A DNA stretch of 63,144 nt from Candidatus Abyssobacteria bacterium SURF_5. Its GTDB lineage: Bacteria; Abyssobacteria; SURF-5. Position 1 is the first letter of the stretch. Each line of letters begins with the position of its first letter. The stretch lies in assembly GCA_003598085.1 (NCBI GenBank), contig QZKU01000092.1, positions 1 to 63,144 on the forward strand, read 5' to 3'. Below, one piece after another: positions 1-63,144 of the stretch. A program made the translations under genes and the position numbers. A model generated the notes under the pieces. It saw only the letters and a program-made list of their open reading frames with translations. It had not been told where the DNA came from and made no database searches.

Positions 1-1
1 A

Positions 2-98
2 ATACCCTCTGCGACATTGCTCTATTCCTCTTTCACCATAAAAACCCTGTCTTTGTGCCCTTTCACTCACTTCCGAATGTCGGGTTGCGGAATCGCTG
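2..98 (+). repeat. Terminal inverted repeat, left copy (97 bp)
   Basis: Bases 2-98 are the exact reverse complement of bases 63048-63144. The match breaks at 99 (A here, G in the other copy). No gene lies in it; a 67-codon open frame crossing it has no supporting features. The likeliest reading is a dispersed intergenic repeat at which the assembly stopped on both sides. A real inverted pair on the chromosome is also possible. Confidence 0.9.
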
Positions 99-115
99 AT
101 CGGGGGCTGAATGAA

Positions 116-144
116 TTGCAATTAGTCAGTGAATCTGATATAGT
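116..144 (+). promoter_or_regulatory. Predicted sigma-70 promoter for the DUF362-AOR operon
   Basis: A -35 TTGCAA (116-121) and a -10 TATAGT (139-144) are separated by 17 bases. Transcription would start near 151 and leave a leader of about 85 bases before the first gene at 237. The rest of 99-236 shows nothing else recognisable. Confidence 0.5.
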
Positions 145-236
145 GACACTGCGGTTTTTCCTGCCGATGGTAAAAACTGTCTCAACCAACTGTGGCGTTA
201 CTGGAAATAGATTCTCTTAATCTACGGAGGCGGGCT

Positions 237-1598
237 ATGGCTTCAAAGGTTTACTTCATGGACGATCGCGCCAAGGCGATCCAGGACAGCCTCGTCGCTA
301 AAATGCTGACTGTCTTCGAGGCCGCCGGATTGCAGAACATCGTCTCGCCCGGCGATATCGTCGCTATCAAGCTCCACATGGGCGAATACAATAATACCGC
401 CTATCTTCGGCCGGTGTACGCGCGAGCTCTGGTGGACAAGGTGAAAGAGCTTGGGGGCGAGCCGATGGTTGTCGATACGACCACGTTGCCCTATACCCCC
501 TTTGCCAGCCGAATCACCGCCCTCGATCACCTCAATACCATTCACCGCAACGGCTATACAAGCGCTTGCCTCGGGTGCCCAATCATCATCGGTGACGGGT
601 TTCTCGGCTCCGACGACGTCAGAATCGACCTGCCCGAGGGCTTTATCCTGAAGGAACAATACGTCGCAAGCGCCATCGCCATGGCCGACTCCATGATCGT
701 GCTCAGCCATTTCAAAGGACACCCGATGGGCGTGTATGGCGGCGCCATCAAGAACATCGGAGTCGGCTGCGCCTCCAAACGCGGAAAATACAATCTCCAC
801 ATGGGCGGCCACCCCAAGTATGGGTTTAATGCCCGCCCGTTCTACCCGCAATTGTGCAAGGGCGCCGAGTGCCCGACCATGACGCTGTGCAATACCGTCT
901 GTCCCGAAGACGCCCTTCACGTCAACGCCGAAGGAATCGTTTGGGAAGAGAAGAAATGCACCGGATGCCAGGCCTGCTTCGGCATTCTGGTCATCTGCGG
1001 CGTCGGCTTCATCCAGGACGATTACTTTGATTCCCAGGCCGCCGCCATGGCCGACAGCGCGCTCGCCGTTATGAAGACCTTCAAACCGGGCAAAGTGGGC
1101 TGCCTCAGTCTGGCAATCGACATGTCGCCCTGGTGCGACTGCGTCAGCTTCAGCGATCGCTCGTTCCTGCCGAACATGGGCGTGTTCGCGTCGATGGATC
1201 CCGTTGCGCTCGATGTGGCCTGCCTTGATAAGGCCACAGCCTCCTACGGAGTCCCCGGCTCGGCCGCCGAGGACAAGGGCGTGATGGAACCCGGCATGCG
1301 CAAAATGTCCCCCTGCGGTTCGGTCGTCGGCGTCGACGAAATGATTCAGCCGAATACGGCCGAAAAAATCGGACTCGGCACCAAGGAATACGAGTTGATC
1401 ACCGTGCCGCAACCCGAAAATGTGCTCCCGTTCCTGCCCTCGATGAAGCCCGTGGGAATGAAGCTTCGCCCCCTGTACGGCCTGCAGCATGTGCTACCCG
1501 AAGGCGGTTTCAAACGAATGGAAGAAGTGAATCTAGAGGAGGTAAGAGGAAATGGCGTTGGGATACATGGGAAAACTCATTCGCACAAAGCTGACTGA
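237..1598 (+). CDS. DUF362 domain protein with ferredoxin-like 4Fe-4S segment
   Basis: A 453-residue protein of the DUF362 family, which is often tied to iron-sulfur chemistry but has no single agreed function. The middle of the protein holds a cysteine-rich ferredoxin-like stretch, CNTVCPEDAL followed by CTGCQACFG, so it may carry an Fe-S cluster and pass electrons. The start at 237 is chosen because ACGGAGGCGG precedes the ATG; an upstream in-frame start at 192 lacks such a site. The last 47 bases overlap the AOR gene, so the two are probably translationally coupled. I infer an electron carrier or accessory factor for the AOR. The second half of the ferredoxin motif is irregular (CFGILVICG), so the number of clusters is uncertain. 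Confidence 0.8.
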   Translation: MASKVYFMDDRAKAIQDSLVAKMLTVFEAAGLQNIVSPGDIVAIKLHMGEYNNTAYLRPVYARALVDKVKELGGEPMVVDTTTLPYTPFASRITALDHLNTIHRNGYTSACLGCPIIIGDGFLGSDDVRIDLPEGFILKEQYVASAIAMADSMIVLSHFKGHPMGVYGGAIKNIGVGCASKRGKYNLHMGGHPKYGFNARPFYPQLCKGAECPTMTLCNTVCPEDALHVNAEGIVWEEKKCTGCQACFGILVICGVGFIQDDYFDSQAAAMADSALAVMKTFKPGKVGCLSLAIDMSPWCDCVSFSDRSFLPNMGVFASMDPVALDVACLDKATASYGVPGSAAEDKGVMEPGMRKMSPCGSVVGVDEMIQPNTAEKIGLGTKEYELITVPQPENVLPFLPSMKPVGMKLRPLYGLQHVLPEGGFKRMEEVNLEEVRGNGVGIHGKTHSHKAD

Positions 1599-3405
1599 GG
1601 GAAAGGTCGTAAGCGAACCCCTCAATATGGATGATGCCCGCGCCTTCATCGGAGGCGCCGGCCTCGGCACCAAAATCGTGTACGACGAGGTGCCTGCCTC
1701 CGCAGACCCGCTCGGCCCCGAAAATAAAATCCTGTTCATGACCGGTCCGGTTACAGCCACCAAATTCCCCACCAGCGGCCGCTACGAAGTCTGCACCAAG
1801 TCGCCCGCCACCGGCATGTGGGTCGACGCCAGTTCCGCAGGCTATTGGGCCGCCGAATTCAAGAAAACCGGCTTCGACGGCATCATCGCCGAAGGCGCCT
1901 CTTCAAAACCGGTGTACCTCTGGATATCCGACGGCAAAGCCGAACTGCGTGATGCCTCCCATCTCTGGGGCAAAGACAGCGTCCAGACTCAGGAAATCAT
2001 CCAGAAAGAACTCGGCGATTCCAAAATCTGCGTCCTCTGCATAGGAGAGGCGGGCGAAAAAAAGGTGCTGATGTCCGCCGTCATGAACGACGAGGGCCGG
2101 GCCGCCGGGCGCGCTGGAGTGGGCGCCGTCATGGGCTCGAAAAACCTGAAAGCGATTGCTGTCCGCGGCAAACAGAACCCCAAACTCGCAAATCCTGAAT
2201 TCGTTGGCGAGATGGCAAAAAAATTCTCGCACGAGCTCTCCACCAATCCGCTGCTCGAGCCGATGCGCGCTTACGGCACCGCCGGCAGCATGGATACCGC
2301 CTGGATCACCGGCGACATCCCCGTCCAGAACTGGCGCAAAGGCCTGTGGAAGGAAGGCTGCATAAGCATCGGCGGAAAAAAGATGGCCGATACCATCCTG
2401 AAACCGCACAAGGCATGCTATAACTGTCCCATCAGGTGCTCGCGCTGGATCAAAATCGATGAGGGAAAATTCAAAATGGAAGGGCCGGGCCCCGAGTACG
2501 AAACCCTCGGCAGCTTCGGCTCAATGTTGCTGAACGACGATCTCGAGTCCATTTGCCACATAAATGAGCTGTGCAACAGGTACGGGATCGATACAATCTC
2601 TGCCGGCTGCGCGGTCGCATTTGCGATGGAAGCATATGAAAATGGCGTCATCACGAAACAGGATACCGGCGGCGTCGAGCTGAAATGGGGCAACGTGGAC
2701 GCCATCATCGAAATGACCCATCAGATCGGACAGGCCAAAGGGCTGGGCGCTTTGCTCGGACAGGGTGTCAAGCGTGCGGCAAAGCAACTTGGCAAAGGCT
2801 CCGAAAAATACGCCATTCATGTCAAAGGGCTTGAAGTCCCGATGCATGACCCGCGCGCGTTCCATGGCATGGCCGTAAATTATGCAACCTCTCCCCGCGG
2901 TGCGTGCCATTTGCACGGCGCCGCATTCATTTACGATATGGGCCTCATTGCGCCCGGCTTCGGCGTCAATTACAAGCAGGGCCGCTTCGACAAGAAAGGC
3001 AAGGGGCTCAATACGAAGGCGGCGCAGGATCAGGCTTCCTTCATCAATTCGCTTGTTGTATGCCAGTTCTGCGGACTCGGCCTCTCGCCGTTCCACGCCG
3101 TGCACCTGCTCGGCGCTATCACCGGGTTCGCCTATCAGTCAAAGGAAATCCCGCTCATTGCCGAGCGGATCACGAACCTGCAGCGCGTGTTCAGTCTCAA
3201 ATGCGGAGTGACCGCAAAGGACGACGTGCTCCCGGAACGGCTGCTCACTCCGCTGAAAGAGGGAGGACATGCTGGTAAGGCCGCCGACCTCGAGTCGCAA
3301 CTCGTCGAATACTACGATGTTCGCGGATGGAATAAGGAAGGCGTTCCCACAAAGGCAAAACTCGAACAGCTCGGCCTCGAATACGCGATTAAAGACTTGT
3401 ACTGA
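1552..3405 (+). CDS. Aldehyde:ferredoxin oxidoreductase, tungsten-type (AOR family)
   Basis: 617 residues, the usual length for AOR-family enzymes, which oxidise aldehydes to acids (or run in reverse) with a bis-pterin tungsten or molybdenum cofactor and ferredoxin as partner in the cytoplasm. The N-terminal domain has the family GGAGLGTK segment. The 4Fe-4S motif CYNCPIRC gives Cys289, Cys292 and Cys296, and the CQFCGL motif near the C-terminus (Cys504, Cys507) supplies the further ligand position expected in this family. The ATG follows AGAGGAGGTAAGAGGA, a strong SD. A ferredoxin-like gene overlaps it upstream and a MoaD-like gene lies downstream, as in many AOR clusters. The substrate cannot be read from sequence. 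Confidence 0.93.
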   Translation: MALGYMGKLIRTKLTEGKVVSEPLNMDDARAFIGGAGLGTKIVYDEVPASADPLGPENKILFMTGPVTATKFPTSGRYEVCTKSPATGMWVDASSAGYWAAEFKKTGFDGIIAEGASSKPVYLWISDGKAELRDASHLWGKDSVQTQEIIQKELGDSKICVLCIGEAGEKKVLMSAVMNDEGRAAGRAGVGAVMGSKNLKAIAVRGKQNPKLANPEFVGEMAKKFSHELSTNPLLEPMRAYGTAGSMDTAWITGDIPVQNWRKGLWKEGCISIGGKKMADTILKPHKACYNCPIRCSRWIKIDEGKFKMEGPGPEYETLGSFGSMLLNDDLESICHINELCNRYGIDTISAGCAVAFAMEAYENGVITKQDTGGVELKWGNVDAIIEMTHQIGQAKGLGALLGQGVKRAAKQLGKGSEKYAIHVKGLEVPMHDPRAFHGMAVNYATSPRGACHLHGAAFIYDMGLIAPGFGVNYKQGRFDKKGKGLNTKAAQDQASFINSLVVCQFCGLGLSPFHAVHLLGAITGFAYQSKEIPLIAERITNLQRVFSLKCGVTAKDDVLPERLLTPLKEGGHAGKAADLESQLVEYYDVRGWNKEGVPTKAKLEQLGLEYAIKDLY

Positions 3406-3539
3406 GATCAATCGGCATCAGAGAATCCGAGTCACGACCGCATTGGGACTGTCCCAGAATTAGGGGTTGTGCCCTTGGGCTGCAGATTCGGGACTGTCAC
3501 TCAATCCAACGGTCTCGACGCGCACTTCCCAGTGCGACG

Positions 3540-3625
3540 GGGACTGATTCCACTTACGGAATTCGCGTCTTTTTAGGCGAACGGGACTGACTCCATTTAC
3601 GAAATTCACGTCTTTTTGAATTCGG
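3540..3625. repeat. Tandem pair of 43-bp GGGACTG repeats in a 335-bp gene-free gap
   Basis: Two adjacent 43-base units (3540-3582 and 3583-3625) begin GGGACTGA-TCCA and share TTTACG-AATTC-CGTCTTTTT with scattered changes. They are followed by TGGTGTCTGTCCCC (from 3630), which reads as the opposite end of the same element type. Further GGGACTGTC motifs occur at about 3446 and 3489. The gap 3406-3740 holds these elements and no credible gene. A diverged relative lies at 6796-6930. Confidence 0.75.
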
Positions 3626-3740
3626 AGAATGGTGTCTGTCCCCGTCGCAATGACCAAGCGACTCAATAGTGGACAGTCTCACTGTCCTCAGAACAGACAG
3701 CCAGCGGGGGATGACTGATCTGATACCAAACTGTTTCTCT

Positions 3741-4025
3741 ATGAAAATCACCGTCAATTTTCTCGGGACCCTCTCCAGATATACCGGCGCCGAATCAATC
3801 GAAGTCAAACTGAAAGACGGCGCTCGGTTTGGCGATCTTCTCGACGAACTCAACAAGCGTTACGGGAAAAAACTCCCCCCAAAATGTTGGAACAAAGAGA
3901 AGGCCGAATTCATAAAACCGGTTTCCGCCATCGGGTCCGCCGGCGATCTCGAGGCGCGAGAAACCCCCCTTGCGGCCAACGAGGAAATACACATTCTCAT
4001 CCCGATCTCCGGCGGAACTGCATAG
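3741..4025 (+). CDS. MoaD/ThiS-like ubiquitin-fold sulfur carrier with C-terminal extension
   Basis: A 94-residue beta-grasp protein beginning MKITVNFLGTL and ending ILIPISGGTA. MoaD-type carriers hold sulfur as a thiocarboxylate on a terminal Gly-Gly and serve pterin cofactor synthesis; AOR clusters often encode a dedicated copy. Here two residues (Thr-Ala) follow the Gly-Gly, so activation would need removal of the tail or the protein acts without thiocarboxylation. An earlier in-frame start at 3669 lies in the repeat region and is less likely. No clear SD precedes the ATG. Only 13 bases separate it from the next gene. Confidence 0.75.
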   Translation: MKITVNFLGTLSRYTGAESIEVKLKDGARFGDLLDELNKRYGKKLPPKCWNKEKAEFIKPVSAIGSAGDLEARETPLAANEEIHILIPISGGTA

Positions 4026-4038
4026 TGAGGAGGAACCT

Positions 4039-4908
4039 GTGGCTACAATATTGGTAACCGGCGGTGCGGGCCGACTCGGCGCCAACCTCGCCTACGGGCT
4101 TCGTGAGAAGGGCCATCACGTGAGGGTGATGGATATCGAAGCGGCCGACTTCTCGCCATTCGAGGAACAAGACGATTTCGAGATCCTGAAGGGAGATATT
4201 CGCAATTTCAGCCTGGTGAAGAGAGGCGCCACCGGCTGCGCCTGCATCTATCACCTGGCCGCGCTTCTGCCGCCGGTGAGCGAGCGCGACAAAAAGGAAA
4301 CGATGTCCATCAATGTCGACGGCACGAGCATCCTGCTCAAAGCCAGCCAGGAAGCCGGTTCTATCCCCGTCTTCTTCTCCTCCTCAGTCTCGACGTACGG
4401 CGATACCTCAAGAGAAGCTCCGCCGGTTCGGGTCGATCATATACAGCAGGCGCTGAACATCTATCCCGAAAGCAAGATCCATGCTGAAAAACTCGTCATC
4501 AATTCCGGCCTCCCTTATACAATCCTTCGGATCGCGGGGATTGCGGTGCCCGCTTTCCTCGATCCACCCGACCCGTGGCCGTTCATGCCTGAGCAACGCG
4601 TCGAATTCATTGCGCTCGGAGACCTGGTCACCGCCCTCGTGAACCTGGTCGATAATCGGGCCGCTCAGGGCAAAACTTTCAATCTTGCCGGCGGCCCCTC
4701 CTGGCAAATGCTCGGAAAGGATTACGCCCGCCGGTATTGCCAAACACTCGAGATTTCATTCGAGTCGCAACATTTCTCCGAAAAACCGGGATGGCTCGAT
4801 TGGTACGATACCACCCAGTCTCAATCGATCCTGAAGTATCAGAATACCAGCTTCGACCAGTTCCATAAGATGCTGCGTTCGGCGATGGAGGCCGCACTCG
4901 AAGAATGA
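4039..4908 (+). CDS. NAD-dependent epimerase/dehydratase family protein
   Basis: 289 residues, an extended short-chain dehydrogenase. The N-terminal nucleotide-binding motif is TGGAGRLG, followed by DIRN (aspartate near the adenine site), SSSVSTYG and the catalytic YPESK motif. The GTG start is preceded by GTGAGGAGGAACCT, a strong SD, and lies 13 bases after the MoaD-like gene. The family acts on nucleotide sugars or other NAD(P)-dependent substrates. The substrate here is unknown, and the link to the AOR rests only on gene order. Confidence 0.85.
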   Translation: MATILVTGGAGRLGANLAYGLREKGHHVRVMDIEAADFSPFEEQDDFEILKGDIRNFSLVKRGATGCACIYHLAALLPPVSERDKKETMSINVDGTSILLKASQEAGSIPVFFSSSVSTYGDTSREAPPVRVDHIQQALNIYPESKIHAEKLVINSGLPYTILRIAGIAVPAFLDPPDPWPFMPEQRVEFIALGDLVTALVNLVDNRAAQGKTFNLAGGPSWQMLGKDYARRYCQTLEISFESQHFSEKPGWLDWYDTTQSQSILKYQNTSFDQFHKMLRSAMEAALEE

Positions 4909-4987
4909 AAGACTTTTCGGCCGAACGTGTGATAAAATATGAGAAACTCACAAATATGATCGAATCCGGTAAAGGGGGTTTTTAGCA

Positions 4988-5344
4988 GTGAGTGAACCTG
5001 AAGCAAAACAGTATCTGCTGGACGCTATCGAGCATTGCCGTAAGGCGATATCTGCCTTGACGGCCGCGGGAGATTCAAAGGGAGACGCGCTGAAGAAAAG
5101 CCTCGAGGAAACTGTCCAACTCCTCGAAGGCCTTCAGGAAAAAGTCTTCTTTAAAACGAAGAAGGCCGTCGCTCCGACGTTCCAGGTCTGTGAATCGAGC
5201 CAGGCAGTCGCCGAACGCGCGGAAGACATGGAGGACGCTGACGACGAAGCGATAACCGAATTGAAAGACTTGGTCGGACAACTGAAAGACAGCGTCGCCA
5301 CCCTGCAGGCGGCCTCGAAAACGCAGTCGGTTATCGTGACGTAA
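4988..5344 (+). CDS. Small acidic helical protein of unknown function
   Basis: 118 residues, starting at a GTG about ten bases after GTAAAGGGGG. The protein is rich in Glu, Asp, Lys, Ala and Leu, with long stretches likely to be helical or coiled-coil (about residues 5-50 and 75-110) and no membrane segment or signal. Codon use matches the neighbours. I do not recognise a family. It sits between the epimerase and the acyl-CoA dehydrogenase. Confidence 0.55.
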   Translation: MSEPEAKQYLLDAIEHCRKAISALTAAGDSKGDALKKSLEETVQLLEGLQEKVFFKTKKAVAPTFQVCESSQAVAERAEDMEDADDEAITELKDLVGQLKDSVATLQAASKTQSVIVT

Positions 5345-5465
5345 GGCGACGGGCGCGCCTCCAAAAACAACGGTGACCATGACTGCATCCATTCAGCGAT
5401 CCTTTCCACTGAGAAAGGTGAGAGCCGGTCGTCGAGAAATGCAGGTCTGGCTATACAGAATGTAG

Positions 5466-5486
5466 GGGCGACCCGGCGGGTCGCCC
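5466..5486. repeat. REP-like palindrome, 9-bp arms
   Basis: GGGCGACCC and GGGTCGCCC flank a three-base GGC loop. There is no T-tract on either side, so it is more like a dispersed REP element than a terminator. It lies in the gap between the small acidic protein and the acyl-CoA dehydrogenase gene. Confidence 0.7.
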
Positions 5487-5570
5487 GAACTTCTTTACGG
5501 AGCCGGTACGGTTTTCGCCAGCGCCCAAGATTATTCAGCACAACAAGTAGGCACTCCAGGAGAAGGCATA

Positions 5571-6728
5571 ATGGACTTCAACATTCCCGAAGAAATCGAA
5601 ATGCTCCGCCAAAGCTTGCGCAAATTCATCGAAAAAGAAGTGATCCCGATGGAGGAGAAAGCGCGCTTCGACCCCGACGACGGCGTTCCGCAAGAGCTTC
5701 TTAAGAAAGTTCGCAAGCGCTCCCACGAACTCGGCTTCTGGGCAATCGATCTGCCCGAGGAATACGGCGGCGGCGGCCTGAATATGCTCGGCACTGTCGT
5801 TCTCCGCGAGGAAGTCTCCAAATATTTCAGCTCGCTCACACAGGCCATCTTCGGCGGTCCCGAAGGCCCATCGAAAATCCTTCTCGCCGGTACGCCCGAC
5901 CAGATACAAAAGTATCTTGTCCCGGTCATTAAGGCCGAACAGACCTGCTGTTTCGCCTTGACCGAACCCAATGCCGGCTCCGACGCCGCCAGCATCGAGA
6001 CATCCGCCGTGCAGGACGGTGATCACTGGGTAATCAACGGACTGAAGCACTTTATCACCAACGGCCCGTATGCCGATTACGCCATCGTCTTTGCGGTCAC
6101 CGACAGGGAAAAACGGGCGCGCGGCGGAATCACCTGCTTTCTGGTCGATCGAGGAACTCCCGGCTTCTCCGTCGGAATGCATCAGAAAACAATGGGCGGC
6201 GGCGATAATCAGTCCGAATTGGTCTTCGAGGATTGCCGCGTGCCCAGGGAAAACGTGCTCGGCCAGGTCGGCATGGGCTTTGTCACCGCCATGACCTTCC
6301 TCGGCGGCGGCCGCCTCAGCATCGCGGCGGGGGCCGTCGGCATGACCGAAAAATTGTTGAAGGCTTCAACCGAATACGCCAAGCAACGCGTCCAGTTCGG
6401 AAAACCCATCGCGACAAAACAAGCCGTTCAATGGATGCTCGCCGATATTGCCACCGAGCTCTTCGCCGCTCGAAACATGGTCTACAACACCGCCTGGCGT
6501 ATCGACCAGGGCGAGATGGCCGTCAAGGAAATGGCCATGTGCAAGCTGTACGCGACCGAACTGGTGAATCGCGCCGCCGATGTCGCCGTACAAATACACG
6601 GCGGCATGGGTTACATGAAAGAACTTCCCATCGAACGTGTCTATCGCGGAGTTCGCGCCCTCAGAATCGTCGAGGGCACCTCGGAGATACAGCGCTACAT
6701 CATTGCCCGCACCCTCATGGCGGAGTGA
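5571..6728 (+). CDS. Acyl-CoA dehydrogenase
   Basis: 385 residues, full length for the family. These flavoenzymes introduce a double bond next to the CoA thioester and pass electrons to an electron-transfer flavoprotein. The FAD-binding segment CFALTEPNAGSD and the C-terminal EGTSEIQRYIIAR signature are intact; Glu368 of that signature is in the position of the MCAD-type catalytic base. The ATG follows CCAGGAGAAGGC. No electron-transfer flavoprotein genes lie nearby, and the acyl substrate cannot be read from the sequence. Confidence 0.93.
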   Translation: MDFNIPEEIEMLRQSLRKFIEKEVIPMEEKARFDPDDGVPQELLKKVRKRSHELGFWAIDLPEEYGGGGLNMLGTVVLREEVSKYFSSLTQAIFGGPEGPSKILLAGTPDQIQKYLVPVIKAEQTCCFALTEPNAGSDAASIETSAVQDGDHWVINGLKHFITNGPYADYAIVFAVTDREKRARGGITCFLVDRGTPGFSVGMHQKTMGGGDNQSELVFEDCRVPRENVLGQVGMGFVTAMTFLGGGRLSIAAGAVGMTEKLLKASTEYAKQRVQFGKPIATKQAVQWMLADIATELFAARNMVYNTAWRIDQGEMAVKEMAMCKLYATELVNRAADVAVQIHGGMGYMKELPIERVYRGVRALRIVEGTSEIQRYIIARTLMAE

Positions 6729-6795
6729 CAAATGTCATCGAAATCTGTCACCTTGCAGCGAGCATGTCTCTTCCGTCCGTCCGACGGTCGCGATG

Positions 6796-6930
6796 GGGAC
6801 TGTCTCGGTGCGATGGCTGACACATTTACTGAATTCACGTTTCAGTGACTTTTCCAAGTCTCGCTGACCGCGCGTTTCGCGCGTGAAATCCCGCGCCTCG
6901 CGGGATAGAATCGTGTCTGTACCCAGAGCA
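6796..6930. repeat. Diverged GGGACTG-type repeat with two GC hairpins, in a 488-bp gap
   Basis: The stretch runs GGGACTGTC, ATTTACTGAATTCACGTTT, then GTGTCTGTACCC at about 6911, in the same order as the element at 3583-3643. Inserted between are two short hairpins: CGCGCG-TTT-CGCGCG (6869-6883) and TCCCGCG-CCT-CGCGGGA (6889-6905). The whole gap 6729-7216 has no credible gene. Confidence 0.65.
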
Positions 6931-7049
6931 AGAACCAGCGAATTAATCGTCAAAGAGTCTTTCTGTCCCCCAATAAACATTCGCTCAATGTATATTGGGG
7001 CGTATCAGTTTCGTGAAGCGCCTGCTCTGCATGCGGATAGCAATGTGGC

Positions 7050-7066
7050 GCAGGCATCCTGCCTGC
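7050..7066. repeat. Short palindrome of another REP-like family
   Basis: GCAGGC and GCCTGC flank the five-base loop ATCCT, preceded by GTGGC. There is no T-tract, so it is not a clear terminator. It lies in the same gap as the 6796-6930 element. Confidence 0.5.
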
Positions 7067-7216
7067 AACAAATGGTCATTTACGAGGTCCGCCGCCTGAC
7101 TGAATGTATTGTGTACGCGTGGCTTTTCTTCCTGAACTGTTTAACCTCCCTCGTTTATTGCCCCACCACAATTACGATGTCAAAATTTAGAGAGAAAAAG
7201 TGCAGGAGCATTCAAC

Positions 7217-8173
7217 ATGAGCATAACCCTTCATAGGCCGGAAATCGTCGGGGACATGTGGATCAACTCGGCCCCGCTGAAACCGCATGATCTCGACAAC
7301 AAACTCGTTCTCATCCACTTCTGGGCCTTCTCATGCACCCAATGCCGGAGCGCGATCCCATATCTTCAGAAATGGTGGCGCCGGTACAGGGATTTGGATT
7401 TCTTGATCATCGGAATTCATACTCCGCAGCTCGATTTCGAGAAGGAGCCGGGCGGCTTGAGGCAAGCCGTCAGCGAATTGGGGGTGCAATGGCCGGTCGT
7501 GGCCGATAACGATTACCTTAATTGGACCAATTACGCCGCCAACTCCTGGCCCGCATATTACCTCTTCGGCAGGGACGGCGGCTTGCTTTTCCACCAATTA
7601 GGCGCTGGATCATTGGACGAGATCGAGGTGGTTGTCCAGGGAAACCTGAGGCAGACGTTCGGCGACATCGTCCTCCCTACCGTTGACTCCGATGGGCATC
7701 TGCACGATGATTCCTGTTTTGTGCCGACTCCTGAAATCCATTGCGGTTACGCAAGAGGACGACTCGATAACTCCGAAGGCTACAACTTCGATATGCCCTT
7801 CAGATACCGCACATCCAACGGCCTCAAAAAAGACTCTATCGCGCTCCTGGGAACTTTTGTTGCCAAACCGGAATACGTTGAGTCGGCAGGGGAGGGGGCA
7901 ACTGTGTTTCTGCAATTTCGAGCGACCGAAGTAAACCTCGTGTTGAAACCGGTCGAAGCTGAAGCAAAGGTGAAGCTGACGTTCAACGGGAAAACACTTC
8001 CGAAGCAAATCGCGGGACGCGACGTGAGCGAGAGCGGGGAAGTGCTGATTACAAAATCGACCGTTTATAACCTCATACTCAGCGATCATCCTCTCGATGG
8101 AATTCTGGGAATCACCAGAGAAAGCGGCGATTTCCAAGCCTACACGTTCACGTTCTCCGGCTGCAGAAGCTAG
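7217..8173 (+). CDS. Thioredoxin-fold protein resembling the DipZ C-terminal region
   Basis: 318 residues. The N-terminal half is a TlpA/redoxin-like thioredoxin domain with a CTQC active site (Cys40, Cys43) in the context HFWAFSCTQCRSAIPYL. The C-terminal half (about 170-318) is beta-rich and resembles the carbohydrate-binding-like module that follows the thioredoxin domain in mycobacterial DipZ. No signal peptide or membrane segment is visible, so unlike DipZ it lacks the CcdA-like membrane part and appears cytoplasmic. Its role as a thiol reductant or peroxide-related protein is inferred. It is flanked by repeat-rich gaps and has no operon partner. Confidence 0.8.
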   Translation: MSITLHRPEIVGDMWINSAPLKPHDLDNKLVLIHFWAFSCTQCRSAIPYLQKWWRRYRDLDFLIIGIHTPQLDFEKEPGGLRQAVSELGVQWPVVADNDYLNWTNYAANSWPAYYLFGRDGGLLFHQLGAGSLDEIEVVVQGNLRQTFGDIVLPTVDSDGHLHDDSCFVPTPEIHCGYARGRLDNSEGYNFDMPFRYRTSNGLKKDSIALLGTFVAKPEYVESAGEGATVFLQFRATEVNLVLKPVEAEAKVKLTFNGKTLPKQIAGRDVSESGEVLITKSTVYNLILSDHPLDGILGITRESGDFQAYTFTFSGCRS

Positions 8174-8188
8174 CCAGAGACTCCTTTC

Positions 8189-8306
8189 ACCGGCAGGTGC
8201 GAATTCATTCGCACAATCGCAGCCGCAACATCTCACCGGCAGGTGCGATTCATTCGCACAGGCTCCGCCGCAATAACCCTACCGGTAGGTGCGAATTCAT
8301 TCGCGC
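8189..8306. repeat. Three tandem copies of a palindromic 26-27-bp repeat
   Basis: Copies at 8189-8215, 8235-8260 and 8281-8306 start about 46 bases apart. The core is ACCGGCAGGTGCGAAT followed by TCATTCGCACA. Within it GTGCGAAT and ATTCGCAC form an 8-bp stem with a two-base loop. Copy 2 has lost one A, and copy 3 has a T in the head and CGCGC in place of CGCAC, so they are diverging. The rest of 8174-8448 shows no gene. Confidence 0.8.
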
Positions 8307-8448
8307 AGTCTCACTTAAGCAGCGCATCCTCACAACAGTGTCATTCTGACCCCGCGCTTCTCAGGGGAAGAATCTCTCTTCAGCCCTGACACTCTCACAT
8401 CAGTCGCTGCAATATCTCTCTGTCAAGGCCAGGTAAGGTAGTCGGCCC

Positions 8449-9879
8449 CTACTTCCCGAAAAAACGCGGCAGATAATCCTTTGTCGCCTCGATCATCTCG
8501 TTCAGCATCTTTTCCGTATCGTCCAGATCTCTTACCAGCGGGTCGTTCAGGAGAATCTGCAGCGCCAGCTTTCTGTCTCCCTTCATCGCGACGTCAATTA
8601 TCAGCTCCTGGTTCGCAATGTGGCGCCCCAGCAGGTTCTCGATTGAGGCCGGCAGCCGCATCTCGACAGGATGAATCCCGTTCGAATCGACATTCGCCAT
8701 CGTTTCGACGACGCAATCCCTCGGCAGATTCGCTATCTGGCCGGTGTTCGGCCTGTTCACGATCGCCTGTACGGGCTTGCCTCCGCTGAGCGCTACCACA
8801 ATATCAGACGCAAGTTCCTCGGACCTGTCGAGGTGCAGTGGCATCACGCCGGTGTTCCACCAATTCATCCAATTCTTGTACATGGCCCGGCTGTCGCGTT
8901 GCCACTCGATTGTATACGGGCTCATTCCGAAACGTTCGGCGGCATATTTCTCATCATGAAGCAGGTACGGATAAAATTCCGCAACATGTTTGTCACCTGC
9001 AGCCGGCAGGCAATCGTATATCCTGAACAGATCGAGCTTCAGCCGGTGGTTTTGCATCATCATGGACAGGCTGCCGGACTCGCGCTCTTTTTTCCCGGGA
9101 GGAGGAGGCATCGTCCGAACGAACTGCTCCGGGTCCGCCAGGAACCGCCGGAGTAAAGGGAAACCGTCCTGCCCGCGTACTCTGAGCTCACTCATCCAGA
9201 TACAGTGATTGATTCCGCCCGCCTTGACCGACATCTCTCGCTGCCACAGGTGAGAGCCCGAGGCATCCAGCATCCGCTCTACGCCCATCATGCTCTCCGC
9301 AGCCAGATTCCTCTGGTCTTCGAGTCCAAAAACTTCCAACAGCAATTCCATTGTCCCGAAGAGCTCGTGACAAAGACCGACGGTTTTGATCGAGGTCTCG
9401 CGGAGGAACGTGCGCGTGAGGACCGACATTGGGTTCGAAAGATTGAGCATCCACGCCTTCGGGCAGTGCTTCTCCATCAAGCGCCCGATCTCCACGATTA
9501 CCGGGATGTTTCGCAATGCGCGAACTAATCCGCCCGGGCCAACCGTATCACCCACTGTTTGGAAAATGCCGTACTTAGCCGGAATCGCAAGGTCGTGCTC
9601 CATCACGTCGTAGCCGCCCGTAGTGATCGACAGAATCGCAAAATCGGCGCCTTCAAAAGCGGCGCGCGCATCCGTCGTCGCGCTTACTTCAAATCCTGTT
9701 CCTGTCGCCTTCGCAATCTTCTGCATCAATTCGCACATGACAGGCAGCGGCTGCGGATCGATATCATACAGCACGAAGGTGCTGCCCCGCAGGTGCTCGT
9801 GCACCATCAAATCGCGTCCGATCACCGGAGTCCATTGATAACTGCCGCCGCCGACCATGACTATCTTCAGTTTCGGCAA
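8449..9879 (-). CDS. Glycoside hydrolase family 4 (alpha-galactosidase/6-phospho-glucosidase-like)
   Basis: 476 residues. GH4 enzymes cleave alpha- or beta-glycosides through a redox mechanism that needs NAD+ and a divalent metal. The protein begins with the nucleotide-binding motif KIVMVGGGSYQWTP and has the family NLSNPM, LCHE and GGINH segments that contribute to cofactor and metal binding. The start is a TTG with GAGAAGGAGGGACGA just upstream; the next in-frame ATG would delete part of the Rossmann motif. The exact sugar specificity is not clear. It appears to be transcribed alone. Confidence 0.88.
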   Translation of the reverse strand: MPKLKIVMVGGGSYQWTPVIGRDLMVHEHLRGSTFVLYDIDPQPLPVMCELMQKIAKATGTGFEVSATTDARAAFEGADFAILSITTGGYDVMEHDLAIPAKYGIFQTVGDTVGPGGLVRALRNIPVIVEIGRLMEKHCPKAWMLNLSNPMSVLTRTFLRETSIKTVGLCHELFGTMELLLEVFGLEDQRNLAAESMMGVERMLDASGSHLWQREMSVKAGGINHCIWMSELRVRGQDGFPLLRRFLADPEQFVRTMPPPPGKKERESGSLSMMMQNHRLKLDLFRIYDCLPAAGDKHVAEFYPYLLHDEKYAAERFGMSPYTIEWQRDSRAMYKNWMNWWNTGVMPLHLDRSEELASDIVVALSGGKPVQAIVNRPNTGQIANLPRDCVVETMANVDSNGIHPVEMRLPASIENLLGRHIANQELIIDVAMKGDRKLALQILLNDPLVRDLDDTEKMLNEMIEATKDYLPRFFGK

Positions 9880-9980
9880 TCGTCCCTCCTTCTCTCATCT
9901 CACAAAGGAATCAATGGCAGGGATTGTATCAGACGCGCTTCAGTTCTTTCAACTGCGGATTGCCGCGGAACGGAGTGTCT

Positions 9981-11120
9981 TCAAAAAAGTCCTCTGAAAA
10001 CGTGGACGAAGATGATATTTCTCAGGATATTCTGGAGATACCCGGCGCCCAAAGCGAGTAAGATCGCACTGTACCAGTCATACCCGTATGCGCTCATCAG
10101 AACGAAGATATTCAGGCACGCTCTCCAGATGAAGAAAGCGCCGAATAAGAGAGCCACAACGACCACCATCTGCGGGACAACCGCGGCCATGATTCCCGCC
10201 ACGGCCGCAAGAAATACCAGCGAATAGATAAGGATTCGGGCAATGCCCTCGACGAAACCGAAGTAAACCAGCAACGTGAGAAAGTTCGCATCGTCGGCGA
10301 AAAAGTAGTTCACGATCGCGATGCTGGAGGTGTAGAGAAGCAAGCCCAACAAAATATTTAGGAGAACCGCCGCGATGTCTCCCTGCGCAAACATGCTTGC
10401 CCCAATGGCCGACCACAGCAGGCCGTCCGGCATCCGCAAAACTATCTCTTCCCCCACCAGCATGAAACCAATAACGGGCAGAAGACTCATAACATAGAAG
10501 AGGCCAACCTTCACCACTCCCGCCGGTGAATTCAGATAATCGTCGAATTCCTCGAGCGCCCGTATCGGATGTAACATCAGATTCAGCGCGTGATAAAGAA
10601 AACTCTTGCCTTCCTCCTTATCAACCAGCACCTTATCCGCCGCTGCCGTATCCTCGTCGGCCGCCTTCGGCGACTCACCGATCGGAAACATATCGGCCTC
10701 TCCAATGGGCATTTGCAGTTCTTTGGCGTCGCTGTCTTCTTTATCTTCATACACAAATGCTTCTTCCGGACGGAACCCCGGACTGTGCTCGATCCTGAAT
10801 TCGGCATCGGCTGGGGGTTGAGGAACGGCTTGATCCAATCGCGCCTGCGAGGGTTCGGCCGGTTTGTCGGCTGACTCCTTTTGCGCAAGCGCCAGCTCTC
10901 GTTTGCGGCTCCTGAATTCCTCCTTCGCCAGGCTCATCAGAATGAGCTTCTCCTCGCTCACTTCGCGCCGATATTTGCGGCGCTTTTCGTGAAGCGGAAT
11001 CTTCTCCTTTTTGATACGGGCCTTGATCTCCCTCTTGCGCAGGTCGAGTTTTCGCTGCATCCGCTCTTTGATCTGCTGCCGGATTTCCTTCCGCTGTGCT
11101 TGCAACTCTTTCTCGTCCAT
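9981..11120 (-). CDS. Membrane protein with basic coiled-coil N-terminus
   Basis: About 379 residues from the ATG at 11120 (GGGGAG just upstream); an ATG at 11168 would add 16 residues but lacks an SD. Residues 1-90 are very rich in Lys, Arg and Glu and likely coiled. They are followed by an acidic linker, then about five or six hydrophobic segments in the C-terminal half. The hydrophobic part recalls Yip1-type membrane domains, but I cannot confirm this. It lies directly downstream of the sodium-dependent transporter gene and may share its transcript. Confidence 0.7.
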   Translation of the reverse strand: MDEKELQAQRKEIRQQIKERMQRKLDLRKREIKARIKKEKIPLHEKRRKYRREVSEEKLILMSLAKEEFRSRKRELALAQKESADKPAEPSQARLDQAVPQPPADAEFRIEHSPGFRPEEAFVYEDKEDSDAKELQMPIGEADMFPIGESPKAADEDTAAADKVLVDKEEGKSFLYHALNLMLHPIRALEEFDDYLNSPAGVVKVGLFYVMSLLPVIGFMLVGEEIVLRMPDGLLWSAIGASMFAQGDIAAVLLNILLGLLLYTSSIAIVNYFFADDANFLTLLVYFGFVEGIARILIYSLVFLAAVAGIMAAVVPQMVVVVALLFGAFFIWRACLNIFVLMSAYGYDWYSAILLALGAGYLQNILRNIIFVHVFRGLF

Positions 11121-11187
11121 TGGCTCCCCGCTTTTTTCCGCCCGCCCGTAAATTAAATCAGATTTCATTAGGTGAAGAGATCACGTG

Positions 11188-12720
11188 CTACGGCAGGCTG
11201 CTTTCCGACTCGGCCAGAGATTCTTCACGGTGCGCCGTTTCCAGTCGCCTCCGAAAGATCCTCGAGAAAAAAATTCCGGCGCCGAGAGAGAAAGCCACGG
11301 CCCCCCATCCTCCAATGAGCAAAACCCACTGCGGATAATTCTCGTATGGCGCCCGCAGACTCTCGATCAGAACACTCACAATAATGGTCAAAAGAGCCGC
11401 GGGTGTTATAAACTTGATGCAGACATCCCACCACCGCCCGATCGCGACCTGCGAGACGCTGTTGATATAGCGCCGCATCTTGTCGGCGCCGAACAACCAT
11501 CCGATCGCAATGCACTCAAAGAGCCCGAACAGGGTAAGCCCGAAATAGTTGATGTAGCGATCAACGACATCGAGCCAGTACAGCCCGGCCTGGGTCATAT
11601 ACAGCCAGCCGCCAACCAGCGCGATAAAGCAGGCGATAAAGCTCATTGTCTCGTGGCGCCACGGCAGGAAATCGCGGAATCCGGCAACAACTCCCTCGAC
11701 AAGAGAAAACGCAGAGTCGATCGCAAGTGTCAGCAGCATCAAAAAGAAAAGCACCCCGAACAGGTTCGCCATGAACGGCATCAAACTGATCGCCGTGGGA
11801 TAGGTGACAAATGCCAGTCCCGGCCCACTCGCAACGACTTCGGATACGGAAACTCCTTTTTGCATCGCGAGAAAACCAAGCACCGTGAAAACCGCAAATC
11901 CGGCTGTAAAGCTGATTGCGGCATCAAGCGCGGTAACCCATAGTGCATTTGCGTTGATATCCGAATTCTTGGGAAGATAACTGGCGTAAACGGGCATCAC
12001 CCCAAATGCCAGGGTCAGACTGAAAAACACCTGCGAATATGCGGAAAGCCACACGTTCGGCTCGAGCAGCTTCCCCCACTCCGGCCGCAGGTAAAAGGCC
12101 AGTCCTTCGAAAGACCCGGGAAGGGTGAGACCGCGAATAATAAAAATGATGATGAGCATGATGGGCAGCGGAACCGTCCACATTACAATCTTGCCGACCA
12201 GCTTGGTCCCCTTGAAAATCGCAAAATAGATACTCAGCCACGCTATCAGCGCGCCGAGCATCACGACTGGAACGATCCCCCCTAGAGAGCCGGGACCTGA
12301 AGAAAGACGAAGCACATCTTTGAAAAAATATGCTTCCGCATCATTTCCCCAGCCAAGCCTGAATGACTTTGCCAGGTAAACGTAGGCCCACGCCATTACA
12401 ATCGCGTAATAGCATACAATGATGAAGGCATTTGCAAGCGTCCCCCATCCAATCCAGCTCCAGCCCGGGTGTAACTTCCCGAATGAGGAAGGAGCGCCGC
12501 TGACATCCCAATGATCTCTTCCCCAGCAGCCGACCGCCATCTCCAGAATCAGCAACGGAAGACCCGCGGTAAGCAAGGCGATAAGCCAGGGAATAAGAAA
12601 GACCGCTCCTCCGCTGTCATAGACCACGTAGGGGAATCTCCAGAGATTCCCAAGGCCGACAGCGCTGCCGACCGCGGCGAGAACAAACGTTGTTCGGCTG
12701 CTCCATCGCTCCGTAGTCAT
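11188..12720 (-). CDS. Sodium-dependent transporter of the NSS (SNF) family
   Basis: 510 residues with about 12 membrane segments. The N-terminus carries the family signature AAVGSAVGLGNLWRFPY, which in LeuT-type transporters lines the sodium and substrate site. These proteins import amino acids or similar small molecules with sodium. The substrate is not predictable here. A weak SD (TTGGAGG) lies about 13 bases before the ATG. It precedes the membrane-protein gene in a likely two-gene unit. Confidence 0.92.
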   Translation of the reverse strand: MTTERWSSRTTFVLAAVGSAVGLGNLWRFPYVVYDSGGAVFLIPWLIALLTAGLPLLILEMAVGCWGRDHWDVSGAPSSFGKLHPGWSWIGWGTLANAFIIVCYYAIVMAWAYVYLAKSFRLGWGNDAEAYFFKDVLRLSSGPGSLGGIVPVVMLGALIAWLSIYFAIFKGTKLVGKIVMWTVPLPIMLIIIFIIRGLTLPGSFEGLAFYLRPEWGKLLEPNVWLSAYSQVFFSLTLAFGVMPVYASYLPKNSDINANALWVTALDAAISFTAGFAVFTVLGFLAMQKGVSVSEVVASGPGLAFVTYPTAISLMPFMANLFGVLFFLMLLTLAIDSAFSLVEGVVAGFRDFLPWRHETMSFIACFIALVGGWLYMTQAGLYWLDVVDRYINYFGLTLFGLFECIAIGWLFGADKMRRYINSVSQVAIGRWWDVCIKFITPAALLTIIVSVLIESLRAPYENYPQWVLLIGGWGAVAFSLGAGIFFSRIFRRRLETAHREESLAESESSLP

Positions 12721-12749
12721 AAGATAAAAATGCCTCCAACGCTACGGGA

Positions 12750-12778
12750 AGGTTACCACGAATTTACCTGAGAGTCAA
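12750..12778 (-). promoter_or_regulatory. Predicted promoter for the NSS transporter
   Basis: Reading the minus strand, TTGACT (12778-12773), a 17-base spacer and TAACCT (12755-12750) match a sigma-70 promoter about 30 bases before the transporter ATG. Confidence 0.5.
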
Positions 12779-12818
12779 ATAAAAAACAAGACTGCGCCCG
12801 CCCAAATTCGGGCCCGCT

Positions 12819-13979
12819 TCACAGGCGAAGCAGTTTCGCCAGGGGACCGCTGCCTACGGTTATGGCTCCATGCGGGCACATCTCCTGGCAGCAAAAGCAG
12901 CGGATGCAGCCTTTGAGATCAAACACCATTGTATCATTGCGGCGGGTTATCACTTTCGCCGGACAGTTTTCCATGCAGACGAGACAAACCTGACATCTGT
13001 TTTTATCAAGGACGGGCCGGGTCGTCAGCCAGTTCCGAAAGGGCGCGCGAAGCGGTTGCGGAAGAAAATTCATCAGCTCGCTCGTTTCCGGGAAAATGAA
13101 ATCGCCGACCCTGCTGTCATCAAGTTGTTCACCCGCAACAACGATCTTGTTCATGTTTGTCCGCCCGATTCCCATCTCTTCGGCTGCTAACAGCGTCGGC
13201 ATCCGCTCCTTCCGCAGCCCCACAACTTCACATATGAGCGTATCAAGCGCGACCGCATCTTCGGACGCCAAAATAAGTCCTACTTTCTTAGGGACTCCAT
13301 TCTGTGGACCATTACCGTGCATTGCAATCACGCCGTCCATGACGGTCAGGCTCGGTGAAACCTTGTGGTATAGGTCCACGAGCATACGAGCAAAATTCAG
13401 CCTGTCCGTTCCGGCAGCCAGGTGCCACTGCGATTTCCTGGTGCCGGGAATAACGCCAAACATGTTTTTCACGCCGAGCGTGAGCGTCATCTGCCCATGA
13501 GTCTTCAACTTTGGCAAATTGATGACCACGTCGGATTCGAGGACTGCACGATCTATTTTGAACTTCTTGAAGGTCGCCCCGGAACGATTGTCGACATCGA
13601 CCGGCCGATTAAAGTTGATGATATCCACTCGCTCGGCCCGCGCAACTTCGCCGATCCCACATTTGGCGGCAACTTTTTCTGCACTTCCCATCGCCGGACC
13701 GTCGCCTATCACCGGGATGCCGCCGGCCTTCTTTACCAGGCGGATAACGGCGCGGACAACTTCCGGATCCGTGGTGACGTATTTGTCCCGCGTGCGCGCA
13801 ATGAGCAGGTTCGCTTTCAAGAGCACCCGGTCGCCTTTTCTTACATAACGATCGATCCCACCGAGTTCATCAACGCAACTCCCGACAGACTTTGCAATCC
13901 TGTCCCCATCATAGTCCTTGCATCGGGATATGCCGACCCTCGAGATGGATTCGCTGTCGCTTTCCTTTATTCTTGCCAA
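12819..13979 (-). CDS. DUF362 protein with C-terminal two-cluster ferredoxin domain
   Basis: 386 residues from a TTG at 13979, chosen because GGAGG lies seven bases upstream; an ATG at 14012 would extend it by 11 residues without an SD. Residues about 15-300 form the DUF362 domain, with the conserved NLPKLKTHGQMTLTLG and KNMFG stretch. The last 70 residues hold two ferredoxin motifs, CQVCLVCMENCP and CIRCFCCQEMCP, so two 4Fe-4S clusters are expected. The role is probably redox or cluster-linked. There is no close partner gene; the upstream leader of about 270 bases is long. Confidence 0.87.
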   Translation of the reverse strand: MARIKESDSESISRVGISRCKDYDGDRIAKSVGSCVDELGGIDRYVRKGDRVLLKANLLIARTRDKYVTTDPEVVRAVIRLVKKAGGIPVIGDGPAMGSAEKVAAKCGIGEVARAERVDIINFNRPVDVDNRSGATFKKFKIDRAVLESDVVINLPKLKTHGQMTLTLGVKNMFGVIPGTRKSQWHLAAGTDRLNFARMLVDLYHKVSPSLTVMDGVIAMHGNGPQNGVPKKVGLILASEDAVALDTLICEVVGLRKERMPTLLAAEEMGIGRTNMNKIVVAGEQLDDSRVGDFIFPETSELMNFLPQPLRAPFRNWLTTRPVLDKNRCQVCLVCMENCPAKVITRRNDTMVFDLKGCIRCFCCQEMCPHGAITVGSGPLAKLLRL

Positions 13980-14251
13980 ACCGTATCCTCCGATTCTGCC
14001 AAATATGAACATTGCTGTGCGTCCTTCCGCCGCTGTGGCGCATCCTTTGCGTCAACGCCCGGCGAAATTCGGCTCCCCCGCCAGAGGGAACTCCTGAAAC
14101 ACTTCAGGAAAACCCGCACGCATACCAGGAAATACAGACTGATCGAACCGAAAAGAAGAATCTTCGACAACCACTGTAGGAAGACACTATCCATTGAGAC
14201 AGAATATGTTACGCAGATCCTCGGGAGTCGGAACCTTTTGTTTCAGTTCTC

Positions 14252-14260
14252 ATTATAGCA
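14252..14260 (-). promoter_or_regulatory. Extended -10 promoter element upstream of DUF362 ferredoxin
   Basis: On the minus strand the motif TGCTATAAT is an extended -10 (TG-N-TATAAT). No good -35 is seen. It would give a leader of about 270 bases before the gene at 13979. Confidence 0.4.
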
Positions 14261-14291
14261 TGTTGTAAAACGTACATGCGAAAATTTTTTT

Positions 14292-14312
14292 GTCGATTGC
14301 GATCCAATCGAC
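14292..14312. repeat. Hairpin between divergent genes
   Basis: GTCGATTG and CAATCGAC form a perfect 8-bp stem with a five-base loop, directly after a run of seven T. It sits between the divergent DUF362 and HDOD genes. With T on the wrong side for the plus strand and A-rich sequence on the minus strand it is not a terminator; an operator is possible. Confidence 0.45.
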
Positions 14313-14445
14313 GATAAGAGGCTATGGGAGCAGGCGATTACCATTATTGGCACGAAATTTTCATCTCTTTCCTCCGGGAATATGTGCCTGGAGCGCGGGA
14401 CCTTCCGGAAAAAGCACTTTCTGCATAGCCGCATGAGGCACAAGA

Positions 14446-15294
14446 GTGAATCTTTCCATTAACCAATTCAAAAAGAAGTTGATGGAGATCCATGAGATCT
14501 CCACGTTGCCACAGGTCATGGCGAGGATTATCGAAATCGTCACCGATGAAAATTCCTGTGCCACCGATCTGGCCGCTGAGATCACCAAAGATAAATCGCT
14601 GACGGCCAAAATTCTCAAAATCGTGAACTCCGCCTATTATGGGTTCTATCGCGAAATCGTAAAAGTCTCAGACGCGGTCGTCGTCCTCGGATTCAATGAA
14701 ATCAAACGGCTTTCGCTCGCCATGTCCGTTCTCGACATGTTCAGGAAGGATAAGCGAACCCAGCACCGCATCTCTCTGTGGAACCACTCCCTTGCCTGCG
14801 CGGCCATGAGCGACATAATCGAGAGGGAGCGAGGCCTCCGCAATCGAGGAGCATTCACCGCAGGCCTGCTCCACGATATCGGCAAAGCCGTGCTCGATCA
14901 ATATTTCCCCCCCATGTTCGCCGCAGTCCAGGTCCTGGTGCATGAGCAGTCACTGCAATTCTATGAGGCGGAACGGCAGCTTTTCGGATTCGATCATTCG
15001 GACATCGGCTGCTGGCTGACGGAAAAGTGGAACCTCCCTCAGAACCTCATCGAGGCGATTCGGTGTCACCATCGACCGGAGACCGCACAAACCGAGCCCG
15101 AGCTCGCCAGAATTGTCTACCTGGCGAATCGCCTTTCAAACGAATTCGTCAGGATGAAAAACTCCGGCCTGACGGTCCAAAACGTCGCCCTCGAAGGCGA
15201 CCCGGATTTCGCGCCCGAAAAAAAGGTCCAATTGTTGCTTGAACTGGAACAACGAGTAGCGGGATCAACCGCTGCAGATCTTATAGGATACTAG
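14446..15294 (+). CDS. HDOD domain signalling protein
   Basis: 282 residues. HDOD domains are HD-related and usually act in signal transduction rather than as proven hydrolases. The core spans about residues 15-220, with the HD-like LLHDIGK at His143-Asp144 and a following FGFDHSDIG segment. The start is a GTG with a modest GAGG upstream. The gene ends 16 bases before a sensor kinase gene in the same direction, so the two probably form an operon and share a pathway. Confidence 0.85.
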   Translation: MNLSINQFKKKLMEIHEISTLPQVMARIIEIVTDENSCATDLAAEITKDKSLTAKILKIVNSAYYGFYREIVKVSDAVVVLGFNEIKRLSLAMSVLDMFRKDKRTQHRISLWNHSLACAAMSDIIERERGLRNRGAFTAGLLHDIGKAVLDQYFPPMFAAVQVLVHEQSLQFYEAERQLFGFDHSDIGCWLTEKWNLPQNLIEAIRCHHRPETAQTEPELARIVYLANRLSNEFVRMKNSGLTVQNVALEGDPDFAPEKKVQLLLELEQRVAGSTAADLIGY

Positions 15295-15310
15295 AAGGAG
15301 AACTCGGTCG

Positions 15311-17137
15311 GTGAAGCAGAAAAAAATGACTACCCACACCGACGGATTAAAGAAAGCTCTTGCGATACTTGACCGCTTTAGTCCGAAAGAACTCTATGCC
15401 GAGACCGGCGCCAAGAATGCCCTCAGCGATCAACTCCTCCAGCGGCTGAACTTTCTGCTCGACGACCGAAGAAACATGATTTCCCGCCTGGAGCGAATGG
15501 AAAAGGAACTGGCCGTCTTTCGAAATGTCAATGCGGAAGCAAGCCGCATGCTCGAAAAGAAAATCGAGGAGTTGTCGTTGCTCCGCCTCATAACCGACAC
15601 AACCGGCCGCGCCATAATGGCCCACGACCCGTTCAAGCCTATACTCGATAAAGTAATCACCATCGTCGGCGCCGATGCAGGCCTTTTGTGCATTCTGAAT
15701 CCCGAGAGCGGACGCTTCGAACTGCAAACCGCAAGCGCTGCAGGATTGTCATACCCAGAAGATATTCTGGTACAGATCATGGAAGACGTTGCAGGCCGAA
15801 TTGCACCGGAGGCTATCCCCCTCCTTGTCGACGATCTACGGGCCGATGCCCGCTTCAGCGATTTGTTCTCCCGGCCCGAAACGCTGCGTTCGTTCGCCTC
15901 GTTCCCGCTCGTCGTCGAGCATAAAAGCATCGGCATCCTCATCGTGGCGAATCAGCATGCCAACGCATTCGACGCGGAAACCGACCGAATCATGCACATC
16001 ATCGCCGGACAGATCGGCGTCACCGTCCAAAATGCTTTGCTTTATGCGGAAGTCAAGAAAACAAAAGAGTATCTGGAGAACCTGGTGGAACGCGCGGGAG
16101 ACGCAATCTTCACCCTGGATCGCTCCCATATGATCGTGTCGTGGAACAACGGAGCACAAACCATTTTCAGGCGGGACAAGAAATCTGCGATAGGACGCTC
16201 CCTCTCTGACGTGATCTCGGCTGATTCCGCTTCGCTCCTGAAGCAGCACATCGAGAGCATCATGAACTCGGAAAATATTGTGACGACAGAGATCGACGTC
16301 GCCGGCGACAACGGGAAAGCGGCTCAAATCGCGCTGACGCTTTCTCCTATTCGTGGAGCCGACGGCGAAGTCATAGGAGTATCCGGTATCGCCAAGGATA
16401 TATCCGAACAGAAACGAGTGGAAGAAGAGTTGCGGCGATTGAACGATGCAAAATCCCAATTCGTTTCAACCGTATCTCACGAACTGCGGACCCCGCTAAC
16501 CTCCATCAAGAGCTACGTCGAAATTCTTCTCCATGAGATGAACGCTCTGCCCGAAGATACCATTTTCCGGTATCTCACCATCATGAATGAGGAATGCGAC
16601 CGGCTGTCCACCCTGATAACGAACGTGCTTGACCTCCAGAAACTGGAGGCCGGACGGCTGCAGGCAAGACTCGAACCGCTCCTCTTCGCGGATGTCGTCC
16701 GGGTCGCGAGGGAACTCTTTCACGGGGTCGCCGTCCCCAACCGGATCGAGCTTTCGAGTGAATTCATCGTGCCCGACCACATGACTCGCGTGCGCGGAGA
16801 CCGAAAGCGCCTGATGCAGGTGCTCTCGAATCTGCTTTCAAACGCCTTCAAGTTCGCAAAGGTCGGCGGACATGTAGGCATCTGCCTCAATAAGGATGAA
16901 GAAGGCGTCCATTTGGTTGTGACAGATGACGGGATCGGGATACCGGCAAGCGAAACAGAGAAGGTCTTCGAAAAATTCTATCAGGTGGACAATGAAATAA
17001 CCCGCACCAAGGGCGGCACAGGCCTGGGTCTGTCGATCACCAGAGATTTGATTCAACTGCATGGCGGCCGTATCTGGGTCGAGAGCAAGGAGGGCGAAGG
17101 TTGCGCTTTCCACGTCGTCCTCCCGCCCGACGAGTAA
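15311..17137 (+). CDS. Sensor histidine kinase with GAF and PAS domains
   Basis: 608 residues. The order is an N-terminal coiled region (about 40-90), a GAF domain (about 95-245), a PAS domain (about 250-370), a HisKA dimerisation domain with phospho-accepting His390 in VSHELRTPL, and a HATPase domain with NLLSNAFKFA, DDGIGIP and GGTGLGLSI boxes. No membrane segment or signal peptide is visible, so it senses a cytoplasmic cue. GTG start with AGAAGGAGAA upstream. There is no receiver domain and no response regulator nearby, so its output partner is elsewhere. Confidence 0.92.
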   Translation: MKQKKMTTHTDGLKKALAILDRFSPKELYAETGAKNALSDQLLQRLNFLLDDRRNMISRLERMEKELAVFRNVNAEASRMLEKKIEELSLLRLITDTTGRAIMAHDPFKPILDKVITIVGADAGLLCILNPESGRFELQTASAAGLSYPEDILVQIMEDVAGRIAPEAIPLLVDDLRADARFSDLFSRPETLRSFASFPLVVEHKSIGILIVANQHANAFDAETDRIMHIIAGQIGVTVQNALLYAEVKKTKEYLENLVERAGDAIFTLDRSHMIVSWNNGAQTIFRRDKKSAIGRSLSDVISADSASLLKQHIESIMNSENIVTTEIDVAGDNGKAAQIALTLSPIRGADGEVIGVSGIAKDISEQKRVEEELRRLNDAKSQFVSTVSHELRTPLTSIKSYVEILLHEMNALPEDTIFRYLTIMNEECDRLSTLITNVLDLQKLEAGRLQARLEPLLFADVVRVARELFHGVAVPNRIELSSEFIVPDHMTRVRGDRKRLMQVLSNLLSNAFKFAKVGGHVGICLNKDEEGVHLVVTDDGIGIPASETEKVFEKFYQVDNEITRTKGGTGLGLSITRDLIQLHGGRIWVESKEGEGCAFHVVLPPDE

Positions 17138-17161
17138 CCGCCGAACCTGCGCGCAAAGCCT

Positions 17162-18013
17162 CTACGAAAGTTTCTCGACAACAGCCGGGGGACGATGCAG
17201 TTTTCGATGGGAGTATGCTATCGAGCCGGTCGGACAGTTATCCCGGCATTTGAGACAGCGAATACAGTTGAGTGAATTCGGCTCCTCATATACCTTCAGC
17301 CCCATCGGGCACTGCTTGTAACACTCGTCGCACTTCGTGCAGGTGACTGCGTTCCAGCTCATGCTGTACAGACTGAAGCGGTTGAACAGTGAATAAATAG
17401 CGCCGAGCGGGCATGTCGTGCGACAGAAAGCCCGGTGGCTGACGATCATCCACCCAACAAAAAAGACCAGAATCGACATCTTCAACATGTAGATGCCGCC
17501 TAACTGATCTCTGATGGCCGGCTCGAGCAGCGGAATCGGAATCCCGCCTTCCAGCGTGCCCGCCGGGCAGATCAGCTTGCAGAAATAGGGTTCGCCCACA
17601 CCGAATTCGTTCACCAGGAAAGCCGGCAGCAGAATAACCATTATCAGCAGGAATCCATATTTCGCGTAGTTCAGGAAGCGCGGAACGCCGAACTTCGGCG
17701 ATGGGATCTTATACAGGTATTCCTGCAGCAGCCCGAAAGGACAGATCCATCCGCACGCCATCCTGCCGGCCACTGCGCCCACCGCTCCCAGAATCCCGAT
17801 CGCATAAAAAGCAACCTGATACGCCATTCCCGCCGCAACGGCCTGCATCGCGCCGATTGGACACGAAAATACGGCAAGCGGGCAAGAGTAACAATTGAAG
17901 CTCGGGACGCAGAAATACTTTAGCGGGCCTCGGTAAATGAGCTGCCCCACAAAAAGCCCGTAAAAATAGGAATTCGTGATGAGGGTGCTTGCGATTTGGA
18001 AGGAGCGCCTCAT
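17162..18013 (-). CDS. NapH/NosR-like membrane polyferredoxin
   Basis: 283 residues, about five membrane segments with cysteine motifs between them. Membrane-flanking cysteine groups include [30 protein letters not shown] and CRTTCPLG, followed by a C-terminal pair of 4Fe-4S motifs, [12 protein letters not shown] and [12 protein letters not shown]. NapH- and CcoG-type proteins move electrons between quinones and Fe-S partners. The chosen ATG at 18013 overlaps the stop of the upstream 47-residue gene by ATGA; an ATG five codons earlier is also possible. Last gene of a four-gene operon. Confidence 0.85.
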
Positions 18014-18153
18014 CCTATACCTATGCATTCGAGGCAGATGGTGCGCGCCTTCTCAAAGACATCAACCGCCTCTCCCCGAAGTATGCCGAAAACCGTCAAG
18101 GCGAGAAAACACACCAGAAGAATCAGCCAGAAATACCTTCGTGCGATTTGCAT
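18010..18153 (-). CDS. CD1871A-like 47-residue membrane protein with C-terminal CXXC
   Basis: A small open frame of 48 codons including the stop. It begins [17 protein letters not shown], a single membrane segment, and ends [13 protein letters not shown]. This size and the C-terminal CLECIGIG ending match the CD1871A family of CXXC motif proteins as I know it. It lies 35 bases after the DUF6599-like gene and its stop overlaps the polyferredoxin ATG (ATGA), so translation is probably coupled. The CXXC near the membrane suggests redox or metal binding. I know of no established function. Confidence 0.75.
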
Positions 18154-18188
18154 ACCCTGTCCTGCGACTGCCGCCGTTCCCTGCCTCC

Positions 18189-19139
18189 TTATGGCAGGCG
18201 GTCAGAGACCTTCGCCAGCATTATCATCGCGCTATCGCTGCTCTCGGCGTCAGGGATGACCACCAGGTGCCATTCCCGCTTGCCTACTGCAATATATTTG
18301 CCCGGCATGACCGAAGCGGTAAACCGGTTGTCTACTTCGTCATCGCTTCCGTTGAAGTGGTTCAGAAAACGGGAATATGCCCGATCACACGATTCCCGGC
18401 TGAGATACTGCGCAATAATCAATGAGAGCCCCGGCTGCTGATAGCGCGCAATCGCTGCCGCTTCGTTTCCCTGCAGCCCGAATAAATCTTCCTCGGCTAT
18501 ATACACTTGATTATTAATGCCAAGCCTTCCCTTCACGAAGACCTCGCTCCTCGGAACCCGGTTTTCTTCTGGCAGCAGATCCATAAGAGGAGGCGCCACT
18601 GCGGTCGCAGAAATTTTTCCGGAAACCGCCCGGGCCAGATCGAGAAATTCTTCGGACGACACACGTGCCGATCCAAGCTGTCGCGCATGAACAAAAAAGG
18701 AATCCTGCCAAAAGAACAACCCACTCGAATGAACGGTGGCGTCAGTTCCGACTTCGATGCGAGAGAGTGAGGGATGCCGGCTGTAAGAGTAAATGCCAAA
18801 TGCCGCCGGAACGCCGTTCATACGATAGATTTCCAGCGATACGGCCTTTTCTCCTTTATTATATTGTTGCACGGCCAGGGCGCCAAATCCATATTCATAA
18901 TAAATGTCCGCCCCCCCATTAATATGATTGAATAACTCTTCACCTCTGAACACCGCCGGTTCGCCCGAAGGAGTCCATCCCGCTGATTCCTCGGCTGTCG
19001 GAATTGACGATAATACCGCCCGCGCTTCGCTTTTGGCGGAATCCGCATCCGGCGCGCGCGCACCGCGGTCGCAGGAGATCCCTCCAGCGGCCAGCATCAT
19101 GAAGAGAACAGCATAACGGGAAAAGGAGCGTTTATGCAA
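18189..19139 (-). CDS. DUF6599-like probable lipoprotein
   Basis: 316 residues from a TTG at 19139, preceded by AAGGA five bases upstream; an ATG at 19160 is the alternative. The start overlaps the end of the upstream DUF362 gene by 8 bases. The N-terminus has basic residues, a hydrophobic core and a possible lipobox ending GISC. A characteristic stretch [16 protein letters not shown] fits the DUF6599 family as I recall it. It is probably exported. Position between a Tat-exported DUF362 and membrane Fe-S genes suggests a shared envelope redox task. Confidence 0.72.
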
Positions 19140-20178
19140 CGATTTCCTTAATTGCAACATTGCGCAAATCTCTTATTCCGAGCCCCAGTCGCTCGGCCGC
19201 ATCCAGTTGATTCTCGATCATGTCGGAGGAATAACTGTCATCATGTTCCTCCATCAGTTTGGAACAGTACACTTCGGCCGCAAGCATATCACCGCACAAG
19301 ATGATCCTGTTGACCCCTTCTTTGATCTCAGCTCTGCCGGACAAAGTTGGACCGCTCCGAATCAGCAGCGTGCGGCCGTCGACGATGTTCAATTCCGGGC
19401 GAACGGCGTCTGCAAATTCCGCCAGCGCTCGATCAAAATACTGCTCGCCGCCCTCGGCTTTCAGCTTGTTGTGGGCGACAAAACGCAACGGCCCATACAC
19501 CGAACCGAAATGATTTTTCAAGGCGCAAGTGAATCTGGAGGCGTCATGACGCTTGATCATCGGAAGATTGATTACAACATCCGCCTCATGCAGGGTTCGC
19601 ACAACCCCTATCTTCGGATGCGCCAACCATTGCGGCTTCTGAACAAACACATGCGCCAGACGGTCTCCAAAATCGACGGCATCCAGCGCTATCCCGGCTT
19701 CCTTCAATCGTGCGGGAAAACCGAGAGCATCGAATTTGCCCGCCTTGCTGACGCCGCTACTGTTGGCGTCGCACGCCGTAAGGGACAAAGCGCCCTCTCG
19801 TCGCGTCATATCTCCTACTGCCAGCAGCAAATCCACGTCCGTTGTGACCGGCGGCGGCTGCGAGGCAACAACGTTCGGTTTGAGGACCACTTTCTTGCCG
19901 GAAACCAGCTTTCGTAAACCTCCCAGAGCTTCGATCCCGGCCTGCAGCATCCTCTGAAGATCGCCGCCCTCCACCACAATGAGCAACGGCTTATCGCCTT
20001 GCATAAACAGGTTGCCTGCGCCTGCGCGCGGTACCGCGGTCGCCGACGAACAGGCGCTCAGCGGGCCCGCAAGCGCGATCCCGGCTGTACCGGCGGTCGC
20101 AGCCCGAATAAATTCCCGCCGCGTCCACTCTATACTCGAGAAGCCGTCACAATAGCTGCCAGCTTTTTTCGTCGCCAT
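19132..20178 (-). CDS. Tat-exported DUF362 domain protein
   Basis: 348 residues. Residues 1-45 form a twin-arginine signal with TRREFIRAA, a hydrophobic stretch and LSAC, which could also be a lipobox, so the protein is likely exported in folded form, possibly lipid-anchored. The rest is a DUF362 domain with VVLKPNV and VVINLPMIKRHDASRFTC. Unlike the other two DUF362 proteins here it has no ferredoxin cysteines. ATG preceded by GAGAGGGAAGGT. First gene of the operon with the DUF6599-like, CXXC and polyferredoxin genes. Confidence 0.85.
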   Translation of the reverse strand: MATKKAGSYCDGFSSIEWTRREFIRAATAGTAGIALAGPLSACSSATAVPRAGAGNLFMQGDKPLLIVVEGGDLQRMLQAGIEALGGLRKLVSGKKVVLKPNVVASQPPPVTTDVDLLLAVGDMTRREGALSLTACDANSSGVSKAGKFDALGFPARLKEAGIALDAVDFGDRLAHVFVQKPQWLAHPKIGVVRTLHEADVVINLPMIKRHDASRFTCALKNHFGSVYGPLRFVAHNKLKAEGGEQYFDRALAEFADAVRPELNIVDGRTLLIRSGPTLSGRAEIKEGVNRIILCGDMLAAEVYCSKLMEEHDDSYSSDMIENQLDAAERLGLGIRDLRNVAIKEIVA

Positions 20179-20301
20179 ACCTTCCCTCTCTGCTAACCTC
20201 GATCCCCGCGTATGTTAAACCCCCGAAATCTTCAGCGCCCGCCATGAACGCGAAACCCCGACCCAAAACGGTTTCTTCCCATGCCGCAGTTCAATACCGG
20301 C

Positions 20302-20895
20302 TTATGCCTGAGCCTCCTGCACCGCCACCGCTTCTCCCCTCGATCTGCGGGCAATCACCATCGCCAGCATCGTGGCCAGTGCACATGCAAAGTTGATAAA
20401 GAATCCCGCGCACAGAAGGGAAACCTCTCTCAAATAATAAAACAGCGGAAGATTGGGCGCGGAAATCGTTAAGAAACCGGCGATGTCGCCGAATATCCCG
20501 AAAATCAATCCGAGTATGAACCCGGAAGCGCCTCCGGTTATGCGCGATGAGGCCGCTTGCCCCGGAAATCGCCGGATTCCGGCAGTCATGCCGATAAACG
20601 CGCCGGTTATCGCCCAATGGCCAAGAGGGACACCGCTTGCTGACTTCGAGATCGCGAGTCCTACATGCGCGCCCACCTGATAGCCGATCACCGCCAGAAG
20701 GGCTCCCCCGACTATCTTTCGCGCTGATCGTTCCGCTATACCGGGAACGAGCCCGATGCAGAGCGCCACAATCAGTTCGCTTCCGCCGAACAAACGAAGG
20801 ATTGCCATGGCAACAAAAGCGGCGGCGATCCCAAGAATGAGCTTTACGCCCAGCAGTTTTAAACCATGCCTTGCAGCAGGCTGTGCACCTTGCAT
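20302..20895 (-). CDS. Integral membrane protein of unknown function
   Basis: 197 residues with about five or six hydrophobic segments, many Gly and Ala, and a soluble C-terminal tail. The ATG follows GGGGGAGGGCAACGAG, a strong SD. No family motif is recognised. It lies upstream of the DUF362 operon in the same direction, 123 bases from it, and may or may not share a transcript. Confidence 0.7.
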   Translation of the reverse strand: MQGAQPAARHGLKLLGVKLILGIAAAFVAMAILRLFGGSELIVALCIGLVPGIAERSARKIVGGALLAVIGYQVGAHVGLAISKSASGVPLGHWAITGAFIGMTAGIRRFPGQAASSRITGGASGFILGLIFGIFGDIAGFLTISAPNLPLFYYLREVSLLCAGFFINFACALATMLAMVIARRSRGEAVAVQEAQA

Positions 20896-21027
20896 CTCGT
20901 TGCCCTCCCCCTCAATGCTTATGTTCCCGAAGCCCCTGAATCACCCATGACCATCAGGCGCGCGAATGAGACGGCGGAGATTCGAACTGCGAGAGCGATA
21001 CAATCCATCAGGAGCCCAAAAGGAATA

Positions 21028-21576
21028 CTATGCGCGGTACCTGCGAAGCCGCTTCTTGCGCTTCTTGGCCGTGCGCTTGATTTCCTGGTTCTTGCCGACA
21101 TGGTGGGCAAATGCTTCGGCAAACCTCTCACCGCGCGAGGTGCCATAGTAAACGGTGTCCAGACTATGGCCGATCTCGTGAAGCAGGATGTGATTCAAGA
21201 TGTACTCCCGCAGGTTGTCTCTGTCCCAGCACAGGAACCACCCCTCGTCGGTCGTTTGCCAATAGGCGCCAAATTCCAGCCGTTCCTGCGCGCACGCCGG
21301 ATTCGGTTTCCTTTTCCCGTAATACCATCTCAGTTTCTCGGGGACCGGATATATGCGGATATCGGAGCCGTCATAAATGTGGGCGTCCACCCCCGGATTC
21401 ATTTTCACCTGGTTGCATAGATGAATGGTCGATATGTTGCGAAGCATTTCCGGCGCAAGAGAATTCAGCTTTTGCTTGATATCCTCGATTGTGCATGGAT
21501 ACACGTACCCCTTGGGGAGCGGGTCCTCCATGAAACGGATTTTTACCATTTGGCCGATTCGGCGCTTGCGCGTCAT
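21028..21576 (-). CDS. Putative zinc metallopeptidase (HEXXH)
   Basis: 182 residues. A zincin-type motif HEIGH (His133-His137) lies in ILLHEIGHSLD, and Glu150 or Glu154 in GERFAEAFAHH is a plausible third metal ligand. The C-terminal tail is strongly basic. No signal peptide, so the site of action is unclear. The ATG overlaps the stop of the upstream hydrolase gene by four bases (ATGA), so the two are translated together. I do not recognise a named family. Confidence 0.68.
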   Translation of the reverse strand: MTRKRRIGQMVKIRFMEDPLPKGYVYPCTIEDIKQKLNSLAPEMLRNISTIHLCNQVKMNPGVDAHIYDGSDIRIYPVPEKLRWYYGKRKPNPACAQERLEFGAYWQTTDEGWFLCWDRDNLREYILNHILLHEIGHSLDTVYYGTSRGERFAEAFAHHVGKNQEIKRTAKKRKKRLRRYRA

Positions 21577-22331
21577 GGCTTTCCTCGGCGAACCTTCAGG
21601 CTCTCTATGAATTGCGAGATGCGTTCGTTAAACCGCCTGTCCTGCTCGAGCATCGGCATGTGACCGCACTCATCGAGAATCGTCAGTTGGCTGCCCCATA
21701 TCTTCTCGTGCAGAAGCGCGGAGTATTTTGCGCTCGTCAACCTGTCCTCCCGTCCGCAGATGATCAGAACGGGCAGTCGAATAAGACCAACCTTATCTAT
21801 TATATCAAACGAGTCACATGCCATGAAATCCTTCAGCAATAAGTCGGGCGCATTACCCGCAAGCGATTGCCTCTCTTCCTCAATGAGGACCCCAGGCGCC
21901 GCAGGCCCAAATTCAAATGCCGCCATCCCTCGAACGGCTGACGCGAAATCCTCACGAATCAGGTTGAAAAGCGCTGGAAGCACTCGCAGCTTCGCTCCCG
22001 TGCTCACCAGGATCAATCCCTCCAGAAACCCTGGTTCCCGCAGAGCGATCTCCTGCGCAACTGCGCCCCCCATGGAATGACCGCACACAAAGACGCGGGG
22101 GAGCCGGTTTGATTTGATAAAATCAATAACCGCGTCGGCGTATCGCGCTATCGTGGTTTCGCCCGTGCCTGCAGACCGCCCGTGGCCCGGCAGGTCGCAT
22201 ATGAGCAAGCGGTACTTGTCCGAAAGAGCGTGCTGGCGGCGCCAATCGTCGGTCGTGCCGCCGGCTCCGTGGATGAAGAGAATTGTGGCCAGAGCTTGCT
22301 GCGAACTGGATTGCAAATCAATAAAATGCAA
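21573..22331 (-). CDS. Alpha/beta hydrolase
   Basis: 252 residues. The nucleophile elbow is GHSMGG with Ser86, the acid is the Asp in CGREDRLTS and the base is the His in DECGHMPML, a full catalytic triad. The LFIHGAGG segment near the N-terminus is the usual oxyanion loop. The best start found is a TTG with no clear SD, so the N-terminus is uncertain. Overlap with the metallopeptidase gene suggests a joint role, but the substrate is unknown. Confidence 0.85.
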   Translation of the reverse strand: MHFIDLQSSSQQALATILFIHGAGGTTDDWRRQHALSDKYRLLICDLPGHGRSAGTGETTIARYADAVIDFIKSNRLPRVFVCGHSMGGAVAQEIALREPGFLEGLILVSTGAKLRVLPALFNLIREDFASAVRGMAAFEFGPAAPGVLIEEERQSLAGNAPDLLLKDFMACDSFDIIDKVGLIRLPVLIICGREDRLTSAKYSALLHEKIWGSQLTILDECGHMPMLEQDRRFNERISQFIESLKVRRGKP

Positions 22332-22484
22332 TTTGAGGAAAGATAAACTGATAGGCTTCCCCCTGGTTTCGGACCAGCGTTACCCGTTCGCCCCAACGGC
22401 GGAGAAGCGAGGGAGGGAGTAAGTGAAGCTTATTTTATCAAAAGAATAATCCACAAGTCAATCGGTTTCGCCTGGCGCGTATAT

Positions 22485-22514
22485 TTGACATGCATTTTAA
22501 ATTCATGGTATATT
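22485..22514 (+). promoter_or_regulatory. Predicted sigma-70 promoter
   Basis: TTGACA (22485-22490), an 18-base spacer and TATATT (22509-22514) lie just before the lipoprotein gene at 22532. Transcription would start near 22521, giving a very short leader. Confidence 0.55.
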
Positions 22515-22531
22515 TATAGGTAGATTTCGCC

Positions 22532-22966
22532 ATGAAGTATACCCGTACAGCAGGGGAAAAACGGAGAATGTGGCAGGTGCTTTTTGCCCGTAAATGGGCG
22601 ATATTTTTTTTGCTTTGGCTGACTGTCGGGCTGAGCGGAATCGCCCTGATTGGCTGCGCTCGCAACTCGAGCATCATCGCCGGACAAGAAACCGAGACAC
22701 AAGTCTCTGCTCCTAATGCCCCCACGGCCGAGGTGATCAAGGCGGTATCGGAAAACCCGCCGCCGGCGCCCAGACGTAATGTGCGGCGCGATGTGGAAGA
22801 AGTCGAAGCCGAGCTGGAACGGGAGCGAATCAACAATCAGGCGTTAAAGGAGGAAAACGACTGGCTCCGAGTCCAGGTTATCCATTTACAGCAAGAATTG
22901 ATAACTGCAAACCAGAATATTTACTCGCTCAACAGAAAGTTAGACGCGATATTCAAGCCGAACTGA
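22532..22966 (+). CDS. Small lipoprotein with C-terminal coiled coil
   Basis: 144 residues. The first 40 residues contain a basic start, a hydrophobic core and the lipobox LIGC, so it should be lipid-modified and anchored in the envelope. Residues about 85-140 are a likely coiled coil with repeated Glu and Leu. An in-frame ATG at residue 13 is an alternative start. The function is unknown. It precedes phoH by 167 bases that contain an imperfect CCGTCCG/CGGACGG hairpin. Confidence 0.7.
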   Translation: MKYTRTAGEKRRMWQVLFARKWAIFFLLWLTVGLSGIALIGCARNSSIIAGQETETQVSAPNAPTAEVIKAVSENPPPAPRRNVRRDVEEVEAELERERINNQALKEENDWLRVQVIHLQQELITANQNIYSLNRKLDAIFKPN

Positions 22967-23133
22967 AGAGGGGCGTCGCGTTCAGATCTTTCTCGTCTTG
23001 TTCCGTCCGACCCCGAAGTCGGAGCGGACGGCTTCCCGTGCAATCGACGCCCGATTTTCCCTTTCACAACGGTTGATTGTAAGGGAGAAAAGCAGGACCG
23101 GCAAGCGGCGGGGCGAGGAGCCGATTCAACAAT

Positions 23134-24105
23134 ATGAGCAATTCATCAAAGCAAATACTTTTGCGCAATAAAGAAGAAGCAATTCGACTCTTGGGAAAAA
23201 ATCACGAACACGTTAAGCTGGTTCAGAGTCATTTCCCCGTGAAAATTGTGGACCGCGGAGAAAAGGTTCTGGTAAGCGGACCCGATCGCGACGTGGAGAT
23301 TGTCCAAGGCATTCTCGGAGAGGTCCTCCAGATGGTGCGCCGCGGCAACCAGGTGGGGACCGATGATATCAGGTATGCCTTGCGTTCCGCCTCCGATCCG
23401 GTGCAACCGTCTCTTTCTTCCGTAATCGAAGATACCATAGCCGTCTCTTCCGGAAGCCCGCCCATTCGTCCGAAGAGTAAAGGGCAGAGCGTTTATGTCG
23501 AGGCGATCCGCGAGGCCGACGTCGTCTTCGGAATTGGACCGGCGGGAACGGGCAAAACGTACCTCGCGGTCGCAATGGCCGTTTCTTCATTCCTCCAGCG
23601 GAAATACGAGAGAATGATTTTCACGCGGCCCGCTGTCGAGGCCGGAGAAAAACTCGGGTTCCTTCCGGGCGATCTCCAGGAAAAAGTCAACCCTTACCTG
23701 CGGCCCCTCTACGACGCACTTTATGATATGATGGAGGCCGATACCATCAGCCGCCTGTTGAGCAAGGGACAGATCGAGGTCGCGCCGCTTGCGTTCATGC
23801 GTGGACGCACTCTCAATCATTGCTTCGTGATTCTGGATGAGGCTCAAAATACCACGCACGAACAGATGAAAATGTTTCTGACGCGGTTGGGGCATGATTC
23901 CAAGGCCATTATTACCGGAGATATTACCCAGATCGATCTCCCCGCGGGAAAAGGATCGGGACTCGTAGAGGCACAGCAGTTGCTGAGCGACATCGAAGGC
24001 ATCAGATTCGTCTACTTCACTACGCAGGATATCTTTCGCCACCCGCTCGTGGCCAAAATTGTGGATGCTTACGAGCGCCAAGAGCTTTCCAGGCGCGGGG
24101 AGTGA
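23134..24105 (+). CDS. phoH: PhoH-family ATPase
   Basis: 323 residues, the normal size. An N-terminal KH-like region is followed by the P-loop GPAGTGKT at 135-142 and the Walker B VILDEAQN. PhoH proteins are NTPases linked to RNA metabolism, and they are commonly found beside ybeY. Here it starts the conserved block phoH, 7TM-HD, ybeY, CNNM. Its stop overlaps the extended frame of the next gene. Confidence 0.95.
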   Translation: MSNSSKQILLRNKEEAIRLLGKNHEHVKLVQSHFPVKIVDRGEKVLVSGPDRDVEIVQGILGEVLQMVRRGNQVGTDDIRYALRSASDPVQPSLSSVIEDTIAVSSGSPPIRPKSKGQSVYVEAIREADVVFGIGPAGTGKTYLAVAMAVSSFLQRKYERMIFTRPAVEAGEKLGFLPGDLQEKVNPYLRPLYDALYDMMEADTISRLLSKGQIEVAPLAFMRGRTLNHCFVILDEAQNTTHEQMKMFLTRLGHDSKAIITGDITQIDLPAGKGSGLVEAQQLLSDIEGIRFVYFTTQDIFRHPLVAKIVDAYERQELSRRGE

Positions 24106-24113
24106 TTCCGCAG

Positions 24114-26402
24114 ATGGCTAATCACGTGCAGCGGCCCAAAAAAAAGCCGCCTCGATCGGGGCTCGACGACCTGCGGCCGAAAGTTTCTTCAAGCGGATTC
24201 TTTACGCCCAGGACCCTTTGCTTTTCCCTGCTCTTCCTGGTGATCCTCTACCTGATCTCACCGGGCCTGCGGCTTCCCTGGATAAAGTTCAAAGAAGGCG
24301 ATTTCCCCGACAAATCCATCCTTGCCGAAGTCAAATTCGATGTGATCGATCTTGAGGCAACGAAACTTGCCCGTGATCGAGCCGCAAGCCTCACACCACC
24401 CGTTTACATCCTCGATCAGGAGGCGATACAGTCATCTCTCGCCGAAGCAAAAGAACAGTTTGCAAAACTCGAGCAGGACGTGCTGAATCCCGTCTTCACC
24501 CGGGAAGAACGCATCGCCCTGATCTCAAAATACCTCCCCACAACCACCTCGAGCGAAACGATCTCCTTTCTTGCAGACCTGGACAAGGAAAAGTTCGATA
24601 AGCTCCGCTCCGCCACGCTCGAGTCGCTCGGCGAGGTATTGGCAAAAGGAATTCTCAGCGACGTGCCCGGCAGCGCAAAGGAAATAACTATTTTCGACAA
24701 GGTCAGCCGCAACCGCGTCAGCGTAAAGGTCGATCAGGCCATAACTCTCAAAAAAGTGCCCGTCGTTCTTGAGCAGATCGCGGCAAAAAGATCGCCTGGT
24801 TCGAATCGCGCCCAGCGGGTGCTGAGAGAATTGATCAGTCCGTTCATCAGGAGCACATTAAGCTTTGAGGATAAGGTCACGCAACTCGTCCAGGAAGAAA
24901 ACCGGAAAATCACACCGCCGGTTTTGAAGACGTTTAGCAAAAACCAGGAAATCGTTCAGGCCGGGCACCGGGTGTCCGACCAGGATCTCGTGGAGCTCGA
25001 GGCGCATGAACTGGCGCTCAGCAAAGCTAATCGCCTCCAGATATACATCGGAAACGCAATCCTTCTGCTTCTCGTTTTCGGATGCTTCCTGTTTTATCTC
25101 CACCGCTACCGTCCGGAGATCGCCCGAAACAACAAGGCGCTCGCCCTCATCGGTTTCATGGCGTTCATTACGCTCTTGACCGGGCGCGTACTCCTTCTGC
25201 TGAACTTGCCCAACGTCTGGCTGTTCCTGGTCCCTGTAGCCGCCGGGGGAATCCTGCTTTCCACCCTCGTCGACGACCGTCTAGCGCTCATTTACGCCTT
25301 CTTCATCAGCATTCTCTACGCCGTGCAGGGCGGAAACAGGTTTGACCTGTTCCTCGTGGCCGCTCTGGGAAGTCTCGCGGGCGTCTACTATATGCGCACC
25401 ATCAGAAAACGAAGCGACATCTTCTGGCCCGGCATCGTCGTCTCTGGCGTAAACGCCGCGGCCATCATCTCCTTGAACTTCATCGGCATCGTCGGCAACG
25501 AGTTTATCTCCGCGATCACCGCGGGCGTGTTGAACGGCCTGATAACCGCCATCGGGGTCGTGCCCGGCTCGCTGATCCCGCTGGAGGCTGTTTTCGGGAT
25601 CGCAACCAACATCCGCCTCCTCGAGCTCTCCGATCTCAACCACCCGCTTCTCAAGCGCTTGGCGATGCAGGCGCCCGGCACGTACCATCACAGCCTTATG
25701 GTCGGAAACATGGCCGAGTCGGCCGCCGAACAGATCAACGCAAACAGCCTCCTCGCGCGCGTGGGCTCGTACTACCATGATGTGGGCAAAATGAGCAAGC
25801 CGCTGTACTTCAGCGAAAATCAGCAGGGAGGGAAAAATCGGCATGACGATCTGACGCCTACCATGAGCGCTTTGATCCTGATCGCGCACGTGAAAGAGGG
25901 CGTCGAGCTTGCGCGCGAACACCGATTGAATCTGCCGATCATCGAGTTGATCAAACAGCATCACGGCACCAGCCTGATGCCATATTTCTACCAGAAAGCG
26001 ATGGAGCAGGACCCGGCGCGCTCCGTCGATGAAGAGAATTTCCGGTACCCGGGACCGAAGCCGCAGACGCGCGAAGCCGCAATCTGCATGCTGGCCGACA
26101 GCGTCGAGGCGGCCGCGCGCACTCTCGTAAACCCGACACACGGCCGCATCAAGGGACTTGTCGAGAAGATCATTAACAACAAATTCGTGGACTCGCAGCT
26201 CGATGAATGCGATCTCACGCTGAAAGACCTCCACAAAATCGCCGACAGCTTCGTCCGGGTCCTCGCCGGCTACCTGCACTCGCGCGTCGAGTATCCGGAA
26301 GAGCAGACCATCCCGGAGATTAAGGGAAAATTTGAAAGTATCGATACGAAAGTCGCCGCAAAGGCTAACCATAAAAACCGCGCAGGTTCGCGAAGCGATT
26401 GA
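24114..26402 (+). CDS. 7TM-HD membrane phosphodiesterase (PgpH/YqfF-like)
   Basis: 762 residues from the ATG at 24114; a GTG at 24102 overlapping the phoH stop is the alternative. The order is one N-terminal membrane segment, a long extracellular region (7TMR-HDED type), about seven membrane segments (about 310-500) and a cytoplasmic HD domain with YHDVGKM at His555-Asp556 and further metal-binding histidines (HHSLMVGN, QHHGT). In Listeria PgpH this HD domain cleaves cyclic di-AMP. No cyclic di-AMP synthase gene is nearby, so the substrate is inferred. Confidence 0.9.
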   Translation: MANHVQRPKKKPPRSGLDDLRPKVSSSGFFTPRTLCFSLLFLVILYLISPGLRLPWIKFKEGDFPDKSILAEVKFDVIDLEATKLARDRAASLTPPVYILDQEAIQSSLAEAKEQFAKLEQDVLNPVFTREERIALISKYLPTTTSSETISFLADLDKEKFDKLRSATLESLGEVLAKGILSDVPGSAKEITIFDKVSRNRVSVKVDQAITLKKVPVVLEQIAAKRSPGSNRAQRVLRELISPFIRSTLSFEDKVTQLVQEENRKITPPVLKTFSKNQEIVQAGHRVSDQDLVELEAHELALSKANRLQIYIGNAILLLLVFGCFLFYLHRYRPEIARNNKALALIGFMAFITLLTGRVLLLLNLPNVWLFLVPVAAGGILLSTLVDDRLALIYAFFISILYAVQGGNRFDLFLVAALGSLAGVYYMRTIRKRSDIFWPGIVVSGVNAAAIISLNFIGIVGNEFISAITAGVLNGLITAIGVVPGSLIPLEAVFGIATNIRLLELSDLNHPLLKRLAMQAPGTYHHSLMVGNMAESAAEQINANSLLARVGSYYHDVGKMSKPLYFSENQQGGKNRHDDLTPTMSALILIAHVKEGVELAREHRLNLPIIELIKQHHGTSLMPYFYQKAMEQDPARSVDEENFRYPGPKPQTREAAICMLADSVEAAARTLVNPTHGRIKGLVEKIINNKFVDSQLDECDLTLKDLHKIADSFVRVLAGYLHSRVEYPEEQTIPEIKGKFESIDTKVAAKANHKNRAGSRSD

Positions 26403-26772
26403 ACGAACACTGACGGGCGAAAAACGGGATAGCGCGGAAGTGAGCGTCCTGATTGTTACCGACGCCCGCATCCGCGAGTTGAACAGGACCTACCGCGGAA
26501 TCGATTCGTCCACCGATGTTCTCGCTTTTCCGATGGCGGAAGGCAAGTTCGCTGCGCTCAATCCCGACCTCATCGGCGATATCGTCATCTCGGCTGAGCG
26601 CGCACGCGTGCAGGCCCAGCAGGCGGGACACGATCTCATCGACGAGCTCCGGCTGCTTGCCGCGCACGGAACACTGCATCTGCTGGGCTATGAGGACGAA
26701 ACTTCCCGCGGGCGCGCCCGCATGCGCAGGCTTGCACAAAAGTACGCCATGAGCGCCGAAGGCCGGAGGTGA
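26332..26772 (+). CDS. ybeY: Endoribonuclease YbeY
   Basis: 146 residues, normal length. YbeY takes part in rRNA maturation and ribosome quality control. The zinc motif HGxLHLxGxxH is seen as HGTLHLLGYED: His112 and His116 are present but the position of the third His is Asp122. Asp can bind zinc, yet this is unusual for the family. Start is TTG at 26332 after AAGGGAAAA, overlapping the 7TM-HD gene by 71 bases; later starts would remove conserved N-terminal sequence. Confidence 0.88.
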   Translation: MKVSIRKSPQRLTIKTAQVREAIERTLTGEKRDSAEVSVLIVTDARIRELNRTYRGIDSSTDVLAFPMAEGKFAALNPDLIGDIVISAERARVQAQQAGHDLIDELRLLAAHGTLHLLGYEDETSRGRARMRRLAQKYAMSAEGRR

Positions 26773-26794
26773 GGGCCCGCTCCGGGCGAACGTT

Positions 26795-28096
26795 TTGGAT
26801 AACAACCTGCTTGACCATTCCATTCTCCTCGCAATCCTGCTCTGCCTGTCGTTCTTTTTTTCAGGTTCCGAAACAGCTCTCTTTTCTCTTCCTCGACTCG
26901 TTGTTGAAAGATTGAAGCAATCCTCCTCCAGCGGAAAACACGTGGCCAACCTGCTGGAGGAACCGAACCGGCTTCTCGTTACCATCCTTTTCGGGAACCT
27001 TACTGTAAACATCCTGATATCCGCAATCATAGGAGCATGGGTTCTCAGATTGTTTGAATCCCTCGATTATTCCGTCTACCTGGGGAGTTTTGCAGCCATC
27101 GCCATCACCACCGCGACTATCCTCTTCTTTGGAGAAGTGGCTCCGAAAACTCTCGCAATTAATAATGCAGAACGGTTCGCCGCGAAGGTGGCTTTTCCGC
27201 TGAGCCTTGCCTCGAAAATCCTGTATTTCCCTTTGCGTTTTCTGCTGACGCTTACCGATTCCGCCCTCCGGCTCTTCGGAATTCAGCAACGGCAGCGGGA
27301 CGAGATGATGACGGAAGAAGAGCTGAAGACCCTCGTTGCGATGGGAGTTGAAGAGGGCGTTCTGAAATCGACCGAGCGCCTCATGATCCATCGCATCTTC
27401 GAGTTCGGCGATACGCTCGTGCGCGATGTCTTTGTGCCGCGCACCGAGATGATTCGGGTGAAATTCGATATCACGGTCGAAGAGCTCTCGCGCATTATGC
27501 GAGAGACCGGCCACTCTCGCTTCCCCGTCTATGGCAAAACCGTCGACGACATCAGGGGAATCGTGTACGCCAAGGATCTGTTCCCCTATTTCTGGCGCGG
27601 GCAGTTGAACATTCCGATATCCTTGTTCATCAGGTCGGCCTATTACGTTCCGGAAACAAAAAAAGTGCGTGATCTGCTGAGAGAATTTCAGAGCGGACAT
27701 ATTCATATGGCCATTGTGGTCGACGAGCATGGAGGCACCTCGGGCATCGTGACGCTCGAAGACCTGATCGAGGAGGTCGTCGGCGAGATTTTCGACGAGT
27801 ACGACATCCGCAAAAAGCAGTTCGAACACCTGCCGAACGGCATTCTGCGAGTCGACGCGCGGTTGCGGTTGGACGAACTCTCGGACCTGCTGGAAACCGA
27901 TATTCACGCCGCCGAGGTGGATACCGTAGGCGGCCTGATCTATGAACTGCTTGAACGAGTGCCGACGCCCGGCGAATTCGTCGAGCATGAGGGCTACCGG
28001 TTTGCGGTTGAAGATATGAAGAACCGCCGCATCAGGACCGTTCTCGTGTCTCCGCTCCCCGGCGATGGCAACGTCAACAGGAAAATCCTTTCATGA
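26795..28096 (+). CDS. CNNM/CorC-type transporter-associated protein 1
   Basis: 433 residues. An N-terminal DUF21 membrane domain with three or four hydrophobic segments is followed by a CBS pair (about 205-330) and a CorC/HlyC C-terminal domain. Such proteins are linked to magnesium and cobalt homeostasis. The start is TTG without a good SD, 22 bases after ybeY. A paralogue follows with a four-base overlap, so the pair is co-translated. Confidence 0.9.
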   Translation: MDNNLLDHSILLAILLCLSFFFSGSETALFSLPRLVVERLKQSSSSGKHVANLLEEPNRLLVTILFGNLTVNILISAIIGAWVLRLFESLDYSVYLGSFAAIAITTATILFFGEVAPKTLAINNAERFAAKVAFPLSLASKILYFPLRFLLTLTDSALRLFGIQQRQRDEMMTEEELKTLVAMGVEEGVLKSTERLMIHRIFEFGDTLVRDVFVPRTEMIRVKFDITVEELSRIMRETGHSRFPVYGKTVDDIRGIVYAKDLFPYFWRGQLNIPISLFIRSAYYVPETKKVRDLLREFQSGHIHMAIVVDEHGGTSGIVTLEDLIEEVVGEIFDEYDIRKKQFEHLPNGILRVDARLRLDELSDLLETDIHAAEVDTVGGLIYELLERVPTPGEFVEHEGYRFAVEDMKNRRIRTVLVSPLPGDGNVNRKILS

Positions 28097-29415
28097 TGAA
28101 TTTGGCTGACATCACCCTTCTGTGCATTCTGCTCGCGACTCTGCTCGGGTCGGCATTCTTCTCCGGCATCGAGACGGGCGTAATCTCGCTGAGCAGAGTC
28201 CAACTCAGGCAGAGTGAGGAGAAAGGAGACAGACGCGCCCGCGTCATAGCCGGCTTGCTCCGCGCTCCGGAGCGCTTGCTCACGACGGTCCTGGTGGGCA
28301 ATAATTTGGTAAATGTAACAGCCACCGTCGTTTTCCTGTTGTGGGCCGAACGAATGTGGGGTATCGAGCGCGCGGAATTACTGGCTCCGCTGCTGCTAAC
28401 GCCGCTCATCCTGATCTTTGGAGAGATACTGCCGAAGGCGGTCTTCCGCCACAAGGCCGATACGCTCGCCGTTCTCTTTGCCGACCCGTTGAGGGTGGCC
28501 TTCATATTGTTCGCCCCGGGAGTTCACCTCCTCATGCAGATAAGCGGCCGGCTCACCCGCTTTTTGGGCGGACCCGAAAAACCTTGCCCCTTCATCGGGC
28601 GGGAAGACATTCGCCTGCTGTTCATCGAGGATGACCAAACGGGCGTCATTGAAAAAGAAGAGCGTGAAATGCTGAAAGGCGTTATCGATTTCGGCACCAC
28701 TACGGTCCGGGAAATTATGGTCCCTCGCATTGACATCGTGGCCGTTCGAGACGATGCCCCCTGGGAAGAAGCATGCGAAACCTTCGAAAAATCAGGACAT
28801 TCCCGCCTCCCCGTCTATCACGACAAAATAGACGATATTGTCGGAATCATCTATGTCTTCGACATCATGCGCGCCGGCGCCCTCCCCCAGGGGAAATCGA
28901 TTCGCGAATTCATGAGAACCGTCGAATTCGTCCCCGAATCCAAAAAAGTGCACGATTTGCTCCACGAGTTCCGCCGCAAACAGATCTTTATGGCCATCGT
29001 GGTAGACGAATATGGCGGCACCGGCGGATTGGTCACCCTCGAAGACCTGATCGAGGAGATCTTCGGCGAAATCCATGATGAGTATGACGTGCAAAGACAG
29101 CCGGTCACCGACCTGGGCGAAGGGCTCTATGTCCTCGACGCGCGGACCCACAGGGAGGAGGCCGAAGAACTGCTCGCAACGAAGCTGACGGAAGGCGAAT
29201 ACGAGACCCTCGGCGGCTTTGTTCTGGAACAAATCGGCAGGATCCCCAAAAAAGGCGAAACCTTCAGGTATAATGAATTCATCGTCACCGTTCTCGATGT
29301 CACCGAGCGGGCTGTGCGGCGCGTGCAATTCCGGGTCGACCCCGAAAGCGAAGCGACATGGCGTGAAAACGGCAATTCAAGGAGAAGTTCCTTTGGAAAA
29401 AAAAGAAACAATTAA
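28093..29415 (+). CDS. CNNM/CorC-type transporter-associated protein 2
   Basis: 440 residues with the same DUF21, CBS pair and CorC/HlyC order as its neighbour, but clearly diverged in the membrane part. Its ATG overlaps the stop of the first copy (ATGA). The tail (last about 20 residues) is basic and overlaps the start of the DUF502 gene. A tandem pair such as this can form a heteromer, but that is inference. Confidence 0.9.
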   Translation: MMNLADITLLCILLATLLGSAFFSGIETGVISLSRVQLRQSEEKGDRRARVIAGLLRAPERLLTTVLVGNNLVNVTATVVFLLWAERMWGIERAELLAPLLLTPLILIFGEILPKAVFRHKADTLAVLFADPLRVAFILFAPGVHLLMQISGRLTRFLGGPEKPCPFIGREDIRLLFIEDDQTGVIEKEEREMLKGVIDFGTTTVREIMVPRIDIVAVRDDAPWEEACETFEKSGHSRLPVYHDKIDDIVGIIYVFDIMRAGALPQGKSIREFMRTVEFVPESKKVHDLLHEFRRKQIFMAIVVDEYGGTGGLVTLEDLIEEIFGEIHDEYDVQRQPVTDLGEGLYVLDARTHREEAEELLATKLTEGEYETLGGFVLEQIGRIPKKGETFRYNEFIVTVLDVTERAVRRVQFRVDPESEATWRENGNSRRSSFGKKRNN

Positions 29416-30076
29416 ATTGAAAAGCTCAGGCTCATACTTTTCGTCAATGCGCCGGTACCTCATTACGGGCATCGTGGTTATCTTGCCTTCCGTCGTTACC
29501 ATCTGGGTGCTGTGGAGCCTGTTCTCCTTCATCGATGGACTCGCGAAAAAAGTGCCCGGCCATCCATTCGATAGCATCCCCGGCGTCGGAGTCATATTCT
29601 TTTTCGCGTTTATCCTGTTCGTCGGCATGTTTGCGAGCAACGTCATCGGGAGGCGCATGATCGGCTTTGGCGAGAGCATCATGGCCAGAATCCCGTTTGC
29701 CAGTAAAATCTATAAGGCGGTTAAGCAGATCAGTTCGGCGGTTCTAGGCGGAAAGGGAACCATTTTCAACACCGTTGTGCTTGTGGAATATCCGCGCAAA
29801 GGCATCTACAGCCTCGGGTTCGTTACATCCGAGGCCGAAGGAGAAGTGCAATACATAACCGAACAGCGAGTCGTTTGCGTCTTTATCCCAACAACGCCCA
29901 ACCCGACCTCAGGCCTCCTGATATTCGTGCCAAAGGAAGAATTGATCTATCTGAAAATGAACACCGAGGACGGCCTGAAGTTGGTTATTTCCGGAGGCGT
30001 GGTCAGCCCGACTTATTCCGCCGGCCCATCCCCTGCACCTGTGAAACCATTGGAAACCCCTGATCAAGTAGGGTAA
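29393..30076 (+). CDS. DUF502 family membrane protein
   Basis: 227 residues. The start is a TTG at 29393 with AAGGAGAA six bases upstream; a longer frame runs into the preceding gene. Two membrane segments lie at about 20-45 and 60-85, followed by the conserved IPFASKIYKAVKQ stretch and a beta-rich domain with TTPNPTSG. The family is widespread and its function is not established. The gene lies just before the rplJ promoter. Confidence 0.88.
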   Translation: MEKKETIKLKSSGSYFSSMRRYLITGIVVILPSVVTIWVLWSLFSFIDGLAKKVPGHPFDSIPGVGVIFFFAFILFVGMFASNVIGRRMIGFGESIMARIPFASKIYKAVKQISSAVLGGKGTIFNTVVLVEYPRKGIYSLGFVTSEAEGEVQYITEQRVVCVFIPTTPNPTSGLLIFVPKEELIYLKMNTEDGLKLVISGGVVSPTYSAGPSPAPVKPLETPDQVG

Positions 30077-30120
30077 CATGCGGCAACGCCGTTCTTGAAA
30101 GACAAAACAGGCCGCGGGAC

Positions 30121-30149
30121 TTGACAAAAAGTGTTCGGTGGAGTATTCT
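30121..30149 (+). promoter_or_regulatory. Strong sigma-70 promoter for rplJ-rplL
   Basis: TTGACA (30121-30126) and TATTCT (30144-30149) with a 17-base spacer. It lies directly upstream of the L10 leader, so rplJL has its own promoter. Confidence 0.75.
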
Positions 30150-30159
30150 ATTACCAACT

Positions 30160-30245
30160 TGATGTCTTAACGTCTGAGACAGAGGGTGTCCCCCCCGGGG
30201 ACTTAATGAACGCCTTCCGAGACGCGGGCACCGGCTGAAAAAGAG
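30160..30245 (+). ncRNA. Ribosomal protein L10 leader (autoregulatory mRNA structure)
   Basis: The leader contains GAGACAGAGGGTG, then CTTAATGAACGCCTTCCGAG and a closing GCGGGCACC, in the order seen in L10 leaders, where the L10(L12)4 complex binds a kink-turn region and lowers expression. It sits between the promoter and a terminator-like hairpin, consistent with attenuation. Exact limits are approximate. Confidence 0.75.
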
Positions 30246-30254
30246 TTTTTTCAA

Positions 30255-30287
30255 CCTCTGCCGCTGAGGGCGGCGGGGGTTTTTTTT
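30255..30287 (+). terminator. Intrinsic terminator/attenuator upstream of rplJ
   Basis: CCTCTGCCGC and GCGGCGGGGG form a 10-bp stem including G-U pairs, with a short loop, followed by eight T. Located 36 bases before the rplJ ATG and after the L10 leader, so it is likely the regulated stop of that leader. Confidence 0.75.
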
Positions 30288-30323
30288 CTTTCGGATGAAA
30301 GTGCAAACCGAGGGAGCAGTTAG

Positions 30324-30842
30324 ATGGCACGGCCTGAAAAAGAAAAACTGGTTGATGAATTAAAGCAGCGCCTGACGGACAGCGAAGTCTCGATCCTGAC
30401 CGAATACACCGGCCTCAACGTTCAGGCGATGACCGACCTGCGCAATCAGCTGCGAAAAGCGGCGGTCGACTACCGCGTATTCAAAAACACGCTGGCACGG
30501 ATCGCAGCCCAACAAACCGGATTGGAAGAAGTACTCCAGTTTATCCAGGGAGCGACGGGGTATGCATTTTCCAATGATCCGGTCGCTACGGCCAAGGTGT
30601 TGGCCGATTTCAGCAAGGCCAACCCGAATATGAAGATAAAATGCGCCGTCCTCAAGGGAAAAGTGGTTGCGGGCGAACGCGTTCAGGCAATCGCAAGCCT
30701 GCCCCCGAGAGAAGTGCTGCTGGCGCAGGTGCTGGGACAGATGAAAGCTCCTATGACGGGGCTGGTCAACGTATTGAGCGGTCCGATCAGGAATCTCATT
30801 TACGCGATCGAGGACCTGAGAAAGAAAAAGGAAGCCGCATAG
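30324..30842 (+). CDS. rplJ: 50S ribosomal protein L10
   Basis: 172 residues, normal for L10, which anchors L7/L12 dimers to the ribosomal stalk. N-terminal MARPEKEKLVDELKQRL and the VFKNTLARIA segment are typical, with a Lys-rich C-terminal helix for L12 binding. ATG follows CGAGGGAGCAGTTAG. It is not preceded by rplK-rplA nor followed by rpoB, as is usual; rplL follows 38 bases later. Confidence 0.97.
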   Translation: MARPEKEKLVDELKQRLTDSEVSILTEYTGLNVQAMTDLRNQLRKAAVDYRVFKNTLARIAAQQTGLEEVLQFIQGATGYAFSNDPVATAKVLADFSKANPNMKIKCAVLKGKVVAGERVQAIASLPPREVLLAQVLGQMKAPMTGLVNVLSGPIRNLIYAIEDLRKKKEAA

Positions 30843-30880
30843 GCCTTCCCCAAAAAAACCTGTAAGGAGGAACAGCAACA

Positions 30881-31267
30881 ATGGCAAAGTTGGAAATGGA
30901 CCAAATTTTGAGCGCAATCGAGGAAATGACCGTTCTCGAGCTTTCCGACCTGGTCAAAAAACTCGAAGATAAATTCGGCGTCAGCGCGGCCGCGCCCATC
31001 GCGATGGCGGCTGCACCTGCTGCAGCGCCCGCGGCTGCCGCGGAAGTCGAAGAGAAGACCGAATTCAATGTCCTGCTGAAGGAGGTCGGACCGGAAAAAA
31101 TCAAGGTCATCAAGGAAGTCCGCGCACTCACCGGGCTTGGCTTGAAAGAGGCCAAAGCGGTTGTGGATGAGGCTCCAAAAATGATCAAGGAAGCCGTTTC
31201 AAAGGAAGAAGCCGAGAAGATCAAGGCGAAGCTCGCTGAAGTCGGCGCAACAGTCGATATCCAGTAA
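30881..31267 (+). CDS. rplL: 50S ribosomal protein L7/L12
   Basis: 128 residues: N-terminal dimerisation helices, an Ala-rich hinge (about 42-60) and the C-terminal factor-binding domain with [17 protein letters not shown]. Strong SD (AAGGAGGAAC). The next gene is cysS after a 126-base gap with no clear terminator; rpoBC is not present downstream. Confidence 0.97.
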
Positions 31268-31393
31268 GCGACAGGCTCTGCAAATGGAATAACGGGCGGC
31301 GTTTTGCTATAGCGGTTGAATCTGCCATTCGGCCGCCCGAAGCCGATAGGCTGCTGCCGACGGATCAATCAGCCAAACCTGCCAGGGGACGAC

Positions 31394-32833
31394 ATGGCAA
31401 TTTATGTCTACAATACCCTTACCCGAAAAAGAGAGCCGCTGGAGCCGATCGAGAAGGGCAGGATCGGCATGTACACCTGCGGCCCTACCGTCTATAACTT
31501 CATCCATATCGGCAACGCCCGCGTGTTCGTTTTCTTCGATGTCGTCCGCCGCTATCTTCAATATCGGGGCTATATCGTCAGATACGTACAAAATCTTACC
31601 GATGTTGAAGACAAGATAATCAAACGGGCCAACGAAGAAGGAGTCTCCGCGGCAGAAATCGCTGAGAAATATACCCGCTCTTACTTCGAAGATGCCGATG
31701 CGCTCGGCATCCAGCGGGCTGACTACCATCCCCGCGCAACCGATTTCATCCCCGAAATGATATCCCTCATCGAGAAGCTCCTCAAGGAGGGATACGCCTA
31801 CCAGGTGAACGGCGACGTCTATTTCGAAATCAAGAAGTTCAAGGATTACGGCCGCCTCTCGCAACAGAATCTCGATGAATTGATGGAAGGCGTGCGTATC
31901 GAGGTCGATTCCCGTCTGCGCCACCCGCTCGATTTTGCCCTCTGGAAATCCGCCAAACCCGGCGAGCCCAGTTGGGATAGCCCCTGGGGCAAGGGCAGGC
32001 CGGGCTGGCACATCGAGTGCTCGGCCATGTCCAGCAAATACCTCGGCAACGAATTCGATATCCATTGCGGCGGGCACGACCTGATCTTTCCCCACCATGA
32101 AAACGAAATCGCCCAAAGCCGCGCCGCAACCGGGAAGAATTTTGCCCGCGTCTGGCTGCACAACGGCTACCTCAATATCAGCGGACAGAAGATGTCAAAA
32201 TCTCTCGGGAACATCACGCTCGTCCGCGACCTGCTTCAGAATGCCGCTCCCGAGGCCATTCGCCATTTCCTGCTGTCGGCTCACTATCGACGCCCTCTTG
32301 ATTTTGAGGAAGGCTCGCTCTCTGAATCGGAATCCTCTCTGCAGAGAGTCTACCTTGCGCTCGCCAAGGCCGAACGGCAGGCCCGATTGCTCGAAAAACG
32401 GAAAGAAAGCCTTCGGGCCGAAATCCCCGTCGATGACCTGCATAACCAATTGACGACGGAATTCGAGGAGGCAATGGACGACGACTTCAATACTCCCCGC
32501 GCTATAGCCGCTTTCTTTAATATGGTGAAAGGCCTGAACAAAATTCTTGATGGGCCGGATGCCTGGAAATGCTCTGCTGAAGACCTGCGGAAACTGGTCA
32601 ACCGGACCAAAGAGCTCGGCGCCGTGCTTGGCCTGTTCCAGAAATCCTTTGCCGGCGCCGATTCGGCTCTCGCCGAAAAGCTCCTCGACTTGCTCATAAG
32701 CCTGCGGGCAGAGGCCCGCGAGCGGAAGGATTACCAACTGGCCGATTCGATTCGGGCCCGGCTCGACTCGATCGGCATTGTCATCGAAGATACCCCCGAC
32801 GGCACTTTCTGGCGCGCAAAGGAAGTCGGGTGA
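31394..32833 (+). CDS. cysS: Cysteinyl-tRNA synthetase
   Basis: 479 residues, class I synthetase that charges tRNA-Cys. Visible features are zinc ligand Cys29 in TCGP, the HIGN signature at 38-41, GWHIECSAM, the zinc-binding CGGHDLIFPHHENE and the KMSKS loop. ATG at 31394 after AGGGGACGAC. No T-box leader is visible upstream. It lies between rplL and a cysteine desulfurase gene. Confidence 0.96.
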   Translation: MAIYVYNTLTRKREPLEPIEKGRIGMYTCGPTVYNFIHIGNARVFVFFDVVRRYLQYRGYIVRYVQNLTDVEDKIIKRANEEGVSAAEIAEKYTRSYFEDADALGIQRADYHPRATDFIPEMISLIEKLLKEGYAYQVNGDVYFEIKKFKDYGRLSQQNLDELMEGVRIEVDSRLRHPLDFALWKSAKPGEPSWDSPWGKGRPGWHIECSAMSSKYLGNEFDIHCGGHDLIFPHHENEIAQSRAATGKNFARVWLHNGYLNISGQKMSKSLGNITLVRDLLQNAAPEAIRHFLLSAHYRRPLDFEEGSLSESESSLQRVYLALAKAERQARLLEKRKESLRAEIPVDDLHNQLTTEFEEAMDDDFNTPRAIAAFFNMVKGLNKILDGPDAWKCSAEDLRKLVNRTKELGAVLGLFQKSFAGADSALAEKLLDLLISLRAEARERKDYQLADSIRARLDSIGIVIEDTPDGTFWRAKEVG

Positions 32834-32986
32834 CTCGCCCGGAGAACCGGGAAATGATATAATATTTGAGGACCCGCCCTCCAAGATGCGCGGGCGCTTC
32901 TTTTTCTGTGTGAGGTATCTTCGCCGCCCGTGCGATGTGGTAATGCCGCATTATTAACAAGAATGAATTGATAAGGAACCTGCCGA

Positions 32987-34141
32987 ATGAAGCGAATATA
33001 TCTTGATCATAATGCTACCGCTCCTATCAACCCGGACGTTCTCAAGGCGATGCTTCCTTTCTTCGACCAGTATTTCGGCAACCCTTCGAGCGTCCACAGC
33101 TTTGGCCGAGAGGCGAATGAAGCCGTCACAAAAGCGCGAGAGCAGGTTGCCACTCTGATCGGGGTCGAGCCTGCACAAATCGTCTTTACCAGCGGGGGCA
33201 CTGAATCCGATAACTTCGCCATCAAAGGCATCGCATATGCGAACGAAAGAAAAGGCAAGCATATTATCACCTCCCAGATCGAGCACCCCGCCGTCCTGAG
33301 CACGTGCAAGTTCCTCGAAAAACGAGGTTTCGAGGTCACCTACCTGAAAGTCGATAAGTATGGAAAAGTGGACCTGGATCAATTGCGCGATTCGATCCGC
33401 GACGACACCACCCTCATTTCAATCATGCACGGAAATAACGAGATCGGCACGATCCAGGACATCGATCAGATCGGAAAAATCGCGGCTGAAAAGGGAATAT
33501 ATTATCATACCGACGCTGTCCAAACGTGCGGCAAAATTCCCGTCGACGTCTCCACTTCGAATGTCACCCTGCTCTCGATGTCAGGCCACAAGATATACGG
33601 CCCAAAAGGAGTCGGCGCCCTCTTTATCAAAAAAGGCACCCGAATCCTCCCGCAGCAGCACGGCGGGCATCACGAGTCAAATCGTCGCGCCGGCACCGAA
33701 AACGTTCCCGGTATCGTCGGCTTGGGAAAAGCTTGCCAACTTGCGCAGAAATCCATGACCGGCAATTATCGGAAACTGGTCGACCTGCGCGACCGCCTGC
33801 AAAACGAACTCAGCGCACGCATAGAAGACACCATTGTCAATGGTCATCCGACCGACCGCCTGCCAAATACGCTTAATATGTGTTTCAGGTATGTCGAGGG
33901 AGAATCAATGATCATGATGCTCGATATGAAAGGGGTCGCCGTCTCAAGCGGGTCGGCTTGTACCTCGGGCTCCCTCGATCCCTCGCACGTGCTGCTTGCC
34001 ATCGGCCTTTCTCATGAAATCGCCCACGGCTCCCTCAGGTTCTCTCTTGGAGTCGAGAACACGCGAGAAGATATCGATTATGTCGCCGAAGTGCTGCCTG
34101 AAATCGTACAGCGGTTGAGAAAAATGTCGGCCCTGACATAG
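32987..34141 (+). CDS. Cysteine desulfurase (NifS/IscS family)
   Basis: 384 residues, a PLP enzyme that takes sulfur from cysteine for Fe-S clusters and other thio-cofactors. The PLP lysine is Lys202 in SGHKIYGPKG and the active cysteine is Cys325 in SGSACTSG, both intact. ATG after AAGGAACCTGCCGA. No iscU, iscR or nifU lies nearby; the neighbour is cysS, suggesting a link to cysteine use. The IscS/NifS assignment within the family is not certain. Confidence 0.93.
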   Translation: MKRIYLDHNATAPINPDVLKAMLPFFDQYFGNPSSVHSFGREANEAVTKAREQVATLIGVEPAQIVFTSGGTESDNFAIKGIAYANERKGKHIITSQIEHPAVLSTCKFLEKRGFEVTYLKVDKYGKVDLDQLRDSIRDDTTLISIMHGNNEIGTIQDIDQIGKIAAEKGIYYHTDAVQTCGKIPVDVSTSNVTLLSMSGHKIYGPKGVGALFIKKGTRILPQQHGGHHESNRRAGTENVPGIVGLGKACQLAQKSMTGNYRKLVDLRDRLQNELSARIEDTIVNGHPTDRLPNTLNMCFRYVEGESMIMMLDMKGVAVSSGSACTSGSLDPSHVLLAIGLSHEIAHGSLRFSLGVENTREDIDYVAEVLPEIVQRLRKMSALT

Positions 34142-34196
34142 TCTCGATTCACCGGTTCTTTCTGCCGCCTCCAACATTCCGACAAGGGGGACCCTT

Positions 34197-34850
34197 ATGA
34201 AGATTCCATTTCTTGCCTTTCTTGCGATTCTTATCATTTTCCCGACACGCACCGCGGCAGACGAGGAGGATGTTTCTTTACCCCCTGAGAAGATTCACCT
34301 GATTTATGAGGCGCTTCTGCCGCCCGAAGGTGAGCATCAAAACAAAGAGCCCGCAAAGTCCGCCGCCGCAAAACAGTCCGTTCGGGAAATCGCGCCGGCC
34401 AACCGGGTTGTGCATCTGCTGGAAAAGAAAGGCATTATCCTTCAGGGACAGTCGGGCCAGTGGAGTTTCCGGTACAAAGATCACCAGGTTTTCCTGGTTC
34501 TGGACGGCGAGAATGTCCGCCTTCTTGCTCCCGTCGCCCATTTGGAACAGCTTCGCTCAATGAAAGGCTTCGAGGAGCTGTCCCTTTATGCAAGAATGCT
34601 GAAGGCGAATTACGTCACGACGGCAGAGGCTCGTTATTGCCTGAACCGGGATGTAATCTGGCTGGTCGTCGTCCAACCTGGCGCGACGACCACCGAGCAG
34701 GATCTGTTCAGTCGGCTCGACACACTGGTCAGCTTGACCGAACAGACGCTCCGAGAGAAGGCCGTTGCTTCAAAAAGCGGCGACACCGCGGATGCGCTAA
34801 AGACGACTACCGATCACCAAGTTCCAACAACAGATATTCCCAATCCATAA
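34197..34850 (+). CDS. Secreted protein of unknown function
   Basis: 217 residues with an N-terminal signal-like stretch (basic start, FLAFLAILIIF, then TRTAADEE) so export is likely. The remainder is mixed helix and strand with a variable C-terminal tail rich in Thr and Asp. ATG follows AAGGGGGACCC. No family is recognised. Its last 44 bases overlap the convergent minus-strand gene 34807-35307. Confidence 0.7.
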   Translation: MKIPFLAFLAILIIFPTRTAADEEDVSLPPEKIHLIYEALLPPEGEHQNKEPAKSAAAKQSVREIAPANRVVHLLEKKGIILQGQSGQWSFRYKDHQVFLVLDGENVRLLAPVAHLEQLRSMKGFEELSLYARMLKANYVTTAEARYCLNRDVIWLVVVQPGATTTEQDLFSRLDTLVSLTEQTLREKAVASKSGDTADALKTTTDHQVPTTDIPNP

Positions 34851-35307
34851 GGACCGATAAATCGCCAAATGGCAGCGTCTCGCATCGCAGCCGGTTCTGA
34901 TACTTCTCCAGGCACATCCCAAACCTGCTCTCGTACAGGCTGATCCGGTGCTCGATCAGCACTGTCGGGAAACTGGAATAGTCAATCACCCGCTCCCACT
35001 CGCCCTCGCGAAGAAACAACTTTAACTTCCCGCTTTCGGGCCGGCTGGACGCCCTGCAATGTTCAATCTCAAACTCCATCATCTCGTAAACGGACGTGTC
35101 CAGCCGCGAAACTCCCCTCAAATTAATATGATAATGTGCCCTTCGCTCGATTTTCCCGAATTCGCGAACATGCGAGTGATACGTGATTTCATCGATGAGC
35201 CCGTTCGGCCATTTATAGTACAGTTGAACCGCAATTTCCTCATGGAATCCGATCTTTCCCGCCTTGATCGCGTACTGCGTGATCCAGGTTGGAATCCTCA
35301 ATGCCAT
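34807..35307 (-). CDS. Hypothetical cytoplasmic protein
   Basis: 166 residues, no signal or membrane segment. ATG preceded by GGAAGGAGAGAC, a strong SD, and normal codon use argue it is real. The protein is rich in Glu, Arg, Tyr and His and looks like a compact alpha/beta fold. No family is recognised. It ends in a 44-base convergent overlap with the secreted protein gene. Confidence 0.65.
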   Translation of the reverse strand: MALRIPTWITQYAIKAGKIGFHEEIAVQLYYKWPNGLIDEITYHSHVREFGKIERRAHYHINLRGVSRLDTSVYEMMEFEIEHCRASSRPESGKLKLFLREGEWERVIDYSSFPTVLIEHRISLYESRFGMCLEKYQNRLRCETLPFGDLSVLMDWEYLLLELGDR

Positions 35308-35445
35308 GTCTCTCCTTCCTGCCGGACAGCCCCGGAACCGAATGGAGAATCAGCATGCACTTCATCAAGAATTCGTACACTCTTCTCATCCGTCAATCGG
35401 CCGCACATTCACCGCACGTCGTCTAAAACGCCCATGAAATGCACG

Positions 35446-35943
35446 TCAGAAATCGTCGTGCGCCTCCAGTTCGAGTCTGAACTCGATTTCCTGGTCCGTC
35501 TTCGGGATGAGGACAGCGTCATACGGATAAACGATCACCTGAGGGTACAGGCGGCTTGGATCCGGCTCGGTCTGTACGGCATGAACCACTACCTTGCCGG
35601 CTTCTTTTCCCGCACGGGTAATCTTGATCGAATGGCCCGGATTCGGTTTCTGTCCCAAAAAAATCGCTACCAGGGTATACTCCTCGAAATCGATCTCGGG
35701 CGCAGGCCGAAAACTGTGTTGCGCCCAAAAATCCGTCCACTCCTCCTGCGTCCGTACTACCAGCCAGCCCATCGGGACGTTCGAAGGCCGGATGCCATTG
35801 AGTATCATCGGCCTCAGCTCGAAGAATTCTCCCTCCTGAGTGGAATTCCCCGGCCCCCCCGTGGCGCATCCCTGCGCAATCAGCAGCCATAAAAGAAGCA
35901 CTACGAGGTTCTGGGTAACGTTCGATCGGACATAATGGCTCAT
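35446..35943 (-). CDS. PrcB-like lipoprotein
   Basis: 165 residues from the ATG at 35943, preceded by GAGAGGTGGGGA; an in-frame ATG at 35991 would add 16 residues with weaker support. The N-terminus has a hydrophobic stretch ending AQGC, a likely lipobox. The mature part with TQEEWTDFWAQH, VAIFLGQKPNPGHSIKIT and a C-terminal IPKTDQEIEF matches the PrcB C-terminal domain family as I know it. PrcB stabilises a treponemal protease complex. No protease gene is nearby. Confidence 0.75.
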   Translation of the reverse strand: MSHYVRSNVTQNLVVLLLWLLIAQGCATGGPGNSTQEGEFFELRPMILNGIRPSNVPMGWLVVRTQEEWTDFWAQHSFRPAPEIDFEEYTLVAIFLGQKPNPGHSIKITRAGKEAGKVVVHAVQTEPDPSRLYPQVIVYPYDAVLIPKTDQEIEFRLELEAHDDF

Positions 35944-36101
35944 TCCCCACCTCTCATTCGCTGTCCCCCAATATCGTTTTTGTCCAGCCATCGTTTTCCT
36001 AATTGTGTCATCCTTCTCCCCGGATCGGCATGGGTCCTATACTCTAACTTTTACGCTCCTCCACCCGTCCGACAGGTCAGGCCTGTCCGATGGAAAATAT
36101 A

Positions 36102-36113
36102 GGGACAGAGACC
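36102..36113. repeat. GGGACAGAGACC end of a dispersed element
   Basis: GGGACAGAGACC, followed by AT-rich sequence, fits the end of the GGGACTG/GGGACAG repeat family seen at 3.5, 6.8 and 44.1 kb. It lies in the 35944-36193 gap, which has no gene; a palindrome-like GACAGGTCAGGCCTGTC precedes it. Confidence 0.45.
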
Positions 36114-36193
36114 ATATTTAAATCGTTATTAGATTTTAGTAATCATAAATAAAACCAATGGCTCCGTCTCCAGCGTCCCAGTTTCCCAGCCCC

Positions 36194-37492
36194 TTACGGC
36201 TCATTGTGCGCGAGCGTCCAGTTCGAATGGCGCGAGCAGGCCTCGCGCAGATACTCCTCGATCCACTCCCTAACATCGCCGCTGCAATAAAACCGAGGCT
36301 CCATCAGCGGATCGTCCGGCGCAATCACTCCCTCACGCACCGCGATATCGGCGAGATCCGTGTGCGGCATGATCCGTATACCCGCGCAGAAATCAAGCAG
36401 GAACGGATTCAGCGGCTCCAGAAACCTGATTGTTTCCTCGACCGTCTCTCTGTTCTCGCCCGGGCCGCCGATCAGCAGCGAGAGAATGTAATTCATCTCC
36501 ATTTCCTCGAGCGAACCGATGGCTGCAGCAAGCTGATCCTTCGTGAACCCTTTCCGCAAAGTCTTAAGCATCTTGTCCGAACATGAATCACAGCCGAGCG
36601 AAATCAGGATACAACCGGCCTCGCGCATGTGAGAAAGCAAATGCCGGTCGATGAAGGCGGGATGAAACGAAGCAACCCAGCGAATCCCCAAGTCTCGGCG
36701 CTTGATAGCTTCGCATACTGCTTGCGCATGTTCGGCAGGACAATTGAATATGGGATCGGAAAAGTAGGCCATGCTGATCCCATCATCCTTTTGCATGATT
36801 TCAAGCTCGTCGGCCACCCGCTCCGGCGATTTCATCCGCCAGCGCCGCCCCAGCGTAAAGGGACTATCGCAGTACAGGCAATTGAAAGCGCAGCCTTGCT
36901 TCACCACAATGTTGGCAAGCCCGCGCTCGAAGGCATATCGCTCGTTATCGAACAGGTCGCGACGCGGCAGTCGCAGGGCATCCAGGTTCTCGATGAACTT
37001 CATTGGATTTGAACGAACTGCCTCATGCTCCCGCCACACGAGCCCGGGGATGTCGCTCCAGTCTTTTTTGGCCTCCAACCGCTCGACAAGCTCGGAAAAG
37101 GCGATCTCACCTTCGCCGGCTATCCCGAAATCGGCTTTCAAATAGGCAAGAACGGCCTGCGGACTAACTGTGAAGGCAGGTCCGCCAATCACGATAACTG
37201 CACTGCAGTGCCGGCGGCACAGTTCAATCAGCGCCTTTGCCTCCGGCAGGAAATATTCGCTGTACAAGGAAGACTGGTTATCCAGATTGCGAATCGAGAT
37301 CGCTATCAGGTCCGGCCGATAATCGGATAACGTTTCTCGCAATTCCTTTTCGGGCTCATCAAGGAACATCAGGTCAAGCACCCGGATTTGATGGCTTCCC
37401 TCATCGATCTGCGCTATAACGCTCGCCAGACCCAATGGCATCGGCGGCATTACCCGCTTCAATCTGTTCGACGAGATAAACAGTATCTTCAC
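36194..37492 (-). CDS. B12-binding-type radical SAM protein
   Basis: 432 residues from a GTG at 37492, chosen because GGAGG lies five bases upstream. The N-terminal region (about 1-155) is a B12-binding-like fold with the PPMPLGLASVIAQ start and VIGGPAFT. The radical SAM core has CAFNCLYC (Cys201, Cys205, Cys208), and the IGGPGENRETVEETI stretch. Such enzymes often methylate or rearrange unactivated carbons. The substrate is unknown. The start is 14 bases from the stop of the upstream transporter gene, so they are probably co-transcribed. Confidence 0.87.
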   Translation of the reverse strand: MKILFISSNRLKRVMPPMPLGLASVIAQIDEGSHQIRVLDLMFLDEPEKELRETLSDYRPDLIAISIRNLDNQSSLYSEYFLPEAKALIELCRRHCSAVIVIGGPAFTVSPQAVLAYLKADFGIAGEGEIAFSELVERLEAKKDWSDIPGLVWREHEAVRSNPMKFIENLDALRLPRRDLFDNERYAFERGLANIVVKQGCAFNCLYCDSPFTLGRRWRMKSPERVADELEIMQKDDGISMAYFSDPIFNCPAEHAQAVCEAIKRRDLGIRWVASFHPAFIDRHLLSHMREAGCILISLGCDSCSDKMLKTLRKGFTKDQLAAAIGSLEEMEMNYILSLLIGGPGENRETVEETIRFLEPLNPFLLDFCAGIRIMPHTDLADIAVREGVIAPDDPLMEPRFYCSGDVREWIEEYLREACSRHSNWTLAHNEP

Positions 37493-37505
37493 AATATCCT
37501 CCGGT

Positions 37506-38372
37506 TTATGTGGCAAAGAAAAGATACAGCGGCGTCACCACGACGCTCAACAACGTCCCAATCACTATCGCGGAAGCGACCGCGTCCGGATCGGCAGCAT
37601 ATTTCTGAGCGAGCACCACGTTAAAGACCGCGGGCGGCATCAGTGAATCAAGAAAAATAACCTTGCGACTCAATCCCCCGATCCCGAAAAGCAACACAAA
37701 AAGAACTGCAATCAGGAAGCCGCCGCCCATCCTGATGCTTACTCCCGCTACCGCGTGGCGCACCGAGCGCACGCGCAAGCTGTGAAGCTGAATCCCCAGC
37801 GCGAGAATCATCAGCGGGATAGCCACATTCGCCAGCATCTCAACCGGCGTGAAGAGAAAGGAGGGAAGCTGCACCCGAAACAGCGATGAGACAAGTCCCG
37901 CGAGCGCGGCATAAATCAGAGGAAGCCTGAAAATCTCCTGGAACCCGCCGCGCCCTTTTGCAATGAAAACACCGATCGAATAGTGCAGCAGCGCCACCGT
38001 AACGTAGAAAATTATCGCCATGTCGAACCCGGGAGCGCCGAAGGCCAACAGCGAAAACGGCAGCGCCATGTTTCCCGAATTCATGAACATCGCCGGCAGA
38101 AAAAGACCCCGTGATCGGATCGCCGCCGCCCGCTGATACAACTCCATCAGCACAGCCGTTCCGAATATTATCGCGGCAGCGGCTCCGCCCATAACAAGCC
38201 AGTCGGCGGCAACTATCTCCCGTTTTGCAATCGAAACATACACCAGACACGGACTGGTTATATTCACCACCAGTTCCGACAGCGTTTTCGTGTCCAGATG
38301 TGTGAACCGCGCGAGAAGGTATCCGAGCGCGATTATGGCAAATACGGGAAAAACTACTTCGATGATGAGCAA
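37506..38372 (-). CDS. AEC family transporter
   Basis: 288 residues with about ten hydrophobic segments and the typical start IIEVVFPVFAIIALGYLLARF of the auxin efflux carrier family. Members move organic acids and other metabolites across the inner membrane. TTG start with CCGGAGCACAGA upstream. Upstream and in line with the radical SAM gene. The substrate is not predictable. Confidence 0.87.
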   Translation of the reverse strand: MLIIEVVFPVFAIIALGYLLARFTHLDTKTLSELVVNITSPCLVYVSIAKREIVAADWLVMGGAAAAIIFGTAVLMELYQRAAAIRSRGLFLPAMFMNSGNMALPFSLLAFGAPGFDMAIIFYVTVALLHYSIGVFIAKGRGGFQEIFRLPLIYAALAGLVSSLFRVQLPSFLFTPVEMLANVAIPLMILALGIQLHSLRVRSVRHAVAGVSIRMGGGFLIAVLFVLLFGIGGLSRKVIFLDSLMPPAVFNVVLAQKYAADPDAVASAIVIGTLLSVVVTPLYLFFAT

Positions 38373-38571
38373 TCTGTGCTCCGGAGATGAAAGATACTAT
38401 TTAGATAAGCCTTCCTTTTCCGATCACTCAAAAGCCGGACTACGTGAATAAGCGTGCACATGGTAGCATATGGCCCGCCAAAAATTTAACGAGCAGGAGT
38501 ATCCATCTATCGCAAAAAAATTTCGGAATCTTAAGCACGCCGACTCCGCGATCTCCCAGTTAATGCTGTGC

Positions 38572-39903
38572 TCAAGTCTCATTTTCTTCCTGCTCCCGCT
38601 TCCGTAATTCTCCCAGCCTCTTCTTTATTTCGACTTCTTCACCCTGATCCGATGGCCGGTAAAACTGCTTATCCGGCGGGCCGTACACCTGCTTCACATA
38701 ATGCCCGGGATAGTCGTGCGCATACTTGTAGTTTTTGCCGTGACCGAACCGCTTCGCGCCCGGATAATTAGCATCGCGCAAATGCTTGGGAACAGGGAAA
38801 AGCGGCTGCTCGCGAACGTGCTTTCGCGCTTCCTCCACAGCCATGTAACTCGCGTTGCTCTTCGGAGCGCACGCAACGTAAATCGTTGCCTGCGCCAGCG
38901 GAATCTGGGCTTCCGGCAACCCGACGAATTCGCTCGCCTGCATCGCCGCCGTCGCAACCACGAGCGCCTGCGGGTCTGCGTTGCCCACGTCTTCCGCCGC
39001 GCAAATCACAATGCGCCGCGCTATGAACCGAATGTCTTCGCCCGCCTCGAGCATCTTCGCAAACCAATATATGGCCGCGTCCGGGTCCGACCCGCGCATG
39101 CTCTTGATGAAAGCCGAGATGGTGTCATAATGTTCGTCCCCCGTGCCGTCATACACAATCGCCTTGCGCTGGATCGATTCCTCCGCCGTCTCGAGCGTAA
39201 TATGGATAACACCTTCCGCATCCGGCGACGTGGTCACCGCGGCTATCTCGAGGGCCGTCAAAACGCGCCGGCCGTCGCCCTCGGCCGCAGTCAGCCAGTG
39301 GGCCCGGGCCTCGTCCGTCAGCTCTATGTTCATGTTACCCAAACCGCGCTCCTTGTCAGTGAGCGCGCGGTCGAGAAGGGCGCTCAAATGCTCGGGTCTC
39401 AGTGGCTCAAACTTGAATATCTGCGAGCGTGAGACCAGCGGCGCGGTCACCGCAAAGAACGGGTTTTGAGTGGTCGCCCCGATGAAGGTGATCGTGCCCT
39501 CCTCGACGTCCGGTAAGAGCGCGTCCTGCTGCGCGCGATTGAACCGGTGGATCTCGTCGACAAACACAATCGTCTTTCGGCCCGACGACAGCATCCGCTG
39601 GCGCGCACCATCAATCAACTGGCGTAAATCGGCGACGCCCGACGTGACTGCGTTCAGCCGCTGGAATGAAGCGCGGGAAGTGTTTGCGATTATCCGCGCA
39701 AGCGCCGTCTTGCCCGTGCCCGGAGGACCATAGAATATCGCGGTCGAGAGCCGGTCGCCCTCGATCTGACGCCTCAACAGCTTCCCCTCGCCAAGCAACT
39801 GTTCCTGCCCGACAAACTCATCGAGCGTCCTCGGCGCCATCCGCCACGCAAGCGGGGCATTCTTCTGGCTCAGCCGCTTCTGTTCTTCATCAAACAGCTC
39901 CAC
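38572..39903 (-). CDS. rarA: Replication-associated recombination protein A (RarA/MgsA)
   Basis: 443 residues, AAA+ ATPase of the RarA family, related to clamp-loader ATPases and active at stalled forks. Walker A GPPGTGKT, Walker B VFVDEIHRF and sensor GATTQNP are all present, with the C-terminal tetramerisation region containing YKYAHDYPGHY. GTG start preceded by AGGAG. The 199-base gap to the next gene at 38372 holds nothing clear. Confidence 0.94.
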   Translation of the reverse strand: MELFDEEQKRLSQKNAPLAWRMAPRTLDEFVGQEQLLGEGKLLRRQIEGDRLSTAIFYGPPGTGKTALARIIANTSRASFQRLNAVTSGVADLRQLIDGARQRMLSSGRKTIVFVDEIHRFNRAQQDALLPDVEEGTITFIGATTQNPFFAVTAPLVSRSQIFKFEPLRPEHLSALLDRALTDKERGLGNMNIELTDEARAHWLTAAEGDGRRVLTALEIAAVTTSPDAEGVIHITLETAEESIQRKAIVYDGTGDEHYDTISAFIKSMRGSDPDAAIYWFAKMLEAGEDIRFIARRIVICAAEDVGNADPQALVVATAAMQASEFVGLPEAQIPLAQATIYVACAPKSNASYMAVEEARKHVREQPLFPVPKHLRDANYPGAKRFGHGKNYKYAHDYPGHYVKQVYGPPDKQFYRPSDQGEEVEIKKRLGELRKREQEENET

Positions 39904-40077
39904 GGCGCTCCTTGCATAAATTGAGTATCATAAAGCATCTATACAACTTCCTATTCGCATTATACCACCCGCCGAAGACCGCACGCAATCCGTTGTGGCG
40001 CGCTTTTGGTGTCAATCGAAAGTCGTTGCGTTCCATTCCTGATCACGACCGCGTGGACCCAAGACGTTCGTCATTCC

Positions 40078-40097
40078 CGCTCCGCCTGCGGCGCTGC
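40078..40097. repeat. 20-bp repeat shared with 58628-58647
   Basis: CGCTCCGCCTGCGGCGCTGC occurs here and, identically, at 58628-58647. It contains a short CGCC-TGC-GGCG palindrome. Both copies lie in gaps between genes, so it is probably a dispersed REP-like element. Confidence 0.6.
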
Positions 40098-40107
40098 AAC
40101 CACGAAA

Positions 40108-40135
40108 TTGACGAATCGGGTCGCAATGATATAAT
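40108..40135 (+). promoter_or_regulatory. Predicted promoter for UroD-family gene
   Basis: TTGACG (40108-40113) and TATAAT (40130-40135) with a 16-base spacer, about 64 bases before the ATG at 40199. Confidence 0.55.
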
Positions 40136-40198
40136 ATCGCCGGAAACGATTCTTGTATCCCGAAAGATCGCTGTTTCTCTAAAATGAAGGAAGATCTG

Positions 40199-41287
40199 AT
40201 GACCGGACGAGAACGGATTCTTACCGCACTGGCTCGCAGGCAGCCCGACCGGGTGCCGGTATTCGAGTTGGCGTATAACGAGCCGAGCATTATCGGCATA
40301 GCCAGACATTTCACCGACAAGCTTCCTCCTCTTAAACCCGCCAGTGAAATGAGCCCCGAGGAGCTGTTCCAGATTTTCGACGCGCTCGTTTGCTTTATCG
40401 AGGAACTCGATATCGAGGGCTTAACCACCCGCGTGCTCGAACACCTGGAACCTTTGGGCAATGGCTACTGCAGAAACTCGTGGGGCGTTGTGGTGAAGGC
40501 CAACCCATTCGGACTGGCTTTCCCGATGGAGGGCCCGATCAAGTCGCCGTCTGACCTGAGGAACTATAGCCTGCCGAAAGTGGACCCGGATATCGACCTG
40601 ATGATGCTGAGCATGGCAAAGGCGCGGCTGGGCTCAAAGCGCTCAATCGTCTTTGCAACACACGACTGTTTCGGCCCAAGTTGGAGGCTGCGGGGAAGCC
40701 TGGAAAGGCTGCTCATCGATTACTTCGAATATCCGCAACTCGCGCACGACCTGGCGCGGATGACGGTCGAGCATCATAAGGAACTGGTAAGTGCGGCAAT
40801 CGAAGCCGGCGCGGACGCAATCGTGCTCGAAGACGACCTTGCCTTCAATACGAACACGCTGATGTCGCCGGCCCAGTTCGACGAGTTCATCGGACCCTAT
40901 CAAAAGGAAGTCGTTGACCTCGCGCATCAAAAAGGCGCCAAAGTCATCAAACATTCCGACGGCAATCTCTGGCCGATCCTCGATCGCCTCATCGCCAACG
41001 GATTCGACGGTATTCATCCGCTCCAGCCGCAGGCGGGAATGGACCTGAAACGGGTGAAGACTTACTGCGGCGACAGAGTCTGCCTCCTCGGCAATATCGA
41101 TTGCATCGATCTCCTGCCCTCCGGTACAGAAGAGGAAGTCGAGCAGGCCGTGAAACAGGCGATCGCGGATGCGGCTCCGGGTGGCGGCTACATCATCACC
41201 TCGTCAAATACCATCCATCCCGGCTGCAAACCCGAAAACTACATCGCCATGGTGCGCGCCGCCCGAAAATACGGCGTTTATTGCTGA
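40199..41287 (+). CDS. Uroporphyrinogen decarboxylase family protein
   Basis: 362 residues from the ATG at 40199, which has AAGGAAG just upstream; an ATG at 40184 would add five residues. It starts MTGRERILTALARRQPDRVP, the usual form for UroD-like proteins outside haem synthesis, including corrinoid methyltransferases such as MtaA. Later segments KHSDGNLWPILD and GIHPLQP and LLGNIDC match the family barrel. No haem or corrinoid genes lie nearby, so a methyltransferase role is more likely than haem synthesis, but this is inference. Confidence 0.85.
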   Translation: MTGRERILTALARRQPDRVPVFELAYNEPSIIGIARHFTDKLPPLKPASEMSPEELFQIFDALVCFIEELDIEGLTTRVLEHLEPLGNGYCRNSWGVVVKANPFGLAFPMEGPIKSPSDLRNYSLPKVDPDIDLMMLSMAKARLGSKRSIVFATHDCFGPSWRLRGSLERLLIDYFEYPQLAHDLARMTVEHHKELVSAAIEAGADAIVLEDDLAFNTNTLMSPAQFDEFIGPYQKEVVDLAHQKGAKVIKHSDGNLWPILDRLIANGFDGIHPLQPQAGMDLKRVKTYCGDRVCLLGNIDCIDLLPSGTEEEVEQAVKQAIADAAPGGGYIITSSNTIHPGCKPENYIAMVRAARKYGVYC

Positions 41288-41368
41288 CCGTGGGCTCTGA
41301 GTCGATTGCATTTCTGCAGAGCCTGCCATATCATAAGGAACATCAATGAACAGGCCCAGTGAACGGAA

Positions 41369-41536
41369 ATGATTGATAAGGTTGTCAAAAAACTTGATTT
41401 AAAAAGTGGTTCGTCAAAAAGGGAAGCCCTCGCCTACTGGCTCAGTAAGACTCCGCGAGAAAGTATCGCCGCTATTGAAATCCTGAGAAAACAACACCAT
41501 GGAAGCTCAGTAAGACTTCAAAGTTGCTCGCGTTAA
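41369..41536 (+). pseudogene. Broken small partner gene of a nucleotidyltransferase pair
   Basis: A 55-codon frame starting MIDKVVKKLDLKSG and containing AYWLSKTPRESIAAIEILRKQ. This resembles small proteins that precede nucleotidyltransferase-like genes and usually end RLQRVxRVIxR. Here the frame ends RLQ then SCSR, so the normal C-terminal ending is missing. Bases from 41517 onward are better read as part of the next gene, which suggests a deletion joined the two genes. Confidence 0.55.
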
Positions 41537-41938
41537 TCAGCAAACACAATGAGTACATCATCCGGGGCCTATGCGCTGGGGTTTCATGGAGTGCCCCGAT
41601 TTACCGGCGACCTGGACATCTTTGTGAAGCCGGAGCCCGTTAATGCAAATAGAATCATGCAGGTCCTGCGCGAGTTTGGCTTCGGGTCGGTTGGCCTCAC
41701 AGCAGCGGATTTTGAGATGAAAGACAGGGTCATCCAACTCGGATTCCCGCCAATCAGAATTGATATTCTAACATCCATTACCGGGGTCTCGTGGGAACAG
41801 GCGAGATCCGGCAGAGTAATCGGTTCCTTCGGAGATTTGAATGTCCCCTACATCGGGCGACATGATCTCGTATCTAATAAAAAAGCCTTAGGCCGAAAAC
41901 AGGACCTTGCCGACCTTGAGGCAATTGGAAAAGATTGA
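41521..41938 (+). pseudogene. Frameshifted nucleotidyltransferase-like gene
   Basis: Bases 41521-41562 read KLLALISKHNEYII, then the frame changes near 41563-41570 and continues GAYALGFHGVPRFTGDLDIFV to an intact end at IGRHDLVSNKKALGRKQDLADLEAIGKD. Together they give an almost complete nucleotidyltransferase-like protein, with the TGDLDIFV metal-binding aspartates, but in two frames. A frame-restoring change of two missing or one extra base is needed. A shorter 129-residue product from an ATG at 41549 is possible but would lack the N-terminus. Confidence 0.65.
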
Positions 41939-41964
41939 ACGCCGGTCCGACCCTTCTGCCGCTT

Positions 41965-42714
41965 CTATTTTAAAATAAATCCTCCGTCCACCATAAGTGT
42001 TTGCCCGGTGATATTTCTGGAATCGTCCGACGCAAGAAAGAGCACAACATTGGCAATATCTTCCGGAAGGTTAATCCTTTTCAAAGGTATTTTGGCTGAG
42101 AGTTTTCTCAACTCGTCGGCTGACTTGATAAATGGCAACATCTGTGTCTTCGTAAAGCCCGGAGCTATGCAGTTCACCCTTACATACGGAGCCAATGTCA
42201 GAGCAGTAGATTGAGTAAGGTAAATTATCGCTGTCTTTGATAAACCATAAACGATACCGTGCCCTTTTTTCGGCATGAATGCCGCATTTGAAGAAATATT
42301 AATTATTATTCCGCGCTTCTGCTTTACCATTTGCTTTCCAGCGAATTGAGAGCAGAAAAAAGCGCTCTTGAGATTGGTGTCTATTACTTTATCGAAGAGT
42401 TCCTCGCTGCAATCGAAAAAGCCCTCCCGGAGGTATACCGACGCATTATTAACCAGAACATCGATTTTCTTGTATTTCTTGATGATCTGATCCACCATCG
42501 ATAAGGCTTCATCAGGTTTGGAAATGTCCGCCCTTATCAGATAAGCTTCTGATCCTTTACTTTCAATCGCTTCTTTGAGATTTAAAGCTTCCTTATGATG
42601 ACCCAAATAATTGATAACTATCTTTGCTCCGTGTTCTGCAAAACTTAATGAGATAGCATTACCTATCCCTTGAGAAGCTCCGGTTATGAGCGCCACTTTG
42701 CCATGTAATTTCAT
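41965..42714 (-). CDS. SDR oxidoreductase (FabG-like)
   Basis: 249 residues. Classical short-chain dehydrogenase: cofactor motif TGASQGIG, NNAS, the active serine region INISSNAAF and the catalytic YGLSK. The C-terminus DDSRNITGQTLMVDGG is typical of 3-oxoacyl-ACP reductases. Base composition is clearly more AT-rich than most of the window. It lies 14 bases after the radical SAM gene, so the two form an operon. The real substrate may not be acyl-ACP. Confidence 0.88.
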   Translation of the reverse strand: MKLHGKVALITGASQGIGNAISLSFAEHGAKIVINYLGHHKEALNLKEAIESKGSEAYLIRADISKPDEALSMVDQIIKKYKKIDVLVNNASVYLREGFFDCSEELFDKVIDTNLKSAFFCSQFAGKQMVKQKRGIIINISSNAAFMPKKGHGIVYGLSKTAIIYLTQSTALTLAPYVRVNCIAPGFTKTQMLPFIKSADELRKLSAKIPLKRINLPEDIANVVLFLASDDSRNITGQTLMVDGGFILK

Positions 42715-42728
42715 GTTATTGTGAGAGA

Positions 42729-43955
42729 TTACAAAAAATAATCTCCCTTTTCCTCTGAAGGCTTGAGCTCTGAAACTCCTTTATGTCGGATAAGTTCTTC
42801 AATATATTTATTGGTTGGACTGTAGAGACAGGTTACGTCCCGGCATTTCAGCTTGGCATTAAAACTGTGTATATGCCTCGCGCGCTGAACCATGGTCGCG
42901 CCATAATTTTGGTCTCCAGCGTAGGAGTCCTTGCCTCCAAAACTGGCGCCCTCCATGCCTCTGCACGCGGGACAATTGAATAGCCCAAAAGGACTCAAAA
43001 CATTCCTGAAATGAGTCATATGACAGTTTTCCGGCTGATCTTTATAGGCTTCTAAACTATCGTCCTTTAACGCTCTTAAGTTCGAACTTACCAGAACCCT
43101 GAAATTGTCCGTCTCTAATTCTCGAGCAACCCGAATCGCGGTCCCGATTTTCTCGATTGTCTCGGAAAATTTGGAAGGAATTCCAACGACTTCCGCGGAA
43201 GAAGGGTCTCTTTCCAAGATCGGTTTGATTGAAAAAAAATTGAACCCGTGCTCTCTTGCCAGCCTGGCGGCAATGGCAATTTCATTGATATTGGGGGTTA
43301 TCTCTCTTCCTTTTATATTAACCCCTTCCCAGGTAATTACATAAGAAAACCCTATCACCACATTCGGATGATGTTGCTTCAGAGATTTGACATCCTGGCA
43401 TATCTGTTCCAGGCTGATCGCGGCGTGAGGCCTATGCATTGCTCTGAATGTCTCGTTGGTTCCGGAATCCAGGGAAAGCCTTAACCAGTCTTTCTCACCA
43501 AATAAATGAGCAATCTGACCAACTTTTTGCATATTGCTTCCATTTGTAACAACAGCAACATCGGCCCCCCTGGATTTCAGAAGACTGACCACCTCTTCAA
43601 ATCCGGGATAAAGAGTCGGCTCGCCACCGCCAATCAGGATTACCGACCTCATTCCTTTTCTGCAGAGTGTGTCAAGGGAAGATAATAAATTTTCATGTTC
43701 AAACGCAATCGACCTGTTTATGATTCTCGAATCTACGCAGTGTCCACATCTGTAGTTACAGGCAGTCGTCAAATCCAGATTGATCGAGATCGGCGCATCA
43801 TTCGGTGGGACTGAATCAATTCCCGCCCTGACATCTCTCTGCCAGGCGACATAAGACCTTAACTTTTCAATGAGAGATGGTTGCAACAACTTCTGAGCAA
43901 AATTATGAACCTTTTCGGTATCATTTTTGCGCGGTGTATTCTTGTCAGATTCCAT
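42729..43955 (-). CDS. Radical SAM protein with possible C-terminal extra cluster region
   Basis: 408 residues from an ATG at 43955; the open frame runs on to 44147 but that part is repeat-like and has no SD. The radical SAM motif is CNYRCGHC (Cys66, Cys70, Cys73), followed by LIGGGEPTLYPGF. The C-terminal half has further cysteines (NCHMTHF, FNCPACRGME, LKCRDVTCLYS), in the style of auxiliary-cluster domains. The gene is low in GC and couples with the SDR. Substrate unknown; no small precursor peptide gene is seen beside it. Confidence 0.82.
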   Translation of the reverse strand: MESDKNTPRKNDTEKVHNFAQKLLQPSLIEKLRSYVAWQRDVRAGIDSVPPNDAPISINLDLTTACNYRCGHCVDSRIINRSIAFEHENLLSSLDTLCRKGMRSVILIGGGEPTLYPGFEEVVSLLKSRGADVAVVTNGSNMQKVGQIAHLFGEKDWLRLSLDSGTNETFRAMHRPHAAISLEQICQDVKSLKQHHPNVVIGFSYVITWEGVNIKGREITPNINEIAIAARLAREHGFNFFSIKPILERDPSSAEVVGIPSKFSETIEKIGTAIRVARELETDNFRVLVSSNLRALKDDSLEAYKDQPENCHMTHFRNVLSPFGLFNCPACRGMEGASFGGKDSYAGDQNYGATMVQRARHIHSFNAKLKCRDVTCLYSPTNKYIEELIRHKGVSELKPSEEKGDYFL

Positions 43956-44132
43956 CTTCAGGCGTAAACAACTTTCTTCCTGCTTTATGCCATGGTTTGT
44001 TCGTTCGTCGAATGGACAGGTTCGCCCGTTTCCACTCGCCCCGCTTCTCCTGTCTTTCTCATATGACAACCCAAATTCGTCGTAGTATAACGTTTGAAGC
44101 CCCCTACCGTCAAGTTGGACCGCCCGAAAAAT

Positions 44133-44145
44133 GGGGACAGAGCCC
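44133..44145. repeat. GGGGACAGAGCCC repeat end
   Basis: GGGGACAGAGCCC is another member of the GGGACAG-type ends seen elsewhere in the window. It lies upstream of the radical SAM gene, at the edge of the low-GC islet. The gap 43956-44500 holds this element and the promoter at 44380 but no clear gene. Confidence 0.45.
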
Positions 44146-44379
44146 AATTATTCTTTATAAATACTTTTAAACAAACTGGTTATGAACGCGACTCTTGTAT
44201 ATAAATGATAGATTTCATTGCTTATTATTTGTCTCGCTCCAAATGTCCCGGTTTCCTCAGTTCTTTCAACTGCTTTACACCTCGTCCGCTGCCCCTCCTT
44301 TCTTCGTCCGCTATTGTAAAGGGGCGCTGGTGGAAGATTTCCCTACGCTCTATGTGTATCCCCCAGTAGATGAACACAT

Positions 44380-44408
44380 TTGACAGCGTCCGGCGACCAT
44401 GTTAGACT
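44380..44408 (+). promoter_or_regulatory. Predicted promoter for pilT
   Basis: TTGACA (44380-44385), a 17-base spacer and TAGACT (44403-44408), about 90 bases before the pilT ATG. Confidence 0.6.
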
Positions 44409-44500
44409 TATCGCACTTTAGTGGATGCCGTTTTCAGCGAGGGGACCTGCGCCGCCGAAACACCGACAATTCCCAGAGCCAATAAAGAGGGATTCCCGCC

Positions 44501-45679
44501 ATGGATATGGTCGAAATTCTGAAACAAACCGTTGCAAGGAAAGCGTCCGATCTGCACCTATCGATCGGTCGTCCGCCGATGATGCGGATACATGGCGAGC
44601 TCGAGCCCCAAAAAGATTGGAAGGTGCTCGAGGCCGCAGACACCGAGCGACTCATCATGCAGATCATCTCCGAAGACCAGCGCAAGGAACTTAACGAGAC
44701 GCTCGAGCTTGACTGCTCCTATTCGATTCCGGGCACATCGCGTTTCCGCGTCAACGTTTACTGGCGCAACGGCGGCATGGGCGCAGCAATCCGCACCATC
44801 CCCAATAAGATTCCCACGATCCAGGAACTCGAGCTCCCGCCGGTCGTCGAGCGCCTCACGCAGGCCAAGAATGGCCTTATCCTGGTAACCGGCCCGACGG
44901 GCAGCGGCAAATCAACCACGCTTGCCGCCATGATCGACATGATCAACCGCACGCGAAAAGACCACATCATGACGATTGAGGACCCAATCGAGTTCGTCTA
45001 TGAGCACAATAAGGCTCTCATCAACCAGCGCGAACTCAACGCTCACACGCTCTCTTTCACGAACGCGCTCAAACACGTGCTCCGGCAAGACCCTGACGTC
45101 GTTCTCGTCGGCGAGATGCGCGATCTGGAGACTATCGCCTCCGCCATCACCATCGCGGAGACCGGCCACCTCGTGTTCGGAACGCTCCATACTATGGGCG
45201 CAGCGCAGACCATCGACCGCATCGTGGACGTATTCCCGTCATACCAGCAGCAGCAGATCCGTATGCAGCTCGCCGGTGGACTGAGGGCGGTCATCTCCCA
45301 GACGCTGCTGGCGCGCAAATCCGGAGGCCGCGTGGCCGCGCGTGAGATCATGATAGTCACGCAGGGTATCAGTTCCATGATCCGCGAAGGGAAAACACAT
45401 CAACTCTACGGGCAGATACAGACCGGCGCCTCCGAAGGAATGGTAACCCTCGAAATGGACGTCGCCCGACTTCTCACACGTGATACCATCACGTACGAGA
45501 CCGCCATCAGCGCCGTCAACGACGTCAAGACCTTCCTCACGATCATCGAGCGCGTCCCCACACAGCCGGCCCCGCCGCAGCACGCGAAGCCGGCGGCCCC
45601 GCAGCCGGGCGCGCACAAGCCGCAACCTCCTCCGCGTCCCACCCCGCCGAAGGATCAGAGGGGCTCGTGGTGGAAATGA
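44501..45679 (+). CDS. pilT: Type IV pilus retraction ATPase PilT
   Basis: 392 residues. PilT powers pilus retraction on the cytoplasmic side of the inner membrane. The Walker A GPTGSGKST starts at residue 131, followed by the Asp box IEDPIEFV, Walker B VVLVGEMRDLETI and the HLVFGTLHT His box. The last 35 residues are an unusual Pro-rich tail. ATG follows AGAGGGATTCCCGCC. No other pilus assembly genes are adjacent. Confidence 0.95.
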   Translation: MDMVEILKQTVARKASDLHLSIGRPPMMRIHGELEPQKDWKVLEAADTERLIMQIISEDQRKELNETLELDCSYSIPGTSRFRVNVYWRNGGMGAAIRTIPNKIPTIQELELPPVVERLTQAKNGLILVTGPTGSGKSTTLAAMIDMINRTRKDHIMTIEDPIEFVYEHNKALINQRELNAHTLSFTNALKHVLRQDPDVVLVGEMRDLETIASAITIAETGHLVFGTLHTMGAAQTIDRIVDVFPSYQQQQIRMQLAGGLRAVISQTLLARKSGGRVAAREIMIVTQGISSMIREGKTHQLYGQIQTGASEGMVTLEMDVARLLTRDTITYETAISAVNDVKTFLTIIERVPTQPAPPQHAKPAAPQPGAHKPQPPPRPTPPKDQRGSWWK

Positions 45680-45707
45680 TGCCGGTCGCGGCGAAGGAAC
45701 CTTTTTC

Positions 45708-46673
45708 ATGCTGAACATAGATGAGCTCAAAGACATTCCCCTCCTCAGGGGTTTAAATGTAGACGACTTACGCGCTTTAGCCGAGGCCGCTGAACAGCGC
45801 GAGTTTCCTCCCGGGACCGAAATCTTCTCCGAAGGCAGCCAGGACAATTCACTCTTCATCATCCTTTCAGGAGATGTTCGAATCTCGAAGTCGACTGCAT
45901 CGGGAGAAGAAAAATCCATCGCCCTTCTTTCCCAAGGTGGATTTTTCGGAGAAATGGCTCTTTTTGACGATTATTTCCGCTCGGCGACCGCCACCGCAGC
46001 CGGCCATGTCCGCGTTCTACAGATCAGCAAAGACTCATTCACAAAATTGCTTTCAACGGCAGCCGGCGGCGCATCCAAATTGCTGCTCGAGATCATGAAG
46101 ACCCTCGCCCCTCGCATCCGCCAGACCAACCTCGAATTGGTTTCTTTGTACGAGGCCGGCCGCATTATCGGCAAGGGCGGCGAACCCGGAAAAATCCTTT
46201 CGGGCTTGCTTTCGGTCTTGCATGAGGCGACTTTGTGCACTCGAGGCGCTGCTTTTCTCATCAATCAGCCCGCCGCCAGACTGGAATGCCGGGCCGCCTT
46301 CGGATATGATGCCGATCCTTCAAGCTGGACCGAGCCGCTTGAAGGCGGAGTCGCGGGTGAAATACTGAGCGCTGAAGGAGCAACGGTCATCGATGATTAC
46401 CAGAACAAACCGCTCGTCCACGAGATCGGTCCGATCGGCTACGAAACATCCTCAATGCTGGCCGTCTCCCTGCGAATTCAGGGACAGCCGATCGGCATGA
46501 TCGTCCTGTCCGATAAAACAGGCAGTGACGGCAAACCCTCTCGCTTTACTGCAGGCGACATGAATATTCTGGCCGGCGTCGCGGCACAGGCGGCTGGCGC
46601 TATCGAGAGTGCACGCCTGCATGAGGAAGCCCGCGAAAAGGAAAAACTGGATCGGGTATATTATCGGTTTTAG
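45708..46673 (+). CDS. Cyclic-nucleotide-binding and GAF domain protein
   Basis: 321 residues from the ATG at 45708, 28 bases after pilT, with AAGGAACC upstream. The N-terminal cNMP domain (about 10-130) has the GGFFGEMALFDD phosphate-binding-cassette-like segment. The C-terminal GAF domain (about 155-310) may bind another small molecule. There is no output domain, so it may regulate a partner by contact, possibly PilT, since the genes are adjacent. Similar to the regulatory part of CRP-type proteins without DNA-binding. Confidence 0.85.
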   Translation: MLNIDELKDIPLLRGLNVDDLRALAEAAEQREFPPGTEIFSEGSQDNSLFIILSGDVRISKSTASGEEKSIALLSQGGFFGEMALFDDYFRSATATAAGHVRVLQISKDSFTKLLSTAAGGASKLLLEIMKTLAPRIRQTNLELVSLYEAGRIIGKGGEPGKILSGLLSVLHEATLCTRGAAFLINQPAARLECRAAFGYDADPSSWTEPLEGGVAGEILSAEGATVIDDYQNKPLVHEIGPIGYETSSMLAVSLRIQGQPIGMIVLSDKTGSDGKPSRFTAGDMNILAGVAAQAAGAIESARLHEEAREKEKLDRVYYRF

Positions 46674-46711
46674 CCCGATCGATCTCTGCTGCGAAATACA
46701 TCGATCTCTCA

Positions 46712-47221
46712 ATGAAACAAAGCACACTCACCACCGAAATCCGTAAGACCCGGGCATCGGATGTGCCCGCGCTGGTTCAGATGTGGCACGAGTTTTCGCG
46801 CGAGCACGAGCGAATGGTTGTCAAAAAGACCAAAGCGTTCCGCTCCTTTTATGCCAGAAAGGCGGACGTCCTCGAAACAGTCAATCGTTTCTTCCGAAAG
46901 AACGTGAGGTCGCGCAATTGGGCCGTCTTCATCGCAGAATCTTGCGGAAGGCCAGCCGGATACCTCTCTATCACCATAAAAAAGAACCCGCCAGTCTACA
47001 GGATAGACAGGATCGGCTACATCGATTCCATTTTCATCCGCAAGCCGTACCGTAATTCCGGCCTCTCTTCTGTATTCAAAGGTGCCGCCGTGGAATGGTT
47101 CCGCCGCAAAGGGCTGAGCCACATGTCTATCAATGTCGCGCCGGAAAATGCGCATGCGTATTCGATCTATAAGAAGTGGGGCTTTCTCGATTTTCATACT
47201 GAGCTCCGGGCGAAAATTTGA
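46712..47221 (+). CDS. GNAT family acetyltransferase
   Basis: 169 residues. The N-terminal IRKTRASDVPALVQMW and the motif A region IDSIFIRKPYRNSGLSSVF fit the GNAT fold, with a somewhat degenerate acetyl-CoA loop (RNSGLS). The end NVAPENAHAYSIYKKWGF is the usual motif B. No strong SD is present. The substrate is not known. It lies in line with the pilT group but separated by a short gap. Confidence 0.82.
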   Translation: MKQSTLTTEIRKTRASDVPALVQMWHEFSREHERMVVKKTKAFRSFYARKADVLETVNRFFRKNVRSRNWAVFIAESCGRPAGYLSITIKKNPPVYRIDRIGYIDSIFIRKPYRNSGLSSVFKGAAVEWFRRKGLSHMSINVAPENAHAYSIYKKWGFLDFHTELRAKI

Positions 47222-47295
47222 AGCCTCTAAAACGTGCAACGCGGACCGCATCCGCGATTCTGGCAACCGTGAAACAGGAGAAGGGATAACGGCAT

Positions 47296-47877
47296 ATGAA
47301 AGTCATTGCGATCAACGGCAGCCCCCGCAAGAATGGAAACACCGCCACCATGCTTCAGGAAATCCTCGCAGGCGCGGCGGAAAAGGGCGCCGAAACAAGA
47401 TTCATTCATTTGAACGATCTGAACATGAAGGGCTGCCAGGGATGTCTCGTGTGCCGGGAGAACCTCGGCACGTGCGCATACCAGGATGATTTTCAGGATA
47501 TCCTCGAAGAGATGAAAAAGGCCGATGCCATCGCTCTCGGAACCCCCATCTATGCATTCAACGTCACCGGACAATTCAAATGCTTGCTCGACCGCTGTTT
47601 CTGCTTCACGGAAGCCGACGAGGAAACCGGCTACCGCAGCGTGCTGCCCCAGGGAAAGAAAATCGCGCTCGTCACTTCTCAGGGAAATGAAGACGCCGAA
47701 GCCTATCGCAACATCATCGACTACCTGCAACTCCTGTTCTCGTTCCTGAGCAGTTCCTCACCTCAATTGATCGTGCAGGCCGGAACTGAAGACAAGGACT
47801 CCGCTCGCAAAGATGTTTCCATCCTGAATCGGGCAAGGGAAATAGGCGGATCATTTTTCCCGAATGAGGGGATGTGA
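47296..47877 (+). CDS. NADPH-dependent FMN reductase/iron-sulfur flavoprotein
   Basis: 193 residues with a flavodoxin-like fold starting KVIAINGSPRKNGNT (FMN phosphate loop). The compact cysteine motif at Cys47, Cys50, Cys53 and Cys60 (CQGCLVCRENLGTC) matches the 4Fe-4S motif of iron-sulfur flavoproteins of anaerobes. ATG follows AGGAGAAGGGATAACGG. Likely role: electron transfer or reduction of small molecules in the cytoplasm. Confidence 0.88.
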   Translation: MKVIAINGSPRKNGNTATMLQEILAGAAEKGAETRFIHLNDLNMKGCQGCLVCRENLGTCAYQDDFQDILEEMKKADAIALGTPIYAFNVTGQFKCLLDRCFCFTEADEETGYRSVLPQGKKIALVTSQGNEDAEAYRNIIDYLQLLFSFLSSSSPQLIVQAGTEDKDSARKDVSILNRAREIGGSFFPNEGM

Positions 47878-47935
47878 TGGATGGAAGAATGTAATACCGA
47901 AAGGTGAATTCTGCTGAAAAACCGGGAGGCGCGGC

Positions 47936-48595
47936 ATGAGTCTTTGGTCCAGGCTTAAGGGTGGCGCAAAAAGAGAATATTCCGAATCCGAGCTGGCAAC
48001 AGAGGCCGATTTTTTCCTCCGTCAACTTGAACAGGAAATAGTCGCCGACACAAAATCAGCCATCAAGCGGATGATCAAACGACCGAAGCATCTCGAGCCG
48101 CTCTTCGACTTCAATGGGCCGCTCTACGATCGCTTCGCCGGCATTGTCCTAACCGGCGCCTTCTGTAAACGCCGCGACACCGCCATTGTCCAGAAAAGCC
48201 CGGACGATTTGCCTTCCGTCCAGGTGATTACCGATCATGAAGCCGCCACTCTGGGGCAGGTACTTCAACGCGCAGCCAAATCCGAGGCGGAAGTCATCTT
48301 CATCCGCTTCATCAAAGAATGGCCGCCGGACGTCCTTGCCGCCGTCGAGGCTCTCTACGAACTCGCTATCGATCCGGACGCCCTCTTCTGTATCCATTCC
48401 GGTCCCGACAACGTGTTTGTTCGAAAGAACTTTCTTCTTTCCGCCGCGCCTGCTGTCAAAGGCGCCGCTCCCGCACAAAAAGCGGCTGAAGAACTCTTTC
48501 TCTACGGCGAGGCGCAACCCGATATTGAATATGATGATTATGTCCTGAGCGCCTTCGGATATGTCTTTTGTAAATTCTTCAGGAAGGAAAGCTGA
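47936..48595 (+). CDS. Hypothetical cytoplasmic protein
   Basis: 219 residues, no signal or membrane segment. It has a helical N-terminus and a middle segment rich in beta strands. No motif or family recognised. ATG is preceded by GGGAGGCGCGGC. In line with the flavoprotein gene 58 bases upstream; downstream the next gene is convergent nadB. Confidence 0.65.
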   Translation: MSLWSRLKGGAKREYSESELATEADFFLRQLEQEIVADTKSAIKRMIKRPKHLEPLFDFNGPLYDRFAGIVLTGAFCKRRDTAIVQKSPDDLPSVQVITDHEAATLGQVLQRAAKSEAEVIFIRFIKEWPPDVLAAVEALYELAIDPDALFCIHSGPDNVFVRKNFLLSAAPAVKGAAPAQKAAEELFLYGEAQPDIEYDDYVLSAFGYVFCKFFRKES

Positions 48596-48707
48596 CCGGT
48601 TTCACTATGAACAGGGGCCGAGCCAGGGCCGAGCCCGGTTTGAACTTTCCGCGATGTCTCGGACTCATGTGCGCCACAAGGGAACCGGATGCTGACAGCC
48701 CGCGCCC

Positions 48708-50336
48708 CTACACCCGTTGCGAAGCCTTCTCCGGCTCTTCGATAACCGTATCTTTTAGCCAGCTCGCATCGTCCCGCGCCGGATAATCGAGCGTATAATG
48801 CAATCCGCGACTCTCCTTCCGGCTGAGAGCCGACCGGATGATCAATTCGGCGACAATGGCGATATTTCGCAGTTCGAGCAGATCGGCCGATACCAGGAAA
48901 TCCCAGTAATACTCGTTGATCTCCTCCTGCAGGTTCTTGATCCGCCTGAGCGCGCGCGACAAACGCTTGTCCGTTCGGACAATTCCGACATAGTCCCACA
49001 TGCAGCGGCGCACCTCATCCCAGTTGTGCGAAATAACCACGGTCTCATCCGGGTTGACCGCATGACCCGCACGCCACGGCGGCAACTCGGGACGTCGTAT
49101 CGTGCGCGCCTCTTCCAGCAGACCCTTCGAGAGGGCGGCCGCCCGATCGGCGAATACCAGCGCCTCGAGCAGTGAATTCGACGCAAGCCGGTTTGCTCCG
49201 TGAAGCCCGGTACAGGCTACCTCGCCGCATGCCAGAAGCATCTTGATGCCGGTCTCGCCATCCTTGGTTGTCGGCACGCCTCCGCACGCATAATGAGCGG
49301 CAGGCACGACAGGAATCGGCTCCTTTGTGATGTCGGCGCCAAATTCAAGGCATTTCTCATAAATGTTGGGGAAACGATCCATGATTTTCTTGGCCGGCAA
49401 ATTCGTGATATCTAAAAACACGCAGCGTGCGCCGGTCTTCTTCATCTCGTTGTCGATTGCGCGCGCAACAATGTCCCGCGTGGCAAGCGAACCGCGGACA
49501 TCATACTTGTGCATGAAGGCCTGGCCCCGCGCATCCACCAGTTGGCCGCCCTCGCCCCGTACGGCCTCCGAGATCAAAAAATTCTTCGCCTCGGGATGAT
49601 AGAGACAGGTGGGGTGGAACTGAATGAATTCCATGTTGGCGACAGGCGCGCCCGCACGAAATGCCATGGCGACGCCGTCGCCGGTGGCGATATCCGGATT
49701 TGAGGTGTAGAGATATACCTTGCCGAGCCCACCGGTGGCAAGCATCGTCACGCGCGCTGAAAAGATGTGAACGTCCCCGCTGCGACGGTCGTATACGTAT
49801 GCCCCGAAACATGCGTTCTTTTGAGCCTGCGCACGCTCAAGCTTTGCATTCGTCAGCAGGTCGATTGCGACATGGTTCTCGAATATTCGGATCTTTGAAT
49901 TACCGGACGCCGCATGAAGCAGCGCGCGCTCGACCTCGCGTCCGGTCAGGTCCTGCGCATGAACCACCCGATTCGTTGAGTGTCCGCCCTCGCGGCCGAG
50001 ATCATATATCTCGCCGTCGCTCTTTCGCGACCGCGTAAAAGTCACACCCAGCGCCACCAGTTCCTCGATCAGGCGCGGCCCGCTCTCGACCACCAGTTCG
50101 ACCACGTCCTTGTGGCAGAGCCCGTCACCTGATTCGAGCGTATCCGAAATGTGAGACTCGAAACTATCGGTCGAGCTCAGGACCGCGGCGATGCCGCCCT
50201 GCGCGTAATTTGTGCTCGATTCAGCCCGGTCTTTCTTGGTGACAACCGCCACACTGCCATACCTGCTCGCCTTCAGCGCATACGTGAGCCCGGCTATGCC
50301 GCTGCCCAGCACAAGGAAATCTGTTTCAATCTTCAT
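48708..50336 (-). CDS. nadB: L-aspartate oxidase
   Basis: 542 residues, flavoenzyme that turns aspartate into iminoaspartate for NAD synthesis, able to use fumarate or oxygen as acceptor. FAD motif [13 protein letters not shown], the [13 protein letters not shown] stretch with the family glutamate, and [13 protein letters not shown] are all present, plus the C-terminal helical domain. The partners nadA and nadC are not in the window. Its ATG is 93 bases after the hairpin that ends the outer-membrane protein gene. Confidence 0.95.
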
Positions 50337-50429
50337 AGAGAACGCTCAAATTAAAGTCTCGACTCTTGCTTTATTAACAGTATTCTCTCATATCGGCCGC
50401 GTTCTTGGCAACCAGACACCAAAGACAAA

Positions 50430-50466
50430 AAAGGGGCAGCGGGTATTTCACCGGCACCGCCCCTTT
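50430..50466 (-). terminator. Terminator of the outer-membrane protein gene
   Basis: Read on the minus strand, AAAGGGGC and GCCCCTTT form an 8-bp stem with a partly paired loop, followed by a run of T. It lies 37 bases after the stop codon of the gene at 50503-51417. Confidence 0.7.
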
Positions 50467-50502
50467 CACAAAATAAAACCCAAATAGGGTTAGTACAGCC
50501 TC

Positions 50503-51417
50503 TTACCAGAACTTCCAGATCAGCCTGAGCGTCGAACGAATCCCGTCGGGCCTGTTCTCGACTTCGGTCTCGAAATTGACCGCGCCCATAAAGGTGAGGT
50601 CTTTTGTGATATGCCACACAAGACCGGGACCGATCGCGAAAACTTCCTCTTCGGTATCATCAATATTGTCGCCGTCAAATTCATCTTCTTCAAGCTGTTT
50701 CAAATAATAACCGGCCACGCCGAGCCTGAGAAAATCGGTCACCGCGTACGCCATCGCGTAATTGAAATGTATCGCCTGGCCCGCCTGAACGTCGAAGGGG
50801 CTCGGATGATCGTCGTTCTCCTCGGTCCACAAATAGTGGAAACGAAGGCTGGTTGTCAGCTTGGGGGTGAGGAAATATGTGAACGCGTAGTAAGGATTGA
50901 TCTGCCAGACGTTGGCGCCGGGATTGAGCCCATAACTATCACTGTACTTGCCCGTTGGGGCGACCACTTGAAACTCGAAACGGTGAAAATACGGCCGGTC
51001 AAGCAGCATGTGCGGGCCCCACTGAATGAACGGGCCCACCAGAATATCCCCAAAACCGCCATCGTTTGCAGTCAGGCCGGGAACGTCCGAATCGACATCA
51101 ACGTCAACAAGAGGAACAATAATATCAAGGCCGGGATTGCCGCCAAGGAAGGTGATATCAGACTGGTAAATGATCTGATTCAGATTGACGAACAGATCAA
51201 GGTCGAGATCATCATCCAACGTCTGCCCGTTGTCGCCCTCGAGGTCGTCCGCATTATAGAACTGAAAATACTCGGTCAGGTACCAGCCCGGCCCGGGCGA
51301 AGCGCCGTCAAGAAAATTCGTGAAACCAAGATTTACCGGCGGCTGGTTCAATGCCAGTGCAGGAATACTAAACAAAATGAGTGTGATTACTAGTAAAGAT
51401 CCGGCGAGCCTCTTCAT
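50503..51417 (-). CDS. Outer-membrane channel-like protein (phenol MetA/SphA type)
   Basis: 304 residues from an ATG at 51417 preceded by GGGGAGGAAGCACGAC; an earlier in-frame start lacks an SD. A signal peptide (MKRLAGSLLVITLILFSIPALA) is followed by alternating beta strands and a C-terminal aromatic residue (Trp), as in outer-membrane beta-barrels. Segments such as FEFQVVAPTGKY recall the MetA-pathway phenol-degradation/SphA channel family. Substrate unknown. Many Asp residues suggest surface loops or ion binding. Confidence 0.78.
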   Translation of the reverse strand: MKRLAGSLLVITLILFSIPALALNQPPVNLGFTNFLDGASPGPGWYLTEYFQFYNADDLEGDNGQTLDDDLDLDLFVNLNQIIYQSDITFLGGNPGLDIIVPLVDVDVDSDVPGLTANDGGFGDILVGPFIQWGPHMLLDRPYFHRFEFQVVAPTGKYSDSYGLNPGANVWQINPYYAFTYFLTPKLTTSLRFHYLWTEENDDHPSPFDVQAGQAIHFNYAMAYAVTDFLRLGVAGYYLKQLEEDEFDGDNIDDTEEEVFAIGPGLVWHITKDLTFMGAVNFETEVENRPDGIRSTLRLIWKFW

Positions 51418-51488
51418 GTCGTGCTTCCTCCCCTGTCTCCCTCTTCTCCCATTCGATTCTACACGCACCAGGGCCGAAACTTCCACAC

Positions 51489-51517
51489 ATGCTAACAGAA
51501 ACTTTTTGGGATTGCAA
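51489..51517 (-). promoter_or_regulatory. Predicted promoter for outer-membrane protein gene
   Basis: On the minus strand TTGCAA (51517-51512), a 17-base spacer and TAGCAT (51494-51489), about 70 bases before the ATG at 51417. Confidence 0.5.
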
Positions 51518-51601
51518 GAAAAATTTCAAGTGCGCCCCGCATAAGTCTCGCGCGAACAAGACCTTCTATGTCCGATTTCGCGCCCCCCCTTCAATTTTTT
51601 C

Positions 51602-51631
51602 TTGCGAAATCAGCCCCGTTTCGTGTATGAT
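51602..51631 (+). promoter_or_regulatory. Predicted promoter for the TrpB-like gene
   Basis: TTGCGA (51602-51607), an 18-base spacer and TATGAT (51626-51631), about 48 bases before the ATG at 51679. Confidence 0.5.
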
Positions 51632-51678
51632 TGCCCAAGTATCACACAGGGGAGATTGCGCGAAGGAGAGCGACTGCT

Positions 51679-53034
51679 ATGGAAGAAAACAAATTCTTAT
51701 TGGCAACCAAGGATATTCCCAAGACGTGGTATAACATCTTGCCGGACCTGCCTCGCCCCATGGATCCTCCATTGAATCCGGCCACAAAGCAGCCCATCGG
51801 ACCCGAGGCGCTCGCCGCCCTTTTCCCGATGGGACTGATCGAGCAGGAAGTTTCCGGGCAGGCAGAAATCGCAATTCCCGCCGAAATTCTCGACATCTAC
51901 GCTCTGTGGCGGCCGACCCCTTTGCGCCGCGCGTTCCGACTCGAAAAAATGCTCGACACGCCGGCAAGAATATACTACAAAGACGAAAGCGTCAGCCCCA
52001 CCGGCAGTCATAAATTGAATACCGCTGTCGCCCAGGTCTACTACAATAAGAAGGAAGGGACCAAACGCATAACCACCGAGACCGGCGCCGGACAGTGGGG
52101 GAGTGCGCTTTCTGTCGCGTGTAAGATGTTTGACATCCCGTGCCGCGTCTATATGGTCAAGGTGAGCTATCAACAAAAACCTTACCGCCGTTCGCTCATG
52201 CAGGTATACGGAGCGGAGGTAATTCCGAGCCCCAGCAAGCTGACCAAATTCGGCGAGCAGATACTAAAAGACGATCCCGATTGCAGCGGATCGCTCGGCA
52301 TCGCCATCAGCGAAGCCATCGAGGATTGCGTCACCTCGAAAAACACCAAGTACTCGCTTGGGAGCGTTCTGAATCACGTGCTGCTGCACCAGACCGTCAT
52401 CGGACAAGAGGCCCGGAAACAGATGCAGATGGCCGGCGCATATCCCGATTACGTCATCGGATGCGTCGGCGGCGGCAGCAACTACGCAGGATTGGCATTG
52501 CCCTTCATGCGTGACAAGCTCAAGGACGGCAAGAAAACCACGTTCATCGCCGTCGAGCCCCGAGCATGCCCCACCATCACCAAGGGAAAATATGCCTACG
52601 ATCACGGCGATACCGCAAAAATGACCCCGCTGCTCAAGCAGCACACGCTCGGCCACATCTTCGTTCCGCCCGCAATCCATGCAGGCGGACTGCGGTATCA
52701 TGGCATGGCGGGAATCATCAGCTTCCTGTGCAACGAAAAATTGATGAACGCGATCGCTTTCCATCAGAATGAGGTTTTCAAGGACGCTATCGTCTTCGCG
52801 CAGGCTGAAGGCGTGATACCGGCCCCGGAGACAACTCACGCCATATCCGCAGCGATGAGCGTCGCCAGGGATTGCAAGAAGACCGGCGAGAAGAAAAACA
52901 TCCTGTTCAATTTCAGCGGGCACGGCTACTTCGATATGGCCGCATACGATGCCTATCTCGCGGGCAAACTCGACGACTTCGAATACCCGCAGCACGAGAT
53001 CGAAGAAGCGCTGAAGTGCCTGCCGCAAGTATAA
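51679..53034 (+). CDS. Tryptophan synthase beta subunit-like protein (TrpB2)
   Basis: 451 residues, about 50 longer than standard TrpB and typical of the TrpB2 group, which joins indole or related substrates to serine using PLP. The PLP lysine is Lys112 in GSHKLNTA and the phosphate-binding loop is VGGGSNYAG. The ATG follows GAAGGAGAGC. No trpA or other trp gene lies nearby, so it may salvage indole or act on another substrate. A terminator follows at once. Confidence 0.92.
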   Translation: MEENKFLLATKDIPKTWYNILPDLPRPMDPPLNPATKQPIGPEALAALFPMGLIEQEVSGQAEIAIPAEILDIYALWRPTPLRRAFRLEKMLDTPARIYYKDESVSPTGSHKLNTAVAQVYYNKKEGTKRITTETGAGQWGSALSVACKMFDIPCRVYMVKVSYQQKPYRRSLMQVYGAEVIPSPSKLTKFGEQILKDDPDCSGSLGIAISEAIEDCVTSKNTKYSLGSVLNHVLLHQTVIGQEARKQMQMAGAYPDYVIGCVGGGSNYAGLALPFMRDKLKDGKKTTFIAVEPRACPTITKGKYAYDHGDTAKMTPLLKQHTLGHIFVPPAIHAGGLRYHGMAGIISFLCNEKLMNAIAFHQNEVFKDAIVFAQAEGVIPAPETTHAISAAMSVARDCKKTGEKKNILFNFSGHGYFDMAAYDAYLAGKLDDFEYPQHEIEEALKCLPQV

Positions 53035-53047
53035 TCGGTTGAAGAAG

Positions 53048-53076
53048 GGGGCATCACTGATAATGATGCCCCTTTT
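53048..53076 (+). terminator. Terminator after the TrpB-like gene
   Basis: GGGGCATCA and TGATGCCCC form a perfect 9-bp stem with a seven-base loop (53057-53063), followed by TTTT. It starts 14 bases after the stop codon. Confidence 0.8.
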
Positions 53077-53184
53077 CTCTTGAAAATTTCACCGAAATCT
53101 ACTACAATCGCATATCCACCTCTCTCTTGAGGAATTCTGCCCGAGCAAGAACTCCACCTGCTGAGTTTTATACACGGAGTCTTT

Positions 53185-54645
53185 ATGGCATTTGATCGGC
53201 GTCTCGATGCTCTGTTTCAACCGCGTACCGTAGCCATCATCGGCGCCTCGACCAATCTGGCCAAATGGGGATTCAACTTCATGCTGCACTTGCAGCACGG
53301 CGGCTACCGCGGCACGTGCTATCCCATCAACCCGGGCGGCGGAGATATACTCGGCCTGAAATCACACCCCAGCGTCTTGGATGTGCCCGGCGAAATCGAT
53401 CTCGCTTTCATCCTCATCCCACCTGGACCGGCAGTCGAAGCCGTGCGACAGTGTGGGCGGAAAAAAATACCAACCTGCGTTGTTGTTGCAGCCGGCTTCG
53501 GCGAAGTCGGCGGCGATGGGGCGCGCCTGCAAGATGCCCTGCGACAGGCCGCGCTTGAGGCAAACATCGCGCTGGTCGGCCCGAACTGCGCCGGAATCGC
53601 TTCGCCCGAACCAATGAGCCTTTACTGCACAATGCAGCCGAATTTCCCGCCCGCCGGCCGCATCGCCATTTTCTCGCAGAGCGGCCAGATCGGAGGCTCG
53701 ATCGAACGCATCTGTGAGAAACACGATATCGGCATCAGCCGCTTCGTCAGCACCGGCAATGAGGCCGTCTTGAAGGCGCCCGACTATCTCGATTATTTTG
53801 CAAATGATCCCCTGACGACGGTCGTGGTTGGATATGTCGAAGGTATCTCCGAGGGCCGCCGGTTCCTCGTCGCCGCCAGAAATCTTACGAAAAAAAAGCC
53901 GCTCGTACTGCTGAAAGCCGCACGCTCCTCGGTCGGCGCCGGCGCGGCAAAATCGCATACCGGCGCAATGGCCGGATCCGATGCCGTCTTCGATGGACTG
54001 TGCCGGCAAGCGGGCATCATCCGCGTCTCGAGCCTCGATGAAATGTTCGACGTCGCCTCCGCGCTCGCCTCTCAGCCGCTTCCCGCCGGCAACCGCGTCG
54101 GCATCGTCGCCAACGGCGGCGGCTGGGGCGTGCTCACCGCCGATGCCTGCGTCGAGGCCGGACTCGATGTCGTCCCGCTGCCCGAAGAGACGCTGCAGGC
54201 CCTCGATAAACGATTGCCTCCCTGGTGGAACCGGGGAAATCCCGTGGATATGGTGGGCGGTATCAGCCGCGGCTCTTACTTCAAGGCGCTCGAAGCACTT
54301 GCCAAATCGCCTGCCCTCGACGCCGTCATCGGGCTCGGTTTCGGATATGCCGATAGCGTCGCGTCCGTTTTCCGCAACGCATCATGCCTGGGCGACACCG
54401 GACAGAAGGTGGCGGATGATATGGTCGCCTCAGACATGCGCGGCCTGAATTTCATCATGGACATTATCGCGCACGAGCGCAAACCGGTCATTCTCGCCTC
54501 CGAAAACGCCTACGGCGCCGACCGCGACCAAAATCAGGCCATCCTTGAATTCCGCAAACGCGGCGTCATCGTGTATCCCTCGCCCGCCCGCGCAGCCCGC
54601 GTCCTCGCCAAAATGTGTCAGTATCGCCGATATCTCGAATCCTGA
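53185..54645 (+). CDS. ADP-forming acyl-CoA synthetase alpha-type subunit
   Basis: 486 residues, covering the CoA-binding and ligase domains of the alpha part of NDP-forming acetyl/acyl-CoA synthetases. The N-terminus has the CoA site VAIIGASTNLAKWG; His258 in KSHTGAMAG is in the position of the phosphorylated active-site histidine. The beta (ATP-grasp) part is absent, both here and in the neighbouring genes, so a partner is encoded elsewhere or the protein has another role. The enzyme makes ATP from acyl-CoA in anaerobes. Confidence 0.88.
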   Translation: MAFDRRLDALFQPRTVAIIGASTNLAKWGFNFMLHLQHGGYRGTCYPINPGGGDILGLKSHPSVLDVPGEIDLAFILIPPGPAVEAVRQCGRKKIPTCVVVAAGFGEVGGDGARLQDALRQAALEANIALVGPNCAGIASPEPMSLYCTMQPNFPPAGRIAIFSQSGQIGGSIERICEKHDIGISRFVSTGNEAVLKAPDYLDYFANDPLTTVVVGYVEGISEGRRFLVAARNLTKKKPLVLLKAARSSVGAGAAKSHTGAMAGSDAVFDGLCRQAGIIRVSSLDEMFDVASALASQPLPAGNRVGIVANGGGWGVLTADACVEAGLDVVPLPEETLQALDKRLPPWWNRGNPVDMVGGISRGSYFKALEALAKSPALDAVIGLGFGYADSVASVFRNASCLGDTGQKVADDMVASDMRGLNFIMDIIAHERKPVILASENAYGADRDQNQAILEFRKRGVIVYPSPARAARVLAKMCQYRRYLES

Positions 54646-54784
54646 AAAATGCCGGCAATTTGTAAGTTTCCTTTCGCTTCATAAATTCTACCCTGAAGCT
54701 GTTCCAGGTCGATTTGCTTTTCGTCCCGAATCGTTTTAGAATAACTTATCTTCTTCTGAACCACTAGATGGGGGGGAAATATTC

Positions 54785-55669
54785 ATGAGCACTCAGAGGA
54801 GGGGATTCACGCTTGTCGAGTTGCTCGTGGTTATCGCCATTATCGGCATCCTGGCCGCGTTCCTGTTGCCGGCCCTTGCGCGGGCGCGCGAGGCGGCGCG
54901 CCGCACATCCTGCGTCAACAATCTCAAACAGCTCGGCATGATATTTAACCTGTACGCCTCGGAACACCGGTCTTCATATCCGCCGATCGAAAATATCAGC
55001 GAGCGCTTCATGTTCGATGCCGATGCCCTGTATCCGGAATACCTTTCAGATGCCCTCATCGCCGCCTGCCCTTCCGACCCCTCGTACGATCCGAAAAACA
55101 ATTTCCGGCTCGCAGTGGATACGACCTTAAGCGATAATTCTTTCGGCGCCGCCTCGCGGCCGTTTCGCGCCGGAACGGTGCACCCCAATTGTATCGGGCC
55201 CTCCAGCTACATATATCTCGGGTGGATGATAACGAGCGACAGCGATATGCTTGCTGGCGCAGCCATCTATACATGGGTCGACACGATTATGCCAATCAGC
55301 CACAGCCACACTGACGGCTGGAGAGCCCACAGCACAAATATCGCCTCGTTCGGATTCGCCGGTTCCGGCAGCGCCGGCGGCAACTACCACCACAGGCTCT
55401 CGGCAAATGTCGATCGGTTCCTTATTACTGATATCAACCAAATCCTGACCGGAACCGCCGGAGCTGCTTCAGTTCCCATCATGTGGGACCAGATCTCGAC
55501 AAGCCTCAATGACTTCAATCATATTCCCGCCGGACTGAACATCCTCTATCTCGACGGCCACGTCGAATTCAGCCGGTACGACAAGAACGAATTTCATTTT
55601 CCCGTCTCGCCACTGTATGCCGCCCTGAACAGCATGGCCAGAGGCACCCGCGTCAGTTACTGCCCCTGA
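54785..55669 (+). CDS. DUF1559-type prepilin-like protein
   Basis: 294 residues. The N-terminus [25 protein letters not shown] is a prepilin cleavage and methylation site plus transmembrane helix. The C-terminal part has a LYLDGHVEF segment typical of DUF1559 proteins with an H-x9-DG motif, abundant in the PVC superphylum and related groups. Exported as pseudopilin or surface protein. ATG follows GATGGGGGGG. No other pilin genes lie beside it. Confidence 0.85.
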
Positions 55670-55794
55670 TCAGGCGCCACCGGCAAGAAAGCGCCCTCAA
55701 TCCCTTGCCGGCCGTCATTTGACACATGTTCCAGCCTCCTGCTAATCTGAACGCATGAACCAATCCGGAAACACCTCGTTTGCAGGAGAGCAAG

Positions 55795-56622
55795 ATGGAT
55801 CTCAGAGGCAAATCGGCAATCATCACCGGCGGCTCGAGCGGCATCGGAAAATGCCTGGCAAAACTGTTGGCGCAGCGCGGAGCAAATATATTTATTATCG
55901 CCCGCAGGGATGACGTGCTCACGGCGGCATGCAGCGAAATCAGCGCCAATGTCTCCGAAAAGTCGCAGAAGGTCGGCTGCTGCGTTGCCGATGTGTCCGA
56001 CCGGTCGGCTGTTGCGCAAGCAATCGCGCGCGCCCAGGCTGAATGCGGGCCCGCAGCCATGCTTGTAAATTGCGCCGGCTACGTCAACCCAGGCTATGTC
56101 GAGCACCTGAGCGTCGACAGCATGGAAAAAGAGATGCGCATCAATTATTTCGGGACGATCTACACGGTCAAAGAAGTGCTCGACGGCATGATCCAGCGGC
56201 GATGCGGGTGGATACTCAATGTGTCCAGCCTGGGCGGCCTCAAGGGCATTTTCGGATACACCGGATATAGCGGCTCCAAATTCGCCGTCGTCGGCTTCTC
56301 CGAGGCGCTTCGCAGCGAATTACGGCCCTACGGAATCAGCGTGGCCGTGCTCTGCCCGCCCGATGTCGACACGCCAATGTTCGAGAATGAAAACAAGAAC
56401 AAGCCGCTCGAAACTCTCAGAGTGTCCGAAGGCACGAAATTGATGAAACCCGAGGATGTCGCCGCCGCCGCACTCAAAGGGCTCGAACAACAACATTTCC
56501 TGATCATACCAAATCGTTCCGGCAAAGTGTTTGCCCTCGTGAACCGGCTTGCGCCCTGGCTCGTCGACCATTTCCTCAACAAAACTATTAATCAGGTGCG
56601 AAAAGAGAGAGGCCTACAGTAG
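55795..56622 (+). CDS. SDR resembling 3-ketodihydrosphingosine reductase
   Basis: 275 residues from an ATG at 55795 after GCAGGAGAGCAAG. The SDR cofactor motif TGGSSGIG, NCAG, the SS of NVSSLGG and catalytic YSGSK are complete. The segment CPPDVDTPMFENENKNKPLE is close to that of eukaryotic 3-ketodihydrosphingosine reductase, which makes sphinganine. The hydrophobic C-terminal part may be membrane-associated. No serine palmitoyltransferase is in the window, so a sphingolipid role is possible but not shown. Confidence 0.82.
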   Translation: MDLRGKSAIITGGSSGIGKCLAKLLAQRGANIFIIARRDDVLTAACSEISANVSEKSQKVGCCVADVSDRSAVAQAIARAQAECGPAAMLVNCAGYVNPGYVEHLSVDSMEKEMRINYFGTIYTVKEVLDGMIQRRCGWILNVSSLGGLKGIFGYTGYSGSKFAVVGFSEALRSELRPYGISVAVLCPPDVDTPMFENENKNKPLETLRVSEGTKLMKPEDVAAAALKGLEQQHFLIIPNRSGKVFALVNRLAPWLVDHFLNKTINQVRKERGLQ

Positions 56623-56746
56623 GAAGGCTGGCACGCCCGCCCCGCAAACCATGCAAGCTGGGCACCCTCGCGATCAGGCCGATCCGATTGACTGCGTCTT
56701 TCCGAAAAAGCTACAATAAAAGCAGCTTTTTGTCGTTTACTTTCCT

Positions 56747-58513
56747 ATGAAGGCGTCATTGAAAAACCGTTCCACCATGCGTTGGGCCGCCGTGCTTGTG
56801 GCGGTACATATTGCGCTCGCCCTTATGAGTATGCGCGGGCTCTCGCTCACATGGGATGAGCCCAGCTACATCGGCGCCGGCTATCAGTTGTTTAAAACCG
56901 GGAATCCGCAGATCATCCCCCTGCAGCTTCACCCGCCGCTCTCGTATTACGTCAATAGCGCATTGCTCCTGCCGCTCCAGCTCGATGCCGACCGGTTCGG
57001 CGGCGATCAATACATTCATCGCGAATACGCAGGCTTGCCGCTGATTTTCGAAACCGATTACCCGCCGGCCCTGCTCATGTTCCTTTCGCGGGTCCCCTTT
57101 GTTTTATTGTCGGCTCTGCTCGCGATCTTGTTGTGGCAGTGGAGCCGAAAACTCTACGGCGACTCCGCCGGCCTGCTGACATTGTTCTTGTACACGCTTT
57201 CCCCGCTCGTCCTCGCCAACTGCAGACTGGCGACTCCGGACATCGTGCTCGCGCTGACATCAACCGCCGCATTCTTCAGTTTTCATCAATATCTCCTTCA
57301 ACCATCGAAAACACGCGGGGGAGTGACCGGCATACTTCTCGGGCTCGCGCTTCTCTCAAAATTCACGGCGCTGCTCCTCATCCCGGCTTTCATATTTGTC
57401 GCCGTCGTATATCGCGTGAGGCATGATGAGTCTGAGAGGAAAAACAAACCAATAGACGCGCTCTCGGGGGTGGCGCTCATTTGTTGCATAGCCTTTATCG
57501 TAGTCTGGGCCGGCTACGGATTTCAGTTCGCCGTCCCGTTCGTTCCCGAATGGCTTGAACCCGAAGCTGACAGATTGATGGAGGAAAAACCCTTCTGGCG
57601 GATGGTGGGACTGCTTCAAGCACGAGATATTGCCATACCTGCCTATTCTTATCTATTGGGAATATATACTCAGCTCGCGGCTGCGAAAGGATGGGAAAAT
57701 AATTTCCTGTTCGGACACGTTTCCCGGAGCGGCTGGTGGTATTTCTATTGGGTCGCATTCTTCCTGAAGAATACGATTCCATTTCTCGTTTTTTTGGCGG
57801 CGGGGCTGCTTACCCGGCAAAGGCCTTCCCCCCGGCCTGCCGCCGAGCGACTGCTCCTGTACTTGATTGTGCCGATGGTAATCTTTTTCTCGCTGCCAAC
57901 CAAAATCAATATCGGCGTGAGATACCTTCTCCCGCTGCTGCCGTTGTTGACGATTATAGCCGGCAAGGCGATTTTAGCTTTCGGCTTTGGCCCATCAAAC
58001 GAATCACAGAACGACTCGTCGACGGAAACTGCTCCACAGACTACCAGTGCTGTGCACCGCTTCGGGGGCGGCCGTGGAGCCGCCTTCGCGGCATTATGCG
58101 TCTGGCAAATCGCGGCCATCGCATGGATTCACCCGAACTATTTGGCCTATTTCAACGAATTCGCCGGCGGACCCTCGCATGGATACAAGTTTCTGGTCGA
58201 TTCGAACCTCGACTGGGGACAGGACCTCGGACGGCTCGCAGACTATTTGAAGGAAAATAATGTGGCGGATGCAAGAATCCGATATTTCGGGCCGCCCGGC
58301 GTGCTGAAGTATTATGGGCTCGAATGGGTCGATCCCAATGAATGCGGGCCTGCTCCCGGCACATGGGCTGTCAGCGCCACATACCTGCAGGGGCTGTATC
58401 TGAACGATAACGATTGCTACCGCTGGCTGAGGAAGATGCAGCCGGAACACATCATCGGATATTCGATCTTCATCTATAATGTGACGGATGAGGACTTAAG
58501 TGATATCGGCTGA
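56747..58513 (+). CDS. GT39-like membrane glycosyltransferase
   Basis: 588 residues with about ten or more hydrophobic segments. The first extracytoplasmic loop has the Asp37-Glu38 pair in LTWDEPSY, the usual catalytic site of dolichyl-phosphate-mannose-type (GT39/PMT) transferases that use lipid-linked sugars. The C-terminal soluble part is about 150 residues. Likely glycosylates proteins or lipids at the outer face of the inner membrane. It stands 124 bases after the SDR gene; no obvious operon partner. Confidence 0.82.
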   Translation: MKASLKNRSTMRWAAVLVAVHIALALMSMRGLSLTWDEPSYIGAGYQLFKTGNPQIIPLQLHPPLSYYVNSALLLPLQLDADRFGGDQYIHREYAGLPLIFETDYPPALLMFLSRVPFVLLSALLAILLWQWSRKLYGDSAGLLTLFLYTLSPLVLANCRLATPDIVLALTSTAAFFSFHQYLLQPSKTRGGVTGILLGLALLSKFTALLLIPAFIFVAVVYRVRHDESERKNKPIDALSGVALICCIAFIVVWAGYGFQFAVPFVPEWLEPEADRLMEEKPFWRMVGLLQARDIAIPAYSYLLGIYTQLAAAKGWENNFLFGHVSRSGWWYFYWVAFFLKNTIPFLVFLAAGLLTRQRPSPRPAAERLLLYLIVPMVIFFSLPTKINIGVRYLLPLLPLLTIIAGKAILAFGFGPSNESQNDSSTETAPQTTSAVHRFGGGRGAAFAALCVWQIAAIAWIHPNYLAYFNEFAGGPSHGYKFLVDSNLDWGQDLGRLADYLKENNVADARIRYFGPPGVLKYYGLEWVDPNECGPAPGTWAVSATYLQGLYLNDNDCYRWLRKMQPEHIIGYSIFIYNVTDEDLSDIG

Positions 58514-58627
58514 TCTCCGACCTAATGAATTCTTGTCAGCCATAAGCTTCAATTGTCTTTCCTTTGAAATTCATCTTCCGCGCAGGAATCTCTTTGCTTT
58601 TCATCCCCTCCGGTTCCTCGCCGTTTT

Positions 58628-58647
58628 CGCTCCGCCTGCGGCGCTGC
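58628..58647. repeat. Second copy of the 20-bp repeat
   Basis: Identical to 40078-40097, with the short CGCC-TGC-GGCG palindrome. It lies just beyond the stop of engB, in the gap between convergent genes. Confidence 0.6.
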
Positions 58648-58658
58648 CGCCCGGGCAA

Positions 58659-59237
58659 TCAGGCGAGGTACTTTGCCAGAGTGTTTAACAGCTCCTTCTT
58701 CCCGTCACCGGTGAGGGCGGAAAAAAGATGAGCCTCCACTCGCGCCGGCAATTGAGCAAACCCGTTCCTTTTCAGGGCCGCTCGTTCCGATCGCGTCAGT
58801 TTATCAATCTTCGTGAAGACGGGGATACAGACGATTCCAAGCGAGAGGACGTACTCGATCATCTGCAGGTCCGCCGGCGGGATCCTCTCTCGTCGCGCAT
58901 CGATTATCACCACAACTGCCTTTAAATTGGGCCTCTTCTCCATGTATTGTTCAATCAGGCGCTGCCATCCTCGCTGCATCGCCTTCGATACTTTCGCATA
59001 TCCATACCCCGGCAAGTCGACAAAATAAAGCTGCTCGTTCACCAGAAAGAAATTGATCACGCGCGTCTTGCCCGGCGTCTGGCTGATTTTTGCGATTTTT
59101 CTGCCGACCATCCGGTTGAGCAAAGACGACTTGCCGACATTCGACCTGCCTGAAAAAGCGACTTCCGCCAGCCGGTCCTTCGGAAATTGGGAAGGCGCGG
59201 CCGCGCTCAATACGTATCGCACCGATTGGATTTTCAT
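58659..59237 (-). CDS. engB: Ribosome biogenesis GTPase EngB (YsxC)
   Basis: 192 residues from an ATG at 59237 preceded by GGAG; an ATG four codons earlier is possible. G1 box GRSNVGKS at 30-37, DLPGYG (G3), TKID (G4) and the C-terminal SALT-like G5 are intact. It acts in assembly of the large ribosomal subunit. Transcribed toward the left; separated from clpX by a hairpin terminator. Confidence 0.95.
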   Translation of the reverse strand: MKIQSVRYVLSAAAPSQFPKDRLAEVAFSGRSNVGKSSLLNRMVGRKIAKISQTPGKTRVINFFLVNEQLYFVDLPGYGYAKVSKAMQRGWQRLIEQYMEKRPNLKAVVVIIDARRERIPPADLQMIEYVLSLGIVCIPVFTKIDKLTRSERAALKRNGFAQLPARVEAHLFSALTGDGKKELLNTLAKYLA

Positions 59238-59317
59238 GCAGCGCTCCATTGAATGAGAAGAATCGGGAACAAAAATTCAAAAGATGCTGTGCGCGTCTGT
59301 GTGCGCACTAATGAAAA

Positions 59318-59338
59318 GAGGCAGCTTCATGCTGCCTC
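59318..59338 (-). terminator. Terminator after clpX
   Basis: GAGGCAGC and GCTGCCTC form a perfect 8-bp stem with a five-base loop. Both flanks hold T or A runs, so it can act on either strand; on the minus strand it ends the tig-clpP-clpX unit. Confidence 0.8.
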
Positions 59339-59384
59339 TCTTTTGGTTCCTTTAAGGATGTTACGGGGTCCGTCCCCCGGCCTT

Positions 59385-60635
59385 TTAAGCCGAGCGCTTT
59401 CTGCTCACGTAGATGATCTTCGGCTCTTCTTCCTTGCGCACGACGGCGGCGGTGATGATGCATTCTCTGACGTCGCTTTTCGACGGCGTCTCATACATGA
59501 TGTCGAGCATGACTTCCTCGAGAATTGCCCGAAGACCGCGTGCGCCGCTCTTGCGAGAGATCGCCTGCCTCGCAATTTCCGCAAGCGCGTCGTCCGTAAA
59601 CGTCAGCTTCACGCCTTCGATATCGAAGAACTTCTTGTACTGCTTTACCAGCGCGTTTTTCGGTTCCTGCAGGATGCGGATGAGATCGTTCTCGGACAGC
59701 TCGTCGAACGTGGCGATGACCGGAAGCCGGCCCACAAACTCCGGTATCATCCCGTACTTCAGGAGATCTTCCGGCTGGATGTGCTTCAGAATCTCGCCCT
59801 TCTGGCCGGTCTGATGGATGCGCGTGTCGCTTCCGAAACCGATTACCTTCTTGCCGCGCCGCGTTTCAATGATCTTCTCGACGCCGACGAAGGCGCCCCC
59901 GCAAATGAACAGGATGTTGGTGGTGTCCACCTGGATGTATTCCTGCTGCGGATGCTTGCGCCCACCCTGCGGCGGCACATTGGCTATTGTGCCTTCCAGT
60001 ATCTTCAGCAGCGCCTGCTGCACGCCTTCACCCGATACGTCCCGCGTTATCGACACGTTCTCGCTCTTGCGCGCGATCTTGTCGATCTCATCAATATAGA
60101 CAATGCCGATTTCCGCCTGCTCCGGATCATAGTCCGCGGCCTGGAGCAGCTTCAGAATCGTATTCTCGACGTCTTCTCCCACGTAGCCGGCCTCAGTCAG
60201 CGTAGTGGCATCCGCAATGGCGAAAGGGACGTCAAGAATGCGAGCGAGCGTCTGCGCGAGCAGAGTCTTGCCTGAGCCGGTCGGGCCGACCAGCAGCACG
60301 TTGCTCTTCTGCAGTTCCACCTCATCATCATCGAGATCAAGCTCGATCCGCTTGTAATGATTATGGACGGCCACCGACAGGATCTTCTTAGCGTGTTCCT
60401 GTCCGATCACATACTCGTCCATGATCTTCTTGATGTCTTTCGGTTTCGGAACCTTCGGCCGCTGCGCCGGCGTGCTGACCCGGGTCTCGCCCTCGATCAT
60501 CTCGCCGCACAATTCGACGCACTCGTCGCAGATGTAGACCATCGGCCCCGCGATCAGTTTCTTCACCTCGTCCTGCCGCTTTCCGCAGAACGAGCAGGAG
60601 GGAACCTCATTTCCGTCGCCGTAATTCATTGCCAT
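59385..60635 (-). CDS. clpX: ATP-dependent Clp protease ATP-binding subunit ClpX
   Basis: 416 residues, AAA+ unfoldase for ClpP. The N-terminal zinc finger has Cys14, Cys17, Cys36 and Cys39. Walker A GPTGSGKT, Walker [10 protein letters not shown] and the pore loop GYVGEDVE are present, with the usual C-terminal sensor region. Last gene of the tig-clpP-clpX order. Confidence 0.97.
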
Positions 60636-60651
60636 GCCTTCAAGTCTCCGT

Positions 60652-61245
60652 CTATTTCGTCACCGGCTTCGTCAACACTTCATCGATGATGCCGTAGTTC
60701 TTCGCTTCTTCGGCCGACATGTAAAAGTCGCGTTCCGTGTCGGACTGGATTCTCTGCAGGGTCTGCCCTGTGTGTCGCACGAAAATCTCGTTGATGATCT
60801 CCCTGATCTTCAGAATCTCGCGTGCCTGAATCTCTATGTCCGTGGCTTGCCCGCGCGCTCCGCCCAGCGGCTGGTGGATGAGAATCCGGGCGTAGGGGAG
60901 AGCGTACCGCTTCCCGCTCGCGCCCGCGGCTAACAGAAGCGCTCCCATGCTCGCCGCCTGACCGATACAGATGGTCGATACGTTCGCGCGGATGAATTGC
61001 ATCGTATCGTAAATCGCCAGGCCGGCCGTCACATAGCCGCCCGGGCTGTTTACATATAAATAGATGTCTTTTTCAGGGTCTTCCGCCTCCAGATACAAAA
61101 GCTGGGCGATGATCAGTTGGGCGACCCATTCATCAATCGTCTCCCCAATGAAGATGATGCGATCCTTGAGCAGCCTCGAGATGATATCCCAGCCCTTTTC
61201 GCCTCGAGCGTCCTGTTCGACAATGCGAGGTATGATTAACGGCAT
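60652..61245 (-). CDS. clpP: ATP-dependent Clp protease proteolytic subunit
   Basis: 197 residues from an ATG at 61245, one base after the tig stop, with AGGAGACAAATAAT upstream. The catalytic Ser in [11 protein letters not shown], the His in ILIHQPLGG and a C-terminal Asp in GIIDEVL form the usual triad. Serves in protein turnover with ClpX. The MFQIKKKKE extension in frame upstream belongs to the tig overlap. Confidence 0.97.
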
Positions 61246-61246
61246 A

Positions 61247-62620
61247 TTATTTGTCTCCTTCTTCTTTTTTATCTGAAACAAAATCGGTATCCGGCATGAT
61301 CAGCTTCTTCTCGTCCGCTTCAGACGCCGGCCCGGTTTGTTCAACGACTTCCTCTATTGTAGCATTGCTCACGATAAAGTCCAAAATCTTCCGTGCGCGG
61401 AGTTGCTCTTTATACCGGTCGCGCACGCGCTCGCTGTTGAAATAGCTTCGCAGGCGCGGGTCGGTCGACTCGGCTTCCGCTATCGTCTCCTCGATGCTCT
61501 TCTTCAGTTCCTCTTCGGGTATGTCAAGGTTTTCGCGCCGGCCGATCTCGTCGGTCACAAAATTGATCTTGAGCCGCCGATCCGCTTCTATCTCTGCGAA
61601 TTCGGCTATCTTGTCGCGTTTCTCCGTAATTGCGTCACGGTCGGCGCCCTGCTGAGCCATGCGATTGACCTCCTCTTCAAAGAGCGAGGCTGAAAGACGC
61701 GACTTCAGTTTTGGCGGGATTTCCACCTTCGAGTCGGCAACCACTTTTGAAAGTGCTTGCTCCCGAAGGAAGTGCTCGATCCGGTTCCCCAGATCCTTCA
61801 GAAGATTCTCACGAACGCGCGCTTTCAGTTCCTCCAGATTCGAATGACCGACATCTTTGGCGAAATCGTCATTTATCTCCGGAAGCTCGCGCACCTTGAT
61901 GTCCTTCATCCGGACCATAAAGGTCACTTCTTTTCCTGCCAGATCCGGGGCTCGATAGTCCGCGGGGTAAGCCACCACGATGCGCCGCTCCTCGTTCTGA
62001 TTCATCCCGATCAACTGGTTCTCAAAGTCCTCGCCGAAGGCGTTGGAGCCTATCTCCAGCGGAAAACCTTCCGCCTTGCCGCCTTTCAGCGGCTTGCCCT
62101 CGGCGTAACTGTCAAAATCCACTATCACGATATCGCCCTTTTGGGCCGGCCGCTCCGCAGGCGTGTACTTCGCGTTGCTCAATTGCAGTCGCTTGAGCAC
62201 CCGGTCGATGTCCTCATCCGTCACCGTGAGTTTCGGCTTTTTCAGCTCAATCCCCTTGTAGGCGCCAAGTTCAACCGTCGGCTCCACCTCAACGGTCACT
62301 TCAAATGAAAGAGGGGCATTCTCGTCTTCGAATTTTACTTCACCGAAATCGGGGTCGGTCAAAGGAACGATCTTCTCGTCTTCAAGAACCTTTTTCAGCG
62401 AGGAAGACACCGTGTTTTCAACGGCTTCCATCCGGATGGATTTCCCGAATTTGCGCTCGAGTATCCTGCGCGGCACTTTTCCCTTCCGAAAGCCGGGATG
62501 CGTTGCCGTCTCTTGTATCTTCGAATACAGGTTTTCAATCTCCTCGCCGACCGTCTCCGGCGGGACCTCGATCTTCAGCACCCGCTGGTAGCTGAAGGGT
62601 TTCTCCACATTAACTTTCAA
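61247..62620 (-). CDS. tig: Trigger factor
   Basis: 457 residues from a TTG at 62620, which has GGAGG eight bases upstream. Trigger factor binds the ribosome exit and helps new chains fold. The N-terminal ribosome-binding domain has the GFRKGKVPR signature, followed by the FKBP-type PPIase domain and a long helical C-terminal domain. First gene of the tig-clpP-clpX operon and just after two tRNA genes. Confidence 0.96.
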
Positions 62621-62661
62621 GTGAACAACCTCCAAAGGGGTTAAATGATTCAGGAAGGGAA

Positions 62662-62747
62662 TGGTGGGCGGGGCGGGAATTGAACCCGCACACCCTAAGG
62701 TACATGATCCTAAGTCATGCGCGTCTGCCAGATTCCGCCACCCGCCC
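62662..62747 (-). tRNA. tRNA-Leu (UAG)
   Basis: Read on the minus strand, a full tRNA of 86 bases with CCA encoded at 62664-62662. The acceptor stem is GGGCGGG with CCCGCCC, with a long variable arm. The anticodon loop CTTAGGA gives anticodon TAG (62712-62710). Confidence 0.95.
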
Positions 62748-62777
62748 GATGATTACGCCCGGGATCATGCCCACGGG

Positions 62778-62850
62778 TGAGCCGTCAGGGACTCGAACCC
62801 CGAACCTAGTGATTAAGAGTCACTTGCTCTACCAGTTGAGCTAACGGCCC
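62778..62850 (-). tRNA. tRNA-Lys (CUU)
   Basis: On the minus strand, 73 bases with acceptor GGGCCGT and ACGGCTC and discriminator A; CCA is not encoded. The loop CTCTTAA gives anticodon CTT (62817-62815). Thirty bases separate it from tRNA-Leu, so both are likely on one transcript. Confidence 0.95.
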
Positions 62851-63047
62851 TACTATGAAACTGCTTCTCCCTTCGTTCTTCCAAAAAAAGATAACAAATC
62901 TTTTCCTTCAAGTCAAGAAAACTGAAGAAAAAAAAAGCCACAGGGTAATCCTCGACAGGCGGGATCAACCCGCGGTCCATAACGGACGCGTACCAAAAAA
63001 AATTATACCACAATTCCGCAAAAAATTCCAGCTTCTCCCGCCGAATC

Positions 63048-63144
63048 CAGCGATTCCGCAACCCGACATTCGGAAGTGAGTGAAAGGGCACAAAGACAGG
63101 GTTTTTATGGTGAAAGAGGAATAGAGCAATGTCGCAGAGGGTAT
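63048..63144 (-). repeat. Terminal inverted repeat, right copy (97 bp)
   Basis: Exact reverse complement of 2-98 (see that entry). The gap 62851-63047 beside it holds no gene; a possible -10 TATAAT on the minus strand (63007-63002) may belong to the tRNA transcript. Confidence 0.9.

Follow-up and report, generated by a model that had tools for sequence, protein, structure and literature searches.

The window (63,144 nucleotides of a Candidatus Abyssobacteria contig, the whole stretch of DNA that was analysed; genome size 5.1 Mb) contains a four-gene set in which two recurrent modules are joined, one consisting of a CD1871A-family membrane peptide and a short polyferredoxin, and the other of a DUF6599 protein and a Tat-exported DUF362 protein. 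CD1871A is apparently a selenoprotein family, since a key cysteine of the peptide is encoded as selenocysteine in many relatives. We propose that the peptide and the polyferredoxin form a two-protein transmembrane electron conduit, a reading that we consider likely. The evidence is computational and comprises gene linkage, a UGA/SECIS signature, cysteine conservation, topology signals and a LarA-like fold.

The genes occupy window positions 17162-20178, and all four open reading frames are present on the minus strand (Table 1). A sequence-only reading of this DNA had proposed four tightly spaced minus-strand genes, and this arrangement was borne out by the reading frames, the family matches, a 35-base gap between the DUF6599 and peptide genes, and a 4-base ATGA overlap between the peptide stop and the conserved polyferredoxin start at 18013. 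The longest polyferredoxin frame spans 17162-18028 (288 aa). The 8-base overlap that had been given for the DUF362 and DUF6599 genes holds when DUF6599 starts at the TTG at 19139; the upstream ATG gives an overlap of 29 bases. The DUF362 protein has a twin-arginine start (TRREFIRAA). The peptide scored 47.1 bits against NCBIfam NF040920 (CD1871A; cut-off 32, E 1.5e-12), placing it within the family. The polyferredoxin had been called NapH-like; the likeness stands (best full-length similarity NapH/MauN, TIGR02163, 60.7 bits), but the score lies well below the cut-off of 213 bits, and the protein is not NapH proper. The window's genome has 16 DUF362 matches, three of them inside the window, among these one at 192-1598 and another at 12819-14012 that carries a fused 2[4Fe-4S] ferredoxin domain.

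Table 1. Coordinates of the four genes and of their cysteine motifs in the window.
Feature	Position	Strand	Basis
DUF362 protein, Tat-exported, predicted LarA-like fold, 348 aa	19132-20178	-	PF04015 E 6.8e-33, RR-containing N-terminus
DUF6599 lipoprotein-like protein, 323 aa	18189-19160	-	PF20244 E 1.7e-36, orthologues in both sister genomes
CD1871A-family single-pass membrane peptide, 47 aa, C-terminal CLECIGIG	18010-18153	-	NF040920 47.1 bits, charge pattern
CLEC motif of the peptide	18025-18036	-	Cys codons 18034-18036 (first) and 18025-18027 (second)
Membrane polyferredoxin, 283 aa from the conserved start	17162-18013	-	Fer4_5 and two Fer4; relatives in 80 loci
Polyferredoxin Cys 46, 49, 56, predicted outer face	17861-17893	-	invariant in 68/68, loops poor in K/R
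Polyferredoxin Cys154, predicted outer face	17567-17569	-	goes with Cys 46/49/56
Polyferredoxin Cys 202, 206, predicted cytoplasmic cluster site	17411-17425	-	invariant in 68/68, K/R-rich loops
Polyferredoxin Cys 92, 96, predicted cytoplasmic cluster site	17741-17755	-	goes with Cys 202/206
Polyferredoxin C-terminal 2[4Fe-4S] ferredoxin motifs, predicted cytoplasmic	17234-17341	-	Fer4 matches, Cys pattern

We scanned about 85,000 species genomes with a polyferredoxin alignment and obtained 80 loci, in the selection of which the peptide played no part. A peptide gene lay immediately 5' of the short polyferredoxin in 79 of these loci, from many phyla, and the encoded peptides were mostly 40-56 aa long, carried a CxxC and ended a few residues past it. 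The small frame, which the sequence-only reading had taken for a gene, is therefore a genuine one. Of 142 loci with a peptide (a pool that includes the first 80), 122 had the start of a polyferredoxin domain no more than 400 nt away; 32 of 46 peptide relatives matched NF040920 at E<=0.1.

In the three genomes sampled from the phylum (G000-G002, G000 being the window's own), the peptide and polyferredoxin genes were preceded by DUF6599 and DUF362 in the same order, and among the loci examined the exact four-gene set was seen only there. Genes further upstream were also syntenic (an abhydrolase and a 197-aa membrane protein in both sister genomes, a metalloprotease in one), so conservation within the phylum is by itself weak evidence for a functional set. 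DUF6599 occurred in only two of the 80 polyferredoxin loci, both from the same phylum. It was common in Desulfobacterota (42 of 148 genomes), where DUF362 adjoined it in 8 of 30 loci, and five of eight enlarged loci showed DUF6599 upstream, DUF362, and then a long polyferredoxin of 577-644 aa, with no peptide. The long polyferredoxin of L254, the only one scanned in detail, has a NapH-like part followed by a NapG-like part and resembles a fused NapH-NapG. Since the peptide/polyferredoxin pair and the DUF6599/DUF362/polyferredoxin grouping each recur outside the phylum, the window joins two recurrent modules. The earlier suggestion that the four products work together thus survives in part: the families do travel together, but as two modules rather than one unit, and the neighbourhood search that had been proposed as a check found the modules in other phyla and the complete set in the phylum's three genomes alone. 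In six Desulfobacterota loci (L224, L227, L230, L231, L234 and L236), DUF6599 stood beside an aldo/keto-reductase-like protein instead of DUF362, with a Tat-like start wherever the start was present in the sequence, and the DUF6599 gene of L251 contained one in-frame TGA, marking either selenocysteine or a broken gene.

The window peptide is a Cys form, with TGC at both CXXC codons. A second copy in the sister genome G001, located beside another polyferredoxin and a TlpA-like gene, has TGA as its first CXXC codon, and among the 80 polyferredoxin loci TGA replaced the first Cys codon in 11 and the second in 2. The NF040920 profile missed UGA-type relatives in one phylum, and its cut-off was mostly not reached by the UXXC and CXXU forms tested; a wider peptide alignment was used instead. 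A search of about 540 further genomes yielded 57 peptide matches with one internal stop, a few from loci already known, and this stop was TGA every time, with UAA or UAG in none of the 57. From the new matches 52 UGA loci and 8 Cys-type paralogues were retrieved, and all 52 kept the [CU]xx[CU]xG motif, with homology continuing past the UGA. The resulting data set comprised 67 UGA entries and 76 Cys entries from several phyla; a few entries represent one place twice (L015/L046, L013/L025 and L014/L024), and L101 has two copies. In all 67, the in-frame UGA fell exactly at the CXXC, at the first position in 65 (UxxC) and at the second in two (CxxU; L062 and L091, reading CLSU). Long open frames around the peptide were considered as natural fusions and judged to be a spurious reading. 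Eight UGA-type peptide genes (L180-L183, L201, L208, L210 and L215) had no polyferredoxin in the stretch examined; an in-frame UGA inside the polyferredoxin gene, considered where no polyferredoxin match was found, was unsupported on checking.

Bacterial SECIS elements lie 16-37 nt after the UGA (PMC13188914). The UGA-type peptide genes showed a hairpin within this range, about 18 nt past the UGA, with an apical loop that was mostly GGGU, GGU or GUG; where the UGA replaces the second Cys codon, the hairpin lies about 21 nt after it, and in L062 and L091 it is displaced to match. A fixed-position hairpin score of at least 15 was reached by 58 of 67 UGA genes compared with 1 of 76 Cys genes (Mann-Whitney p 3e-19, a value that overstates independence, the entries being related). 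The five inner pairs were formed in 100% of 56 unique UGA sequences (32 and 24, in register) compared with 45-55% in Cys controls, with compensatory exchanges (GC/AT and GC/TA/CG), and none of 2000 column shuffles equalled this pairing. Seven UGA entries of different layout were excluded from that count, so the 100% applies to layout-fitting entries and 58/67 is the unselected figure. The pairing is not explained by coding constraint, because the 3' arm lies mostly past the stop codon. No Rfam family matched the hairpin. The signal came from the fixed-distance apical hairpin test and was not seen when one UGA region was folded generically.

The machinery for selenocysteine was present in the genomes concerned. 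Of 13 UGA genomes, 12 had a SelB match above cut-off and the remaining one a SelB fragment; among 37 Cys genomes, SelB passed in 22. tRNA-Sec was found in all three genomes of the phylum. In a polyferredoxin tree of 114 entries, the Cys/Sec label changed seven times, and at least five of the changes were forced by well-supported branches. Four Eisenbacteria-type loci (L058, at 4494-5888, and L075, L088 and L092) carry, directly 5' of the UGA-type peptide, an UshA-like gene with its own in-frame UGA (NPCGU), and on sequence grounds each is a putative two-selenoprotein operon. The UshA-like (seleno)protein, NF041198, is a known selenoprotein, large and unrelated to the peptide, a neighbour and not a homologue; this second nearby UGA supports independently the use of selenocysteine in these operons. 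The UGA-type genes all come from genome assemblies, many of them MAGs, and a stop near the gene end would cost only about eight residues; they might therefore be truncated or sequencing-error forms in which UGA is a real stop. With 67 entries from several phyla, a stop that is always UGA, conserved sequence beyond it, a SECIS-like hairpin with compensatory changes that is absent from the Cys genes, and the Sec machinery in place, this explanation is very improbable, and the UGA is almost certainly read as selenocysteine.

CD1871A/NF040920 is unnamed in the May 2026 catalogue of 119 prokaryotic selenoprotein families. In NCBIfam release 20 the sole meaningful match of the UGA peptides was NF040920, the family of the window peptide itself, which is named as a CXXC protein without function and not as a (seleno)protein. 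Our literature search found no paper on CD1871A or DUF6599. CD1871A thus appears to be new as a selenoprotein family.

In 68 of 68 aligned polyferredoxins, Cys 46, 49, 56, 92, 96, 154, 202 and 206 and most of the ferredoxin cysteines were invariant. Judged by mean K/R content, the N-terminus (3.4), the Cys92/96 loop (5.3) and the Cys202/206 segment (4.1) are predicted inside, and the loops bearing Cys46/49/56 (2.1) and Cys154 (2.3) outside. The mean net charge of the peptide was +2.1 before the helix and -0.65 after it, with 69 of 78 peptides having that sense, and the CXXC is therefore placed outside. The AlphaFold model of the polyferredoxin was confident (pLDDT 87, pTM 0.83); Foldseek found no full-length solved relative for it and a weak PDB similarity for the ferredoxin domain only, and PDB profile searches with the peptide and DUF362 alignments gave no useful full-length relative, only ferredoxin motifs. 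Cys150 of the polyferredoxin (17579-17581) was replaced by Ser in 34 of 41 Sec-type loci compared with 12 of 73 Cys-type loci, an association that could reflect either coupling or shared descent, the two being inseparable on the present loci. Longer polyferredoxins in L205 and L209, located beside UGA-type peptides, lack Cys49 of the outer motif (NCYGGPLA and HCYAGPLA) and carry an insert.

In the proposed conduit, the four-helix polyferredoxin would accept low-potential electrons at its 2[4Fe-4S] domain in the cytoplasm and relay them from a putative cluster at the cytoplasmic-side cysteines (92, 96, 202 and 206) to another at the outer-face cysteines (46, 49, 56 and 154). The outer-face cluster, in presumed contact with the peptide, would then reduce the CXXC disulfide on its outward-facing tail, a bond that in many relatives would be a selenenylsulfide, one cysteine being selenocysteine. 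The resulting dithiol or selenol would in turn reduce exported partners, which in the window may be the DUF6599 lipoprotein and perhaps the Tat-exported LarA-fold DUF362 protein, and elsewhere would often be TlpA-like thioredoxins. Delivery of polyferredoxin electrons to exported partners is the best-supported reading.

The neighbours of the core pair bear on these partners. Other exported proteins, often thioredoxin-like, adjoin the pair elsewhere: of the first 83 loci examined, 23 contained thioredoxin-like genes, some without a CXXC and some not directly adjoining. Such genes also stood upstream in several UGA loci, and the neighbours scanned included AhpC-TSA/TlpA-like and thioredoxin proteins, one DsbD and one Omp28-like protein. 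Pyridine-nucleotide oxidoreductases adjoin further loci. A clade of six UGA loci (L100, L101, L166, L170, L191 and L192) apparently lies within magnetosome gene clusters, with profile confirmation in L100 only, where a MamM/MamB-like transporter and a MamE-like protease were detected below equivalog cut-offs. Against a conduit stand the adjacency of thioredoxin-like genes in only part of the loci, the unrelated neighbours in many, and at least eight UGA-type loci without a polyferredoxin in the stretch examined.

The near-obligate pairing would also suit a structural or cofactor-ligand role of the CXXC/UXXC, in which the peptide either ligates the outer-face Fe-S cluster as a subunit of the polyferredoxin or helps, as a chaperone, to insert a cluster or metal. 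Consistent with such a role are the tiny size of the peptide, its lack of a thioredoxin fold, its free C-terminus of near-fixed length past the motif, and the loss of outer-motif Cys49 from some WOR-3-like polyferredoxins. However, a redox-active pair accounts better for the replacement of either cysteine by selenocysteine (65 UxxC and 2 CxxU) and for how often thioredoxin-like genes lie nearby, and selenocysteine is rare as an Fe-S ligand; we regard the ligand or chaperone role as unlikely. Somewhat less probable still is that the polyferredoxin is a NapH-type quinol dehydrogenase passing electrons from quinol through Fe-S clusters to exported enzymes, with the peptide as an accessory. The NapH/MauN similarity and the NapH-NapG-like longer relative beside DUF362 point in that direction, but the NapH cut-off is missed, four further invariant cysteines are predicted at the outer face, and many loci have thiol-redox rather than cytochrome neighbours.

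As for the target of the conduit in the window, DUF362 is a tentative candidate. DUF6599-DUF362-long-polyferredoxin loci occur without the peptide, and DUF362 may therefore not need it. The DUF362 AlphaFold model (pLDDT 81.9) had LarA-family entries at all of Foldseek PDB ranks 1-19 (E 6.5e-8 to 8.5e-5, TM about 0.4-0.5), indicating a LarA-like fold. DUF362 and DUF2088 (LarA) belong to one Pfam clan, CL0471 (PMC11770544). A weak profile alignment (hhalign E 0.0085, probability 4.7) matched Lys221 to the cofactor Lys of LarA and His211 to a catalytic His. Lys221 and His236 are invariant in DUF362 and 15 residues apart, compared with 16 for Lys184 and the Ni ligand His200 in LarA, the alignment being gapped there. 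LarC was present in all three genomes of the phylum. The DUF362 protein shares its modelled fold with the LarA superfamily but differs from it by the Tat signal, and a nickel-pincer cofactor is putative; Tat export would be in keeping with cytoplasmic loading of such a cofactor.

Among known systems, NapH/MauN (TIGR02163) and NapGH share with the polyferredoxin a membrane protein with Fer4_5 cysteine motifs and a C-terminal 2[4Fe-4S] domain, from which it is set apart by its low score, its additional outer-face cysteines and its CXXC-peptide partner. Like the DsbD/CcdA thiol reductases, the conduit would move reducing power out to exported thioredoxin-like proteins, but where they use a thiol-based membrane domain, its predicted carriers are Fe-S clusters together with a 47-aa peptide, and Pfam gave no DsbD_TM match in either protein. 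In ferredoxin:thioredoxin reductase, electrons from an Fe-S cluster likewise reduce a disulfide; that enzyme is soluble and cytoplasmic, unlike the membrane conduit, and is likened to it by function. The combined claim, that the pair is a distinct class of transmembrane reductase working straight from Fe-S to an outward dithiol or selenol, independently of DsbD and thioredoxin, and that CD1871A is a new selenoprotein family spanning several phyla and magnetosome clusters, is one we hold to be quite possible, if somewhat short of likely.

The selenocysteine forms mark the likely active residue, make the peptide traceable with 75Se and would add a family to the selenoprotein catalogue, and annotation probably truncates or overlooks UGA-type peptide genes. 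The module could also have a bearing on the control of iron redox state in the vesicle of the magnetosome-linked clade. Anaerobes require a supply of reducing power beyond the inner membrane; to our knowledge, thiol-based DsbD/CcdA proteins and quinol-fed cytochromes are the routes described for it. If the proposal is true, these would be joined by a two-gene conduit from Fe-S to thiol that employs a 47-residue partner and is spread over many poorly known phyla and, in our sample, one archaeon.
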